A stretch of 64,000 nucleotides of DNA from Burkholderiales bacterium (lineage in GTDB: Bacteria; Pseudomonadota; Gammaproteobacteria; Burkholderiales; Burkholderiaceae_C), in NCBI GenBank assembly GCA_947372465.1, contig CANBTT010000006.1, positions 19,921 to 83,920 on the forward strand. The letters run 5' to 3'. Positions 1 through 64,000 of the stretch are shown here, piece after piece. Every line of letters starts with the position of its first letter. The first letter of the stretch is position 1. The notes below the pieces were generated by a model. The model was not told the DNA's origin and did not search any database. It was given only the letters and a program-made list of their open reading frames with translations. Position numbers and translations under genes: made by a program.

Positions 1-542
1 GGTTCATCCATGGTGAAGTACTCTCGGCTCCAGTCCACACTGTCACCCATGCGGCGCATTTGCTGTGTGATGGTCTTGCCGCTCTTGTCCTTCCACTCCC
101 AAACTTTAGAGATGAAGTTTTTCCTTGAAACCTCCTCCGTGGGACCTAGGGTGTGCCTAGACAACCCTTGCTCTTGGAGTTGTCTCTCCACCACAATCTG
201 TGTTGCAATGCCCGCGTGGTCGGTGCCAGGAATCCAAGCCGTGTTGGCGCCCGACATGCGGTGGTAGCGCGTCAAACTGTCCATGATGGTTTGGTTAAAG
301 GCGTGCCCCATGTGCAAAGTGCCTGTGACATTGGGGGGTGGGAGTTGAATGGCAAAGGAGGGCGCCCCCTTTTTGGCCATTTGTGTGCCTTTGTAGCCCG
401 CAATGCTGTAGCCTCTGGCTTCCCATTCAGGACCCCAGTGGGCTTCAATTTGAGCCGGTTCAAATGATTTGGACAGACTTTGCAAGGCGGGTTGATCGAT
501 CGGAGCAACGGGTGCAGAGGATTCTTTGGAGGCAGCGTTCAT
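1..542 (-). CDS. valS: Valine--tRNA ligase, N-terminal part (truncated by window start)
   Basis: Reverse-strand translation reads [47 protein letters not shown]...[60 protein letters not shown], with the class I PPPNVTG/HMGH signature of ValS. Absent from the ORF track because it is open at the window edge. Confidence 0.95.
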
Positions 543-726
543 AAAGACCCAGGACGGCAGAAAAAGAAAAAGTACGACATGTACAAAACCACTCAAGGAC
601 CGCTTGGGGTCCTTTTGGGCACAGACCCCATCATTTTACTCGGCCTTTGCGCAGCAGTCGGGGCCCAAAGCGCTGCAGACCTTGCCAGGTTCAGGCAAGA
701 AACAATGGTTTTTGAGGCTCAAAACC

Positions 727-1365
727 CTATGTTTTTGAGATTTCAGGTCGGTCGTTTCTCTCGGGCTTGAGTTTGGCGTGTGAGCCATTGGCCGCTTTTT
801 CGGCCCTCCAGGCCTCTTTTCTTTGGGTCCACTGCTGGAGGCGTTCGTGGGCGGTCAAACTCTCTTGGTGCATGGTGTCTTTGCTGCCAGTTTGAACCGT
901 CAACTCCAGGCGAATGCCATTGGGGTCAAAGAAGTAAATGCTTTTAAACACATGGTGATCGGTCACCCCCAAGACCTCAACACCGTGGGCCTGGAGACGC
1001 TCTTTTGCGCGCTCGAGTTCACTCTGCGTGTCCACCCGAAAGGCGATGTGGTTGACCCAAATGGGTGTGTTGGGAGAGGGCAGCGCCGCCTCGTCATCGC
1101 CCAGGTCAAAAAAGGCAATGAAGGAGCCGTCCACAAGGCGAAAGAAAAAATGCGTGTACGGGCAATACTCCCCGGTGCTTGGCACATGGTCGCTTTGAAT
1201 GATGTGGTACAAAGGCAGGCCCAAGATGTCTTCGTAAAAGTGGCGTGTTTGCTCTGCGTCTTTTGCGCGGTAGGCGTAGTGGTGCAACTGCTGGATGGGG
1301 ACCGCCCCAGGGATTGAAGGCGTGGAGGAGGACAATGGGTTGAGCATCTCTTGGGGGGTGGGCAT
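727..1365 (-). CDS. VOC family (glyoxalase/bleomycin resistance superfamily) protein
   Basis: HHYAYRAKDAEQTRHFYEDILGLPLYH...VNHIAFRVDTQSELERAKERLQAHGVEVLGV...SIYFFDPNGIRLELT is a typical VOC fold pattern. Start moved to MPTPQEM. Confidence 0.85.
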   Translation of the reverse strand: MPTPQEMLNPLSSSTPSIPGAVPIQQLHHYAYRAKDAEQTRHFYEDILGLPLYHIIQSDHVPSTGEYCPYTHFFFRLVDGSFIAFFDLGDDEAALPSPNTPIWVNHIAFRVDTQSELERAKERLQAHGVEVLGVTDHHVFKSIYFFDPNGIRLELTVQTGSKDTMHQESLTAHERLQQWTQRKEAWRAEKAANGSHAKLKPERNDRPEISKT

Positions 1366-1631
1366 GGCTGTTGATCCGCTAAAACAAACTGACTTGAAGT
1401 GTAAGCCAACACGAAGCATATGTGTGATCAAAAAGACAAAAATTGCCTCATAAAAATGGCCTTGTATTTCGCGCACAAATTAAAGGGGTTTTTGCCCTTT
1501 TGAGCTTGGATTGAGTTAATCTACGCGTGGGCGACAGACGCCATAAGGTGAGTGGGCGGTCAAGTTGCAGGGTTGCGACCCGTCCCTTCATCGCTGATGG
1601 CTTCGCCCAAGCTTAAAAGAAAGAACAAAAC

Positions 1632-2054
1632 ATGTCCGCACTCAAGGGCTCCAAGACTGAGAGCAATTTAAAAGACGCCTTTTCTCAGGAGTCTCAAGCC
1701 AATCGCCGCTATTTGTATTTCGCCAACAAAGCCGATATTGAAGGGCAACAAGACGTGGCCGCTTTGTTTCGCTCCACGGCAGGCGGGGAGACCGGACATG
1801 CGCACGGCCACTTGGAGTGGCTCGAGCAGTGCTCAGACCCGGTCACCGGTTTGCCCATTGGGTCGACGCGGGACAATTTGGCCGCCGCAGTGGCAGGGGA
1901 GACCCATGAATACGCCGACATGTATCCCGGTATGGCCAAAACCGCAAGAGATGAAGGCTTTGATGAAATCGCAGACTGGTTTGAAACACTCGCCAAGGCT
2001 GAGCGCTCACATGCGACACGGTATACCAAAGCACTCTTGGCCTTTGTCGATTGA
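1632..2054 (+). CDS. Rubrerythrin family protein (no rubredoxin domain)
   Basis: LKDAFSQESQANRRYLYFANKADIEG...GETGHAHGHLEWL...ETHEYADMYPGMAKTARDEGF; ferritin-like di-iron motifs. Confidence 0.92.
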   Translation: MSALKGSKTESNLKDAFSQESQANRRYLYFANKADIEGQQDVAALFRSTAGGETGHAHGHLEWLEQCSDPVTGLPIGSTRDNLAAAVAGETHEYADMYPGMAKTARDEGFDEIADWFETLAKAERSHATRYTKALLAFVD

Positions 2055-2094
2055 GCGCTGAGCAACTTCAAGAGCCACTTTCAATGCACGCACG

Positions 2095-2685
2095 ATGAAA
2101 ACGCACGGCCACATCAGTGCTGAGAGCTTGATGACCCTTGAGGCCTACGCCAAGTACAGGCGAGAGCACCATCGAGACATCATGCGCGTGCGCCAACTCA
2201 GAAGCGTCTCTTTGGGCGAGCACATGCACGTGCAGTTTGAAAGCGAGTACACCATTCGCTACCAAATCCAAGAAATGCTCAGAATTGAGCGCATCTTTGA
2301 AGAAAAAGAGATTCAGGCCGAAATTGATGCCTACGCGCCTCTTGTGCCAGAGGGCTCGAATTGGAAAGCCACCGTGCTTTTGCAGTTTCCCGATCCTCAG
2401 GTGCGACGCGCGCAGTTGGCTCGACTCATCGGCGTGGAGGACCGTTTGTTTGTACAAACGCAAACCTCCTCCAAGGTCTTCGCCATTGCCGATGAGGACT
2501 TGGCGCGAGAAAGCGCAAAAAAAACATCCGCGGTGCACTTTGTTCGTTTTGAGTTGAGCCCGCAAATGGTGGCGGATGTGAAAGCAGGCGCCGGCGTGAC
2601 GCTTGGGTGTGACCATGCACAGTGCACGCAGGCGCTGCCGCTTTCACATCAGCTCTTGTCCTCTTTGTTGCAAGACCTCCATTGA
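2095..2685 (+). CDS. DUF3501 family protein
   Basis: ISAESLMTLEAYAKYRREHHRDIMRVRQLRSVSLGEHMHVQFESEYTIRYQIQEMLRIERIFEEKEIQAEIDAYAPLVP resembles the DUF3501 family. Confidence 0.85.
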   Translation: MKTHGHISAESLMTLEAYAKYRREHHRDIMRVRQLRSVSLGEHMHVQFESEYTIRYQIQEMLRIERIFEEKEIQAEIDAYAPLVPEGSNWKATVLLQFPDPQVRRAQLARLIGVEDRLFVQTQTSSKVFAIADEDLARESAKKTSAVHFVRFELSPQMVADVKAGAGVTLGCDHAQCTQALPLSHQLLSSLLQDLH

Positions 2686-2810
2686 GATGCACGACAAATG
2701 TCGGATGTGGGGTTCAATGGGCGCATTTAAGCGCGCCAATCGTGTGCAATTCAAACTAAAATACAAACATCTTTTTGAATGGCCAGAGCTTGTCTTGCGC
2801 ACCTTAGAAA

Positions 2811-3599
2811 ATGCTTTTTTTACTGTCCCCCGCCAAAACACTCGACTTTGAGTCTGCACTGAGCAAGCCCGCCTTGCGCTTTGAGCCAGAGTTGCCTGCT
2901 TTTTTAGATCAAACCCTGTCCCTGGTGTCGCATTTAAAGAAGATGAAGCCCGAGCAACTCTCGGCCTTGATGTCCATCAGTGAGCCTTTGGCGAAACTCA
3001 ATGCTGAGCGCTTCAAGTCCTTTGCAGCTGAGTTCAGTGAAAAAAACGCAAGGCCAGCCTTGATGGCATTCAATGGCGACGTCTATGAGGGCTTGGATGC
3101 AAAGAGCCTGGATTTAAAGGGTCTGCGTTTTGCTCAGTCCCATGTGCTGATTTTGAGTGGGCTCTACGGCGCCTTAAAACCCATGGACTGGATGCAAGCT
3201 TATCGTTTGGAGATGGGCACGGCTTTGGTTCAAGGCGGCTTTAAAAACCTGTATCAATTTTGGGGGGCAAAAATTGCCGATCATTTGAACGACTTGCAGG
3301 CCCATCAAAGCGCGCCCACCCTTGTCAACTTGGCCTCTCAGGAATATTTTAAAGTGATCGATCGCAAGGTGTTGAAGGCTCGGGTGATTGATTGCGTGTT
3401 TGAAGATGAAAAGGACCACAAGTACAAGGTGATCAGTTTCTTTGCCAAAAGGGCCCGAGGTCTCATGCTGCGCTTTGCCATCGATCACAAAATCAAGAAC
3501 CCCCAATCACTCAAAGACTTTGATTATGAGGGTTACCAATTTCACTCGCCCACGTCCTCCGAAGACCATTGGGTCTTTAGACGCGCCCAGAACACATGA
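2811..3599 (+). CDS. yaaA: Peroxide stress protein YaaA (DUF328 family)
   Basis: MLFLLSPAKTLDFES...LSALMSISEPLAKLNAERFKSF...FNGDVYEGLDA...LYGALKPMDWMQAYRLEMGT. Confidence 0.95.
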   Translation: MLFLLSPAKTLDFESALSKPALRFEPELPAFLDQTLSLVSHLKKMKPEQLSALMSISEPLAKLNAERFKSFAAEFSEKNARPALMAFNGDVYEGLDAKSLDLKGLRFAQSHVLILSGLYGALKPMDWMQAYRLEMGTALVQGGFKNLYQFWGAKIADHLNDLQAHQSAPTLVNLASQEYFKVIDRKVLKARVIDCVFEDEKDHKYKVISFFAKRARGLMLRFAIDHKIKNPQSLKDFDYEGYQFHSPTSSEDHWVFRRAQNT

Positions 3600-3659
3600 G
3601 CAGGGCTGCCCTTGGTCGCAATAGCGCCATGTGGCACCAACTTGAGTCCGAATAAAAAA

Positions 3660-4562
3660 ATGAAATTACATGCGAATGGCATTGAGATTGAATACGCCGT
3701 CCACGGTCGCCCAGAGGATGAACCCATTTTATTGATCATGGGCTTGGGGTTGCAGTTGGTGTCTTGGCCGCCCCTGTTCATTGAGTCCTTGCTCAAAGCC
3801 CATTACCAAGTGATTGTCATGGACAACCGTGACAGTGGACTGTCCAGTGAGATGAGGGACGATCAAACCCCCAATTTGTTTTGGATGGGTGTGAAAGACA
3901 AATTGGGTCTGAGCTCCAAAGTCCCCTACACCTTGAGCGACATGGCGCTGGATTGTGTGGGTGTTTTGGATGCATTGAAGATCAAAAAAGCCCACATTCT
4001 GGGCCTGAGCATGGGGGGCATGATTGCGCAGCGCATGGCCATTCATCACCCCGAGAGAGTTCTCAGTTTGATCAGCATCATGAGCACCAGTGGTGCCCAT
4101 GGCTTGCCCAAACCCGACCCCACCTTGCTGCAAAACTTGTACATGCCTGTCACGGGTGGGCAGGGTTTTGAAGCCTGGGTGGACAAGGCCCTTCAGTCCA
4201 TGCAAATGATCACAAGCCAGGCCTTTCAAGACGATCTCTCCGATGTGCGATCACGCGTTGAGATGGCGCTTGCGAGAAGTTATCGACCCATGGGCATCTT
4301 GAGGCAAACTGCAGCGGTCATGGCAGACGCCGAGCGGGCAGACTTGTTGCACTTGATCAAAGCGCCCACCTTGGTGATTCACGGCACGCACGATCCTTTG
4401 GTGCCCATAGAATGTGGGCGCGATACGCACAAACGAATTGTGGGCTCCCTCTGGGTGGAAATTGAAGACATGGCGCATGACTTGTCCAATAAGTTGACGC
4501 CTGTCTTGTTGTCGCCGGTGCTGACGTTTTTGAAGTCGCACGCCACGCAACACACCTCATAA
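3660..4562 (+). CDS. Alpha/beta fold hydrolase
   Basis: Nucleophile elbow GLSMGGMIAQRMA, oxyanion region LLIMGLGLQLVSWP, catalytic VIHGTHDPLVP. Start at MKLHANGIEIEYA. Confidence 0.9.
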   Translation: MKLHANGIEIEYAVHGRPEDEPILLIMGLGLQLVSWPPLFIESLLKAHYQVIVMDNRDSGLSSEMRDDQTPNLFWMGVKDKLGLSSKVPYTLSDMALDCVGVLDALKIKKAHILGLSMGGMIAQRMAIHHPERVLSLISIMSTSGAHGLPKPDPTLLQNLYMPVTGGQGFEAWVDKALQSMQMITSQAFQDDLSDVRSRVEMALARSYRPMGILRQTAAVMADAERADLLHLIKAPTLVIHGTHDPLVPIECGRDTHKRIVGSLWVEIEDMAHDLSNKLTPVLLSPVLTFLKSHATQHTS

Positions 4563-4583
4563 AAGTCAAACCCGAATCAACGC

Positions 4584-5471
4584 ATGAACTCACCTGAACA
4601 ATCCGCATTGGGTCAACCCACACAGTACGTGGATCACTACGATCCTTCGCTTCTCTATCCATTGCCCAGACAGGCCAAGAGAGATGAGCTGGGACTGCGA
4701 CAAGCCCCAGATGGGCGCAGTGTGCTGCCCTTTATGGGGGCGGACATTTGGACGGCCTACGAACTCAGTTGGCTCAATCTCAAAGGCAAACCCCAAGTGG
4801 CGCTGGCGCGTTTGGTGATTCCTTGCGAGAGTCCTTGCATCATCGAGAGCAAGTCCATGAAGTTGTATTTCAACAGTTTTAGCCAGACCCCATTTGCAAG
4901 TGCACAAGAGGTTCAGCAAAAAATGGTCCAAGACTTGTCGGCTGGCGTTTGGCAGTTGAGCGGGGACGCTCAAAAGTCCTCTCTCGCGACTGCCCCGGCT
5001 GTTTTGGTGGAGATGATTGAGCCCAGGGATTTCAGGGCGCAAAAGATCGAAGAGCTCAGCGGTGTGGATTTGGACCGTTTGGACATTGAGTGCAACACGT
5101 ACCAGCCGGCCCCCCATTTGTTGAGCGCACAGTTTGACCGCGCGCCGGTCAGTGAGGTCTTGTGCTCACAACTTTTAAAGAGCAACTGTTTGGTCACGGG
5201 TCAACCCGATTGGGGCTCGGTTCAGATTGCCTACACGGGGCCGCAAATTGATCAAGCCGCGCTGCTTGCTTATTTGATCAGTTTTAGAGAGCACAATGAA
5301 TTCCATGAGCAGTGCGTTGAGCGTGTGTTCATGGATGTCTGGACCCGGTGCAAGCCCAGCAAGTTAAGTGTTTATGCTCGCTATACGCGCCGCGGGGGCT
5401 TGGACATCAACCCTTTTAGGACCAGCCATCCTCAGGCGCTGCCACCTTTGATGCGAACGGCCAGACAGTAA
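4584..5471 (+). CDS. queF: NADPH-dependent 7-cyano-7-deazaguanine reductase QueF (long form)
   Basis: [47 protein letters not shown] and [41 protein letters not shown]. Confidence 0.97.
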
Positions 5472-5508
5472 AAAAGTCCTTGTCTGCTGTGCGTGCACTG
5501 CAGCAGTC

Positions 5509-5529
5509 ACGGCTTTGAGCCGTTTTTTT
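5509..5529 (+). terminator. Rho-independent terminator after queF
   Basis: ACGGCT-TTG-AGCCGT followed by a run of T (acggctttgagccgttttttt). Confidence 0.75.
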
Positions 5530-5614
5530 GATTGCCGCAGTGAGGCACATTGAGCGGCTTGTCCCTGCATTTTTAATGGCCTTCGAACGGGGCGCTGTTT
5601 GAAACCCTGGGGCG

Positions 5615-6325
5615 CTAGGGGCCGGACTTCTTTCTTGATCGAATATTGAGCATTTCAACGCAGACTGAAAATGCCATTGCAAAATAAATGTAACCCTTGG
5701 GGATGTGATGTTCAAACCCCTCGGCAACGAGCACGACGCCGACCACCACTAAAAAGCTAAGCGCTAGCATTTTGATGCTTGCATGCTTGGAAACAAAATC
5801 ACCGATATCGCGAGCAAACAGCATCATGAGCCCCACAGAGACAATGACGGCGGCAATCATGATTTCAACTTGGTCGACCATGCCAACCGCAGTGATGATG
5901 GAGTCAAGGGAGAAAACGATATCGATGACCATGATTTGTAAAATCACAGACGTCAGTGTGTTCTTTGAGTTGCTTGACTGTCCATTGTCCCCTCCCTCCA
6001 ATGTTTGATGGATCTCGGTTGTGCTTTTCCAGATCAAAAACAAGCCGCCTAACAGCAAAATTGAATCTCTGCCAGAGATTTCATGTCCAAGCAATGTGAA
6101 CATCGGCGCAACCAAGCCAACGATCCACGATAGAACCAAAAGCAGGCCAATGCGCATGAACAAAGCCATGGACAAACCAATGCGTCGAGCTGTTTCACGC
6201 TTATCTTTTGGGAGTTTGTCGACAAGAATAGAAATGAAAATGATGTTGTCAATGCCTAGCACCAATTCCAAAGCAGTTAGAGTGGCAAAGGCGATCCAAG
6301 CTTGCGGGGAGTAGATGATGTCCAT
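5615..6325 (-). CDS. TerC family integral membrane protein
   Basis: AWIAFATLTALELVLGIDNIIFISILVDKLPKDKRETARRIGL...VILQIMVIDIVFSLDSIITAVGM. Start moved to MDIIYSPQ. Confidence 0.93.
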   Translation of the reverse strand: MDIIYSPQAWIAFATLTALELVLGIDNIIFISILVDKLPKDKRETARRIGLSMALFMRIGLLLVLSWIVGLVAPMFTLLGHEISGRDSILLLGGLFLIWKSTTEIHQTLEGGDNGQSSNSKNTLTSVILQIMVIDIVFSLDSIITAVGMVDQVEIMIAAVIVSVGLMMLFARDIGDFVSKHASIKMLALSFLVVVGVVLVAEGFEHHIPKGYIYFAMAFSVCVEMLNIRSRKKSGP

Positions 6326-6344
6326 GGGTGGTGATGTGTTGGTG

Positions 6345-7217
6345 TTATTTGGCGTCTTGCAGTGCTGCAATACGTTCTTCAAGAGGAGGGTGGCTGGCAA
6401 ATAGCTTGTCCAAATCACCAGCAATGCCCATGGCCGATAGACTGGCGGGTAGCGAGCCTGTTTGCATTTGTCCCAGGCGATGGAGCGCGCTGATCACGGG
6501 CTCCTTTTTCCCCAGCAATTGGGCGGAGCCCTCATCTGCTCGGAACTCACGTTGGCGGCTGAACCATGCAACGATGATGCTTGCGACAAAGCCCAGTGCA
6601 ATGTCTAGCAAGAAACTTGTGAGGTAATAGCCCCACCCAGGCCCCCTGGATTCATCGTCCTTGCCGCGTGTGAGCTTGTCGACAAAGTACCCAATCAATC
6701 GACTCAAGAACACCACAAAGGTGTTGAGCACGCCTTGAATCAGGGTCAAGGTGACCATGTCACCATTTGCAATGTGTGCAATTTCATGGCCCAAAACGGC
6801 CTCAATCTCATCTCGGGACATGCCTTGCAACAAACCCGTTGAGACAGCAACCAAGGCCGCATTTTTGAAGGCGCCTGTTGCAAATGCATTGGGTTCGCCA
6901 TCAAAGATCGCCACCTCAGGCATTTCAATGCCTGCGCGCAGAGATAATTTTTTGACTGTTTCTAAAATCCACGCTTCATCTGCATTGCGAGCTTGGGTGA
7001 TGAGCTCTGCACCTGTAGAAATTTTGGCCATCCACTTGCTCATCAGCAAGGAGATAAAAGCGCCTCCACATCCCATGAGCATTGAAAATAACAACAGGGC
7101 ATTGAGATTCAAGCCAGCGGCCGCCAGGTAATTGTTCACGCCGAGCAAGCTTGCAACAATGCCAAGCAATGCAACAACAGCTAGGTTGGTCAGCAGAAAA
7201 AGGAAAATTCGCTTCAT
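6345..7217 (-). CDS. htpX: Protease HtpX
   Basis: [21 protein letters not shown]...[31 protein letters not shown] (HEXXH zinc metalloprotease) ...[12 protein letters not shown]. Confidence 0.97.
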
Positions 7218-7402
7218 GTGAAATCCTTTCTATTGTCTATCGCGTTTGATAAAAAATTGATCGCTTGCTCAAGCATTGCCAAGTCGATTCTCTAAATACG
7301 ATCATATGTATGTCAATAAACTATTTCAATGAAAATTGAGAATAACCTTAGAAAAACTGAGTTTATTGATAATTGTTTTTAATCAGTCCATGGAGCAAAA
7401 AA

Positions 7403-8497
7403 ATGAAGCCATCTAACGGATCAAAATTATTGAGTCATTGGGCTTTGCTTGTTCCACTCTTGAGCTGTGCAAGCCTGGTTGGCTTTTTAAGTCTTTCTTT
7501 GGTGTCTTATTGGTCAATACTTGCTTTTGTCATCATGATGATGGCGGTCATCGCTTCTGTTCATCACGCTGAATTGATTGCACATCGTTTGGGTGAACCC
7601 TATGGCACTTTGGTGCTTGCGCTCGCAGTGACGGTCATTGAGACGGCCTTGATCTTGTCCATCATGTTCATGCAAGGAGGTAAAAACCCAAGCCTGCCGA
7701 GAGACACAGTTTATGCGGCCGTCATGATCATTTGCAATGGTGTCGTGGGCTTGTCTTTGCTCATTGGAGGCGTCCATCACAAAGAGCAATTGTTTCGCAT
7801 TGAAGGCACGGGTTCAGGGTTTGCTGCTTTGGCCACATTGTCGGTGTTGGTGCTTGTGATGCCTCTCGTGACAACCAGTTCACCTGAGGGGACTTACACA
7901 AATGCGCAGTTGTTGTTTGTGGCGATTTCTTCGCTTTCGCTTTGGCTTGTATTTGTGTTTATTCAAACCGTGCGACACCGCGACTACTTTTTACCAACCG
8001 ATAACATGGATGACAAGTCAGCGCATGCCGCGCCTCCTACGGCCTTACAAGCATGGTCAAGTCTGTTCTTGATGGCTTTGTCCTTGGTGTGCGTGGTGGG
8101 TTTTGCAAAAATACTCTCCCCTGCCATCCAATCCTTGGTCGCTCTTTATCAAGCACCAGAGGCGACTGTGGGTATTGTTATCGCGCTCATTGTTTTGTTG
8201 CCAGAAACCTATGCCGCACTCAGGGCTGCAAAGGCAAACAGGCTTCAAACAAGCATGAATCTAGCGATTGGCTCCGCATTGGCAAGCATTGGCCTAACGA
8301 TACCTTTGGTCGTCTTGGCATCTGTTGTTTTTAAGTTTGACTTGATGTTGGGTGTTGATGCCAAAGATGAAGTGCTCTTGGCCCTGACCTTTTTGGTGGG
8401 AACCATCACTTTAGGATCTGGTAGAACCAATGTGATGCAAGGTGCAATTCATTTGGTGTTGTTTGCTGCTTTTTTGTTCTTGACACTGGTGCCCTAG
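7403..8497 (+). CDS. ChaA-like calcium/sodium:proton antiporter
   Basis: HHAELIAHRLGEPYGTLVLALAVTVIETALILSIM...VYAAVMIICNGVVGLSLLIGG...LLPETYAALRAAKANRLQTSMNLAIGSALASIGLTIP. Confidence 0.9.
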   Translation: MKPSNGSKLLSHWALLVPLLSCASLVGFLSLSLVSYWSILAFVIMMMAVIASVHHAELIAHRLGEPYGTLVLALAVTVIETALILSIMFMQGGKNPSLPRDTVYAAVMIICNGVVGLSLLIGGVHHKEQLFRIEGTGSGFAALATLSVLVLVMPLVTTSSPEGTYTNAQLLFVAISSLSLWLVFVFIQTVRHRDYFLPTDNMDDKSAHAAPPTALQAWSSLFLMALSLVCVVGFAKILSPAIQSLVALYQAPEATVGIVIALIVLLPETYAALRAAKANRLQTSMNLAIGSALASIGLTIPLVVLASVVFKFDLMLGVDAKDEVLLALTFLVGTITLGSGRTNVMQGAIHLVLFAAFLFLTLVP

Positions 8498-8828
8498 AAA
8501 TAAATGTAGGCCTCTTGCATGGTCCTTGGCTGTCAAACAATCTATGGGTGTGGAGGTCATTGATGTGGTGGGTGTTTTGTCAAAATTTCAAGTGAGCAGC
8601 GTTCACTTTGACTGCTGCAAAGAGTTGCTGATCACTTGAGAAAATCAAATGCCCTGGCCTGCATGTCAAGCCCTTGGGTCAGCAGAAGATCGAGTTGCTC
8701 TACATTCATGAATCGAAGTGGCATTGGACCCTTCGCAGGCGTTAAGCTGTTCAAAGGTGGCATGCATTTTTGACGCCTTGAAGAGTGGTGGCGCAAGCTT
8801 TAGGTGTTTTTACCGGCAGAACAGTCGG

Positions 8829-9134
8829 TCAGTGGTCATGTTTTTTTGGTGTCACTTCAATCTTGCTTGTGGCAATAGATTGATCTGTAGGGTCTTGCGT
8901 GGTTTTGATGTGTTCGACATTGGATGCAGGCATGCACATTTTTGCGCCATCCCAAACTTGGCCACACCAACAGATGCCCTCAAGATTGATGAGGCACGTA
9001 CCAGTTCCGCAGCACCTTGGATCGTTGTTCAATGGGATTCCAATCTTTTGTTTGAATGACTTTAAAAAGCAGTCCAGAGCGCTTGTGAAATCGCCCCTAG
9101 GGCATATTTTCTGTTTTTTTTCAATGCCAGGCAA
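8829..9134 (-). CDS. Small Cys-rich conserved hypothetical protein
   Basis: Ordered Cys pattern RCCGTGTCLINLEGICWCGQVWDGAKMC looks like a metal-binding or Fe-S motif. Start codon uncertain. Confidence 0.6.
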   Translation of the reverse strand: MPGIEKKQKICPRGDFTSALDCFLKSFKQKIGIPLNNDPRCCGTGTCLINLEGICWCGQVWDGAKMCMPASNVEHIKTTQDPTDQSIATSKIEVTPKKHDH

Positions 9135-9259
9135 GGTGTTTTGTGATTGTTCGAGGATGCTTTTTTCAATTCATCACAAGAGCTGGTTTGAGGCGTCAGG
9201 TGGCCCTGCTCCAGTGATATCAAACCGATGGGTTGTTGAAAAAATGATATCCATGTTCC

Positions 9260-10816
9260 TTAGAAATCAAACCCCAATTGTTCAGGTGCTATGGACTCGC
9301 CTGCAAGTTTCTTTTTGGGGCGGGGAGCGCTGCGGCGCGAGGCGTGCTTGTCGATGACGGCTTTGTTTGCAATGCGCACGTCCGAATTTTTGCGACGAGC
9401 ATGCACTTTCTCCTTGGCATCCCGTGTCGCCAACGCCAAATCAACCAGTGGCTCAGGCATGTCCAACGGATTGGACACACCATTGGCGTGCATCAAATCT
9501 TGGCGCATTTTCCAGGGTTCAAAAAGCCATGCATCCGGGAGGGCCTTCATTGCAGGAAGCCAGCGCCTTACAAAGATGCCTTTGGGATCGTGATCTTGGG
9601 CTTGTTTGATGGGGTTGTAAACGCGGGTTAAATTGATGCCTGTGGTGCCCGATTGCATTTGCATTTGGCTCCAGTGGATCCCTGGTTCATAATCTAAAAA
9701 CTGTGTGGCCAGCCACTCGCCCACAGGGCGCCAATGCAGCCACAGGGGATACGCCGCAACGGAGACCAGCATGGCCCGCATTCGAAAATTCAGCCATCCC
9801 GTTTCTCTTAGCATGGTCACACTGGCGTCAACCATGGGCCAACCGGTTCGAGCCGCTTTCAGGGCTTCAAAATACATTGGATTCAATGCGTGTTCTCGCA
9901 AATCATCGTATCCGCGGTGCATGTTGCGCATTTCGATGGCGGGTTCGCTCTCGAGCTTTTGAATGAAGTGGCAATGCCAGTAAAGGCGACTCACAAAGGC
10001 CGTTAAACCTGCGCGGTGGCGGCTCGCTTGAGCGGGCAGGAGAGCCAGGCATGCCCGAGTTTCTTGCACCACTTCTCGCATGCTGATACAACCATAGGCC
10101 AGATAGGCAGAAAGGCGTGAGCAAGCATTGGGTGCCGACAAGGGTGAAGAAATGCCCCCGCGATAGCCAATGCTGCGGGCGTTCAGGAAATTGTGGAGTG
10201 TCTTCAATGCTTGAGGGCGCCCCCCCCGTTGTCTCAAGGGGGGGTTGTGCTCCAAGTGGGCGGGGGCGGTCATTGATAAGGGTTCCAGGCAAGCTTGGCG
10301 CCAAAAAGTCAATGATTCAATGTTTACTCTGGGTGAGGCCATGTGTCGCTCCCACTCGCCTTGCCAGACATTTCGATCTTTGAGACGCCGCACAACGCCA
10401 AACTGTGCAAATTCTGTCCATGCCAGGTCTTTGGACTTGCACCATGCGGCCACTTGAAGGTCGCGTCGATAAGTAAATCCGTTGCCTGTTTCTTCGTGTG
10501 AATAAAGCCCAGTAAAAGGCTCGGTTCGCCAAATGCGTTCCAGCACATCGGTCATTTCTCCCGTGTGGATCTCAATGCATCCACCCAGCTTGCGAAAATG
10601 TCTGTCAAGTGCTTGCAAGGACTCCCGCACGAATTCAAAGTGCTGAAGCGCGCAATCGGGTTGCAGCCAAAAATTGGGCTCAATCACATAGATGCAGCGC
10701 ACAGGCCCTTTTTGTGAGGCTTGTGCAAGGGCCGCATGATCTTGCCATCGCAAATCGCGTTTGAACCAAACCAAAGAATAAGTCAAGGGTGCTTTTCGCG
10801 AGGGTTTAAAACGCAA
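9260..10816 (-). CDS. Cryptochrome/photolyase family protein (FAD-binding)
   Basis: LVWFKRDLRWQDHAALAQA...SFVSRLYWHCHFIQKLE-type helix region (FVSRLYWHCHFIQKLE), GWPMVDASVTMLRETGWLNFRMRAMLVSVAAY, QMQSGTTGINLTRVYNPIKQAQDHDPKGIFVRRWLP. Confidence 0.92.
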   Translation of the reverse strand: MRFKPSRKAPLTYSLVWFKRDLRWQDHAALAQASQKGPVRCIYVIEPNFWLQPDCALQHFEFVRESLQALDRHFRKLGGCIEIHTGEMTDVLERIWRTEPFTGLYSHEETGNGFTYRRDLQVAAWCKSKDLAWTEFAQFGVVRRLKDRNVWQGEWERHMASPRVNIESLTFWRQACLEPLSMTAPAHLEHNPPLRQRGGRPQALKTLHNFLNARSIGYRGGISSPLSAPNACSRLSAYLAYGCISMREVVQETRACLALLPAQASRHRAGLTAFVSRLYWHCHFIQKLESEPAIEMRNMHRGYDDLREHALNPMYFEALKAARTGWPMVDASVTMLRETGWLNFRMRAMLVSVAAYPLWLHWRPVGEWLATQFLDYEPGIHWSQMQMQSGTTGINLTRVYNPIKQAQDHDPKGIFVRRWLPAMKALPDAWLFEPWKMRQDLMHANGVSNPLDMPEPLVDLALATRDAKEKVHARRKNSDVRIANKAVIDKHASRRSAPRPKKKLAGESIAPEQLGFDF

Positions 10817-10825
10817 GCCAAGACA

Positions 10826-11197
10826 TTAACGCTCGCCATTCACTGATTGGAGTTGATCAAGGCTTGCAAACGCAAGAGCCCGCATATGGGTGCTCTCAAG
10901 AATGACCGCTGGCGCAACGCCTGCATCAAAAGCTTCCTTCCATCTCAATGCGCACAAGCACCAGCGATCCCCGGCCTTCAATCCCTTGAATCGGTGCTCA
11001 GCGCGTGGCGTGGAGAGGTCATTGCCTTGCTCAAGGGAGAAGTCCAAAAACGCCTGCGTCATTTTTGCGCAAATGACATGACTGCCTGAGTCCTCTTCGT
11101 CGGTGTTGCAACACCCGTCTCGGAAAAACCCTGTCAATGGGTCGTAGGAGCAGGGGATCAGTGGTGTGCCAAGTACGTTCAAGGCGTCTTTGTTCAT
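10826..11197 (-). CDS. DUF2237 family protein
   Basis: NVLGTPLIPCSYDPLTGFFRDGCCNTDEEDSGSHVICAKMTQAFLDFSLEQGNDLSTP...GLKAGDRWCLCALRWKEA. Confidence 0.9.
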   Translation of the reverse strand: MNKDALNVLGTPLIPCSYDPLTGFFRDGCCNTDEEDSGSHVICAKMTQAFLDFSLEQGNDLSTPRAEHRFKGLKAGDRWCLCALRWKEAFDAGVAPAVILESTHMRALAFASLDQLQSVNGER

Positions 11198-11694
11198 TGT
11201 GGTGCTTTCATGATGAGTGACTTGATCAGTCCATCGCAGGCCTCTTCGACCAAATCCAAGACTTGTTCAAAGCCTTGATCGCCGCCGTAGTAGGGGTCTG
11301 GAATTGCCGAAGCTTGTGAAATTTGTAAAAACTCAGTGAGGCCTCGTATTTTGTGACGGTGCTTTGGGGCGCAACGCTCTTCAAGCAATGCCCGGTTGTC
11401 CCAATCCATCGTGATCAGCAGATCGAAGGCCTCAAAATCTTTGTCCTCGACAGCTCTGGCTCGCATGTGCGAGAGGTCATACCCCCTTTTGAGTGCGTGG
11501 CCTTGGGTGCGGCTGTCAGGCGGTGAATGGGGGTGGAAGTTGTGTGTGCCTGCTGAGTCAACATGCACATGGTCGGCCAGTGCAAGATCTGTCAATTTCT
11601 TTTTTAAAACCCCCTCAGCCGTGGGGCTGCGACAGATGTTGCCCATGCAGACAAAAAGAATCTTTAGCTTAGAAGGCTGCGTTGCATGTGACAC
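11194..11694 (-). CDS. Low-molecular-weight protein-tyrosine phosphatase
   Basis: ILFVCMGNICRSPTAEGVLKK (C-x5-R-S P-loop), IPDPYYGGDQGFEQVLDLVEEACDGLI. Confidence 0.95.
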   Translation of the reverse strand: MSHATQPSKLKILFVCMGNICRSPTAEGVLKKKLTDLALADHVHVDSAGTHNFHPHSPPDSRTQGHALKRGYDLSHMRARAVEDKDFEAFDLLITMDWDNRALLEERCAPKHRHKIRGLTEFLQISQASAIPDPYYGGDQGFEQVLDLVEEACDGLIKSLIMKAPQ

Positions 11695-12022
11695 GGCAAC
11701 TCCTGTTCACGTTGGGGTTCGCTAGACATGGTTGAGGATGATTTTTTCACGGAAACAACAAGCCGTGATGAACGCATCCTGTTCGGGTTCGGGTTTGGGT
11801 TCACTTCAATGGGCCATCCAATGAAGCCCATTGACCGCGTGAGGCATGCGTGCAAAACGACATTTGAGGCCAAGTGATGCTGAGAAAAAGTCATGCTCAA
11901 GCGCTCAACGGTGCGAACAGTGCAAGTGTAAAAAATCTTTGCTTTTCATGCGCTCTTTGCGCCAAATACAATTCTTTCCGTAAGGCTTTCATCTCCAAAG
12001 AGCACTTGACGCGTGCCGCGCT

Positions 12023-13405
12023 TCACGACTCACCCAGCCAGTTGGCTTGAACGGGTCTTGACCGAGTCAGACCCGTGGCCTGTGCGTCTTGTGCATCAAG
12101 CGTTTTGGGCTCCAAGGACGAGACCCTGACGCCCAGGAGTCGAAAGCGTCGAGTCAAATCGATGCGCTTTAAGCATTGAGAGGCCGCCTGGCGAATGTCT
12201 TGGGCTTGGTCAATGGCCACTTCAAGGGTCTGGTCTCGCGTGACGACTTTGAAATTATCGTACTTGATCTTCACGCCCACTGTTTTACCCCTCACCTGTT
12301 TTCGCTGTAAATCCAAACTCACTTGTGTGCACAGGCGCGTGAAAATCTCTCCCAGCTCTTGTCTGTCTTGTGTCACCAAGAGGTTGCGCTCAAAGGTGGT
12401 CTCGCGACTCATGGAGACGGGGTCGCTGTGTGTTTCAAGCGCTCGATCGTCTTGCCCTCTGGCCACCGAATACAACCAAGCGCCATATTTTTTGCCAAAC
12501 GAGGCGATCAAGGTGTCCATGGACCGAGTCGCCAAGTCGCCAATGTTCTGGATGCCCAAAGACTTTAATTTTTCATCTGCTTTGGGGCCAATGCCGTTGA
12601 CCTTTTTGCAAGGCAAGGGCCAAATCTTTGACTCCAAATCAGACGCCAACACAATGCTGATGCCATTGGGTTTGTTGAATTCACTGGCCATTTTGGCGAG
12701 CAATTTGTTGGGGGCCACGCCAATGGAGCAAGTCAGTCCCGTGGCTTGAAAGATGCTTCTTTGAATGAGCTTGGCCATGGACAAGCCGTTGTCTCGCTGG
12801 CCCCCAGGCACGTGCGTGAAATCCAAATACACCTCATCCACGCCCGTGTTTTGCATCACCGGACAGATCTCTAAGACGAGCTCTTTGAATCGCTGCGAGT
12901 AATGCCGGTATTGATCAAAGTCAACGGGCAAGAGATAGGCCTGAGGGCACAGTTGTGCCGCCTTCATGAGTCCCATGGCCGAGCCCACGCCAAAGCTGCG
13001 AGCGGCGTAAGTCGCGGTGGTGATCACCCCTCGGCCCACATAATTCTTAAGTTGTGGAAATTCATTCAAGGGTGTTTTGGCATCCCAATCGGCTGGGTCA
13101 ACCCCATTGAGCTGTTTGAGCATGCTCTTTTTGCCGCCCCCAATGACCACGGGCAGGCCCTTGAGTTGAGGGTAGCGCAGCAACTCCACGGAGGCATAAA
13201 AAGCATCCATGTCCAAGTGCGCGATGCGTCTCTTGAAGCCGGGTGTTTGGAGCCAAGCCTCCGGTGAATTTGGCAGCACGCCTTGCTGTGAAACGCCGCC
13301 TTGGGGTTCAGGCTTGAAGTCGGCAAGCGGCAAGCCAAAGACCGCCTCAAAGCTGTCTGTGTCCCCTTGCTTTAACGGGCTTGAAGGGGGTTCAAGCTTT
13401 TGCAT
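12023..13405 (-). CDS. dinB: DNA polymerase IV (Y-family)
   Basis: RRIAHLDMDAFYASVELLRYPQLKGLPVVIGG...NTGVDEVYLDFT...GLTCSIGVAPNKLLAKMASEFNKPNG. Start MQKLEPP removes the overlap with the upstream gene. Confidence 0.93.
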   Translation of the reverse strand: MQKLEPPSSPLKQGDTDSFEAVFGLPLADFKPEPQGGVSQQGVLPNSPEAWLQTPGFKRRIAHLDMDAFYASVELLRYPQLKGLPVVIGGGKKSMLKQLNGVDPADWDAKTPLNEFPQLKNYVGRGVITTATYAARSFGVGSAMGLMKAAQLCPQAYLLPVDFDQYRHYSQRFKELVLEICPVMQNTGVDEVYLDFTHVPGGQRDNGLSMAKLIQRSIFQATGLTCSIGVAPNKLLAKMASEFNKPNGISIVLASDLESKIWPLPCKKVNGIGPKADEKLKSLGIQNIGDLATRSMDTLIASFGKKYGAWLYSVARGQDDRALETHSDPVSMSRETTFERNLLVTQDRQELGEIFTRLCTQVSLDLQRKQVRGKTVGVKIKYDNFKVVTRDQTLEVAIDQAQDIRQAASQCLKRIDLTRRFRLLGVRVSSLEPKTLDAQDAQATGLTRSRPVQANWLGES

Positions 13406-13419
13406 GGTGTTCTCGGGGG

Positions 13420-14580
13420 TCAAACCCAGGGAGAAAAACTGCCGGGCAACAAAATAGAGGCGTCCACATCCTTGACCTGTGTGCGACCACAAAAGGCCAT
13501 GCTGAGCGCCAATTCGTTGTGGATGATTTCAAGCACCTTGTCCACGCCGTGCTCGCCCATGGCACCCAGGCCATACAGCATGGAGCGACCAATGTAGGTG
13601 CCCTTGGCCCCCAAGGCCAGGGCTTTCAAAACGTCTTGACCCGAGCGAATGCCCCCGTCCATGTGCACCTCGATGTCTTGGCCCACGGCTTGCACAATCT
13701 TTGGCAAGGCTTTGATGCTGGACTCGGCGCCATCGAGTTGTCGTCCACCATGGTTGGACACAATCAGGGCATTGGCGCCCGAGTTCACCGCCAATTTGGC
13801 GTCCTCGACATCTTGAATGCCTTTTAAGATCAAGGGGCCGCCCCAACGTTTTTTGATCCACTCGACATCGTCCCAATTGAGTCTGGGGTCAAATTGCTGC
13901 GCTGTCCAAGACGACAGCGAACCCATGTCTTCCACGCCTTTGACGTGGCCGACAATGTTGCCAAATTGTCGCCTTGAGGTGTTGAGCATTTCAAAGCACC
14001 AGCTCGGTTTGGTCATCAAATTCATGATGCTCGAGAGGGTCAATTTGGGCGGCGCGCTCAAACCATTTTTGAGGTCCTTGTGTCGTTGACCTAAAATTTG
14101 AAGGTCCAAGGTCAAAACCAAAGCTGAGCAGTTGGCTTGCTTGGCGCGGTCGATCAAGCGTTCAATGAAATCGCGGTCCCGCATGACATACAGTTGAAAC
14201 CAAAAGGGGTGGTGATCGGTCTCTTTCGCAACGTCCTCAATGGAGCAAATGCTCATGGTCGACAAGGTAAAAGGGATGCCAAATTTCTTTGCACTCTTGG
14301 CGGCCAAAATTTCACCATCTGCGTGCTGCATGCCGGTGAGCCCTGTGGGCGCAATGGCAACGGGCATGCTCACCGCTTGGCCAATCATGCTGCTGGCCGT
14401 GTTGCGGTTTTCCATGTTGACGGCGACACGTTGGCGAAACTTGATGCCCTTGAAGTCGTCTTCATTGGCGCGGTAGGTGCTTTCAGTCCACGAGCCGGAG
14501 TCGGCGTAGTCATAAAACATTCTGGGCACACGCCGCTTTGCAATCCGCCTCAAGTCTTCGATGGTCGTGATAACAGGCAT
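13420..14580 (-). CDS. FMN-dependent alpha-hydroxy acid oxidase / L-lactate dehydrogenase (LldD-like)
   Basis: IEDLRRIAKRRVPRMFYDYADSGSWTESTYRAN...VAIAPTGLTGMQHADGE...ALIVSNHGGRQLDGAESSIKALP...VHMDGGIRSGQDVLKALALGAKGTYIGR. Confidence 0.94.
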   Translation of the reverse strand: MPVITTIEDLRRIAKRRVPRMFYDYADSGSWTESTYRANEDDFKGIKFRQRVAVNMENRNTASSMIGQAVSMPVAIAPTGLTGMQHADGEILAAKSAKKFGIPFTLSTMSICSIEDVAKETDHHPFWFQLYVMRDRDFIERLIDRAKQANCSALVLTLDLQILGQRHKDLKNGLSAPPKLTLSSIMNLMTKPSWCFEMLNTSRRQFGNIVGHVKGVEDMGSLSSWTAQQFDPRLNWDDVEWIKKRWGGPLILKGIQDVEDAKLAVNSGANALIVSNHGGRQLDGAESSIKALPKIVQAVGQDIEVHMDGGIRSGQDVLKALALGAKGTYIGRSMLYGLGAMGEHGVDKVLEIIHNELALSMAFCGRTQVKDVDASILLPGSFSPWV

Positions 14581-14582
14581 GC

Positions 14583-16040
14583 TTATTCCTTCTGTAGACG
14601 AAGTGTGTGGCGTTGAATTTGTGCTTTGATTTGTGCGGGCGCTGTGCCGCCCAGGCTCGTTCTGGAGTGAAGCGAGCCCTCAAGACTCAATACATCGTAG
14701 ACATCGGCCTGAATGCTAGGGTGAAAGCTTTGCAGTTGCTCAAGTGTCAAAGCACTCAACTCCAAGCCCTCGCGCAAGCTGTGCTTGACGGCCAAAGCAA
14801 CCGTTTCGTGCGCATCCCTGAAGGGCAGGCCCTTTTTGACCAAATAGTCGGCCAAGTCGGTCGCTGTGGCGTAGCCTTTGAGGGCGGCGCTTTGCATGGC
14901 TTCTTTGTGAATGGTCAAGCCCCCGCTGAAGAGGCCGGTGCTTGGGTCCTTCTCGCCAGCGATCATTTGAGCAAAGATGCGCAAGGTGTCTTTGACCGTG
15001 TCCACCGTGTCAAAGAGAGGCTCTTTGTCTTCTTGGTTGTCTTTGTTGTAGGCCAAGGGTTGGGCCTTCATGAGCATCAACAAGCCCATCAAGTGCCCCA
15101 CCACACGTCCTGTTTTCCCACGCGCCAGTTCGGGCACATCGGGATTTTTCTTTTGCGGCATGATGGAGCTGCCGGTGGTGAAACGGTCCGCGATTTGGAT
15201 GAAGGCGAAGTTTTGACTCATCCATAAAATCAACTCCTCGCTCATGCGACTGATGTGCACCATCAGCAATGAACTCGCGCTCGTGAACTCAATGGCAAAG
15301 TCCCTGTCGCTCACGGCGTCAAGGCTGTTTTGACACACCTGGGGTTCGCCCATTGCATTGACCATGCCCAGCAACTCGGCGACCCGCGTGCGGTTGATGG
15401 GGTAGCTCGTGCCGGCCAGGGCCGCTGCACCCAAGGGCAAGGTGTTGGTTCTGGCCTTGATTTCTTGCATGCGTGCAGCATCGCGAGAAAACATCTCAAT
15501 GTAGGCGAGCAAGTGGTGAGCAAAACTCACCGGTTGAGCCACTTGCAAATGGGTGAACCCTGGCAAGATGACGTCGATGTTTTTTTCAGCCAAGGACAAC
15601 AAGGCCCTTTGAAGTTCCACCAAAAGTTGGGTGATCAACTCAATCTCGGCACTGAGCCACAAGCGCACATCGGTGGCCACTTGGTCGTTTCTGGATCTGG
15701 CCGTGTGCAGTCTTTTGCCAGCGTCCCCAATCAACTGGGTGAGTCGCGCTTCAATGTTGAGGTGCACATCTTCAAGAGCGAGCTTCCACTCAAATGCACC
15801 ACTCTCTATTTCAGCTGTGATGTGTTGCATGCCGTTTTTGATGGCAGCGAAATCGTCACCGCTTAAAATGCCGCATTCACACAGCATTTGCGCGTGTGCC
15901 AAAGAGCCTTGGATGTCAGCTCGCCACAAGCGTTGGTCAAAGAAGACGCTCGCAGTGTAGCGCTGAACCAATTCGCTCATCGGTTCGTTAAAGAGGCCAG
16001 ACCAGGCTTGGGATTTTTGATCAAGTGGATTCGTAGACAT
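14583..16040 (-). CDS. argH: Argininosuccinate lyase
   Basis: [66 protein letters not shown] (fumarase/ASL signature). Confidence 0.97.
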
Positions 16041-16193
16041 GAGCGGTATTTTAAGCCTTTCATGGGCCTGGTTGCGCGACGCTTGTCCGCTTCAAACATC
16101 CCATATTCCTTAAAATCCTAAAAAAGTCAGGCCAAAGCGGTCTATGATGTCGAATTCGCTCTGTGATGGGGCTTTACTTGAGGTATGCAGGAC

Positions 16194-17411
16194 ATGAGCA
16201 ACGACGCGATCGTGGTCATCGGGGGGGGTCATGCTGGGGCACAAATTTGTGCCACTTTGGCTGAATTGGGGCAAGCCCACAGGGTTCACTTGGTGTGTGA
16301 GGAGGCCTCATTGCCTTACCAGCGGCCTCCATTGTCCAAAGCATTTTTTAAAAAGGACGATGAGCCCATTCAATGGATCCGGGCACAGACTTGGTTTGAT
16401 CAACAAGGGGTCACCGTGTACTTGGGCGATGCGGTCAAAAGCATCGACTTGCAAAACCGTGTGGTACATCTCGCTTCGAACAAGCACGTGCCGTTTTCAA
16501 AACTCGTTTTCGCCACGGGCACGCGCTCGAGGAGAATGGCAGAATTGCCCCCGTCGATTGAGAACGTGCATTTGCTGAGAACGGCCCAGGATGCACAACA
16601 GCTCAGAGACACGCTGCCCAAGACCGAGCAATTCACCTTCATAGGGGGGGGCTTCATCGGTTTGGAGTTGGCTGCGACGCTCAACGCTTTGGGCAAAAAA
16701 GTCACGGTTTTGGAGGTCAGTCCAAGGTTGTTGGCGCGTTCTATCTCTGTTGAATTGTCGGAACATGTTTTAAAGACGCACACAGACGCTGGCATTGACA
16801 TCCGCCTTCAATGTGAGATCAAAGGCTATAAATTTGAAGGTCAGCGACTCACCCACATTGAGTTAAAAGACGATATGTTGAGCGTTGACCAGGTGTTGCT
16901 TGGCATTGGTGCCCAGCCCGAGTTGACGCTCGCGCAGTCGATTGGACTTTTGTGTGAGGGTGGCGTTGTCGTGGATGAGCAAATGCGCTCCTCGGTGCCT
17001 GACGTTTGGGCCATTGGTGACTGCACCGTCTTCCCTTACGGTGCTGCTGGAGGCCAATTGCGACTGGAGTCGATTCAAAATGCAAACGATCAAGCCAAAG
17101 TGGCCGCGCACAGCATCATGGGTCAACCCGCTTCTTACAAGCCCACGCCTTGGTTTTGGTCTGAGCAAGGCGCGATGCGTTTGCAAATGGTGGGGCTGAT
17201 GCCTAAAGAGCCGACCACGTTCAAACGAGCCGGTGCCAATGCGCAAGCGTTCTCTCTTTTTCACTATGCCCAAGGGGCATTGGCCTGTGTTGAGAGTGTG
17301 AACTCGGTGATGGATCACATGATGGCCAAAAAATTCTTCGAGCTTGGGGTTCATCCAAAACCCGAGGATGTCTGCAACCCAGCCGTGGCTCTGAAGAGCT
17401 TGGTGCCCTGA
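16194..17411 (+). CDS. NAD(P)/FAD-dependent oxidoreductase, ferredoxin/rubredoxin reductase-like
   Basis: IVVIGGGHAGAQICATLAELG, SKLVFATGTRSRRM, FIGGGFIGLELAATLNALGKKVTVLE, VWAIGDCTVFP. Confidence 0.92.
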   Translation: MSNDAIVVIGGGHAGAQICATLAELGQAHRVHLVCEEASLPYQRPPLSKAFFKKDDEPIQWIRAQTWFDQQGVTVYLGDAVKSIDLQNRVVHLASNKHVPFSKLVFATGTRSRRMAELPPSIENVHLLRTAQDAQQLRDTLPKTEQFTFIGGGFIGLELAATLNALGKKVTVLEVSPRLLARSISVELSEHVLKTHTDAGIDIRLQCEIKGYKFEGQRLTHIELKDDMLSVDQVLLGIGAQPELTLAQSIGLLCEGGVVVDEQMRSSVPDVWAIGDCTVFPYGAAGGQLRLESIQNANDQAKVAAHSIMGQPASYKPTPWFWSEQGAMRLQMVGLMPKEPTTFKRAGANAQAFSLFHYAQGALACVESVNSVMDHMMAKKFFELGVHPKPEDVCNPAVALKSLVP

Positions 17412-17488
17412 GGGTTGATGTTTTCGGGGAATTCCGATCTTTGACGTGATAGTATTTGCTCAACTTTTTTTATGGTGGTTTTCTAATC

Positions 17489-18430
17489 GTGAACACAGCA
17501 TCTAAAACACAACTCCACTCCCTCACCATTGCCACGCGCGAGAGTCGCTTGGCGCTTTGGCAGGCGCACCACGTTCAAGCGCTGTTGGCTGAAAGGGGCT
17601 TGGACGTCCATTTGCTGGGCATGACCACGCAAGGGGACCAGATTTTGGATCGAAGCTTGAGTCAAGTCGGTGGCAAGGGACTCTTTGTCAAAGAGTTGGA
17701 GGTGGCGCTTGAGAGGGGGCAGGCCGATCTGGCCGTGCACTCACTGAAGGATGTGCCCATGGATTTGCCCGATGGTTTTCACTTGGGCTGTGTCATGGAA
17801 AGAGAAGACCCAAGGGATGCCTGGGTCTCGTCCCAATATGCCACCTTGCAAGATTTGCCTCAAGGGGCAACGGTTGGTACTTCCAGTTTACGTAGAACAG
17901 TGCTTTTGCGAGCATTGCGCCCCGATTTGAACATTGAACCGCTCAGGGGCAATTTGGACACCCGTCTTAGAAAATTGGATGAGGGCTTGTATGCGGGCAT
18001 TGTGCTGGCAGCCGCGGGCTTGAAGCGACTGGGTTTGAGTGAGCGCATCAGGCACATCTTTGAAATCTCTGAAATGCTGCCTGCCGCCGGTCAAGGGGCA
18101 CTTGGCATTGAGATCAAAGCTGGGCGTCAAGATGTTCAAGAGGTGCTCAATGAGTTGTCGCACCAGACCACTTGGCTCGCAGTCGCTGCTGAGCGCGCGG
18201 TCTCTAGAACCATGGGCGGGAGCTGTTCCATGCCATTGGCGGCCCATGCCACGGTGCAAGGCGAGTACTTGACCTTGCTTGCTGCTTGGGGTGATTTGAA
18301 GCCAGGTGGGCCATTGATCAGAGCGCAAATGACCACAGAAGTGGCGGACCTCAAGGCCGCGGAAGCATTGGGTTTTGCTGTTGCACAAAAACTCATTGAG
18401 GCCGGCGCTCAAGTCATGAAGCCCGCCTAA
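17489..18430 (+). CDS. hemC: Hydroxymethylbilane synthase (porphobilinogen deaminase)
   Basis: [70 protein letters not shown] start proposed. Confidence 0.97.
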
Positions 18431-18457
18431 TATTAAGTACCTGGCTTTGATCGCTCT

Positions 18458-19318
18458 TTGAAGCCCAAGGTCCTCAACGCCATGATGTCTTCTTCTTTGC
18501 GTGCCCCTTCTTCATCGACAACGGTGGTGATCACGCGGCCCAAGGCCCCTTCATTGCTTTGGGACAAGGCTTTTGGGGATGCTGGATTCAAGGTGCTGCA
18601 TGTGCCCTTGATCGAAATTGACGGCCCACCCGATCCCCAAGACTTGGAAGGCGTGGCTGAACACTTGCATGATTATCAAGCCATCATGTTTGTCAGTCCA
18701 CAGGCCGTGGCTCAATTCTTTCATCATTGCAGGGTCAACATGAGCACTTGGCAAACGCCGTGCTGGGCCACAGGCGGTGCGAGTCATGCGGCTTTGTTAA
18801 AGGCCGGTGTCCAAGCAACTCTCATTTTGATGCCAGAAGATGAGTCGGGTTTGTGGGACAGTGAGCACCTGTGGCTTCGCGTCAAGGAGACGGTAAAGGC
18901 CGGACAAAAGGTGTTGATTGTGCGTGGAACGGACCTTCAACACCATGAGCCAGTCGCGAAGGATCCTCAATGGGCTGCCCAAGGCATGGGGCGTGAGTAT
19001 TTGAGTGAACAACTCAAAGACAAAGGCCTAGAGGTCACCTACTTGGTGGCTTATCAAAGGCGCCCGCCCCTTTGGAGTGAGGCGCAGCGAATGCAAGTGC
19101 GTGCGCTGTTGAATGCAAACAGTGTTTGGATCTTCACCAGTTCTCAAGCCGCAAGAAATTTGGCAGAGCAAACAAAGCCCATCGACCTTTCACAAGCAAA
19201 AGCCATTGCCACTCACGAGAGAATCGCAGGAGAGTTGCGTCATTTGGGCTTTGGTGTTGTTCTCTTGTCACGCCCAGGTGTGGCAGAGGTCTTGCGATCA
19301 CTAGAATCACTTGCATGA
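18458..19318 (+). CDS. hemD: Uroporphyrinogen-III synthase
   Basis: Position after hemC; VVITRPKAPSLLWDKAFGDAGFKVLHVPLIEI, IMFVSPQAVAQFF, WIFTSSQAARNLAEQ. Exact start uncertain. Confidence 0.9.
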   Translation: MKPKVLNAMMSSSLRAPSSSTTVVITRPKAPSLLWDKAFGDAGFKVLHVPLIEIDGPPDPQDLEGVAEHLHDYQAIMFVSPQAVAQFFHHCRVNMSTWQTPCWATGGASHAALLKAGVQATLILMPEDESGLWDSEHLWLRVKETVKAGQKVLIVRGTDLQHHEPVAKDPQWAAQGMGREYLSEQLKDKGLEVTYLVAYQRRPPLWSEAQRMQVRALLNANSVWIFTSSQAARNLAEQTKPIDLSQAKAIATHERIAGELRHLGFGVVLLSRPGVAEVLRSLESLA

Positions 19319-20637
19319 ACAAGCACGACTCCACCTCAAGCGCCTACACCGAAGATCAAGGTGCTTCAAACTCGCTCAAAGATTCGTCGTCCGACAACGT
19401 TCATGCGTCCCCTCCCAACAAGAAGCCAAGTCCCCCTGATGGCCACGCCCATTCAGCAAACGCTGGTGCTGCCTTGCCTATGAGCCGTGTGAGCTTCAAA
19501 GCCAAGCTCTTCAAAGGCCTGACTTGGGCGTTTGGGCTTTGCAGTTTGATGGCCATGGTGCTGGGTTTTTATGTGTGGGAGAAGCTCTCGCATGTGCAAG
19601 AACTGCTCGCGCGGCAAAGTGCAGATGCCTCTCAAGTTTCTCTAGAGGCCAAAAGTTTGGCCAAAGAGTCGATGGATTCAAGCCGTGACACGGCGGCTAA
19701 ACTTGCACTGACGCAAAACAAGTTGAGTGAAGTGGTTTTGCAGCGAGCGCAAATGGATGCCTTGATGCAAAGTTTGAGTCGATCAAGAGACGAGAACTTG
19801 GTCGAAGACATCGACTCTTCGCTCAGACTTTCTCAGCAGCAGGCTTTGCTCACCGGCAGCTTGCAGCCTTTGCTGAGTGCCTTGAAAACCGCCGATGAAC
19901 GGCTTGCAAAGCTGTCTCAGCCTCGTTTGGCCTCGCTGCAGCGCGCCATTGCAAAGGACATGGACCGGGTCAAGAGTTTTTCAATGGCCGACACGCCCAA
20001 TTTGTTGATTCAATTCGATGAAATGATGCGATTGGTCGATGAGTTGCCGCTCACCAACGATGTTTTGCGGCCCAAGGACAAGGCGCTGGGGATCCATGGG
20101 AGCAGCAGTGCAAGGCAAGGCCATCCCTCTGCCTCAGCTCAGCATGACAGCGCAAACTTGCCCCCTCACACATCGCCCCCTTTGGTGAATGCCGTGAATG
20201 CCAAGGCTGAGCCTGAGTCTGAGTCTGAGTCTGAGTCGAAGGTGTCCTGGGCGCAAGGCATTGCACAAAGCTGGTGGCAAAAAGCCTTTGCTCTGGTGTG
20301 GCAAGAATTCAAAGGACTCATTCGTGTCAGTCAAATCGATCAACCGCAAGGGGTGTTGCTGAGTCCCGAGCAGTCGTTTTTTGTTCGAGAAAACTTAAAG
20401 TTGCGCCTTCTCAATGCGCGAATGGCCTTGCTCGCTAGACAGATGGAGACGGCCAAAGCGGACGCTGGCATCGTGCAAAGTGAAATCAATAAGTATTTCG
20501 ATGTGCATCAAAAAAACACGCTGGTGGCACTGAGTTTGTTGCAAAACATTCAGGTGAATTTAAAGCAATTGCAACTGCCCTCTCTCAACGAGAGTTTCGC
20601 AGCCATCGCGCAAGTCCAAGCTCAAGCGGGGCATTGA
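19315..20637 (+). CDS. HemX-like uroporphyrinogen-III C-methyltransferase-related membrane protein
   Basis: ATGA overlap with hemD; single TM near the N-terminus (FGLCSLMAMVLGFYVWEKL) and a coiled-coil body; hemDX-hemY context. Confidence 0.85.
   Translation: MNKHDSTSSAYTEDQGASNSLKDSSSDNVHASPPNKKPSPPDGHAHSANAGAALPMSRVSFKAKLFKGLTWAFGLCSLMAMVLGFYVWEKLSHVQELLARQSADASQVSLEAKSLAKESMDSSRDTAAKLALTQNKLSEVVLQRAQMDALMQSLSRSRDENLVEDIDSSLRLSQQQALLTGSLQPLLSALKTADERLAKLSQPRLASLQRAIAKDMDRVKSFSMADTPNLLIQFDEMMRLVDELPLTNDVLRPKDKALGIHGSSSARQGHPSASAQHDSANLPPHTSPPLVNAVNAKAEPESESESESKVSWAQGIAQSWWQKAFALVWQEFKGLIRVSQIDQPQGVLLSPEQSFFVRENLKLRLLNARMALLARQMETAKADAGIVQSEINKYFDVHQKNTLVALSLLQNIQVNLKQLQLPSLNESFAAIAQVQAQAGH
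20209..20238 (+). repeat. In-frame hexanucleotide microsatellite (GAGYCT x4 + GAGTCG)
   Basis: gagcct gagtct gagtct gagtct gagtcg encodes EPESESESES inside the hemX-like gene. Confidence 0.9.
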
Positions 20638-20638
20638 G

Positions 20639-21937
20639 ATGAGAGCGGCCCTTTGGTTTTTGTTCTTGTTTGCTGTGGCCGTGGCGCTCTCTTTGTTTTT
20701 GGGGGTGAATCAAAGCGTGGTGACGCTTTTTTGGCCGCCCTACCGAGTTGATCTCTCGCTCAATTTGGTCCTTCTTTTGTGGGCGCTCAGTTTTGCGGCG
20801 CTGTACATCACCCTAAGGGGGACGTCGATCTTGGTGGACTTGCCGCAAAAGGCACAAAGATGGCGATTGCTGCAAAGAGAGCGCGCGATTCATCAAGGCT
20901 TGGTGCTGGCCATGTTTCAACTCTCTTCGGGTCGATTTTTAAGGGCGCAAAAATCTGCGCTCAAGGCCTTGAATTTGTTGCAAGATTTGAACACGGGTCG
21001 CATGGAGCATGCGCTTGCGGCCAGTTACTTGGCGGAGCTCCAATGCATGCTGCATTTGATCCATGCAGAAGCGGCGCATTGTTTGCGCGATCAAGTCGGG
21101 CGGGACGCGCAATTCGAGCAAGCCCTCATCTTGTCTCGCTCTTTGCAACTGCTCTCTAGAGTCGAGCCGATGGAGACGAGTCAATTGCTGGCAACGCGTT
21201 GGCATTTGTCAGACAAAGACCCCAAGGCTGCGCTGTCGCGTTTGGCGCAATTGTCCGCCGGTGCAGCGAGAAGAACGGTTGCGTTGAGGCTCAGGTTGAA
21301 GGCGGCGAGATTGAGTGAACAAAATGACCTTGCCCTGGAGACCGCCAAGTTGTTGGCCAAGCACGGTGCTTTCAGCCCAAGCGTTGCCCAAAGTTTGTTG
21401 AAAAGTTTGATCGCCTCGTGTTTGAGCGAGGCCAAGGATGAGGCGCAGTTGATCAAGTTGTGGGCCCATTTGGAGCTCAAAGAGCGTCAAATTGAAGGCA
21501 TAGGCCTCTTGGCCGCTGAGCGTCTTCTTCAGTTGAAGGGATCTGTCACCCTGGCCAAAGAATGGCTCAGCAGCGACAGTGAGCGCTTGCTCAAAGAGCC
21601 GCAAAGTTTGCCTGCAGGCTTGCGTGTTCAATTGGCCTTGTTGCTTGAGCGAGTGATCAGTGACTTGGCGCCCAACGCCGATGATTTGACGCAACTCGAT
21701 CAAGCTGTGCGACTGCACCCTCAAGGGGTGGAGTTGCAGTACTTGTACGGACAAGTTTGCTTGCACCATGCGCTTTGGGGCAAGGCACAGCAGCTTTTGG
21801 AGTTGGCGGTCATCAAACACCCCTCGCATGAGCTCAAAAAGAGGGCTTGGATTGCCTTGGCAAGGCTCGCGGAGCAAAAGGGCGATCACCAAAAGGCCCT
21901 TGAACTTTGGCGCAAGGCGGCCCTTTTGACGCCCTGA
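20639..21937 (+). CDS. hemY: HemY-like heme biosynthesis protein (TPR)
   Basis: MRAALWFLFLFAVAVALSLFLGVNQSVVTLFWPPYRVDLSLNLVLLLWALSFAALY; C-terminal TPR ARLAEQKGDHQKALELWRKA; follows hemX. Confidence 0.9.
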   Translation: MRAALWFLFLFAVAVALSLFLGVNQSVVTLFWPPYRVDLSLNLVLLLWALSFAALYITLRGTSILVDLPQKAQRWRLLQRERAIHQGLVLAMFQLSSGRFLRAQKSALKALNLLQDLNTGRMEHALAASYLAELQCMLHLIHAEAAHCLRDQVGRDAQFEQALILSRSLQLLSRVEPMETSQLLATRWHLSDKDPKAALSRLAQLSAGAARRTVALRLRLKAARLSEQNDLALETAKLLAKHGAFSPSVAQSLLKSLIASCLSEAKDEAQLIKLWAHLELKERQIEGIGLLAAERLLQLKGSVTLAKEWLSSDSERLLKEPQSLPAGLRVQLALLLERVISDLAPNADDLTQLDQAVRLHPQGVELQYLYGQVCLHHALWGKAQQLLELAVIKHPSHELKKRAWIALARLAEQKGDHQKALELWRKAALLTP

Positions 21938-22253
21938 CGGCCGTTTGAGTTGCGCACCGGGTTTTGTGTTGAGACACAAAAGGATCCCATGAGATCCAGC
22001 CTAGCCCAGCCCAGCCCAGTCCAATCCAGCGCAATGACTGAGCAAGCTATGCATTCAGTTCTAGGCAGGCTCAAGCACTTCATGGTCCAAACACCTCAAC
22101 CCCAAGCTTGGCAATCACTTTGAACTTGACCAACAAACATCAAAGGGATGGCTTTGTTCATCGCTGTGCCTGAACCGTCCTTTGGATCGTTTCAGCGCTC
22201 AAGGGCATGGCAAGGGTGAGCGCTTTAAACTTTGTGCGCCCTCTGAGCGCTCC

Positions 22254-22296
22254 AAAAAAAGAAGCACCCCAAGCCTTTCGGCTGGGATGCTGCTTC
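22254..22296 (-). terminator. Rho-independent terminator of rne
   Basis: On the minus strand: GAAGCAGCATCCCAGCC-GAAA-GGCTTGGGGTGCTTC-TTTTTTT, a long stem with a GAAA tetraloop and U-tract. Confidence 0.85.
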
Positions 22297-22352
22297 TAGG
22301 GGTCCCTAGACCTTCAAATGCAATTGAAGGCCCAAGGTGTCATCAACGTGGC

Positions 22353-25262
22353 TTACTTGGAATCGTTGGCGAAGGGCAGATTCAACTGGCTCAGATTTTT
22401 CCGAGTCTCAACCAACACCAAAGGACCTTCGTCAAGCACCACTGCGGGCGGTCTGACTCTGGGCAAACGAACAGGCGCGGGTTCGTTGGCAATGCTTTGC
22501 TGAACCTGTGCCACTTTGCTCGCGTCTGATTGGACCCATTGCAAGTTGGAGGATTCGGTCAAGGCGGTCAAGGACGCAATGGGCAAGTCATAACCAGCAA
22601 TGCTTGGCATGGAGGCCTTGGGTGCTGGTGTGGAAGACGCTGCTTGAACAGGCGCTGGCTGGACAACAGGTGCAGCGGTGGGCGCATTGGACAAAGCAGC
22701 GGGGGCCAAAGCGAGGTGTTCATTCACATCAGCTGAAATTTTTGCGGCGCTTTGTGGCGCATCAAAATAAGAGCCTTGACGAATCTCAACGGGCCTGTCG
22801 CTGCCAGCATCTTGCGCTTGTGCACTCGACTCTTGACCTTGTCCAAGTCCTTGGTCGATGGGAGCAGCATCACTGTCTCTTGGCGCTCTTTCACGACGGT
22901 CTCGGCCGTAACGGTCACGTCCCCGTCTTTCTCTGTTCTCGCTCGGTGCATTGGACGATTGAACGCCTGCGTCGCTGTCCAAAGCATTGCGGTGATCGGG
23001 ATGTTGATCGTTTGCAAGGGCTGGACTGTTGTCGTTGGCGTTGAAGCTTGTCGCTTCATCTGCATTGGGTGCGCGATCAGGTCCTCTTCGGTTGCCCCTT
23101 TCCCGACGCGAGTCACCCCGCTCACTGCGTTCACGCCTGGGTGGACGTGCTTGATCGGACTCGCTGGCGCTGCGTTCTGCGTCCCCGTTGCTTTGCGTGT
23201 CGTTGCGCGTTTGAGCATCTTGGGCGCGCGCATCTGTGGCTCGCTCACCTTGAGCTGAGCGAGGAGCGCCTCTGGCATTGCGTGATCTGTTGCCACGTGG
23301 CTCTTGGTTGCCTGTGGCAGCGTCTGCTTGTTGATCCGTGGCGCCATCTGCTTTGGGCGCTCTTTCTGCTCGATCACCTCGATCGCCGCGCTCAGCTCTA
23401 TCTGGGCGGTCTGAGCGGTCGTTTCTTCGCCCGCCACGTCGAGAGTCTCTTGGGTTTCTTGACTCCCTTGGATCGCGCTTGTCCTCTTTTTTGCTTCCAT
23501 TGGATGGGGCAGAGGCGGGTGTCTCTTTAGAGGCGTCAGAACTTGTGAACAAGGATTTGACCCAGCCAAAGAAACCACCAGAGGCTTTCGCTTGAGCGGG
23601 CTTGGGCGGCGTTTTGGCAACAGGCGCTGGTGTAGGCTTGGCTTCGTGTTGCGGAGCGGGGGCGTCTGGAAGGACGCCCTTGATCACAGGCGTTTGGCGG
23701 TTGGTGGGCTCTTGTGAGCGGCGCGTAACAGCCGTCACGTCCTCCACCTCATCGACCATTTTGTAGCTCGCCTCCATGTTGTCCAAGCGAGGATCGTCGT
23801 GCTTGAGTCGATCGAGTTTGTAGTTCGGGGTCTCTAGCGCTTTATTGGGCACGAGCAAGACGCTGATGCGTTGCTTGAGTTCAATTTTGGCGATTTCAGT
23901 GCGTTTTTCATTCAACAAGAAGGAGGCCACTTCAACGGGCACCTGTGCATGAACGGCTGCCGTGTTGTCCTTCATGGACTCTTCTTGAATGATCCTAAGG
24001 ATCTGCAAGGCCGAACTCTCTGTGTCTCTGACGTGTCCAGAGCCGCCACAGCGGGGACATGGAATCGAGGCGCCTTCAGACAATGCAGGGCGCAGACGCT
24101 GACGGCTCATCTCCATCAGTCCAAATTTACTGATCGTTCCAAATTGCACGCGTGCACGGTCTTGCCTGAGCGAGTCGCGCAGACGGTTCTCAACCTCGCG
24201 GCGGTTCCTGGATTCCTCCATGTCAATGAAGTCGATCACGATCAGGCCACCCAAGTCGCGCAGTCGCATTTGACGGGCCACCTCTTCAGCGGCCTCTAAG
24301 TTGGTGCGCGTGGCGGTCTCTTCAATGTCCCCGCCTCGAATGGCTCTTGCTGAGTTCACGTCCACCGAGACCAAGGCTTCGGTGTGGTCAATCACAATCG
24401 CGCCACCACTGGGCAGCGTCACTGTTCTTGCATAGGCCGATTCAATTTGATGCTCAATTTGAAAGCGACTGAATAGGGGGGCGTCGTCTCTGTAACGTTT
24501 GACCCGCGCTGCGTGCTCGGGCATCACGTGAGACATGAATTGGTGCGCTTGATCAAAGATGTCATCTGTATCGATCAAGATGTCGCCAATGTCACTGTTG
24601 AAGTAGTCGCGAATCGCGCGAATGACCAAACTGGACTCTTGGTAGATCAAAAAGGCGCTTTTGCCACCTTTGGATGCGCCATCAATGGCCGACCAAAGTT
24701 TGAGCAAATAATTCAAATCCCACTGCAGCTCAGGCGCAGCGCGCCCAATGCCCGCTGTTCTGGCAATGATGGACATGCCGTTGGGGTATTCCAATTGATC
24801 CATCGCCTCTTTTAGTTCAGCGCGGTCGTCGCCCTCAATGCGTCGGCTTACACCGCCGCCTCTTGGGTTGTTAGGCATCAAAACAACATATCGGCCAGCC
24901 AAGGAGATGAAGGTGGTGAGCGCAGCCCCTTTGTTGCCACGCTCCTCTTTCTCAACTTGGATCAAAAGCTCTTGGCCTTCACGGATCACATCCTGGATGC
25001 GAGCTTGGCTTGGAGAAATGTTGGCGCTGAAAAATTGTTTTGAAATCTCTTTGAAGGGCAAAAAGCCGTGGCGCTCTTCACCGTAGTCGACAAAGCAGGC
25101 CTCCAAAGAAGGCTCAACGCGGGTCACCACCGCTTTGTAGATGTTGCCCTTGCGCTGCTCGCGCCCTTCAATTTCAATTTCATAGTCAAGTAATTTTTGA
25201 CCATCTACGATCGCTAAGCGTCTTTCTTCGGCTTGCGTTGCATTGATAAGCATCCGTTTCAT
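22353..25262 (-). CDS. rne: Ribonuclease E/G family (RNase E)
   Basis: MKRMLINATQAEERRLAIVDGQKLLDYEIEIEGREQRKGNIYKAVVTRVEPSLEACFVDYGEERHGFLPF; Zn-link CPRCGGSGHVRD; Arg-rich disordered C-terminus. Confidence 0.97.
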   Translation of the reverse strand: MKRMLINATQAEERRLAIVDGQKLLDYEIEIEGREQRKGNIYKAVVTRVEPSLEACFVDYGEERHGFLPFKEISKQFFSANISPSQARIQDVIREGQELLIQVEKEERGNKGAALTTFISLAGRYVVLMPNNPRGGGVSRRIEGDDRAELKEAMDQLEYPNGMSIIARTAGIGRAAPELQWDLNYLLKLWSAIDGASKGGKSAFLIYQESSLVIRAIRDYFNSDIGDILIDTDDIFDQAHQFMSHVMPEHAARVKRYRDDAPLFSRFQIEHQIESAYARTVTLPSGGAIVIDHTEALVSVDVNSARAIRGGDIEETATRTNLEAAEEVARQMRLRDLGGLIVIDFIDMEESRNRREVENRLRDSLRQDRARVQFGTISKFGLMEMSRQRLRPALSEGASIPCPRCGGSGHVRDTESSALQILRIIQEESMKDNTAAVHAQVPVEVASFLLNEKRTEIAKIELKQRISVLLVPNKALETPNYKLDRLKHDDPRLDNMEASYKMVDEVEDVTAVTRRSQEPTNRQTPVIKGVLPDAPAPQHEAKPTPAPVAKTPPKPAQAKASGGFFGWVKSLFTSSDASKETPASAPSNGSKKEDKRDPRESRNPRDSRRGGRRNDRSDRPDRAERGDRGDRAERAPKADGATDQQADAATGNQEPRGNRSRNARGAPRSAQGERATDARAQDAQTRNDTQSNGDAERSASESDQARPPRRERSERGDSRRERGNRRGPDRAPNADEATSFNANDNSPALANDQHPDHRNALDSDAGVQSSNAPSENRERRGRDRYGRDRRERAPRDSDAAPIDQGLGQGQESSAQAQDAGSDRPVEIRQGSYFDAPQSAAKISADVNEHLALAPAALSNAPTAAPVVQPAPVQAASSTPAPKASMPSIAGYDLPIASLTALTESSNLQWVQSDASKVAQVQQSIANEPAPVRLPRVRPPAVVLDEGPLVLVETRKNLSQLNLPFANDSK

Positions 25263-25831
25263 TGATGCGTTCCTTTTCTTGTATAACTAAACATCACAGG
25301 CCCATGACGGACCAACGATGCCTGAAACGACGCCAAGAACGAAAGGAATTGCCGCTAAAATTCGCCGCTGGAGAAACCGTTTTAAGGTCGCTGGCGAAAG
25401 CTGGGCACGAGGATAGGAGCGAGTCGCAAGGGAGTGGGCAACGCTTTTGTAAAGCGGGCCATCCGAGTGTGCAAAGACAAAGGGGTGTTGCGTGCGAACC
25501 CAAGCACTGTTGTGGGGAAAAACCCAAACAGGAGGAGGGGCAACAAGAAAAACACCATCAGCATCTTAAATTTCTTCTCTCGCTATGATCCGTTTGACTT
25601 GGGGTTTTGGGAGATCCAAGATCAACAAAACTCCCCAAGTCAAACTTTGTATATTCCGTATCAAAGTTCAATGGACGTCGGCTCAACCGATGGGGGGCGC
25701 ACCCCTCACACTTCATAGGAGGTGAGTCTGTGTCGCGGGGCCTGTCGGGGCATCGACCGCCAGCTTGGGGTATTTACGTGATCTAATTGACCAAATGACA
25801 AAACAAATCAAGTACTTGGAATCCAACGCTG

Positions 25832-26857
25832 GTGAATAACATTATACGACCCTTGAGGCCTGAGAGTCCAGTTCAGGCCAAACAAATCGAAGTGGATGAC
25901 GAGTCCACCGGCCAAAGGCTGGATAATTTTTTAATGCGCCACCTCAAAGGTGTGCCAAAAACACACATTTATCGCATTATTCGCTCGGGCGAGGTGCGCG
26001 TGAACAAGGGCCGCGCTTCGGCCGATAGCCGGGTCAAGGGGGGCGATCTCGTCAGGATTCCCCCTTTGAGGACCTCTGAGCAAGCGCAACTCAAGGAGGA
26101 ACTTGCCTGTGCTGGGGGCATTCCAGCTCGGGAATTCCCCGTTTTGATGGAAGATGAGCACTTGATGGCCATCGACAAGCCCGCCGGAGTGGCCGTGCAC
26201 GGGGGCAGTGGCGTGAGTTTTGGCGTGATTGAGCAACTGAGACAAGCCAGACCTTTGCTCAAATCCTTGGAGTTGGTCCACCGAATTGATCGTGAAACCT
26301 CGGGCATTTTGTTGGTGGCCAAGAAAAGAAGTGCTTTAAAGCACTTGCAAGACCAGTTCAGAGAGCGCGAGACGGGAAAGACTTATTTGACCATGGTTCA
26401 AGGCCAATGGCCCTCCAACCGCAAAGTCATTGACCTGCCGCTCAAGCGCTACTTGCTCAGCAACGGCACCCAAGAGGGCGAGCGACGTGTGCGGGTGGCG
26501 CAAAAAGACGACCCTTCTGGTTTGAGGGCCATCACTCTCGTGAAGGTGGCCCGCTTGGTGGGGGGCTACTCTTTGTTGGAGGTCACCATCAAGACGGGCA
26601 GAACCCATCAAATTCGTGTTCATTTGGCCAGCTTGGGTTACCCCATTCTTGGGGATGAGAAATACGGCGACTACGACCAAAACAAAGCCTTGCAAAAACT
26701 CGGTCTCAAGCGCATGTTCTTGCACGCGTGGCAGTTGAAGTTTTTTCACCCCAACATCGCTAAGCCCGTGACGCTTGAATGCCCCTTGCCCCAAGAGTTG
26801 CAAGACTTCATTGGCAGGCAGCAAGGCTTGGGGGCGGCGGGCGAAGGTCCGCAATAA
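25832..26857 (+). CDS. rluC: RluA-family 23S rRNA pseudouridine synthase (RluC-like)
   Basis: S4 domain plus ELVHRIDRETSGILLVAKKRSALKHLQDQF; TGRTHQIRVHLASLGYPILGDEKYGD; GTG start. Confidence 0.93.
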   Translation: MNNIIRPLRPESPVQAKQIEVDDESTGQRLDNFLMRHLKGVPKTHIYRIIRSGEVRVNKGRASADSRVKGGDLVRIPPLRTSEQAQLKEELACAGGIPAREFPVLMEDEHLMAIDKPAGVAVHGGSGVSFGVIEQLRQARPLLKSLELVHRIDRETSGILLVAKKRSALKHLQDQFRERETGKTYLTMVQGQWPSNRKVIDLPLKRYLLSNGTQEGERRVRVAQKDDPSGLRAITLVKVARLVGGYSLLEVTIKTGRTHQIRVHLASLGYPILGDEKYGDYDQNKALQKLGLKRMFLHAWQLKFFHPNIAKPVTLECPLPQELQDFIGRQQGLGAAGEGPQ

Positions 26858-26876
26858 ACATTTTGTTTGAATTGAT

Positions 26877-27548
26877 ATGTCCTTCAACGCTAAAAGACCC
26901 TTTGATTTGATTGCCTTTGATTGGGATGGGACGCTCTTTGATTCAACGCAGTTGATCACGCGTTGCATTCAAGCCGCGGTGGAGGATGTGGGCGGGCAAA
27001 GGCCCCAAGCAGCGCGCGCCTCTTATGTCATTGGCATGCCATTGATGGCCGCTTTGGCCCATGCCGCACCCGATGTGCCCGAGCACTTGTACCCGCAATT
27101 GGGAGAGCGTTACAGGTTTCATTACAAAAAAAATGAACACGAATTGGCACTTTTCCCTGGCGTTGTCGAGCTGCTTGAGTGGCTCAAGACGCAGCACTAC
27201 TGGGTCACCATTGCGACCGGTAAAAGCCGCGCTGGCTTGAACGCTGCTTTGCATTTTGATGCTTTAAAGGGCTTGATTGATGACTCCAGGACGGCCGACG
27301 AGACGGCTGGCAAGCCAGACCCTTTGATGCTTCATGAGTTGATGTCCATGTACGGCGTGGCCCCTTCAAGGACCCTCATGGTGGGTGACACGTCGCATGA
27401 TTTGGAAATGGCCAAACGCGCTGGCTGTCCTAGTGCCGCTGTGACTTACGGTGCGCATGAGGACCATGAACTTAAAAAGTACCAGCCCTTGGTGTTTGCC
27501 AACAGTGTGAACGATTTATGGGATTGGTTCAAATCCTTGCACGCTTGA
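26877..27548 (+). CDS. HAD-IA family hydrolase (phosphoglycolate phosphatase-like)
   Basis: FDLIAFDWDGTLFDST, VTIATGKSRAGL, TLMVGDTSHDLEMAKRAGCPSAAVTYG. Confidence 0.92.
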   Translation: MSFNAKRPFDLIAFDWDGTLFDSTQLITRCIQAAVEDVGGQRPQAARASYVIGMPLMAALAHAAPDVPEHLYPQLGERYRFHYKKNEHELALFPGVVELLEWLKTQHYWVTIATGKSRAGLNAALHFDALKGLIDDSRTADETAGKPDPLMLHELMSMYGVAPSRTLMVGDTSHDLEMAKRAGCPSAAVTYGAHEDHELKKYQPLVFANSVNDLWDWFKSLHA

Positions 27549-27616
27549 CAAGTCGGGTTTTGGCGATAAGTGCATGGGGCTTGGAACAATGGCTTGCGGT
27601 TTTTGGAGGTCAAATC

Positions 27617-27997
27617 ATGCATGAGCCCACTCAATACTATTTGTGTCCCTCAACAGCGCTTGAAGATGGCGCTGAAGGGGTGGTGTTTGATGTCATTTAC
27701 GGCGGTCAAACTTGTCGTGCCTTTGCCGTTCGTTATGAGGGGCAAGTCCAGGCCTATTTGAACCGCTGTGCCCATGTGGCCATGGAGATGGATTACCGCG
27801 AGGGGCACTTTTTTGACCAGACCAAGAGGTGGCTCATCTGTGCAACGCATGGCGCTTTGTACGCGCCTCAAACAGGACAGTGCATGGGCGGGCCTTGCAA
27901 GGCGGGTTTGATCAAAATTGATGTTTTTGAGAAAGAGGGAAGTGTTCATTGGTTAAGTGCGTACAATCTGATCAAGAAAGAGAATATTTTTGACTGA
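27617..27997 (+). CDS. Rieske [2Fe-2S] domain protein
   Basis: YLNRCAHVAMEMDYREGHFFDQTKRWLICATHGALYAPQTGQCMGGPCKA (CxH...CxxH). Confidence 0.93.
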   Translation: MHEPTQYYLCPSTALEDGAEGVVFDVIYGGQTCRAFAVRYEGQVQAYLNRCAHVAMEMDYREGHFFDQTKRWLICATHGALYAPQTGQCMGGPCKAGLIKIDVFEKEGSVHWLSAYNLIKKENIFD

Positions 27998-28058
27998 GTT
28001 GGCCCCAAGGGCCAAAAGAGGAAACTATTCTTTGTATGTTTTCGTTTGACTGCACGCC

Positions 28059-29147
28059 ATGAACTCTTCACACAATTCACCTCCTCCGAACGCCACCAGT
28101 GAGCAAGAAACTGCCAAAACGCCTGCTCCAGAGGACGTTCATGCCAGTTCAGGTGCGTTTGAGCATCCCGGGCCCGCTGCAAGTCATCAAGACAATGCGA
28201 GCGACTCAACCACAAGCAGTGCCAGCACTTGGGAGCGCCAAACTTTGGAGCAGCTCGCTTTTGCAAGTCTTGAGGAGCAAAAAAAGCAAAGATGGTGGCG
28301 CAATTTCTTTCGCTTTGTTTGGTTAGGGGTCGCCTTGACGTTCATGACCTTGAGTGTTTACAAGGGCGGCGTGTCCAGCAGCAACAGCCAGCCCCACACG
28401 GCAGTGGTTGAGATCAAGGGCGAGATTGCGGCAGACAGTGACGCCAGTGCGGACACTGTGGTGAGCGCCTTAAAGGAAGCCTTCGAAGAAGAAAGTGCTG
28501 TGGCTGTGGTGTTGTTGATCAATTCTCCTGGGGGCAGTCCCGTGCAAGCGGGCATGATCAATGACGAGGTGAAGCGACTCAAGGGACTTCATAAAAAGCC
28601 CGTTTACGCCGTGGTGGAAGAGATGAGTGCTTCTGCGGCTTACTACATTGCGGTGTCTGCGGATGAAATTTATGTGGACAAAGCAAGCATTGTTGGCAGC
28701 ATTGGCGTGCTGATGGATGGCTTTGGGTTCACAGGCTTGATGGACAAGTTGGGCATTGAGAGAAGGCTTTTGACGGCAGGCGAGAACAAAGGCTTCATGG
28801 ACCCCTTTAGTGCGCAATCGAAGACGCAAAAGGCCTATGCTTTGAGCATGCTCGAACGCATTCATCAGCAGTTCATCAAGGTCGTTCGCGAAGGTCGAGG
28901 CGAGCGCCTCAAAGAGACCCCTGAGACATTCACGGGCCTCTTTTGGACCGGTGAGGAAGCGGTTGAGATGGGCTTGGCTGATTACTTGGGCAATTTGGAC
29001 TACGTGGCCAGAGAAGTGACCAAGGCCGAGACGATCATCGATTACACGAAGAAAGACAGTGTGGCCGAAAGATTGGCCAAGCGCTTTGGTGCAGCGCTGG
29101 GCGAGGGGGCGTTCAAAGCCCTTTACAGGCCAGCTGTTTTGCGCTGA
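28059..29147 (+). CDS. sppA: S49 family peptidase (SppA-like signal peptide peptidase)
   Basis: VVEIKGEIAADSDASADTVVSALKEAFEEESAVAVVLLINSPGGSPVQAGMINDEVKRLK...VVEEMSASAAYYIAVSADEIYVDKASIVGSIGVLMDGFGF. Confidence 0.95.
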   Translation: MNSSHNSPPPNATSEQETAKTPAPEDVHASSGAFEHPGPAASHQDNASDSTTSSASTWERQTLEQLAFASLEEQKKQRWWRNFFRFVWLGVALTFMTLSVYKGGVSSSNSQPHTAVVEIKGEIAADSDASADTVVSALKEAFEEESAVAVVLLINSPGGSPVQAGMINDEVKRLKGLHKKPVYAVVEEMSASAAYYIAVSADEIYVDKASIVGSIGVLMDGFGFTGLMDKLGIERRLLTAGENKGFMDPFSAQSKTQKAYALSMLERIHQQFIKVVREGRGERLKETPETFTGLFWTGEEAVEMGLADYLGNLDYVAREVTKAETIIDYTKKDSVAERLAKRFGAALGEGAFKALYRPAVLR

Positions 29148-29221
29148 ACATTGCACAGCCTGGGGCTAAAGGCGCTTTGCTGATCGACCCTCCCTCTGAG
29201 CTCAAGGCCTCGATGAGGCGT

Positions 29222-29980
29222 TTAGGCGCCTAGCAAGAACACGCAAGGCTCTTGCAGTTGGGGCAGTGTTTTAAAGGTCTTCCATTTTTCAATTTGATGG
29301 GATTGGATCCACTCATTGGGCCCGCTCAAGCCGCAGGCCAAGGCCAGTCTCGTTTGCGGATGCAGCACCTCCAGCATGCTGCGCATGAGGCTTTCATTGC
29401 GATAGGGCGTTTCAATGAAAATTTGGGTTTGGCCAGATTTCTTGATCCATTGGTCTAAATATTTGAGCCGCTCAATTTTGCTCTCTTGGGCTTGAGGGAG
29501 GTAGCCAATGAAGCTGAAATTTTGTCCATTCATGCCGCTGCTTGCTAGGGCCATCATGAGAGACACTGGGCCCACCAGGGGGACCACCTTGAGCCCCAAA
29601 AGATGCGCAGCTCTCACCACCGAGGCGCCTGGGTCTGCTATGGCAGGCATGCCCGCTTCGCTCACCAGCCCCATGTCATGCCCTTGGAGCAAGGGTTTGA
29701 GCAGATCTTTGGCGTTGAATTCTCCCTTGTGATCCCCCTTTTTGTGAACTTGGTGGGGCAACTCAAGCATCACGTGCTCTTGAATCGCTTGGCTCAAGGG
29801 GACAATGTCATTGACTCGCTTTAAAAAAGCACGCGTTGATTTTGCGTTTTCGCAGATCCAGTGGGTCAGCCGCGAGGCCGTTTCAATGCTTGATTGCGGC
29901 AAGCTTTGAGACAGCGCTGTGGTGTGTGTTGAGCCAAAATCCAAAGGTGTTGGGACCAAGTAAAGAGTGCCGTTTGCCAT
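29222..29980 (-). CDS. Tetrapyrrole-methylase-fold SAM-dependent methyltransferase (RsmI-like)
   Basis: GTLYLVPTPLDFGS, GLVSEAGMPAIADPGASVVRAAHLLGLKVVPLVGPVSLMMALASSGMNGQNFSFIGYLPQ, ETPYRNESLM. Confidence 0.9.
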   Translation of the reverse strand: MANGTLYLVPTPLDFGSTHTTALSQSLPQSSIETASRLTHWICENAKSTRAFLKRVNDIVPLSQAIQEHVMLELPHQVHKKGDHKGEFNAKDLLKPLLQGHDMGLVSEAGMPAIADPGASVVRAAHLLGLKVVPLVGPVSLMMALASSGMNGQNFSFIGYLPQAQESKIERLKYLDQWIKKSGQTQIFIETPYRNESLMRSMLEVLHPQTRLALACGLSGPNEWIQSHQIEKWKTFKTLPQLQEPCVFLLGA

Positions 29981-30048
29981 TTTTTGTGTGGTCCTTAAAG
30001 AAGCGGTTGGATGGTGATGCATGGGCCTTTGGGCCCTCAAAAGAAAAC

Positions 30049-30666
30049 TCAAGCGCTTGACAAAACATCAAGGCCGGCGAGCATGAGCAAGTGGGTGGTT
30101 TGTATGAGCGGCAGTCCGATCAATGAAGTGGGATCATCGCTTTCAATTTTTTCCAACAAGGCGACCCCCAAAGACTCGCTCTTGGCGGAGCCCGCGCAGT
30201 CATAAGGTTTGTCTTTGAGGAGATACGACTCGATGGTTTTTTGGGACAGCACTTTGAAGACCACTTTCACGCTAGAGACAAAGGTTTGTGAAAACTGTGT
30301 GTCTTCGCACCGCACACACACGCTTGTGTGAAACAGAACGGTTTGACCACTCATTTTTGTCAATTGTGAAACGGCGTTTTCGTGGTTCAGGGGCTTGCCA
30401 AGGGCTTGACCATGAAGGTCCGCCACTTGATCGGAGCCAATCACGATGGCATGGGGATGAAGCTTTGCGACATGTGCAGCCTTTTCTTGGGCCAAGCGCA
30501 AAGACAAGTCGATGGGGCGCTCGCCCTCGAAGGGGGTTTCATCAACGGCTGGACTGACCGTCTCAAAAGGCCACTGAAGTCGAGACAGCAATTCGTGACG
30601 GTACTTGGAGCTCGATCCCAAGATAAGAGGTCTTGTGTTTTGAAGGGTGAGGGGGTCGTGGCTCAT
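30049..30666 (-). CDS. Maf-like nucleoside triphosphate pyrophosphatase
   Basis: PLILGSSSKYRHELLSRLQWPFETVSPAVDETPFEGERPIDLSLRLAQEKAAHVA...VIGSDQVADLHGQALGKP. Confidence 0.95.
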   Translation of the reverse strand: MSHDPLTLQNTRPLILGSSSKYRHELLSRLQWPFETVSPAVDETPFEGERPIDLSLRLAQEKAAHVAKLHPHAIVIGSDQVADLHGQALGKPLNHENAVSQLTKMSGQTVLFHTSVCVRCEDTQFSQTFVSSVKVVFKVLSQKTIESYLLKDKPYDCAGSAKSESLGVALLEKIESDDPTSLIGLPLIQTTHLLMLAGLDVLSSA

Positions 30667-30881
30667 GGGGGATGGTTGACAAAAAGGGGCTATAAAAATG
30701 CGCGCATGGACGGTTCAATAGAAAATGCGCTTGAACAAGAAATCTCGGCGCATTTGATGGGATGCCCGCTCGTTTGGACTTATGATAAGGGAGATTGTGC
30801 ATCTTCACGTCGCTTGAGCAAAGAGTTGTTGAGCGCACACTGAGTCACCATCCTATTTATTTTTTAAAGACAGCTGCCTTC

Positions 30882-31502
30882 ATGTCCAAAGATCTCGATC
30901 TCACCAAACTGCAAGTGCTCAAGTTCGCGCAGTCGCAAACTCACGCACACGGGCGCGAACCCCTTGAGCGCTTTGCACGTTTGATGCTCGAGCAAGCGCA
31001 TGCGCTTGAAGGGCAAAATGCAAGCCTTGAGCTTGAGCCCTCAAAAGAGCGCCCAGTGCCTGAACAGGCTTGGGTGGATTGGCGGCTTGAAGGCTTCTTT
31101 GATCCCTTGGATCCGAATGTCCCAACAGCCGTGGATGCCAAGGCAGGTTTTAAATTGGAGGTGCACGCGGCCATCAAGATGACGTGCCAGCGCTGCTTGG
31201 GTGTTTGCCTTCAACGCTTGGATGTCAATCGCACCTTTCGTTTTGTGCGTGATGAGCAAATTGCATTGGCCATGGATGACGCGTCTGAGGATGAGTTTTT
31301 GGTGCTCTCCAGTGCATTTGATGCGCTGGAATTGATCGAAGACGAGTTGATCATGGCGCTTCCCTTGGTCCCCTTGCACGCCCAGTGCCCTGTGCCATTG
31401 ATACAACAAGTAGACCATAAGTCCTCACTGGAGATTGAATTTGAGTCCAAAAGACCCAATCCATTTGAGGTTTTGTCGGTTTTGAAGACCAAAAAGCAGT
31501 AA
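30882..31502 (+). CDS. YceD/DUF177 family 23S rRNA accumulation protein
   Basis: MTCQRCLGVCLQRLDVNRTFRFV (C-x2-C), directly upstream of rpmF. Confidence 0.9.
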   Translation: MSKDLDLTKLQVLKFAQSQTHAHGREPLERFARLMLEQAHALEGQNASLELEPSKERPVPEQAWVDWRLEGFFDPLDPNVPTAVDAKAGFKLEVHAAIKMTCQRCLGVCLQRLDVNRTFRFVRDEQIALAMDDASEDEFLVLSSAFDALELIEDELIMALPLVPLHAQCPVPLIQQVDHKSSLEIEFESKRPNPFEVLSVLKTKKQ

Positions 31503-31609
31503 AAACTGGACTTTAGGCTATAATCGTTGGTTCTGCGAGTGGCAAGGGGTTCAAAGCCCAGCACTTCTCACCGTATTCTTCTTTTACCTTTTACGTCTAG
31601 GAGCCGACC

Positions 31610-31792
31610 ATGGCCGTCCAGCAAAATAAAAAATCTCCTTCAAAACGCGGCATGCACCGCTCACACAATGCCTTGAATGTGCCAGGTATCGCTGTCGAGC
31701 CCACAACAGGTGAAATACATTTGAGACATCACATCAGCCCCACAGGTTTTTACCGTGGTCGCAAGGTGTTGAAGACCAAATCTGAAGCCTGA
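31610..31792 (+). CDS. rpmF: 50S ribosomal protein L32
   Basis: [22 protein letters not shown]...[25 protein letters not shown]. Confidence 0.99.
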
Positions 31793-31899
31793 TCGTTGCT
31801 TAGGCAAAACGGCCCGTTGCTGATCCAGTTAGCGCGGGCCTTTGTTTTGATGCAGCGAAAATTTAGGATGCCTCTTCTTCATTCAGAAGCGTCTTGCCC

Positions 31900-32946
31900 A
31901 TGATTACTTTATCGGTTGATTTAATGGGCGGGGACTTGTCTCCTCAAGTCAGGCTTGAGGCGTGCAACAGGTTTCTCAAACACCACCCTCAAGCGAATGT
32001 GCTTTTGGTGGGATTGAAGGACGCTTGCGGGTCCTGGTCCCATCCTCGTGCCACCTTGTTGGAGTGCACGGAAGTGGTCCTCATGGACGACGCCGTGGAA
32101 GTGGCCATGCGACGCAAAAAAGACTCCTCCATGCGAGTCTGTATCGAACAAGTTAAAAATGGTGTGGCGCAAGTGGCGGTCTCTGCAGGCAACACGGGCG
32201 CATTGATGGCCATTGCACGCTATGTGCTTAAAACGATTGACGGCATTGATCGACCAGCGATCGCTGGACAAATGCCCAATGTCTCAGGGGGTGCCACGAC
32301 CATGCTTGATTTGGGTGCCAATGTGGACTGCACGCCTGAGCATTTGCTGCAATTTGCAGTGATGGGCTCGGCCTTGGTGTCCGTGCTTCAAAACAATCCC
32401 CATCCAAGTGTGGGTCTGCTCAACATTGGAGAAGAGGCGATCAAAGGCAGTGAGATGATCAAAAAGACATCAGAGTTGTTAAGGGCTGCGGGCGCTGCGG
32501 GCAATTTGAATTTCTATGGCAACGTAGAGGGCAATGATATTTTCAAAGGCACCACCGATATCATTGTTTGTGACGGCTTTGTGGGCAACGTTGCACTCAA
32601 GGCCAGTGAAGGCTTGGCCTGGATGGTCAGCACCTTGCTTAGAGAAGGTTTTGCAAGAAATGTGTTCACCAAAATCGCAGCCGTCTTGAGCTATCCAGTG
32701 CTCTCGGGTTTCAAAAAACGGGTGGACCATCGCCGGCACAATGGTGCCGCTTTGCTGGGCCTTCAAGGCTTGGTTTTTAAGAGCCACGGCTCTGCAGATG
32801 CCTTGGCGTTTGAGACCGCTTTGAATCGAGCGTATGATGCGGTTCAAAACCACTTGTTGGACAAAGTGCACTCTCAAATCTCCAAAGCGAGGGCCTTGCT
32901 TGAGGCCCAAGCCAATGTCGACCCACTGCAGTCAAGCAACGAATGA
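31900..32946 (+). CDS. plsX: Phosphate acyltransferase PlsX
   Basis: [85 protein letters not shown]. Confidence 0.97.
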
Positions 32947-33944
32947 GTAAATTTTCAAAAATCATCTCAACGGGCAGTTTTTTGCCCCCTCATCGGGTCA
33001 GCAACGCGCAACTGGTGAGCGACTTGGCTGTGCACGGCATTGAGAGCTCAGATGAGTGGATTGTTGAGAGAACGGGTATCAGCTCGCGCCACTTTGTCCT
33101 TGGGGATGTGAGCAGCAGTGATTTGGCCTTTGAGGCCTGTGTGCGTGCACTTGAAGCTGCGCACTTGGGGCCGCAAGACATTGATTTGATCATTGTGGCC
33201 ACCTCAACGCCGGACATGGTTTTCCCGTCCACAGCATGCATCTTGCAGCACAAACTCTCGCAGATCAACGAACAAGCGCAAGGCATATTGGGCGCTCCTG
33301 CGTTCGATGTTCAGGCGGTTTGCAGTGGCTTTGTCTATGCGTTGACCACGGCAGATGCATTGATACGCGCCGGCAATGCCAAGCGAGCCTTGGTGGTTGG
33401 TGCGGAGGTGTTTTCTCGCATTTTGGATTTTAAAGACAGAACCACCTGCGTGCTCTTTGGTGATGGTGCCGGTGCCGTGGTTTTGGAGGCCAGCAGTGAG
33501 CCAGGAATTTTGTCCACAGACATTCATGCCGATGGCAGGCATGTGGGCCTTTTGTGTGTTCCAGGGCATGTCAAAGGGGGCCATGTTTTGGGCGATCCCG
33601 TGATCAAAATGGATGGCCAATCGGTGTTCAAATTGGCGGTGGGTTTGCTTGAAGGGGCGGCAAAGGCGGTCATCGAAAAGGCCCATCTGACAGATGCTGA
33701 CATCGACTGGTTGGTGCCCCATCAGGCCAACATCCGGATCATTCAAGCCACGGCTAAAAAATTAAAACTGCCCATGGAGCGCGTCATTTTGACCGTTCAA
33801 GATCATGGCAACACATCCGCCGCGTCCATTCCCTTGGCCTTGGACCAAGGGGTGCGCTCAGGGAAAATCAAGCCTGCTCAAACCGTTCTTCTCGAGGGCG
33901 TGGGTGGAGGATTTACTTGGGGCGCGGTATTGTTCAAACTCTAG
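32943..33944 (+). CDS. fabH: Beta-ketoacyl-ACP synthase III
   Basis: [66 protein letters not shown]. Confidence 0.98.
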
Positions 33945-33958
33945 GACCCGCAGGAATT

Positions 33959-34921
33959 ATGAGTCAACATCAATTTGCTTTTGTTTTTCCGGGCCAAGGC
34001 TCTCAAAGCGTGGGCATGCTGGCGTCTTGGGCGTCGCACGCGCAGGTGAAGTTGACCCTTGAGGAGGCCAGTCAAGCCTTGGGTGAGGATTTGCAAAGTT
34101 TGATTGAGCTTGGCCCCAAAGAGGCGCTGGCCTTGACGAGCAACACGCAGCCCGTCATGCTCGCCGCCGATGTGGCGATCTACCGAGCCTGGTTGGCAGA
34201 AGGTGGTGCTGCGCCTGTTGCCGTTGCGGGCCATTCACTGGGTGAGTACGCGGCGCTTGTTGCGGCGGGTGTATTGAGTCTGTCTGAGGCCATTCCCTTG
34301 GTGCGTTTTAGAGGGCAAGCCATGCAAGATGCGGTCGCTGTGGGTGCAGGTGGCATGGCGGCGATCTTGGGTCTGGATGCGAAACAGGTCGCTCAAATTT
34401 GTCAGGAATTGACCCAAGAGGCGCACGCCAAAAACGTGCAAGAGGTGGTGGAGGCGGTGAATTTTAACGATCCTTTGCAAACAGTCATTGCGGGCAACAA
34501 AGCCTTGGTGGAGTCGGCGTGTCTCGTGCTGAAAGAAAAAGGCGCCAAGCGCGCTTTGCCTCTTCCTGTGTCCGCGCCATTTCACTCGACTTTGATGAAG
34601 CCTGCGGCCGATCGGCTAAAAGAGCGCTTGTCCAGCTTGGTCTTCAATGAGCCTTTGATGCCCGTCATCAATAACGTCGACGTCGCATCCTACGCGCAAG
34701 CAGAAAAAATCAAAGATGCGTTGTTCAGGCAAGCCTACATGCCCGTGAGATGGGTTGAGTGCATTCAAGCCATGAAGTTGATGGGTGTGAATTGGGTGGT
34801 TGAGTGTGGCCCTGGTCAAGTTCTCAGTGGTTTGACCAAGCGCATTGATGCGAGTTTAGAGAGTGCGAGCTTGAAAGAATACGCTGGCATTCAGTCCTTA
34901 AAAGATTTGTTAAAAAGTTAA
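33959..34921 (+). CDS. fabD: Malonyl-CoA:ACP transacylase
   Basis: FAFVFPGQGSQSVGML, VAGHSLGEYAALVAAGVLSL. Confidence 0.98.
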   Translation: MSQHQFAFVFPGQGSQSVGMLASWASHAQVKLTLEEASQALGEDLQSLIELGPKEALALTSNTQPVMLAADVAIYRAWLAEGGAAPVAVAGHSLGEYAALVAAGVLSLSEAIPLVRFRGQAMQDAVAVGAGGMAAILGLDAKQVAQICQELTQEAHAKNVQEVVEAVNFNDPLQTVIAGNKALVESACLVLKEKGAKRALPLPVSAPFHSTLMKPAADRLKERLSSLVFNEPLMPVINNVDVASYAQAEKIKDALFRQAYMPVRWVECIQAMKLMGVNWVVECGPGQVLSGLTKRIDASLESASLKEYAGIQSLKDLLKS

Positions 34922-34926
34922 ACCCC

Positions 34927-35676
34927 ATGACGACCTCTTCATTGTCTGAGCAAGTGGCTTTGGTCACCGGCGCCACGCGCGGTATTGGTGCTGCGATTGC
35001 GCTGGATTTGGCGCAAAAAGGATTTCGCGTGATTGGAACGGCAACCTCTGAGGCCGGTGCGGCCCAAATCACGCAAGCTTTGTCAGCCTTTGTGGGCTCT
35101 AAAGGCGTGGTGCTGGATGTCAATGATAAATTGGCATGCGAAGCGTTGACGGATGGCCTGGTCAAAGAGCAGGGGGGCTTGCACGTCTTGGTCAACAACG
35201 CTGGGATCACCAAAGACATGTTGGCCATGCGACTCAAAGACGAGGACTGGGACCAAGTGATTCAAACCAATCTCAGTTCCGTGTTCAGGCTGTGTCGCGC
35301 AGCCATTCGTCCCATGATGAAGCAGCGCTATGGTCGAATCATCAACATCACGAGCGTGGTGGGTGCGAGCGGAAACCCTGGTCAATCCAATTACGCTGCT
35401 GCAAAAGCGGGCCTGGCCGGCATGAGTCGCGCGCTTGCCAGGGAACTGGGTAGCCGTCAAATCACGGTCAACTGCGTTGCGCCGGGGTTCATTCAAACCG
35501 ACATGACGGCTTCCTTGAGCGAGGCACAAACACAGGCTTTGATGGCTCAAATTCCTTTGGGTCAACTCGGTCAAGCGCAAGATGTGGCCTATGCCGTGAG
35601 TTTTCTGGCAAGTCCCCAGGCCGCTTACATCACCGGCCAAGAGTTGCATGTCAATGGTGGCATGTTAATGCCTTAG
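34927..35676 (+). CDS. fabG: 3-oxoacyl-ACP reductase
   Basis: ALVTGATRGIGAAIALDLA, LVNNAGITKDMLAMRLKDEDWD, SNYAAAKAGLAGMSRALARE. Confidence 0.98.
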   Translation: MTTSSLSEQVALVTGATRGIGAAIALDLAQKGFRVIGTATSEAGAAQITQALSAFVGSKGVVLDVNDKLACEALTDGLVKEQGGLHVLVNNAGITKDMLAMRLKDEDWDQVIQTNLSSVFRLCRAAIRPMMKQRYGRIINITSVVGASGNPGQSNYAAAKAGLAGMSRALARELGSRQITVNCVAPGFIQTDMTASLSEAQTQALMAQIPLGQLGQAQDVAYAVSFLASPQAAYITGQELHVNGGMLMP

Positions 35677-35767
35677 GATTACATTGGATTCTTGCCTGTC
35701 CGGTGTCAAATTTGTGCCCTGTTTTCGAGTAAAATCAACAGTTCCTTTACAACCCTCTGAGTAAAAC

Positions 35768-36007
35768 ATGAGTGATATCGAAGTACGTGTCAAAAAAATT
35801 ATTGCCGAGCAACTCGGTGTCGAAGAGTCACAAGTGACCAATGAAAAGGCTTTCGTGGCCGATTTGGGTGCCGATTCTTTGGATACCGTTGAATTGGTGA
35901 TGGCACTTGAAGACGAATTTGCCATTGAAATTCCTGACGAAGATGCAGAAAAAATCACGACAGTACAAAACGCCATTGATTACGCTTTGGCTCACCAAAA
36001 AAGTTGA
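35768..36007 (+). CDS. acpP: Acyl carrier protein
   Basis: [51 protein letters not shown]. Confidence 0.99.
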
Positions 36008-36025
36008 TTTAAAAGGTTCGTTTGA

Positions 36026-37273
36026 ATGACCAAACGTCGCGTTGTTGTCACTGGAGTGGGTTGTGTCAGTCCAGTGGGCAACACAGTCCAAGACTCTTGG
36101 AGTAACTTGCTGAGCGGACGCTCTGGTATAGACTTCATTAAAAAATTTGATGCCTCCGCTTTTGCTTGCCAGTTCGCGGGTGAAGTCAAGGGCTTGGATT
36201 TGGATGCCTACATTTCTCCCAAAGATGCCAGGGGGATGGACGCGTTCATTCACTTTGGCATTGTGGCCTCCATCCAAGCCGTGCTGGACTCTGGTCTTCG
36301 CACGGGCGACGCGCTTGACGAGGAAGAGGCGGCCAGAATTGGCTGCTTGGTGGGTTCTGGAATTGGTGGTTTGCCGCTGATTGAGTCCATGCACACCGAG
36401 CTCACGAACAGGGGACCTAGGCGCATCTCTCCCTTTTTTGTACCGGCTTCCATCATCAACATGATTTCGGGTCATGTCTCCATTCGTTTCGGCTTCAAAG
36501 GGCCCAATTTGGCCATTGCAACGGCTTGTACCACGGGCTTGCACAGCATTGGTCAAGCCGCAAGGATCATTGAGTTTGGGGATGCCGATGTGATGGTGGC
36601 GGGCGGCGCAGAGTCCACGATCTCGCCCTTGGGCGTTGGTGGCTTTGCGGCCATGCGAGCGCTCTCAACACGCAACGACAATCCTCAAATGGCCTCTCGT
36701 CCTTGGGACAAAGATCGGGACGGCTTCGTTTTGGGCGAAGGTGCCGGTGCCATGGTCTTGGAAGAATATGAATACGCGAAAGCCAGGGGCGCCAAAATAT
36801 ACGCTGAGCTGGTTGGCTTTGGTATGAGCGGAGACGCGGGACACATGACAGCGCCCGACATGCATGGCCCTAGAAGGGCCATGGTCAACGCATTGAAAAA
36901 CGCAAGCATCAATGCTGAACAAATTGACTATTTGAATGCCCACGGGACTTCAACGCCATTGGGAGACGTGAACGAGACCAAGGCGATCAAAGCAGCACTG
37001 GGAGAGCATGCCAAAAAAATTGTCGTGAACTCCACCAAATCCATGACGGGTCACCTTTTGGGGGGAGCCGGTGGCATTGAGAGTGTGTTCACCGTCTTGG
37101 CCCTGCACCATCAAATCAGCCCGCCTACCATCAACATCGACAACCAAGATCCTGAGTGCGATTTGGATTATTGTGCCAATGTGGCCCGAGAGATGCCGAT
37201 GCAATTTGCCATGAAAAACAATTTTGGTTTTGGTGGCACCAATGGCACTTTGATTTTCAAGAAAGCCCCTTAA
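36026..37273 (+). CDS. fabF: Beta-ketoacyl-ACP synthase II
   Basis: [71 protein letters not shown]. Confidence 0.98.
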
Positions 37274-37316
37274 GGCGCTTGAGGAATGGGGCAGCCCCTG
37301 GGGCCTGGTCGCCTTA
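37271..37316 (+). terminator. Possible terminator hairpin at the fabF stop
   Basis: TAAGGCG...GGGGCAGCCCC...CGCCTTA inverted repeat starting at the stop codon; weak T-rich tail. Confidence 0.4.
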
Positions 37317-37549
37317 TATTTCTATACACATGGATGCGTTGCTTCATGGCGGGTTTTGACAAGCCAATTGCGAGTTGACGCCTTGTTTGCTGTGTGAGAA
37401 CGGGAAAAAAATTCAAGTTCTAAAGTGCGGGACTTGTAATTTTTCCTTTTGACCTCATCTTTGTTCTTTGCTCTTGCCAGAGCCAAACCCGTTGACGCAT
37501 GTTGAGGGGTGGGTCCATCAAAACAGTGTGTCGGATTTTGGAGGCAGCT

Positions 37550-39055
37550 ATGCATATTTTTTGTCCGTGTTCAAAGCTTGTTCGTTGCGCAATGGTGGCG
37601 CTTTGCCTTGCGTGCTTGGGGGCGACTTCCATGGCCGCGGGCCCTCAGCCCAACACGACTGCCCCTGTGGTTCGCGCCTTGCCCGACTTCACCGATTTGG
37701 TGGAGCTGGTGGGTCCATCGGTTGTGAACATCCGCACCATAGAAAAAGTGCTTGCCCGCTCCCCAGCCGCCAACGGCCAAGCGGACGGGGAAGAGGAGAT
37801 GCAGGAGCTTTTTAAGAAGTTTTTTGGCATGCCTTTCCCAGGGGCGCCAAGTGGGCCCAATGCGCCGCGTCAACAACGCCCCAACCGAAGTGCGCCCCAA
37901 GAGGAGGAGCAACCCAAAGGCGTGGGCTCGGGTTTTATATTGAGTGCAGATGGCCTGATCATGACCAATGCGCACGTGGTGGAAGGGGCCGATCAAGTGG
38001 TGGTCACTTTGCCGGACAAAAGAGAATTCAGAGCAAAAATAATTGGCACTGATCGAAGAACCGATGTGGCTGTGGTGAAAATTGAAGCCGCTGGTTTGCC
38101 TGCTGTTCGAATTGGCGATGTGAGCCGCTTAAAGGTGGGTGAGTGGGTGATGGCCATCGGATCTCCCTTTGGTTTTGAGAACACCGTGACCGCTGGTATC
38201 GTGAGTGCCAAGCAAAGAGACACGGGGGAGTTTGTCTCTTTCATTCAGACCGATGTGGCGATCAATCCAGGCAACTCGGGTGGCCCTTTGATCAATATGC
38301 GAGGTGAGGTGATTGGTATCAACAGTCAGATCTATTCGCGTTCGGGTGGTTTCATGGGCATTTCATTTGCGATTCCCATCGATGAGGCTGTTCGTGTGAG
38401 TGATCAACTCAGAGTGAGTGGACGCGTGCAAAGAGGGCGATTGGGGATTCAAATTGGCGCCGTCAGCAAAGAATTGGCAGAGTCCATGGGTTTGGCAAAA
38501 GCAATGGGTGCACTTGTACAAAACGTCGAGGCCAATTCTCCTGCAGAAAAAGCCGGCCTTGAGGCGGGTGACATCATCACGAAGGTCGACGGCAAGGTGG
38601 TTGAAAAATCCATCGATTTGCCGCGCTTTGTGGGCGGGATCAAACCGGGCTCAAAGGCAACAGTGACGGTCCTCAGAAGAGGGGTCAACAAAGACATTGC
38701 CGTGATGGTGGGTGAATTTGAGTCGGATAAAAAGATGGCAAGCCAAGCGCCTGCTGAAAAAGCGCCAGCGCAATCGACGTTTTCTGCCTTGGGCTTGAGC
38801 CTGAGTGATTTGACCGAGGGCATGAAGCGTGAACTTAAAGTGCGCATCGGTGTTCGGGTTGACCAGGCCACCGATGCTGCAGCGCGAGCGGGACTCAAAG
38901 AGGGCGATATTGTTTTGCAATTGGCCAATGTGGAGATTCAATCGGTGAAAGATTTCGAGACGACGTTTGCTCGTTTGGACAAGAGCAAAGCCACAACGGT
39001 CCTTTTTAAACGAGGTGAATGGGCGCAATACGCCATTATTCGCCCCAGCAAGTAA
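37550..39055 (+). CDS. DegQ/DegP/MucD-like Do-family periplasmic serine protease with two PDZ domains
   Basis: GSGFILSADGLIMTNAHVVEGADQVVVTL, RRTDVAVVKIEA, INPGNSGGPLINMRGEVIGINSQIYS. Confidence 0.96.
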   Translation: MHIFCPCSKLVRCAMVALCLACLGATSMAAGPQPNTTAPVVRALPDFTDLVELVGPSVVNIRTIEKVLARSPAANGQADGEEEMQELFKKFFGMPFPGAPSGPNAPRQQRPNRSAPQEEEQPKGVGSGFILSADGLIMTNAHVVEGADQVVVTLPDKREFRAKIIGTDRRTDVAVVKIEAAGLPAVRIGDVSRLKVGEWVMAIGSPFGFENTVTAGIVSAKQRDTGEFVSFIQTDVAINPGNSGGPLINMRGEVIGINSQIYSRSGGFMGISFAIPIDEAVRVSDQLRVSGRVQRGRLGIQIGAVSKELAESMGLAKAMGALVQNVEANSPAEKAGLEAGDIITKVDGKVVEKSIDLPRFVGGIKPGSKATVTVLRRGVNKDIAVMVGEFESDKKMASQAPAEKAPAQSTFSALGLSLSDLTEGMKRELKVRIGVRVDQATDAAARAGLKEGDIVLQLANVEIQSVKDFETTFARLDKSKATTVLFKRGEWAQYAIIRPSK

Positions 39056-39326
39056 GACCATTCGCTCGGCAAGGCGCTCAAAGAAATTTTGATTTTTTAC
39101 TACGAAAGGTAACAAAAAAGATTAAAAATACCCTAAAACTCTGTCGGGTATAAGGGAATTGATGCAAAAATGGCACTCGGTCAATTTTTTTTTAGGATTT
39201 TTTGTTTCAAGAAATTGAAAATAAAAGAATGTTTTTTTATTACAATTCTTCGTTAGAATCAAAGCATGTCAAATGCAAATCCAACTTCAGATTGTGAAAA
39301 TCACTTGTTATGCTGATACGCACACT

Positions 39327-39403
39327 GTCTCCACAATTACTCCACAGCTCACACACAAGTTGTTCTTCTTAAATAAACAATACTGTGAATAAGCTGTGAA
39401 TAA
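39327..39403. promoter_or_regulatory. Cluster of DnaA-box-like 9-mers in inverted pairs
   Basis: GTCTCCACA (39327-39335) and TACTCCACA (39338-39346), both near-matches to TTATCCACA; TGTGAATAA (39384-39392) and TGTGAATAA (39395-39403), which are the reverse complement of TTATTCACA. Both pairs have an 11-bp start-to-start spacing. Confidence 0.5.
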
Positions 39404-39480
39404 TATCCATGTTGTTGACCTACAACGAACCATTCAAGACAAATCATGGGATGTCATTGAAAGCAATTTTGCCTACAATG

Positions 39481-39550
39481 AAGTCCCAACTATCGCAGTT
39501 GCCATAGATTGTTGGTTCCGGGCGCGTCAGCAGTTGACGCGCCCTTTTTT
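39481..39550 (+). ncRNA. Candidate small RNA or lepA leader ending in a strong terminator
   Basis: CAACT-ATCGC-AGTTG hairpin followed by GGGCGCGTC-AGCAGTT-GACGCGCCC-TTTTTT in an ORF-free gap. Confidence 0.4.
39520..39550 (+). terminator. Rho-independent terminator upstream of lepA
   Basis: Perfect 9-bp stem GGGCGCGTC/GACGCGCCC, 7-nt loop, then T6. Confidence 0.88.
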
Positions 39551-39594
39551 ATGTCAATGATCGTTTGAATTCAACTACTTAGGTCTTTCCTTTG

Positions 39595-41406
39595 ATGAAG
39601 CACATCAGAAATTTTTCAATCATTGCCCACATTGATCATGGTAAATCAACCCTCGCCGATCGTTTGATTCAGCGCTGTGGGGGGCTCGAGGCGCGTGAGA
39701 TGCAGGCGCAAGTTTTGGATTCGATGGACATTGAGAAAGAGCGTGGGATAACCATCAAGGCGCAAACGGCTTCATTGCTGTACAAGGCGAAAAATGGTGA
39801 GACGTACAACCTGAACTTGATCGATACGCCGGGTCACGTTGATTTCTCTTACGAGGTCTCTCGCTCCTTGTCGGCGTGTGAGGGCGCTTTGTTGGTGGTG
39901 GATGCTTCACAAGGTGTAGAGGCTCAAACCGTCGCGAACTGTTACACCGCACTCGACTTGGGTGTGGAGGTGATCCCTGTGCTCAACAAGATGGATTTGC
40001 CTCAGGCCGATCCAGAAAATGCAAAAACAGAAATTGAAGATGTGATCGGGATCGATGCGTCTGATGCCATTCCATGTTCGGCCAAGACCGGCATGGGCAT
40101 TGATGAAATATTAGAAGCCATTGTGGCGCACGTGCCTGAACCCCGGGGCAATCCAGACGGTGCCCTACGCGCCATGATCGTTGACAGCTGGTTTGATAGC
40201 TATGTGGGTGTCGTCATGCTCGTGCGCGTGGTCGATGGCGAGCTCAACTGCGGCGACCGCATCAAAATGATGGCGACGGGGACGACCTACATTGCCGAAA
40301 AATTGGGCGTCTTCACACCGGCCAATCAACCCAAGCAAAAGCTAAGTGCAGGACAGGTGGGCTACATCATTGCGGGCATCAAAGAGTTGCAAGCGGCCAA
40401 AGTGGGTGACACGATCACGCAGATCAAGCAGGGCACGGGTGGCGCGAGCGCCACCGCCACAGAGGCTTTGCCCGGCTTCAAAGAGATTCAGCCCCAGGTG
40501 TTTGCAGGCCTGTACCCAACCGAGGCCAATCAATACGACTCATTGAGAGACAGTCTAGAGAAGTTAAAACTCAATGACGCCTCTCTTCAGTACGAGCCCG
40601 AAGTGTCCCAAGCTTTGGGTTTTGGCTTTCGCTGTGGCTTTCTAGGTCTTTTGCACATGGAGATTGTGCAAGAACGACTCGAGCGAGAGTTTGACCAGGA
40701 CTTGATCACAACCGCCCCCAGTGTGGTCTACCAAGTGGTCAAAGGGGACGGGGAAGTTGTGATGGTAGAGAACCCCTCCAAAATGCCCGAACAAGGCAAG
40801 CTGCAAGAAATCAGAGAGCCCATTGTGACCGTTCACTTGTACATGCCCCAAGAGTATGTCGGTGCGGTGATGACCTTGGCCAATCAAAAACGTGGCGTGC
40901 AACTCAACATGGCCTACCACGGCAGGCAAGTGATGCTGACCTATGAGCTGCCCTTGGGGGAAATCGTTTTGGATTTCTTTGACAAACTCAAATCCGTCTC
41001 AAGAGGCTACGCCTCCATGGACTACGATTTCAAAGAGTACCGTGCCTCGGATGTGGTGAAGGTCGACATTTTGCTCAATGGTGAAAAGGTCGATGCCTTG
41101 TCCATCATTGTGCACCGAACGCAGTCTCAGTACAGAGGTCGCGCCGTGGTTGCAAAAATGAGAGAGATCATCTCCAGGCAAATGTTTGATGTGGCGATTC
41201 AGGCCGCGATTGGTGCTAATATCATCGCTCGCGAGTCGATCAAGGCGCTTAGAAAAAATGTCTTGGCCAAGTGCTACGGGGGAGACATCTCAAGAAAGAG
41301 AAAGCTCCTTGAAAAGCAAAAGGCGGGTAAGAAAAGAATGAAACAAATTGGCTCTGTAGAAGTTCCACAAGAGGCCTTTTTAGCAATACTGCAAGTGGAG
41401 GATTGA
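39595..41406 (+). CDS. lepA: Elongation factor 4 (LepA)
   Basis: [57 protein letters not shown]-terminal [42 protein letters not shown]. Confidence 0.99.
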
Positions 41407-41407
41407 T

Positions 41408-42403
41408 GTGGCTATTTTGACAGCGTTTGTTTTAGGGGCCTTTGGCATCTACATTGGCTCTTGGTACCTGGGTTATCAAGAGGGCAACTTTGCTCTTTTG
41501 TTGTTCTCAGCCACCGTGGTCACTGGCATTTATTGGCTTTTTGAGAAAGCCATCTTTTTGCCCAAAAGAATCCAAGAGGCGCAAGCGTTGGACCAAGCCG
41601 AGCACAAGCGCTTGGGTGAACTCGCCAGCATGGGCATTCAACAAGCGCCTTTGGACATTCAAGCCAAACAGCAAGAGATCTTGCGCCAGCCTTGGTGGCT
41701 CGATTGGACGGCGGGTCTGTTTCCCGTGATCTTGGTGGTGTTCGTTTTGCGCTCCTTTTTGTTCGAGCCCTTTAAGATCCCATCGGGCTCGATGATCCCA
41801 ACCCTTTGGGTGGGCGATTTGATATTGGTCAACAAGTTTCACTACGGTATTCGTCTGCCGGTGATCAATTTCAAAGTCACCGACGGTGAGCCCGTTAAAA
41901 GAGGCGATGTGATGGTCTTTCGTTACCCGCCGAACCCGAGTTTGGACTACATCAAGCGCGTGGTGGGTCTGCCAGGCGACGAGGTGGCCTACATCAATAA
42001 AAAGCTCACCATCAATGGTGTGGTCGTGAAAGACGCGGCCGTGCCGGACTTCTTTGAAGAGGACTCTTTGCGCTACATCAAGCAGTTTGAAGAGTCGATG
42101 CCCACAGGCGACACAAAAGACCCGCAAGTGCAACTCGTCAAGCACCGCTTGCTCAATGAAAATGAGCGGCCCGCCTTTGTCGAAGGGGCCAGTAATTTTC
42201 CGTTCAAAGAGCAGTGTCAATACAGTCTTGAGGGCATCGTGTGCAAGGTGCCCGAGGGCCATTACTTCATGATGGGTGACAACAGGGACAATTCCTTGGA
42301 CTCCCGTTACTGGGGCTTTGTACCGGACAAGAACATCGTTGGCCGCGCATTTTATGTGTGGATGAATTTTGGCAACTTGAAACGCATTGGTGGCTTTGAC
42401 TAA
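41408..42403 (+). CDS. lepB: Signal peptidase I
   Basis: FKIPSGSMIPTLWVGDLILVNKF, KRGDVMVFRYPPNPSLDYIKRVVGLPGDEV, MMGDNRDNSLDSRYWGFVP. Confidence 0.98.
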   Translation: MAILTAFVLGAFGIYIGSWYLGYQEGNFALLLFSATVVTGIYWLFEKAIFLPKRIQEAQALDQAEHKRLGELASMGIQQAPLDIQAKQQEILRQPWWLDWTAGLFPVILVVFVLRSFLFEPFKIPSGSMIPTLWVGDLILVNKFHYGIRLPVINFKVTDGEPVKRGDVMVFRYPPNPSLDYIKRVVGLPGDEVAYINKKLTINGVVVKDAAVPDFFEEDSLRYIKQFEESMPTGDTKDPQVQLVKHRLLNENERPAFVEGASNFPFKEQCQYSLEGIVCKVPEGHYFMMGDNRDNSLDSRYWGFVPDKNIVGRAFYVWMNFGNLKRIGGFD

Positions 42404-42422
42404 GTCCTTGTCCTCTCCCCCA

Positions 42423-43106
42423 ATGAGTCGCGCTCATCAAGAGTTGCTTGAGCGGCTGGGTTTGAGCTTTGCCCAGCCCGCCCTTTTGCACCAGGCGCTC
42501 ACCCACCGCAGCTTCAGTTCAAATCACAACGAGAGGCTGGAGTTTTTGGGCGATTCGGTGCTCAATTTGGCCGTTTCAACCATGTTGTACGCCGCCTTGC
42601 CCGACTTGCCTGAGGGGGATTTGTCAAGGGTGAGGGCCAATTTGGTCAAGCAAGACACCTTGCATCAGTTGGCCATGGACCTCAAGTTGCCCATGCTCAT
42701 TCGCCTAGGAGAAGGCGAGATGAAGTCGGGTGGACAAAAACGACCCTCTATCTTGGCCGATACCCTTGAAGCGCTGATTGGTGCTGTGTATTTGGATGCC
42801 GGTTACGACAAAGCACAAGCCTTGGTTTTTCGGCTTTTCGAGCCCATACAAATCAACCCCACCATGCAAGCGGCCTCCAAGGACCCGAAGACAGAGCTGC
42901 AAGAGTGGCTGCAAGCCAAACGACTCAAACTGCCCATCTACCGAGTCGTTGGAACGCTGGGTGCCGCGCATCAACAAACCTTCGATGTGGAGTGCGAGGT
43001 GCCAGAGCTCTCATTGATTGAGAGAGGCATCGGGGGATCAAGAAGAGCGGCAGAACAGGTGGCCGCTTTGGCCATGTTGGAGTCCATCAAGGAAAAGAAA
43101 CAATGA
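42423..43106 (+). CDS. rnc: Ribonuclease III
   Basis: QALTHRSFSSNHNERLEFLGDSVLNLAVS, LADTLEALIGAVYLDAGY, dsRBD C-terminus. Confidence 0.98.
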   Translation: MSRAHQELLERLGLSFAQPALLHQALTHRSFSSNHNERLEFLGDSVLNLAVSTMLYAALPDLPEGDLSRVRANLVKQDTLHQLAMDLKLPMLIRLGEGEMKSGGQKRPSILADTLEALIGAVYLDAGYDKAQALVFRLFEPIQINPTMQAASKDPKTELQEWLQAKRLKLPIYRVVGTLGAAHQQTFDVECEVPELSLIERGIGGSRRAAEQVAALAMLESIKEKKQ

Positions 43107-44182
43107 GTACGCCAAAAGAGAACAAACCAGGCGTAAAAATGCCCAAAGAGCAAAAACGCATCAAGTCCCCCCAACACGCTGCGAGCTTGCCGCCCGCCTT
43201 GGAGTCACTGCAGGACTTGATTGCCAAGCCTGAGGACAGCGCGCATTCTTTGGGGGACGTCCCAGTGCCTGAGCTCAAAGACTTGGGCCCAAGACATGCG
43301 GGCCTCATTGCGATTGTTGGCCGCCCCAATGTGGGCAAATCCACCCTCATGAACGCCTTGGTGGGGCAAAAAATCAGCATCACCTCCAAAAAGGCGCAGA
43401 CCACAAGGCACCGCATCACGGGCATTCGAAATGAGGGCCCCAACCAACTCATTTTTGTCGATACCCCAGGCTTTCAGACCCTGCACAACAATGCTTTGAA
43501 TCGCTCTCTCAACAAAACCGTTGTTGGCGCTGTTGGCGACGTGGACTTGGTGTTGTTTGTGGTGGAGGCCGGTCATTTCAACTCGTCCGATGCCAAAGTG
43601 CTGGACCTCATCAAGCCGGGTACAAAAGTGGTGCTCTTGGCCAACAAGGTTGATCAAGTCAACAACAAAGAGGATCTCATGCCATGGATGAAAGACATGC
43701 AAGAGCGCTTTGATTTTTACGCGATATTTCCAATGTCGGCCAAAAGCAGCAAGGACATCGAACGCTTGGTGCAACTTTGCATCAAAGATTTGCCTGAGCA
43801 GGCATGGTGGTACTTGAACGACGAGCTCACAGATCGCAGCGAAAAGTTTTTGGCCAGTGAGATCATTCGCGAAAAACTGTTTCGCTTAACGGGCGATGAG
43901 TTGCCCTACACCTCGACTGTGATCATTGACAAGTTCACTGAGGAGCCCGGACGCGCGGTGGCTCGCATGATCAAAATCGCTGCCACCATTGTGGTTGAGC
44001 GTGAGGGCCACAAAGCCATGGTCATTGGAGAAAAAGGTGAAAAGCTCAAACGCATGGGCACCGATGCGCGTCAAGAGCTTGAGCGACTGATGGATGCAAA
44101 AGTATTTTTAGAGATTTGGGTCAAAGTGCGCTCAGGCTGGGCCGATGATGAGGCTCGGGTACGCAGCTTTGGCTACGAGTAA
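43103..44182 (+). CDS. era: GTPase Era with extended N-terminus
   Basis: IAIVGRPNVGKSTLMNALVGQKISITSKKAQTTRHRITGI, FVDTPGFQ, KH domain VEREGHKAMVIGEKGEKLKRMG; ATGA overlap with rnc. Confidence 0.98.
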   Translation: MSTPKENKPGVKMPKEQKRIKSPQHAASLPPALESLQDLIAKPEDSAHSLGDVPVPELKDLGPRHAGLIAIVGRPNVGKSTLMNALVGQKISITSKKAQTTRHRITGIRNEGPNQLIFVDTPGFQTLHNNALNRSLNKTVVGAVGDVDLVLFVVEAGHFNSSDAKVLDLIKPGTKVVLLANKVDQVNNKEDLMPWMKDMQERFDFYAIFPMSAKSSKDIERLVQLCIKDLPEQAWWYLNDELTDRSEKFLASEIIREKLFRLTGDELPYTSTVIIDKFTEEPGRAVARMIKIAATIVVEREGHKAMVIGEKGEKLKRMGTDARQELERLMDAKVFLEIWVKVRSGWADDEARVRSFGYE

Positions 44183-45038
44183 GAAAAGTTCACTCACCCG
44201 CACAACCGAGGAGCCCTCCTTTGTGCTGCACCGTTACCCCTGGAGTGAGTCGAGTTTGGTGTTGGATGTGTTCACCCGCCACCATGGACGGCTGGTCTTG
44301 GTGGCCAAAGGGGCCAAGCGCCCACACTCCAACTTCAGGCCCGTGCTCATGCCCTTGCAGCCCTTGAGCCTGGGCTTCAGTGGGGACCAAGAGGTCAGAA
44401 ATCTATCCGCCGCAGATTGGGTCGGTGGGCACGTCATGCCTCAAGGCGAGTCCTTGCTCAGTGGCTTTTATTTGAACGAGCTCCTCTTGAAGATGCTTGC
44501 ACGTGAAGATCCACACCCCGAGTTGTTTGATGTCTACAAAGATGTGGTGCAGATTTTGTCGGGTGGCTTTGAGCAGACCTTGGGCCCCCTTTTGAGAACG
44601 TTTGAGCTTTTGATGCTCTCGCATTTGGGTCATTTGCCCAATTTAACCGCACAGACCTCCACGCTTGAGCCCCTCAAGGACATGGAGCTTTACGCCTTGA
44701 TCCCAGAGGTCGGTCTGAGCCGGGTGATGTTCAAAGACCTCATGGGCCGCTCTGAGGCTGGTGCAAGCACGGACTCACGCGACGCGCCATCGAGCAGCGA
44801 CTCGGCCACGATGATGCACCGCGCCAAAACCATGGCGCTCACGGGCGTGCAGTGGCGCGCTTTGTCGCAGGCCTTGCATGCGCCGAACGCTTTGACCAGC
44901 ACCTTGCGCTTGTGTGCAGAAATGGAGCCACAAAGTCGACAAGCCTTGCAGTCGCAATTGCGACAAATCATACATTTTCATTGCGGCATGGCGACTTTAA
45001 AGACCAGGCAGTTTATGATCGATATTCAGGCCTTGTAG
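44145..45038 (+). CDS. recO: DNA repair protein RecO
   Basis: FVLHRYPWSESSLVLDVFTRHHGRLVLVAKGAKRPHSNFRPVLMPLQPLSLGFSG; follows era. Start uncertain. Confidence 0.95.
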   Translation: MMRLGYAALATSKKSSLTRTTEEPSFVLHRYPWSESSLVLDVFTRHHGRLVLVAKGAKRPHSNFRPVLMPLQPLSLGFSGDQEVRNLSAADWVGGHVMPQGESLLSGFYLNELLLKMLAREDPHPELFDVYKDVVQILSGGFEQTLGPLLRTFELLMLSHLGHLPNLTAQTSTLEPLKDMELYALIPEVGLSRVMFKDLMGRSEAGASTDSRDAPSSSDSATMMHRAKTMALTGVQWRALSQALHAPNALTSTLRLCAEMEPQSRQALQSQLRQIIHFHCGMATLKTRQFMIDIQAL

Positions 45039-45088
45039 ACACAGACCTGTTTCATCTTTCCATCTTTTCTCCAAAGTGAAAACTCACC

Positions 45089-45895
45089 ATGTCTGAAACT
45101 GCTTTGCATCACAAGCGCCCAAGCCTGCACCCATGTGCTTTGTCGGTGAATCTGAACAAAGTGGCCTTGTTGCGAAATGCCCGCGAGCTTGATCTCCCGA
45201 GCGTGACACACGCGGCTCGCCTGTGTTTAAAAGCCGGTGCCCACGGCTTGACCGTGCATCCCCGGCCCGATGCGCGGCACATTCGCGACCATGATGTCGA
45301 GCTCTTGAGTGCCTTGCTCAAAGAGTGGCCAGGTCGTGAATTCAACATCGAGGGCAACCCCTTTCACAATTTGATGGGTTTGGTTGAACGCTTTCGTCCC
45401 CATCAAGCCACCTTGGTGCCCGATGGCATGGCGCAGTCCACCAGCGACCACGGCTGGCAACTGCCCCATGACTTGGAGGCCTTGAGGCCCAAGGTTGAAC
45501 AATTGAAAGCTTGGGGCGTTCGGGTGAGTTTGTTCATGGACCCCATCCCTGAGATGATGGTCCACTGCAAGGCCTTGGGTGTTGAGCGCATTGAGCTTTA
45601 TACAGAGGGGTTTGCCCGCGCTTATGCCCTTGAAGCAGATCCAAGCAACAGCACGCGCATGGCGTCAGCCATCGCGCCCTACATTGATTGCGCCAAGGCG
45701 GCGCAAGCCCTGGGGCTTGAGGTCAATGCGGGGCATGATTTGAATGCCCTGAATTTGAACTGTTTCTTGTCCCATGTGCCCCATGTCAAAGAGGTCTCCA
45801 TCGGTCATGCATTCATTGCCGATGCCTTGGTTTTGGGCTACGAGCGCGCTGTGCACTTGTACCTGGAGCAAATGCCTGGGAGTCAAGCCACATGA
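45089..45895 (+). CDS. pdxJ: Pyridoxine 5'-phosphate synthase
   Basis: [71 protein letters not shown]. Confidence 0.97.
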
Positions 45896-46308
45896 CGGTG
45901 GGCAAAGTGGTCTATGGCATTGGCACCGATGTTTGCGACATTCGTCGCATTCGATCAAGTTATGAGCGCTACGGTGAGCGATTCTTGCACCGCATCTTAA
46001 CGCCCAAGGAGGTGGAGGTGTTCAAGCGACGCTCAGAGAGGTGGCCTGAGCGAGGTGTGCGTTACTTGGCCACTCGATTTTCAGCCAAAGAATCCTTCAG
46101 CAAAGCCATTGGACTTGGGATGAGGCATCCCATGAGCTGGCGCTCTTGCGAAATCTCCAATGCCCCGTCCGGTGAGCCTCAAATTGTGCTCTATGGTGAG
46201 CTTGAAATTTGGTGCCAAGCGCTTCGCTTGAGTGCCAAAGTCAGTGTCTCCGATGAGAGCGAGTACGCCATCAGTTTTGTGACTGTTGAGCAGTGTCTTG
46301 AACCTTAA
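45892..46308 (+). CDS. acpS: Holo-ACP synthase
   Basis: [58 protein letters not shown]. Confidence 0.97.
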
Positions 46309-46329
46309 TTCCTTTGTTGACCCTAGCCT

Positions 46330-47496
46330 ATGAAAAACATCTCTAAGCCGCTTGCCTTGAAGAAACGATTCAAAGACGCGTTCGTCCACTCGCCAGTGCT
46401 CCTCGACATTCATGGCCTGAGCTTGACGCGAGATGATCGCCGTCGATTGCTGCACCCCTTAACGGGTGGGGTGATTTTGTTTGCCAGAAACTGGCAGAAC
46501 AAAAAACAATTGATCGCTTTGTGTGAAGAGATCAAGGCCTTGCGCGCTGAGTTGCTCATTTGTGTGGACCACGAAGGCGGTCGCGTGCAGCGCTTCAAAA
46601 CCGATGGCTTTACCCATTTGCCCCCCATGCTCAGTCTGGGAGAGCAGTGGTCAAAGCGAGGTGCATTTGCCCAGCACGATGATGGTTTGTCGGTTTTGGA
46701 GGCCACGAACCGCGCGACCGCCATGGGCTTTGTCATGGCCAGTGAACTCAGGGCTTGTGGCGTGGACTTTAGTTTTGCGCCGGTGCTGGATTTGGATCAC
46801 GGCAGGAGCGATGTCATTTTTGATCGCGCCTTTCACCGCGATCCAAGGGTGGTGAGTTTGCTGTCAAAGAGTTTCATGCAAGGCATGATGCAAGCGGGGA
46901 TGGCCAATTGCGGGAAACATTTTCCGGGCCACGGGTTTGTGCAAGCAGACTCGCACACCGAGTTGCCCATTGATCACCGCGCTTTAAAAGACATCATGAA
47001 AGACGATGTGCTGCCTTACAAGGCCTTGAGCAGTTCTTTGATGAGTGTCATGCCTGCACATGTCATTTATCCAAAAGTGGACTCCAAGCAAACCGGCTTT
47101 TCAAGCGTTTGGTTGCAGACCATTTTGCGCGCTCAGTTGGGCTTCACCGGCGCCATCATCAGCGATGACTTGTCCATGAAGGGTGCCAGGGAGTTGGAGG
47201 GGCAGGTGCTGAGCTATGCAAAGGCGGCCGTTCAAGCCCTGAATGCGGGTTGTGACTTGTTGTTGCTGTGCAATCAAAGCGTGATCAAATCCGGACAAAG
47301 CCACAACGATGTGCTCGATGTGTTTTTGCAAGAGTTGGGAGACGAATTGCTCCTGGGTCATTGGGCGCTGAGCGCGAGCAGCGAGTACAGAAGGCGCGCA
47401 CTCTTGGGGCAAGGTCCGGCCTTCACATGGTCAGATTTGATGCGCGACCCCAGGTACCAACAAGCGCTGCATCAGACCCTTGCCCCAGGCCTGTGA
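46330..47496 (+). CDS. nagZ: Beta-N-acetylhexosaminidase
   Basis: GGVILFARNWQNKKQL, CVDHEGGRVQRFKTDGFTHLPPM, NCGKHFPGHGFVQADSHTELP. Confidence 0.97.
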   Translation: MKNISKPLALKKRFKDAFVHSPVLLDIHGLSLTRDDRRRLLHPLTGGVILFARNWQNKKQLIALCEEIKALRAELLICVDHEGGRVQRFKTDGFTHLPPMLSLGEQWSKRGAFAQHDDGLSVLEATNRATAMGFVMASELRACGVDFSFAPVLDLDHGRSDVIFDRAFHRDPRVVSLLSKSFMQGMMQAGMANCGKHFPGHGFVQADSHTELPIDHRALKDIMKDDVLPYKALSSSLMSVMPAHVIYPKVDSKQTGFSSVWLQTILRAQLGFTGAIISDDLSMKGARELEGQVLSYAKAAVQALNAGCDLLLLCNQSVIKSGQSHNDVLDVFLQELGDELLLGHWALSASSEYRRRALLGQGPAFTWSDLMRDPRYQQALHQTLAPGL

Positions 47497-47528
47497 TGTG
47501 CGACAAATTTGCAATTAATCGTCGCACA
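47497..47528. promoter_or_regulatory. 8-bp perfect inverted repeat abutting the nagZ stop codon
   Basis: TGTGCGAC-N16-GTCGCACA; no T-tract follows. Confidence 0.4.
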
Positions 47529-47698
47529 GATGGATTTGGACAGCATTAGCGGTTAGACTGAGCGTTGGTTTGGGGCATGTCTCAAATCTTGTCTCCCAAC
47601 CTGAGGATTCGCTTTTGGCAACCAAATCGGGAAAGACTCAAGTCGACGGCAGTGGCCTTCGATTCACGAGCCGTGAGAACGGCTCGCCCTTCATCGGT

Positions 47699-47848
47699 AT
47701 GGGTAAAGTGGGTGAAACCATGTCTTGCATCAAGTGTGGGGTCCACAAGCCGCGGCGGTTGGGCAGTCAAAGAAGATTTATTGGTGGGCTTGCTTTCTTT
47801 TGCTTTGAGTGCAAGCCAGCCATTTTGGTCCCGTCCAAACCGGCATGA
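47699..47848 (+). CDS. Small zinc-ribbon-like protein
   Basis: MGKVGETMSCIKCGVHKPRRLGSQRRFIGGLAFFCFECKPAILVPSKPA contains two CxxC knuckles (CIKC, CFEC). It is the C-terminal part of a longer ORF starting at 47570. Confidence 0.5.
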   Translation: MGKVGETMSCIKCGVHKPRRLGSQRRFIGGLAFFCFECKPAILVPSKPA

Positions 47849-47979
47849 ATTCGGTCTGTGTGCTTTTGGGGCGCGGTGTCTTTCATCCATTGAAAGCGCC
47901 CACCTCACGCATGGGTTTCTTTCTCAACTGGCCAGCATTGTCTCTTTGTAGACGAGTGGTTTAACTTCATCTTGCAATC

Positions 47980-48141
47980 ATGGCAACACCCAACTACAAC
48001 TACGAAAAGCGCCAAAGAGAATTGGCCAAGAAAAAGAAAAAAGAAGATAAATTAAAAGAGCGCGAGTCCCGCAAAGGTGACAGCGAACCCCATGGCCAGG
48101 CCCACCCTGGCGAGCCTCCTGCTGCACAACCCCTGCCCTAA
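47980..48141 (+). CDS. Short lysine-rich conserved protein (53 aa), below the ORF-track size cut-off
   Basis: MATPNYNYEKRQRELAKKKKKEDKLKERESRKGDSEPHGQAHPGEPPAAQPLP* read directly from the sequence. Resembles a short 'xxPNYxxEKRQRELAKKKKKE' proteobacterial family. Confidence 0.8.
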   Translation: MATPNYNYEKRQRELAKKKKKEDKLKERESRKGDSEPHGQAHPGEPPAAQPLP

Positions 48142-48214
48142 ATCGACTGGTGCGTTGTGGCTCACACCAAAGCCTGTGACCCCAAGCACCCAGCACCTTC
48201 ATGCGTGCTCAGGC

Positions 48215-48249
48215 CCTTAAAAAAAGAGATCAATGCTCTCTTTTTAAGG
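48215..48249. terminator. Bidirectional A/T-rich terminator hairpin overlapping the lysS 3' end
   Basis: CCTTAAAAAAAGAGA-TCAATGC-TCTCTTTTTAAGG between convergent genes. Confidence 0.75.
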
Positions 48250-49795
48250 CGGGAAACAAAATCACATCTCGAATGCTGGGGCTGTTGGTGAGCATCATCA
48301 TCAAACGGTCAATGCCAATGCCGCAACCCGCTGTCGGGGGCATGCCGTATTCAAGCGCCCGCACGAAATCGTGGTCAAAGAACATGGCCTCATCGTCACC
48401 GCTGTCCTTTTGTGCCACTTGGGCGTTGAAGCGCTGCGCTTGATCCTCTGCATCGTTCAACTCGCTAAAGCCGTTGCCAAACTCACGACCCGTGATGTAG
48501 AGCTCAAAGCGCTCCGTCACGCCTGGTTTGGTGTCACTTTCACGGGCCAGTGGGGAGATCTCCACCGGGTGCTCGCAAATGAAGGTGGGCTGCCAGAGTT
48601 GGCTCTCGACCGTTTCTTCAAAGTATTTCACTTGCAGACTTGCCAGTGAGAGAGTTGATAAACGGTCTTTTTCTTCATTGAGTCCGAGTTTTTTCAAGGC
48701 CACCATGAGCCACTCTTTGTCCTCGACGCGAACATCGGAGGGGCCATATTTGAGGATGGCTTGAGGGATGGTGAGGCGCTCAAACTCTTGACTCAAGTCC
48801 ACCGCCTTGTCCGCATAATTTAAATGCAGTGTTCCCACCGAACTCAGCGCGACACTGCGGATCAACTCCTGCGTAAAGCTCATCAAGTCCAAATAGTTCC
48901 AGTAAGCGGCGTAGAACTCCATCATCGTGAATTCGGGGTTGTGACGCACCGAGATGCCCTCATTGCGGAAATTCCTGTTGATCTCAAACACCCGCTCAAA
49001 CCCGCCAACGATCAAGCGCTTCAAGTACAACTCTGGGGCAATGCGCAAGAACATTTCTTGGTCCAATGCATTGTGGTGGGTGGAGAAAGGCTTGGCATTG
49101 GCGCCCCCAGGGATGGGGTGCAACATGGGCGTCTCCACTTCCAAAAAACCGTGTTGGACCATGAACTCGCGCATGCTGGTGATGGCCTTGGAGCGGGCTT
49201 TGAAGCGCTCCCTTGTGCTCTCATCGACCATCAAGTCGATGTAGCGTTGGCGGTACTTCACCTCTTGATCCTTCATGCCGTGGAATTTGTCGGGCATGGG
49301 CCGCAAGCTCTTGGTGAGCAGACGGATCTCGCTTGCGTGAATGGACAACTCCCCCGTTTTGGTGAAAAACAAGGGGCCTTCGGCGGCAACGATGTCGCCC
49401 AAATCCCAGTGCTTAAAGCGCTCGTACACCTCTTCACCCATGTGCTCTTTGGTGATGTAGACCTGAATTTTGGAGGTGCTGTCTTGTAGGGTGGCAAAAC
49501 TCGCTTTGCCCATCACGCGTTTGAGCATCATGCGACCGGCCACCTTGACATGGATGTGGGCCTCTTTGAGCGCCTCGGCTGGCCGCAGATCGAATTCGTC
49601 GTGCAGTGCCTTGGCGTGGTGGGTCGGCTTGAAGTCGTTGGGAAACGCAATCCCGCGACCCGCACGCTGAAGATCTTTGAGGACTTTGAGTTTTTCCCGT
49701 CTCTCGTGGATGAGTTGGTTCTCATCGACGGGCTGGGCGCTCTCGTGGTCTGGCGTGTTGGAGGGGTCCTTGGGGGCTAATTTGGGATCGGTCAT
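48230..49795 (-). CDS. lysS: Lysine--tRNA ligase (class II)
   Basis: [113 protein letters not shown]. Confidence 0.99.
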
Positions 49796-49896
49796 GGGGT
49801 CGCGGTACGTAAAGGGAGAGAAGGTGAAAAAGGCTTGAGCATGGGTGTGGTGCGCAGCTGAGACAAGGGGAGGGGTCTGGCGTTGCGCATTTGTTT

Positions 49897-50769
49897 TTAC
49901 ATCAAGGCATCCGAAGGTTGTCTTAACAAGATCGCCAAGCTCGTGGCAATGGTTTTTCTCAAGTCGCGTCGGTCACAAATCATGTCAATGGCGCCTTTGC
50001 TTTGGAGAAATTCTGAGCGCTGAAAACCCTCGGGCAGGGTGACCCGAACGGTGCTCTCAATCACGCGTGGACCGGCAAAGCCGATGAGCGCTTTTGGTTC
50101 GGCAATGACCAAGTCACCAATGAATGCAAAGCCCGCTGAAACACCTCCCATGGTGGGGTCCGTGAGCACACTGATGTAGGGCAAGCCCTTCTTGGCCAAT
50201 TTGGTCAAGGCGGCATTTGTTTTGGCCATTTGCATGAGAGAGAGCAAACCCTCTTGCATGCGTGCACCCCCAGTGGCGGTGAAGCACAGAAAAGGCACCT
50301 TTTGTTCGATGGCCGCATTCACGCCTCGAACAAAGCGCTCGCCCACCACCGAGCCCATGCTCCCGCCCATGAAGTCAAACTCAAAGCAAGCGGCCACGAC
50401 ATTGATTTCATGAACGCTGCCACCCATCACCACCAAGGCATCGGTTTCTCCCGTTTGATCAATCGCTTGCTTTAAGCGCTCAGGGTATTTTCTAGAGTCT
50501 TTGAATTTCAAGGCGTCAACGGGGATGACCTCTTGGCCAAGCTCGTAGCGCCCCTCGGGGTCCAAGAACGCATCAAGGCGCATGCGAGCGGAGATTCTGT
50601 GGTGGTGCGAACAAGTGGGGCACACGTTTTGGTTTTGCTCCAAATCGTTGTTGTACAGGACCGTCTCGCAACTGGGGCATTTCACCCACAGGCCTTCCGG
50701 CACACTTCTGCGATCTGCGGGGTCGGTGGGTTGAATTTTAGGCGGCAGTAACTTTTCAAGCCAACTCAT
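49897..50769 (-). CDS. accD: Acetyl-CoA carboxylase carboxyltransferase subunit beta
   Basis: [13 protein letters not shown]; Zn ribbon [45 protein letters not shown]. Confidence 0.98.
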
Positions 50770-50823
50770 GGGGTGCTCCTTTGGGTGGCGCTTAAACGCC
50801 AAGGGGTTTGATGCGGATTGATT

Positions 50824-51636
50824 TTAATGCTCATCCAAGGCGTTGCGAATGTCACGCATGAAGGTGGACAAGCGTTCGAGCTTTTCTGCGTCGGTGCCCG
50901 CTTGCAAAAGCTCAATCAGTTTTGTGCCAATCACCACCGCATCGGCCACCTTTGACAAGGCTTTGGCCGAGTGCTTGTCGCGAATGCCAAAGCCCACGCC
51001 CACCGGGATGTGCACGTGCTCTTTGATGAGGGGCAACATGCGCTCAACCGCTTGCGTGTCCAAATGTCCCGCACCCGTGATGCCTTTGAGTGAGACGTAG
51101 TAGACATAGCCGCTCGCCACCTTGGCAACGAGCTCCATGCGTGCGGGCGTGCTGGTCGGGGCCAGCAAAAAGATCAAGTCCATGTCCTTTTCTCGTAAGC
51201 GCGTGGCAAATTCAGCGCATTCCTCTGGCGGATAATCCACCACCAACACGCCGTCCACGCCCGCCTCGTGGGCGTGATCGATGAAGGACCAAGCGCCGTG
51301 GTGGTGGTCATAGCTCTCAATCGGGTTGGCGTAGCCCATCAAGACCACTGGGGTCGATGCATCCGTTTGTCTGAACGCTTTGACCGTGGCCAAGACTTGC
51401 ACCAAGTTCACGCCAAAGCTCAAGGCACACTCCCCCGCTTTTTGGATCACAGGCCCGTCGGCCATGGGGTCGCTAAAGGGAATGCCGAGCTCAATGACAT
51501 TGGCACCCGAAGACACCAAGGTGTGCATCACTTGCACCGTGATCTGGGGATTGGGAAATCCGCACATGATGTAAGGAATCAGGGCCGTTTTTTGATGGGC
51601 CTGAAGGGCTTTGAAGGTGGTCTGTATTCTGTTCAT
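50824..51636 (-). CDS. trpA: Tryptophan synthase alpha chain
   Basis: [50 protein letters not shown]. Confidence 0.98.
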
Positions 51637-52907
51637 GGCACGATGTGGATGGCGTGGGTGGTGCCGCCTTTGACCTCTTGGCCTCGACAACTTGGGCGGC
51701 AGTAAAAGTCAGCATGGCTCAAATCGGCAACGGTGCCGATGTCTTTGTCACCTCGTCCAGAGAGGTTGACCAAAATGGATTGGTCTTTGTTCATGGTCTT
51801 GGCCAACTTCATGGCATGGGCCACGGCATGACTGGACTCCAAGGCGGGAATGATGCCCTCTGTGCGGCACAGGTAGTGAAAGGCCTCGAGGGCCTCCGTG
51901 TCTGTGATGCCCACGTACTCGGCGCGTCCTGTGTCTTTGAGAAAGGCATGCTCAGGGCCCACGCCTGGGTAGTCCAGTCCAGCAGAGATGCTGTGGGTTT
52001 CAGTGATTTGCCCCTGTGCATTTTGAAGCACATAGGTTCTGTTGCCATGCAAAACACCTGGTACGCCCAGTTGCAAGGAGGCTGAGTGTTTGCCGCTCTC
52101 CAAACCTTCTCCTGCCGCTTCAACGCCAATCAAACGGGTGTTTTTAAAATCAATGTAGGGGTAAAAAATACCCATCGCGTTGCTGCCGCCTCCCACGCAG
52201 GCGACCACCGCGTCGGGCTGTTGGCCTTGGTGCATCATGGGCATTTGCTCAATGCACTCACTGCCAATCACGCTTTGAAAATCTCTCACCATCATGGGGT
52301 AGGGGTGGGGCCCGGCCACGGTGCCAATGATGTAGAAGGTGTTCTCCACATTGGTGACCCAGTCCCTCAGTGCTTCGTTCAAAGCGTCTTTAAGCGTTTT
52401 GCTGCCGCTTTCAACCGGCACGACTGTGGCTCCCAGCAGTTTCATGCGGTAGACGTTGGGGCTTTGTCGCTTGACGTCTTCACTGCCCATGTACACCACG
52501 CACTCGAGTCCGTAACGCGCACAAATGGTGGCCGTTGCAACACCGTGTTGACCCGCCCCTGTTTCCGCAATGACGCGGGGCTTGCCCATGCGCTTGGCAA
52601 GCATCGCTTGTCCAATGGTGTTGTTGATTTTGTGCGCACCTGTGTGGTTGAGGTCTTCGCGCTTGAGATAAATTTGAGCGCCACCCATCTCTTGGCTCAT
52701 CCGAGCGGCGTGATAGATGGGCGAGGGCCGCCCCACGAAGTGTTTCAGCTCACTGTGAAACTCAGCCAAAAACTGTTCATCGTGCTGGTATTTGGCATAG
52801 GCGGCTTTCAACTCTTCAATGGCATGGGTGAGGGTTTCGCTCACAAAACTGCCGCCATAAGGTCCAAAGTGACCGCTCAGATCGGGTTGATGATAGGTGG
52901 ATGTCAT
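51633..52907 (-). CDS. trpB: Tryptophan synthase beta chain
   Basis: [56 protein letters not shown]. Confidence 0.99.
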
Positions 52908-53088
52908 GGGTCTAAAAATGTAAAAAAATAAGGTGAGCTGTTTGCAAAAAAAGCATTGCGTTCAAGCGGTCAATTTGAGACCAAGGCACGCAAGCTTAAA
53001 TTCAAGCCTTTAAGATGTGTAGAGATCCCGTGCTTAGGTGTCATCACAAACGCATTCGCGTTTCAAAAGACGCCCCCAAGGTCTGGGC

Positions 53089-53799
53089 TCATGGTGGGGC
53101 TTGGTCGGCCAAGCGAACGGCTTGGACAAATTCATGAATGAGCTTGGCATCTTTGATCCCTTTGCCCACTTCAACCCCGGAGCTCACATCCACACTAAAG
53201 CTGCGAGCGCAAGTTTTCAAGGTGCGAACAGCGTCGCCCACGTTTGCAGGTGTGAGTCCACCAGACAGCACGAGGTGAGCGTTGACGTTTTGAGGTATCA
53301 GTGACCAATTGAAAGTTTTCCCGCCCCCGCCATAACCTGGGACGAAGGCGTCCAACAAAATGGCATGGGCTGTTGAATATTGATGGGTGTATTCTACGAT
53401 CTCAGAGGCCATTTTGGGCGTGTTTTTGTGCCCGTCCTCTTCTGAATCTAAGGGCAGCCTAAGCGCCCGAATGTAACGACGCCCTGTTTCTTTGGCCATT
53501 TGAGCGCAAAATTCAGGTGTTTCCTCGCCGTGAAACTGCAGCCAAGCACTCGGAACCGCCTCGCAACACAGTCGAATCAGCTCGCTTGGGGCGTTGACAA
53601 ACAAAAGGACAGGTGTGATGAAGGCGGGCAATCGATTGGCCAGCGCGTGCGCTCTCTCAGGGCTGACGAGTCGAGGGCTTTTTTCATAAAAAACAAAACC
53701 AATGGCATTGACACCTTCGCGCGCGCAGGCGTCTACATCCTCTTCTCGCGTGAGGCCGCAAACTTTGATGGGCGTGTGGCTATAAGTAAAAGACGACAT
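53089..53799 (-). CDS. trpF: Phosphoribosylanthranilate isomerase
   Basis: IKVCGLTREEDVDACAREGVNAIGFVFYEKSPR, LLDAFVPGYGGGGKTFNWSLI, LSGGLTPANV. Confidence 0.97.
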   Translation of the reverse strand: MSSFTYSHTPIKVCGLTREEDVDACAREGVNAIGFVFYEKSPRLVSPERAHALANRLPAFITPVLLFVNAPSELIRLCCEAVPSAWLQFHGEETPEFCAQMAKETGRRYIRALRLPLDSEEDGHKNTPKMASEIVEYTHQYSTAHAILLDAFVPGYGGGGKTFNWSLIPQNVNAHLVLSGGLTPANVGDAVRTLKTCARSFSVDVSSGVEVGKGIKDAKLIHEFVQAVRLADQAPP

Positions 53800-53801
53800 G
53801 G

Positions 53802-54608
53802 TCAAACAATCCAATCATAACTGGGTGCTGCAATGGGCAAGCCCCAGTGCGGGTCATAGCTTGGGCCTAAAAAGTATAGCCCTTGTGCAGAAAACGTGGG
53901 CGCGGCTTGTTTTCGGTCCCGAGCCTCGATGACCTCTTTGAGCCATGATGGGCCTTGTTCGCCCAAGCCGACCTGTACCAAGCAGCCCATGATGTTGCGG
54001 ATCATGTGGTGCAAAAATGCATTGGCTTCAAAGTCAAAACGAAAGTAAGCGTGTTCGGCTTGAGCGCTTTTTTGTGAGATCTCCAGGTGGGTGATCGTCT
54101 TGATGGGCGACAAAGCTTGGCACTGTGAAGCCCTAAAGGAGGTGAAGTCGTGGGTGCCCAACAAGAGCAGCGCGGCCTCTTTCATCGCGCTCAAACTCAA
54201 AGGCTTGGCCACCCAGCCCACCCGTTCGTATTCGATGCTGGGTCGCACGGGGCTTTGGAGCAGCAAGTAACTGTAGCGTCTTGAGCGAGCACAAGCGCGT
54301 GCGTGAAACTCTTTTGGAACCTCGCGCGCCCATTGGACGGCAACGTCTGAGGGCAAGTAACGATTGGTGCCACGCACCCATGAGCTCAACTCTCGTTGAA
54401 CAGGTGTGTCAAAGTGCACCACTTGCAGCAAGGCATGAACGCCTGAGTCGGTGCGACCCGCGCAAAGGGTCTTCAATGGCGTTTGGGCAAAGTTTGCGAG
54501 GGCTTTTTCTAAATGATCTTGAACCGTCTGACCCGAGAGTTGGCTTTGCCAGCCTTCATACCGCTGCCCACTGTAGGACAGGCCCAGGGCAATGCGACCG
54601 ATGCTCAT
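53802..54608 (-). CDS. truA: tRNA pseudouridine(38-40) synthase
   Basis: IALGLSYSGQRYEGWQSQ, TLCAGRTDSGVHALLQVVHF, FLHHMIRNIMGCLVQVG. Confidence 0.98.
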   Translation of the reverse strand: MSIGRIALGLSYSGQRYEGWQSQLSGQTVQDHLEKALANFAQTPLKTLCAGRTDSGVHALLQVVHFDTPVQRELSSWVRGTNRYLPSDVAVQWAREVPKEFHARACARSRRYSYLLLQSPVRPSIEYERVGWVAKPLSLSAMKEAALLLLGTHDFTSFRASQCQALSPIKTITHLEISQKSAQAEHAYFRFDFEANAFLHHMIRNIMGCLVQVGLGEQGPSWLKEVIEARDRKQAAPTFSAQGLYFLGPSYDPHWGLPIAAPSYDWIV

Positions 54609-56278
54609 TGTCTTTGGGTCAACCAAGCTTGAATTTGATCATGCAGTTCTCCAGCGGCTTGTGAGAGCACCTCCTCAGCAATGGCACGAGCGGTGTGGTG
54701 TTGTCCAACTTGCCAGAGCTCTTGCGCCAAATCAAAGCGCACTTGGAGGGGGTTTTCATCGGCATTGAGCGAGGCCATTGGGGTGGGGCTCAGCGTTTGC
54801 GCCACCTCAGGCGCAGTCGCCCCGTGCGGGGTGTTCAACTCATCGGTGGTGGGCAACTCCAAGTCAAAGTCAATGTTGACATGGTCTTTTAGACTGCCTG
54901 GTGCAAGGTTGGAGGCTTCGTTTTCATCGGGCAAGCCAAGGTCGCCCTCATCGGGGTCGGCTGCGGGGGGGGATTGCGGGGTGAGGACCTGGGGGCCTAG
55001 CGCACCTAGGGGCAAGGGGCGGGCCCTGAGGCTGTTAGGGATTGGGGTTTCGATGTCAAAGATGGAGCTTGGGCGACTCAAGGGGTCGACGTCGTTGTCA
55101 GATCCGGCCAGCGAGCTTGAACGATCTTTTGTTTTCCAAAGGGTGAGCAATACCAAAAAGCCAAACAAGAAGCCTGCGAACACCGGGGTCAATGGGTTTT
55201 GAAGCCAAAGGGCCAGGCGTGACTTCAAGGTGGGGCTCGAGGCGCTGGGGATGAGGCCCTCTTCACTGCGCGCACCTGAGTTGGGCGTGCTTTGCTCAGC
55301 AATTTGTCCCAACTCCTTTAAGTTTTGATTGACTTGGCTGCTCTCTTTGCGTGTTTGCTGTGCTTGCAGGTCTTTGGCGGTTTGTTCACTCGACTTTGCA
55401 TTTTTGCTGCCAGGCTTGGCGAGTTTCAATTGATCTTGATTGCTGGTCGTTGGGGCTTGCGCCTTGGGGCTGATCAGTCCTGAGGCCGTTTGTTGGGTGG
55501 CGTTCAAAGGGCTTGGGTTTGAATTTTTAATTTTTTCTGCCAAGCTTTGTCGGTATTGCTCAAAATCAAAATTCTGCGCCTTCAGTTCTTCCTTGGCTTG
55601 TTGGGCGCTGATGGACAAGACTTCTTGCTTGGAGGGGAGGGTGAGCGTGGCGTTGGCTTTGAGCCGATTGATGTTTTGTTGGACAAAAGATTTTGGGTTG
55701 GTGCGCAACAGGGCGATGAGCATTTGTTCGTAGCTCATGGGGGCCACAGCGTATTGCAGCGCAATGGCGCTGGCGGTGTCACCTGCACTGACCACAAAGG
55801 TGTTGTCCTTTAAGGTGCTGAGACGGTTGTTGCTGTCAAGCAAGACGCCAATTTCTTTGAGCTCTGAGCCAGTGCTCCACTGCAGGTCAATCAATAGACT
55901 TAAAAAACTTTGATGGATCGGTTTGTCTGAGCTGATCGAGATGACGTTTTGACCCTTTGCATTTTGCGCCAGTCGCGCTTGCGCGCCGATGGCGCCAAGC
56001 GCCGTGGCGTCCTCGCTCAGATATTTGCTTTGGTAAGTGCCAGCGCTTGCAATGCCCACTTGCAAGCCTTTGAAGTCATCCAAGGCGTTGACTGAAAGCG
56101 GGATCTCTATCTTCAAGGGCTCGCCTTGCTTGGACAACATCAGGGGGTGTCCCAAGTCAATGGCAAAAGCACACAGCGCAAAGACTTGTCCCAAACACAG
56201 GCAGATCAAGCCTTTTGAGCTGTGGGCTGTTTTGGCCAAGAGGCGCTTGCAGATGTCGAGTGGCTGAGACATGGTCAT
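54605..56278 (-). CDS. FimV/HubP-like protein with LysM-type region
   Basis: LGHPLMLSKQGEPLKIEIPLSVN, TFVVSAGDTASAIALQYAVAPMSYEQMLIALLRTNPKSF, C-terminal VRFDLAQELWQVGQHHTARAIAEEVLSQAAGELHDQIQAWL. Confidence 0.88.
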   Translation of the reverse strand: MTMSQPLDICKRLLAKTAHSSKGLICLCLGQVFALCAFAIDLGHPLMLSKQGEPLKIEIPLSVNALDDFKGLQVGIASAGTYQSKYLSEDATALGAIGAQARLAQNAKGQNVISISSDKPIHQSFLSLLIDLQWSTGSELKEIGVLLDSNNRLSTLKDNTFVVSAGDTASAIALQYAVAPMSYEQMLIALLRTNPKSFVQQNINRLKANATLTLPSKQEVLSISAQQAKEELKAQNFDFEQYRQSLAEKIKNSNPSPLNATQQTASGLISPKAQAPTTSNQDQLKLAKPGSKNAKSSEQTAKDLQAQQTRKESSQVNQNLKELGQIAEQSTPNSGARSEEGLIPSASSPTLKSRLALWLQNPLTPVFAGFLFGFLVLLTLWKTKDRSSSLAGSDNDVDPLSRPSSIFDIETPIPNSLRARPLPLGALGPQVLTPQSPPAADPDEGDLGLPDENEASNLAPGSLKDHVNIDFDLELPTTDELNTPHGATAPEVAQTLSPTPMASLNADENPLQVRFDLAQELWQVGQHHTARAIAEEVLSQAAGELHDQIQAWLTQRQ

Positions 56279-56500
56279 GTTGATCTTTTCAAGTTGGATG
56301 CTGGTTAAACATTGGACGAACCCATCACGCACGGGCTTTCAACTGACTTTTGAGCGCAATCCCCACCTGGGCGATTGCCTTGAAACATGCACGGTTTTTT
56401 CATTGGTTGAGGCCTTTGGGCGCCTCAACAAAATCACACCAAGCCCGTTTGCATTGTCCCATGCCTTGCCTGCGCTCGCATGGGGAAAACAAAGCTTCTT

Positions 56501-57646
56501 TTAAGCCTCAATCAAAATTCTGAGCATTCTTCTGAGAGGCTCTGCCGCGCCCCAAAGCAACTGATCACCCACCGTGAAGGCACCCAAATAGTCCTCGCCC
56601 ATGGCCAGTTTATGCAAGCGCCCAACGGGCACGTCCAGTTGACCTGTGACTGCTGCAGGAGTAAGTAAGCGCTCACTTAATTCTCTTTCATTGGGAACGA
56701 CTTTGACCCAGTCGTTGGCGCTTGCCAGCAAGGACTCGATGTCGGCCATGGGCACATTTTTCTTCATCTTGACCGTCAAGCCCTGGGAGTGACAGCGCAT
56801 GGCGCCGATGCGAACACACAGCCCATCGATGGGGATGCTGCCAGGCGTTCTAAAGGGCGGCAAGCCTAAAATCTTGTTGCACTCCGAGCCGCCTTTCCAC
56901 TCCTCTTTGCTCTGACCGTGATCAACGGGTACATCGATCCAAGGGATCAAGCTGCCCGCGAGTGCTGCGCCTCGGAAGTGGGTGGTGGGGAACTCTGCAC
57001 TGCGCAAAGTTTGCGTGACCTTGCGATCAATGTCCAAAATGGCCGAGGCAGGGTTGGCCAAATCGGTTTTGACGGCCGCATGCAGCGCACCCATTTGCGC
57101 CAACAGTTCACGCATGTTTTGTGCGCCTGCGCCAGATGCGGCTTGGTAGGTCATGGCCGAGACCCACTCAACCAAGCCTGCTTTGAACAAGCCACCCATG
57201 GCCATCAGCATGAGACTCACGGTGCAGTTGCCGCCAATCCAGTCCCGGGTCCCAGCGCTCAAGCCTTTGTCAATCATCTCGCGATTGACCGGATCCAAAA
57301 TGATGATGGACTCAGGTGTCATGCGAAGGGCGTTGGCCGCATCAATCCAGTGGCCCGCCCAGCCCGCTGCTCTGAGTTTTGGGTGGACCTCTTTCGTGTA
57401 ATCGCCGCCTTGTGCCGTGATGATGATGTCGCACTTCTTGAGCGACTCAATGTGGTGTGCATCTAAAAGCTTTTGCTCATTTTTGGCCATCGCAGGGGCT
57501 TGACCGCCAACATTGGAGGTGGTGAAAAAGAGAGGCTCAATCAATGCAAAATCATCTTGTGCGCTCATTCTCTCCATCAAAACAGAGCCCACCATGCCGC
57601 GCCAGCCAACAATCCCTACAACATTCGCTTTGTGATTCGTACTCAA
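56501..57646 (-). CDS. asd: Aspartate-semialdehyde dehydrogenase
   Basis: [54 protein letters not shown]. Confidence 0.97.
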
Positions 57647-57699
57647 GATGAAATCCCCAATGTGTCAAAAATGAATAAACGGTGTCCTCTCGCAGAGGA

Positions 57700-58782
57700 T
57701 CACATCAAACCTTTCAATGCCTTTGCCACGGCGTTGCCCATTTCCTGGGTGTTGACTTTCGTGGTGCCCTCGGCATAAATGTCCGCCGTTCGAAGTCCTT
57801 CGCGCAAGACCACTTTGACAGCGGACTCTATCAAGTCCGCCGCCTTTGCTTCTTGAAGCGAGAAACGCAGCATCATGGCTGCACTCAAAATGGTGGCCAA
57901 TGGATTGGCAATGCCTTTTCCGGCGATGTCGGGTGCACTGCCGTGACTGGGCTCGTACAGGCCTTGGTTGTTTTTGTTCAAGGATGCCGAGGGCAGCATG
58001 CCAATGGAGCCCGTCAGCATGGCGGCAGCATCAGACAAAATGTCGCCAAACATATTGCCCGTCACCACCACATCAAATTTCTTGGGCGCTTTGACCAACT
58101 GCATGGCCGCATTGTCCACATACATGTGATCGAGTGCCACATCGGGGTACTGCAAACCCACCTCAGTCACCACGTCTTTCCACAATTGGAAGGTTTCTAA
58201 AACATTGGCCTTGTCAACACTGGTGACCCGTTTGGATCTCTTTTGAGCCGCTTGGAAGGCCACGTGGGCAATGCGCTCAATCTCGGGACGAGAGTAGCGC
58301 ATGGTGTCAAAGGCCTCTTCAGCTCCAGGGAAATGACCATCCACGGCCGTTCGGCGTCCCCTGGGTTGACCGAAATAGATGTCACCCGTGAGTTCGCGAA
58401 TGATCAAAATATCAAGACCCGCCACCAACTCAGGCTTTAAGCTGGAGGAGGCAACCAACTCTTCGTAACAAATGGCAGGACGGAAGTTGGCAAAAAGTCC
58501 CAAGTGCTTTCTCAGTCCCAAGATCGCTTGCTCTGGGCGCAAAGGCCTGTCAAGCGTGTCGTATTTCCAATCCCCCACCGCACCAAAAAGAATGGCATCG
58601 GCCGCTTTGGCCAAGTTCAATGTGCTCTCAGGCAAGGGGTGACCCAAGAGATCAAAGGCGGTGCCGCCCACCGGCGCTTGCTCGATTTCTAGGGGCAAGG
58701 ACAAGACGTCCAACACCTTCAAGGCCTCAACAACAATCTCTTTTCCAATCCCATCTCCAGGGAGTACCGCAATTTTTTTCAT
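57700..58782 (-). CDS. leuB: 3-isopropylmalate dehydrogenase
   Basis: [62 protein letters not shown]. Confidence 0.98.
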
Positions 58783-58866
58783 GGTCGTGCTCTTCATTAA
58801 GGGGTCAACACAGTTGGCGATCCCAAAGCCACGCAAACGCGACTTTGGGGTGGGCATGCGACGCTT

Positions 58867-59523
58867 TTAAGCTTGGCTTGTGACAGAGTGAGCCAGCCAA
58901 GGCTTCGTCGCCAAACGGTGGCTCTCAAAGTCTCGAATCTTTTGTGCGTGGTGCAAAGTCAATCCAATGTCATCCAAGCCATTGATCAAACAGTGCTTCC
59001 TAAAGGCCTCAACTTGGAAAGCAATCTCTTCGCCCTGAGGTCTGAGGATGACTTGGCGCTCAAGGTCAATGGTGAGCTGATAGCCCACAAAACCGGCGAC
59101 TTCATTGAAGAGTTGATCAATCGTGCTTTCTGGCAAGACAATGGGCAACAGGCCGTTTTTGAAACAGTTGTTAAAGAAGATGTCCGCATAACTGGGCGCC
59201 AAAATGGCCCTGAAGCCAAATTGATCGATTGCCCAAGGCGCATGCTCCCTTGAAGAGCCACAGCCAAAGTTCTTGCGCGCGAGCAAAATGCTTGCGCCCT
59301 TGAAGCGCGCTTGGTTCAGCACAAAGTCAGGATTGATTTTTCTGCTGTTGGGATCTTGACCGGGAAAGCCCTCGTCCAAGTAGCGCCACTCATCAAACAA
59401 ATTGGGGCCAAACCCTGTTTTTTTAATTGATTTTAAAAACTGCTTTGGAATGATCGCGTCTGTATCGACATTCTCGCGATCCATGGGGGCGACCAAGCCC
59501 TTGAGTGTTGAAAACTTTTGCAT
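58867..59523 (-). CDS. leuD: 3-isopropylmalate dehydratase small subunit
   Basis: [61 protein letters not shown]. Confidence 0.98.
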
Positions 59524-59538
59524 CTTGAGCTCTGTTCT

Positions 59539-60960
59539 TTAAGAAAATTTGCGAATGTCAACAAAGTGGCCGTGAATGGCCGCGGCGGCAGCCATGGCAG
59601 GGGAGACCAAATGGGTGCGTCCACCAGCGCCTTGACGGCCCTCAAAGTTGCGGTTGCTGGTGGAGGCGCATCGCTCGCCGGGTTCAAGCCTGTCGGCATT
59701 CATGGCCAAACACATCGAGCATCCTGGCTCGCGCCATTCAAAGCCTGCGGCCTTGAAGATCACATCCAGGCCCTCTCTCTCAGCTTGCTCTTTTACAAGG
59801 CCTGAGCCAGGCACCACCAAGGCGAGGCGCACATTTTTTGCAACCTTTTGGCCAATTTTTTTGACCACTTGCGCGGCTTCGCGCATGTCTTCAATTCTTG
59901 AGTTGGTGCACGAGCCGATGAACACTTTGTCAACGTGAATGTCATCGATGGATTTGCCGGGCTCAAGACCCATGTAGAGCAAGGCTCTTTCAATCGCCCC
60001 TCTTTTGATCGGATCTTTTTCTTTGTCAGGATCGGGCACCTTGCAGGTGATGTCCAAAACCATCTCGGGAGAAGTGCCCCAAGTGACTTGAGGGAAAATG
60101 GTGCTGGCATCCAAGTCCACGACGGTGTCAAATTTGGCATCCGGGTCTGAATGCAGTGTTTTCCAATAACTGCTGGCCAATTCCCATTCAACACCCGTGG
60201 GCGCCAAGAGGCGACCTTTGACGTAATCAATGGTTTTTTCGTCGACGGCGACCAGTCCCGCTCTGGCGCCCGCTTCAATGGCCATGTTGCAAAGCGTCAT
60301 GCGGCCTTCAATCGACAAGGATTTGATCGCAGTGCCTGCGAACTCAATCGTGTAGCCCGTTCCACCCGCGGTCCCAATGTGACCAATGATGGCCAGCACA
60401 ATATCTTTGGCCGTGCAGCCTTTGTTCAAGTTGCCATTGACACGCACCAGCATGTTTTTTGCTTTTTTCGTGAGCAAAGTTTGTGTGGCCAAAACGTGCT
60501 CAACTTCACTCGTGCCGATGCCATGGGCCAAGGCACCCAATGCGCCATGCGTCGAGGTGTGGGAGTCGCCACATACAACGGTCATGCCCGGCAAAATGGC
60601 ACCATTCTCTGGGCCAATGACGTGGACAATGCCTTGTCGTTTGTGCAAAAAGGGAAAGTAGGCGGCAGAGCCAAACTCAGCAATGTTTTGGTCCAAGGTC
60701 ACCACTTGTTCTTTGCTGATGGGGTCGATGATGCCGTCATAACCCAACGCCCAGCCCGTGGTGGGTGTGTTGTGATCGGCTGTGGCAACGACGGAGCTGA
60801 TGCGCCACACCTTGCGCTTGGCTTGTCGCAAGCCCTCATAGGCTTGGGCGCTCGTGACCTCGTGGACCAAGTGTCGATCAATGTATAAAACCGACGTGCC
60901 GTCCTCTTCTGTGTGCACGACATGCTCGTCCCAAATTTTGTCGTAAAGCGTTCGTCCCAT
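59539..60960 (-). CDS. leuC: 3-isopropylmalate dehydratase large subunit
   Basis: [76 protein letters not shown]-like [11 protein letters not shown]. Confidence 0.99.
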
Positions 60961-61100
60961 GGTGTTGGCTCTTTCTTGTTCTTAAGAGAAAAACCAATAT
61001 TTTAGGCGCTAAGCGGACGCTTTTGCGGCTTGGGGCCATTTAATTGGGTAAATCGCACGGGCCAAGAAGGCCTTGCACGAGGACCCACCCACCCACGGCC

Positions 61101-61523
61101 TCATGGTTCTTTTGCAGGCTTTGGCGCTGCTGCTTGAACAATGAGCAGAGGATTCAAAAGCCTGGCACGAGGATCCACATAGTAACCCCCAAACTCTGTG
61201 TAGCGAAGTGCGTATCGATGGCACTGCGAGCAAGCATAGACGGTGCATCGATTGCTTGGAAAAAAGCCCAAAGCAATCGGCGCCTGTGGCGAGTCATACC
61301 GCGTGCCGCTTGGGTGGTACTCTTCAAAGCTTGGCTCATACACCTCGGGGTCTTGTAGGCTTGCCACGGCGTGCAGTTGCTTGGGCCAATCGGTCTCTGA
61401 CACGCTTGACCAACCCGTGGCATTTTTGAGCGTGCATGAACAATCCCGTTGCTCGGGTTTTGGCGCAGTGAGTGCCAACAATTCATCGCTTTGCGTGATC
61501 AAGGGCAGGGCTTTGTGGTTCAT
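61101..61523 (-). CDS. Conserved hypothetical protein
   Basis: Open frame with ordered motifs RCTVYACSQCHRYALRYTEFGGYYVDPRARLL in a gltA-leuC setting. CxxC pair; start uncertain. Confidence 0.75.
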   Translation of the reverse strand: MNHKALPLITQSDELLALTAPKPEQRDCSCTLKNATGWSSVSETDWPKQLHAVASLQDPEVYEPSFEEYHPSGTRYDSPQAPIALGFFPSNRCTVYACSQCHRYALRYTEFGGYYVDPRARLLNPLLIVQAAAPKPAKEP

Positions 61524-61534
61524 GGCTTTGAGGG

Positions 61535-61564
61535 GCAAAAAAATAGGGGCCGCTGGCCCCTATT
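61535..61564 (-). terminator. Terminator downstream of gltA
   Basis: Minus strand: AATAGGGGCC-AGC-GGCCCCTATT followed by TTTTT; perfect 10-bp stem. Confidence 0.85.
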
Positions 61565-61642
61565 GATGAAGTCTAAAGTCAATCCAAGTGGCCTTGTAAG
61601 GGGGTGTGTAAGCCCTTATAAAGACAGCCACTTATTGTCGGT

Positions 61643-62953
61643 TTAGCGCTTGTTGATGTCTTTCACATCTCTTCTGGGGGAGCCTGTGAAGAGCTGACGG
61701 GGCCTGCCAATTTTGTACTCGGGGTCAGCAATCATTTCATTGAGCTGAGCAATCCAGCCCACTGTTCTGGCGAGCGCAAAGATGCCTGTGAACATGTTCA
61801 CGGGAATGCCAATGGCGCGTTGAACAATGCCTGAGTAAAAGTCGACATTGGGGTAGAGTTTTCTTTGAACGAAATAGTCGTCTTCAAGAGCGATTTTTTC
61901 AACAGCCTTGGCCAGTTTGAACAAGGGATCGTTCTCAAGCCCCAACTCTTTCAAAACTTCGTTGCAAGTCTCTTGCATCAAGGTGGCCCTTGGATCGTAG
62001 TTCTTGTAAACACGGTGACCAAAGCCCATGAGCTTGACGCCTGAGTTTTTATCCTTGACCTGGTCCATGAATTCGCCAACTTTGGCAACGCCGCCTTGTG
62101 CTTGGAGTTGCTCGAGCATGTTCAAGCACGCTTCGTTGGCGCCACCGTGTGCTGGGCCCCACAGACAAGCCACGCCAGCAGCAATGGCCGCAAAGGGGTT
62201 GGTGCCAGAGGAGCCGCACAAGCGAACGGTCGAGGTGGACGCGTTTTGCTCATGGTCTGCGTGCAAAATAAAGATGCGGTCCAGTGCACGCTCGAGCACT
62301 GGGTTGACCACATAGTCTTCACAGGGGTTGCCAAACATCATGCGCAAGAAGTTGCCTGCATACGAGAGGTCATTTCTGGGGTACATGAAAGGCTGACCAA
62401 TGCTGTATTTGTAAGCCATGGAGACCAAGGTGGGCATCTTTGCAATCAAGCGGATGGCCGCAATTTCACGGTGCTCAGGGTTGTTGATGTCCGTGCTGTC
62501 ATGATAAAAGGCTGACAAAGCGCCCACCAATCCAGTCATGACCGCCATGGGGTGTGCATCCCTTCTGAAGCCTCTGAGGAAAAAGTGCATTTGCTCATTG
62601 ACCATGGTGTGATTGGTCACGAGATGAGAAAAGTCCGCTTTCTGTTTTGTATTGGGCAACTCGCCTTTGAGCAACAAGTGGCAAGTTTCCATGAAGTCAC
62701 AATTGGTGGCCAACTGCTCGATGGGGTAGCCACGGTAGAGCAATTCGCCTTTGTCGCCATCGATATAGGTGATGGCAGACTCGCACGAAGCGGTGGACAA
62801 AAAGCCAGGGTCATAGGTGAAGAGACCCGTTTGACCGTAGAGTTTTCTGATGTCAATCACATCAGGGCCAATGCTGCCGTTGTAGACGGGCATCTCAAAG
62901 CTGGGCGCGCCATTTGAGAAAGCAATGGTGGCTTTGTAATCAGCGAGTTTCAT
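61643..62953 (-). CDS. gltA: Citrate synthase (type II)
   Basis: [32 protein letters not shown]-like [63 protein letters not shown]. Confidence 0.99.
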
Positions 62954-62993
62954 GATCGGTTTTCCTTTTAATTGAGTAGCGAAAGCAACGGTC

Positions 62994-63290
62994 TTATTTT
63001 CTTATCATGTCCAGTACTTCTTGTCTTTCAGAAGTATAAAAATCTTTTGCGAGCTCGGTTCTTTTGAGAAACAAATCCATCAGATCGTTGTCTGAAAGAT
63101 CCATTAAATCATACAAAGCTTGTGCTATTTTGACAGTGAGATCTTTTTCAAAACGATTGAAAAAAGACTCAATCATCAAATCATTTTCTAGCAATCCACG
63201 TCGACACCTCCAACGCAGTTTGCTCAGCTCTCGCTCTCCAAGCATGAGCTTTGGATCTAGGCCCGAGAGAAATGAGTCAACAACGTTCAT
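62994..63290 (-). CDS. sdhE: Succinate dehydrogenase flavin-adding/assembly factor SdhE
   Basis: [26 protein letters not shown] (RGxxE motif), between sdhB and gltA. Confidence 0.93.
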
Positions 63291-63302
63291 GGGTCAATCG
63301 CG

Positions 63303-64000
63303 TTAAACAGCTCTGCGAACCATGAGTTCTTTGATCTTGCCAATGGCCTGTGTTGGGTTGAGTCCCTTGGGGCATACGTCAACACAGTTCATGATGGTGT
63401 GGCATCTAAAGAGTCGGTAAGGATCCTCTAGATTGTCCAGTCTTTCCGCCGTCGCCTGGTCTCTGCTGTCCGCAATGAAGCGGTAGGCTTGCAAAAGACC
63501 TGCGGGGCCGACGAATTTGTCAGGATTCCACCAAAAAGACGGACAGCTTGTAGAGCAACTTGCACACAAAATGCACTCGTACAAGCCATTGAGCTCGTCA
63601 CGCTCTTCAGGTGACTGCAAGCGCTCTTTTTCAGGCGGCAAGGTCTCGTTGACCAAATAAGGTTTGATGGAGTGGTATTGCTTGAAGAACTGCGTCATGT
63701 CAACAATCAAATCTCTGATGACGGGCAAACCAGGAAGGGGTTTGAGCACAATTTTTTCAGGCAAGCTCAGCATATTGGTCAAACAAGCCAAGCCATTTTT
63801 GCCATTGATGTTCATGGCGTCTGAGCCACAAACGCCTTCACGGCAAGAGCGCCTGAAGGAAATGGTGGGATCAACTTCCTTGAGTTTCATCAAAACGTCA
63901 AGCAACATGCGCTCGTGCCCATCGAGCTCGATCACAATGGTTTGCATGTAGGGCTTGGCATCTTTATCTGGATCGTAGCGATAAATCTGGAAGGTTCTTG
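63303..64000 (-). CDS. sdhB: Succinate dehydrogenase iron-sulfur subunit (5' end truncated by window)
   Basis: Frame stays open to the window edge: RTFQIYRYDPDKDAKPYMQTIVIELDGHERMLLDVLMKLKEVDPTISFRRSCREGVCGSDAMNINGKNGLACLTN. The listed ORF start at 63947 is an internal Met. Confidence 0.98.
   Translation of the reverse strand, partial: RTFQIYRYDPDKDAKPYMQTIVIELDGHERMLLDVLMKLKEVDPTISFRRSCREGVCGSDAMNINGKNGLACLTNMLSLPEKIVLKPLPGLPVIRDLIVDMTQFFKQYHSIKPYLVNETLPPEKERLQSPEERDELNGLYECILCASCSTSCPSFWWNPDKFVGPAGLLQAYRFIADSRDQATAERLDNLEDPYRLFRCHTIMNCVDVCPKGLNPTQAIGKIKELMVRRAV

Follow-up and report, generated by a model that had tools for sequence, protein, structure and literature searches.

The gap preceding lepA in the 64-kb stretch of DNA analyzed here (the window) carries two conserved blocks, a DnaA-box-like array and a short gene, which we interpret, with about an even chance of being right, as the control region and gene of a small RNA (sRNA) that is predicted to be controlled by DnaA, to block start codons, and in this way to tune nucleoid proteins. 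How bacteria match their nucleoid proteins to replication is little understood, and the sequence predicts a short path that leads from a DnaA site through an sRNA to a shared start-codon target. The broader proposal, that DnaA sets the level of one sRNA which blocks the starts of several unrelated nucleoid-protein mRNAs at once, family-wide, and so couples replication to chromatin composition, is put forward more tentatively, as somewhat short of an even chance. If it is true, a replication protein would be linked to chromatin-protein production via a small RNA. Family refers throughout to the GTDB family, mostly Comamonadaceae.

The gap extends over 536 bp from the stop codon of the mucD-like gene to lepA and has a G+C content of 36%, against about 52% in its surroundings. 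Its longest ORF has 54 aa and was judged implausible as a gene, which agrees with the initial annotation of the gap as ORF-free and AT-rich. A small ORF at 39396-39560 was considered and rejected, as it runs over the terminator and its frame, judged by eye from the alignment of relatives, is not conserved. The lepA gene was present in all 61 genomes searched, including the window's own and 36 others of its genus, and in the loci of the genus with both flanks present the gap before lepA is 443-560 bp long. The alignment of relatives revealed the two strongly conserved blocks within the gap, namely the DnaA-box-like array and, downstream of it, the hexamer TACAAT followed by a near-invariant stretch that terminates in GGGCGCGTC...GACGCGCCCTTTTTT (Table 1). 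Further conserved elements were observed upstream of these blocks. TAGAAT at 39254-39259 is a second conserved -10-like hexamer, about 215 bp upstream of the -10 of the RNA gene and identical in relatives; TAAAAT or TAGAAT hexamers are found close before lepA in other Burkholderiales, and TAGAAT 39254-39259 may be the ancestral lepA promoter, with the array and the RNA gene lying between it and lepA. A CCACNATNNGGGAT-like element, upstream of the array and about 165 bp before the -10, is conserved in L201, L202, L199, and the loci of the genus and is perhaps another protein site.

Table 1. Features in and around the gap before lepA (positions in the window)
Feature	Position	Strand	Remark
mucD-like (DegP/HtrA-type) protease gene	37499..39055	+	upstream edge of gap
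F1 GTCTCCACA	39327-39335	+	weak DnaA-box-like 9-mer, forward array 39327..39368
F2 TACTCCACA	39338-39346	+	weak DnaA-box-like 9-mer; family consensus NNNTCCACA
F3 TCACACACA	39349-39357	+	weak DnaA-box-like 9-mer; family consensus TC[A/G]CCCACA
F4 TTGTTCTTC	39360-39368	+	degenerate in the window's genome; family consensus TTGT[T/C]CANA
R1 TTATTCACA	39384-39392	-	reverse double DnaA box 39384..39403
R2 TTATTCACA	39395-39403	-	2 bp from R1; R1-R2 is the most conserved core of the array
Inverted repeat GTTG(C/T)-N6-(G/A)CAAC	39411..39426		conserved, between array and promoter (GTTGC-N6-GCAAC)
-10-like hexamer TACAAT	39474..39479	+	-10 of the RNA gene; 70 bp from R2, without a good -35
Small RNA gene, ~65 nt	39486..39550	+	5' end inferred from the -10
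Loop GCAGTTGCCAT	39495..39505	+	complementary to ATGGCAACTGC at target start codons
Intrinsic terminator	39520..39550	+	stem GGGCGCGTCA...TGACGCGCCC 39520-39544, T-run 39545-39550
lepA (elongation factor 4)	39592..41406	+	translation start TTG 39592 or ATG 39595

The initial annotation had reported GTCTCCACA at 39327, TACTCCACA at 39338, and TGTGAATAA at 39384 and 39395, spaced 11 bp start to start in each pair and with the pairs in opposite directions, all of which was found to be correct in the window. Across 98 sequences the array follows a strict grammar in which neighboring 9-mers within each set are separated by 2 bp, the reverse pair (R1-R2) follows up to four forward sites (F1-F4), and 15-17 bp lie between F4 and R1. 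The consensus of R1 and R2 in these sequences is TTATN[C/A]ACA; the N position of R2 is occupied by T in 29, C in 29, A in 22, and G in 18, and the other positions are more than 90% uniform except for the C/A site. Because N is degenerate while the neighboring positions are fixed, R1 and R2 are considered DnaA-box-like. About a third of the reverse boxes carry A instead of C at position 6, which is a weak DnaA variant. It might be proposed from this variant that the 11-bp-spaced sites bind a non-DnaA protein which reads TTATN[C/A]ACA and regulates the sRNA. However, the exact DnaA consensus, the degenerate fifth position, and a 2-bp spacing like that of DnaA in vivo (PMC11317965) make such a protein very unlikely. 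The reverse pair consists of two same-orientation 9-mers close to TTATNCACA, i.e., a double box, and boxes 2-3 bp apart are the preference of E. coli DnaA in vivo (PMC11317965), so that the earlier identification of the motifs as putative DnaA boxes gains support from the site grammar as well as from the E. coli precedent. The conserved inverted repeat between the array and the promoter is presumed to be the site of a second factor besides DnaA.

An RNA helix in which the forward motifs pair with the reverse motifs was also considered. About a third of the reverse boxes contain TGTT and the partner CACA hardly changes; since the TGTT changes break the pairing without compensation, this helix was rejected. 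Within the 64-kb window, TTATNCACA occurs three times against 0.9 expected, which is weak when taken alone, and because the enrichment is only mild the comparison with relatives had to decide. A single TTATTCACA on the minus strand at 10497-10505 lies inside an ORF and has no partner box.

Among 79 non-redundant loci of relatives, 74 have the reverse pair at a distance of 68-71 bp from the -10; these loci were not chosen for the double box, and at most one mismatch was allowed in each box. A figure of 100/106 took in loci chosen for the double box, and 74/79 is thus the unbiased count. None of the 79 loci had the pair elsewhere in the 230 bp examined, and it did not occur in any of 2120 shuffled upstream sequences. 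Measured from the end of R2 to the -10, the distance is 69-70 bp in nearly all of the 98 sequences and 70 bp in the window. Exactly one perfect double box was present in 57/151 family genomes (0 for the reversed control), and in 30 of the 30 loci examined the perfect double box found genome-wide was the site in the lepA gap, compared with a perfect double box in 14/243 sampled genomes from other families of the order. In some of the more distant family members (L276, L278, L285, and L203), the reverse pair is retained and the forward array is missing, suggesting that the pair is the core of the array. The fixed promoter distance of ~70 bp, together with the conservation of the RNA gene, leads to transcription control as the first reading of the array. 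The RNA gene and its promoter are kept and the array is gone in a Delftia locus (L118) and a Polaromonas MAG (L151), which are natural experiments on the role of the array. Such losses, found in a few loci, show that the RNA can exist without the array.

It has also been proposed, in the initial annotation, that the gap resembles oriC or a datA/DARS-like locus. In the latter case, DnaA would assemble on the array and be reactivated, inactivated, or titrated there, with the RNA gene as no more than a separately regulated neighbor. This is consistent with the clustering of strong and weak boxes in a non-coding gap outside oriC, as at DARS and datA (PMC4585315), with the location of the site about a quarter of the genome from dnaA in many genomes, and with the loci that retain the RNA without the array, but a pure DnaA-modulating site would not need the distance from R2 to the -10 to be fixed at about 70 bp. 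Moreover, the distance from dnaA to the lepA site is variable, roughly 15-47% of the genome (mostly 22-28%, with exceptions near 15, 41, and 47%), so that a strict mid-replichore position was dropped as evidence for DARS. We therefore consider a DARS/datA-like site unlikely as the explanation of the gap, and the titrating or reactivating role keeps that measure of probability.

The oriC part of the proposal, by contrast, does not hold, and we give it practically no weight. It draws on the paired DnaA boxes and AT-rich tracts of one genome, that of the window; most relatives have a gap G+C of mostly 0.38-0.49 and lack these tracts, which do not align, and the supposed DUE-like AT tract is therefore not conserved. 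The GC-skew check suggested at the outset was carried out on the complete family genome G129. Counted from dnaA, its skew is positive between about 0.2 and 2.2 Mb and then turns negative; the lepA site, at 1.0 Mb, lies within the positive part. The skew thus keeps its sign across the lepA site and changes at dnaA instead; that of G413 agrees, though it is weak, and no flip was found within the window. The dnaA gene lies about 1 Mb from the site in complete genomes, and in members of the genus it has its own TTATCCACA boxes beside the gene. A full dnaA was not found in the window's own draft genome.

The second conserved block has the features of a trans-acting sRNA gene as predicted from sequence, i.e., its own promoter (with a weak -35), an intrinsic terminator, and a conserved structure. 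From the -10 to the T-run, the mean column identity is 84% in 64 distinct sequences. The predicted fold, which consists of a hairpin CCAAC...GTTGG with the conserved loop plus the terminator, has a z-score of -5.0 relative to shuffles. The stems barely vary within alignment A1, which lends the fold almost no covariation support, and paired terminator changes were found in divergent relatives (GTC/GAC to GTT/AAC in L195 and G-C to A-T in L205). The terminator stem (39520-39544) is almost invariant in alignment A1, beyond what a terminator needs, and possibly serves another function as well. A poor -35 that differs between loci, as found here, would fit an activator-dependent promoter.

The RNA gene is present in one copy in the window's genome. 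A pattern scan of named genomes located the RNA block in Limnohabitans, Rhodoferax, Polaromonas, Variovorax, Acidovorax, Ramlibacter, Delftia, and others. In all loci with sequence reaching that far, the block precedes lepA by about 100 bp. The scan also gave one unrelated chance match (L082). Among 399 genomes sampled order-wide, the RNA was found in 12 family members, and outside the family there were only weak matches (best E = 1.8e-5). The bacteria in which the RNA is conserved form a common freshwater and soil group. The RNA is absent from Rfam, in which no match was found over the RNA gene and none above the gathering score nearby. No report of this RNA or of the site was found in the open literature, a coverage that leaves out most subscription journals.

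The location of the terminator about 45 bp before lepA raises another possibility, namely that the RNA is chiefly an attenuated leader of the lepA operon, in which the terminator sets read-through, DnaA or another factor acts at the promoter, and the matches to start codons are only a secondary feature. A hairpin followed by a T-run within 150 bp before lepA was found in 9/24 other Burkholderiales families (loci L055-L075) against 0.2 expected in shuffles, which suggests lepA-operon attenuation in those families. However, the hairpin and the loop are conserved far beyond the need of a terminator, and the codon-constrained partner of the loop (see below) occurs in the same family only, so that a role chiefly as leader appears quite unlikely. 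A DARS/datA role and a lepA-leader role are each compatible with the sRNA circuit and could coexist with it.

Support for a trans-acting sRNA also comes from the conserved complementarity to the translation starts of its candidate targets. The invariant loop GCAGUUGCCA(U) is complementary to AUGGCAACUGC, which comprises the start codon and codons 2-4 of genes for histone H1-like (Pfam HC2, NCBIfam NF038053), SWIB-domain, and extended HU-like proteins. When six family genomes were searched for TGGCAACTGC, the reverse complement of the loop, 103 matches were obtained, compared with 46 for the reversed control, and in the four genomes inspected some of the matches lie exactly on start codons, as ATGGCAACTGC[A/G]AA encoding MATAK. 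An any-codon search with ATGGCNACNGCNAARAAR gave matches in 55/61 family genomes and none with the reversed control. The 11-mer complementary to the loop is lacking in the family genomes G458, G460, and G484. Among MATAKK starts, 99/112 in the family carry exactly ATGGCAACTGC versus 16/71 in those other families of the order that have no strong sRNA match (Fisher p = 9e-20, an optimistic value because the target genes are partly related). The third codon is ACT in 105/112 family starts versus 25/71 in the other families; in the rest of the same family genes, ACT makes up 10% of the Thr codons and GCA 21% of the Ala codons. Start-codon regions have codon biases of their own, and GCA is common in the other families too. 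As evidence for targets obtained without experiment, the concentration of this codon choice in the family that bears the sRNA is unusually strong.

Full-length sRNA duplex energies were uninformative, being dominated by the GC-rich terminator, and loop-only energies were used. The loop pairs with the H1-like start of the window's genome at -22.3 kcal/mol, which was matched by 0 of 5000 shuffles, and the best value among 47 other gene starts in the window is -14.5 kcal/mol. The two codon sets that are mostly used rank 1 and 3 of the 64 synonymous versions by loop pairing. Two such starts were found in the genome of the window; one belongs to an H1-like gene, and the other is cut by a contig end. 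Acidovorax-type loops have a different base in place of the last U and form only 10 pairs. The near-invariance of both the loop and its targets leaves no covariation between the two.

Taken as an sRNA circuit, the features would work as follows. DnaA, probably mainly in its ATP form since most of the sites are weak, would occupy the reverse double box (39384-39403) together with the forward array (39327-39368). From this fixed position it would regulate the weak promoter at 39474, and a second factor bound to the GTTGC-N6-GCAAC repeat may take part. Once expressed, the ~65-nt RNA would expose the loop GCAGUUGCCAU for pairing with the start codons of the H1-like, SWIB-domain, and extended HU-like mRNAs, and this pairing would block their translation. 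The status of DnaA would thereby be wired to chromatin-protein synthesis, with DnaA acting as either an activator or a repressor of the sRNA promoter.

Parts of this predicted circuit have counterparts in known systems. The low-affinity arrays of E. coli oriC likewise consist of converging, oppositely oriented weak 9-mers, which are 2 bp apart; the array described here differs in that it is not at the origin and has no conserved unwinding element. The double boxes of E. coli nrdA, polA, and purH are likewise two same-direction 9-mers 2-3 bp apart upstream of a promoter, but they regulate protein genes (PMC11317965). The promoter downstream of the double box described here belongs to a small RNA, and the locus has a second array facing the other way. 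DARS1, DARS2, and datA are also non-coding DnaA-box clusters away from oriC (PMC4585315), but the array before lepA has a fixed spacing to the promoter and a variable chromosomal position. EcpR1 of Sinorhizobium is similarly a trans-acting sRNA tied to cell-cycle control; it belongs to another lineage and acts on cell-cycle regulation (PMC4414408), whereas in the circuit proposed here the sRNA is itself acted on by a replication protein.

The closest counterpart of the RNA, compared by mechanism only, is IhtA of Chlamydia, a proven repressor in which loop 1 lies over the AUG of the histone H1-like gene hctA (PMC4355289). Both are short, terminator-ended sRNAs with a loop over the start codon of a histone H1-like mRNA (PMC4355289). 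IhtA comes from an unrelated lineage, its core has 7 nt (CAUGGCG) compared with 11 nt (AUGGCAACUGC) here, and the accessible portion of its description reports no DnaA boxes (PMC4355289). Furthermore, several gene families share the target site in the present case, and repression has been proven for IhtA and is predicted for the RNA described here. Convergence of the two would suggest that small-RNA control of histone-like proteins has arisen repeatedly.
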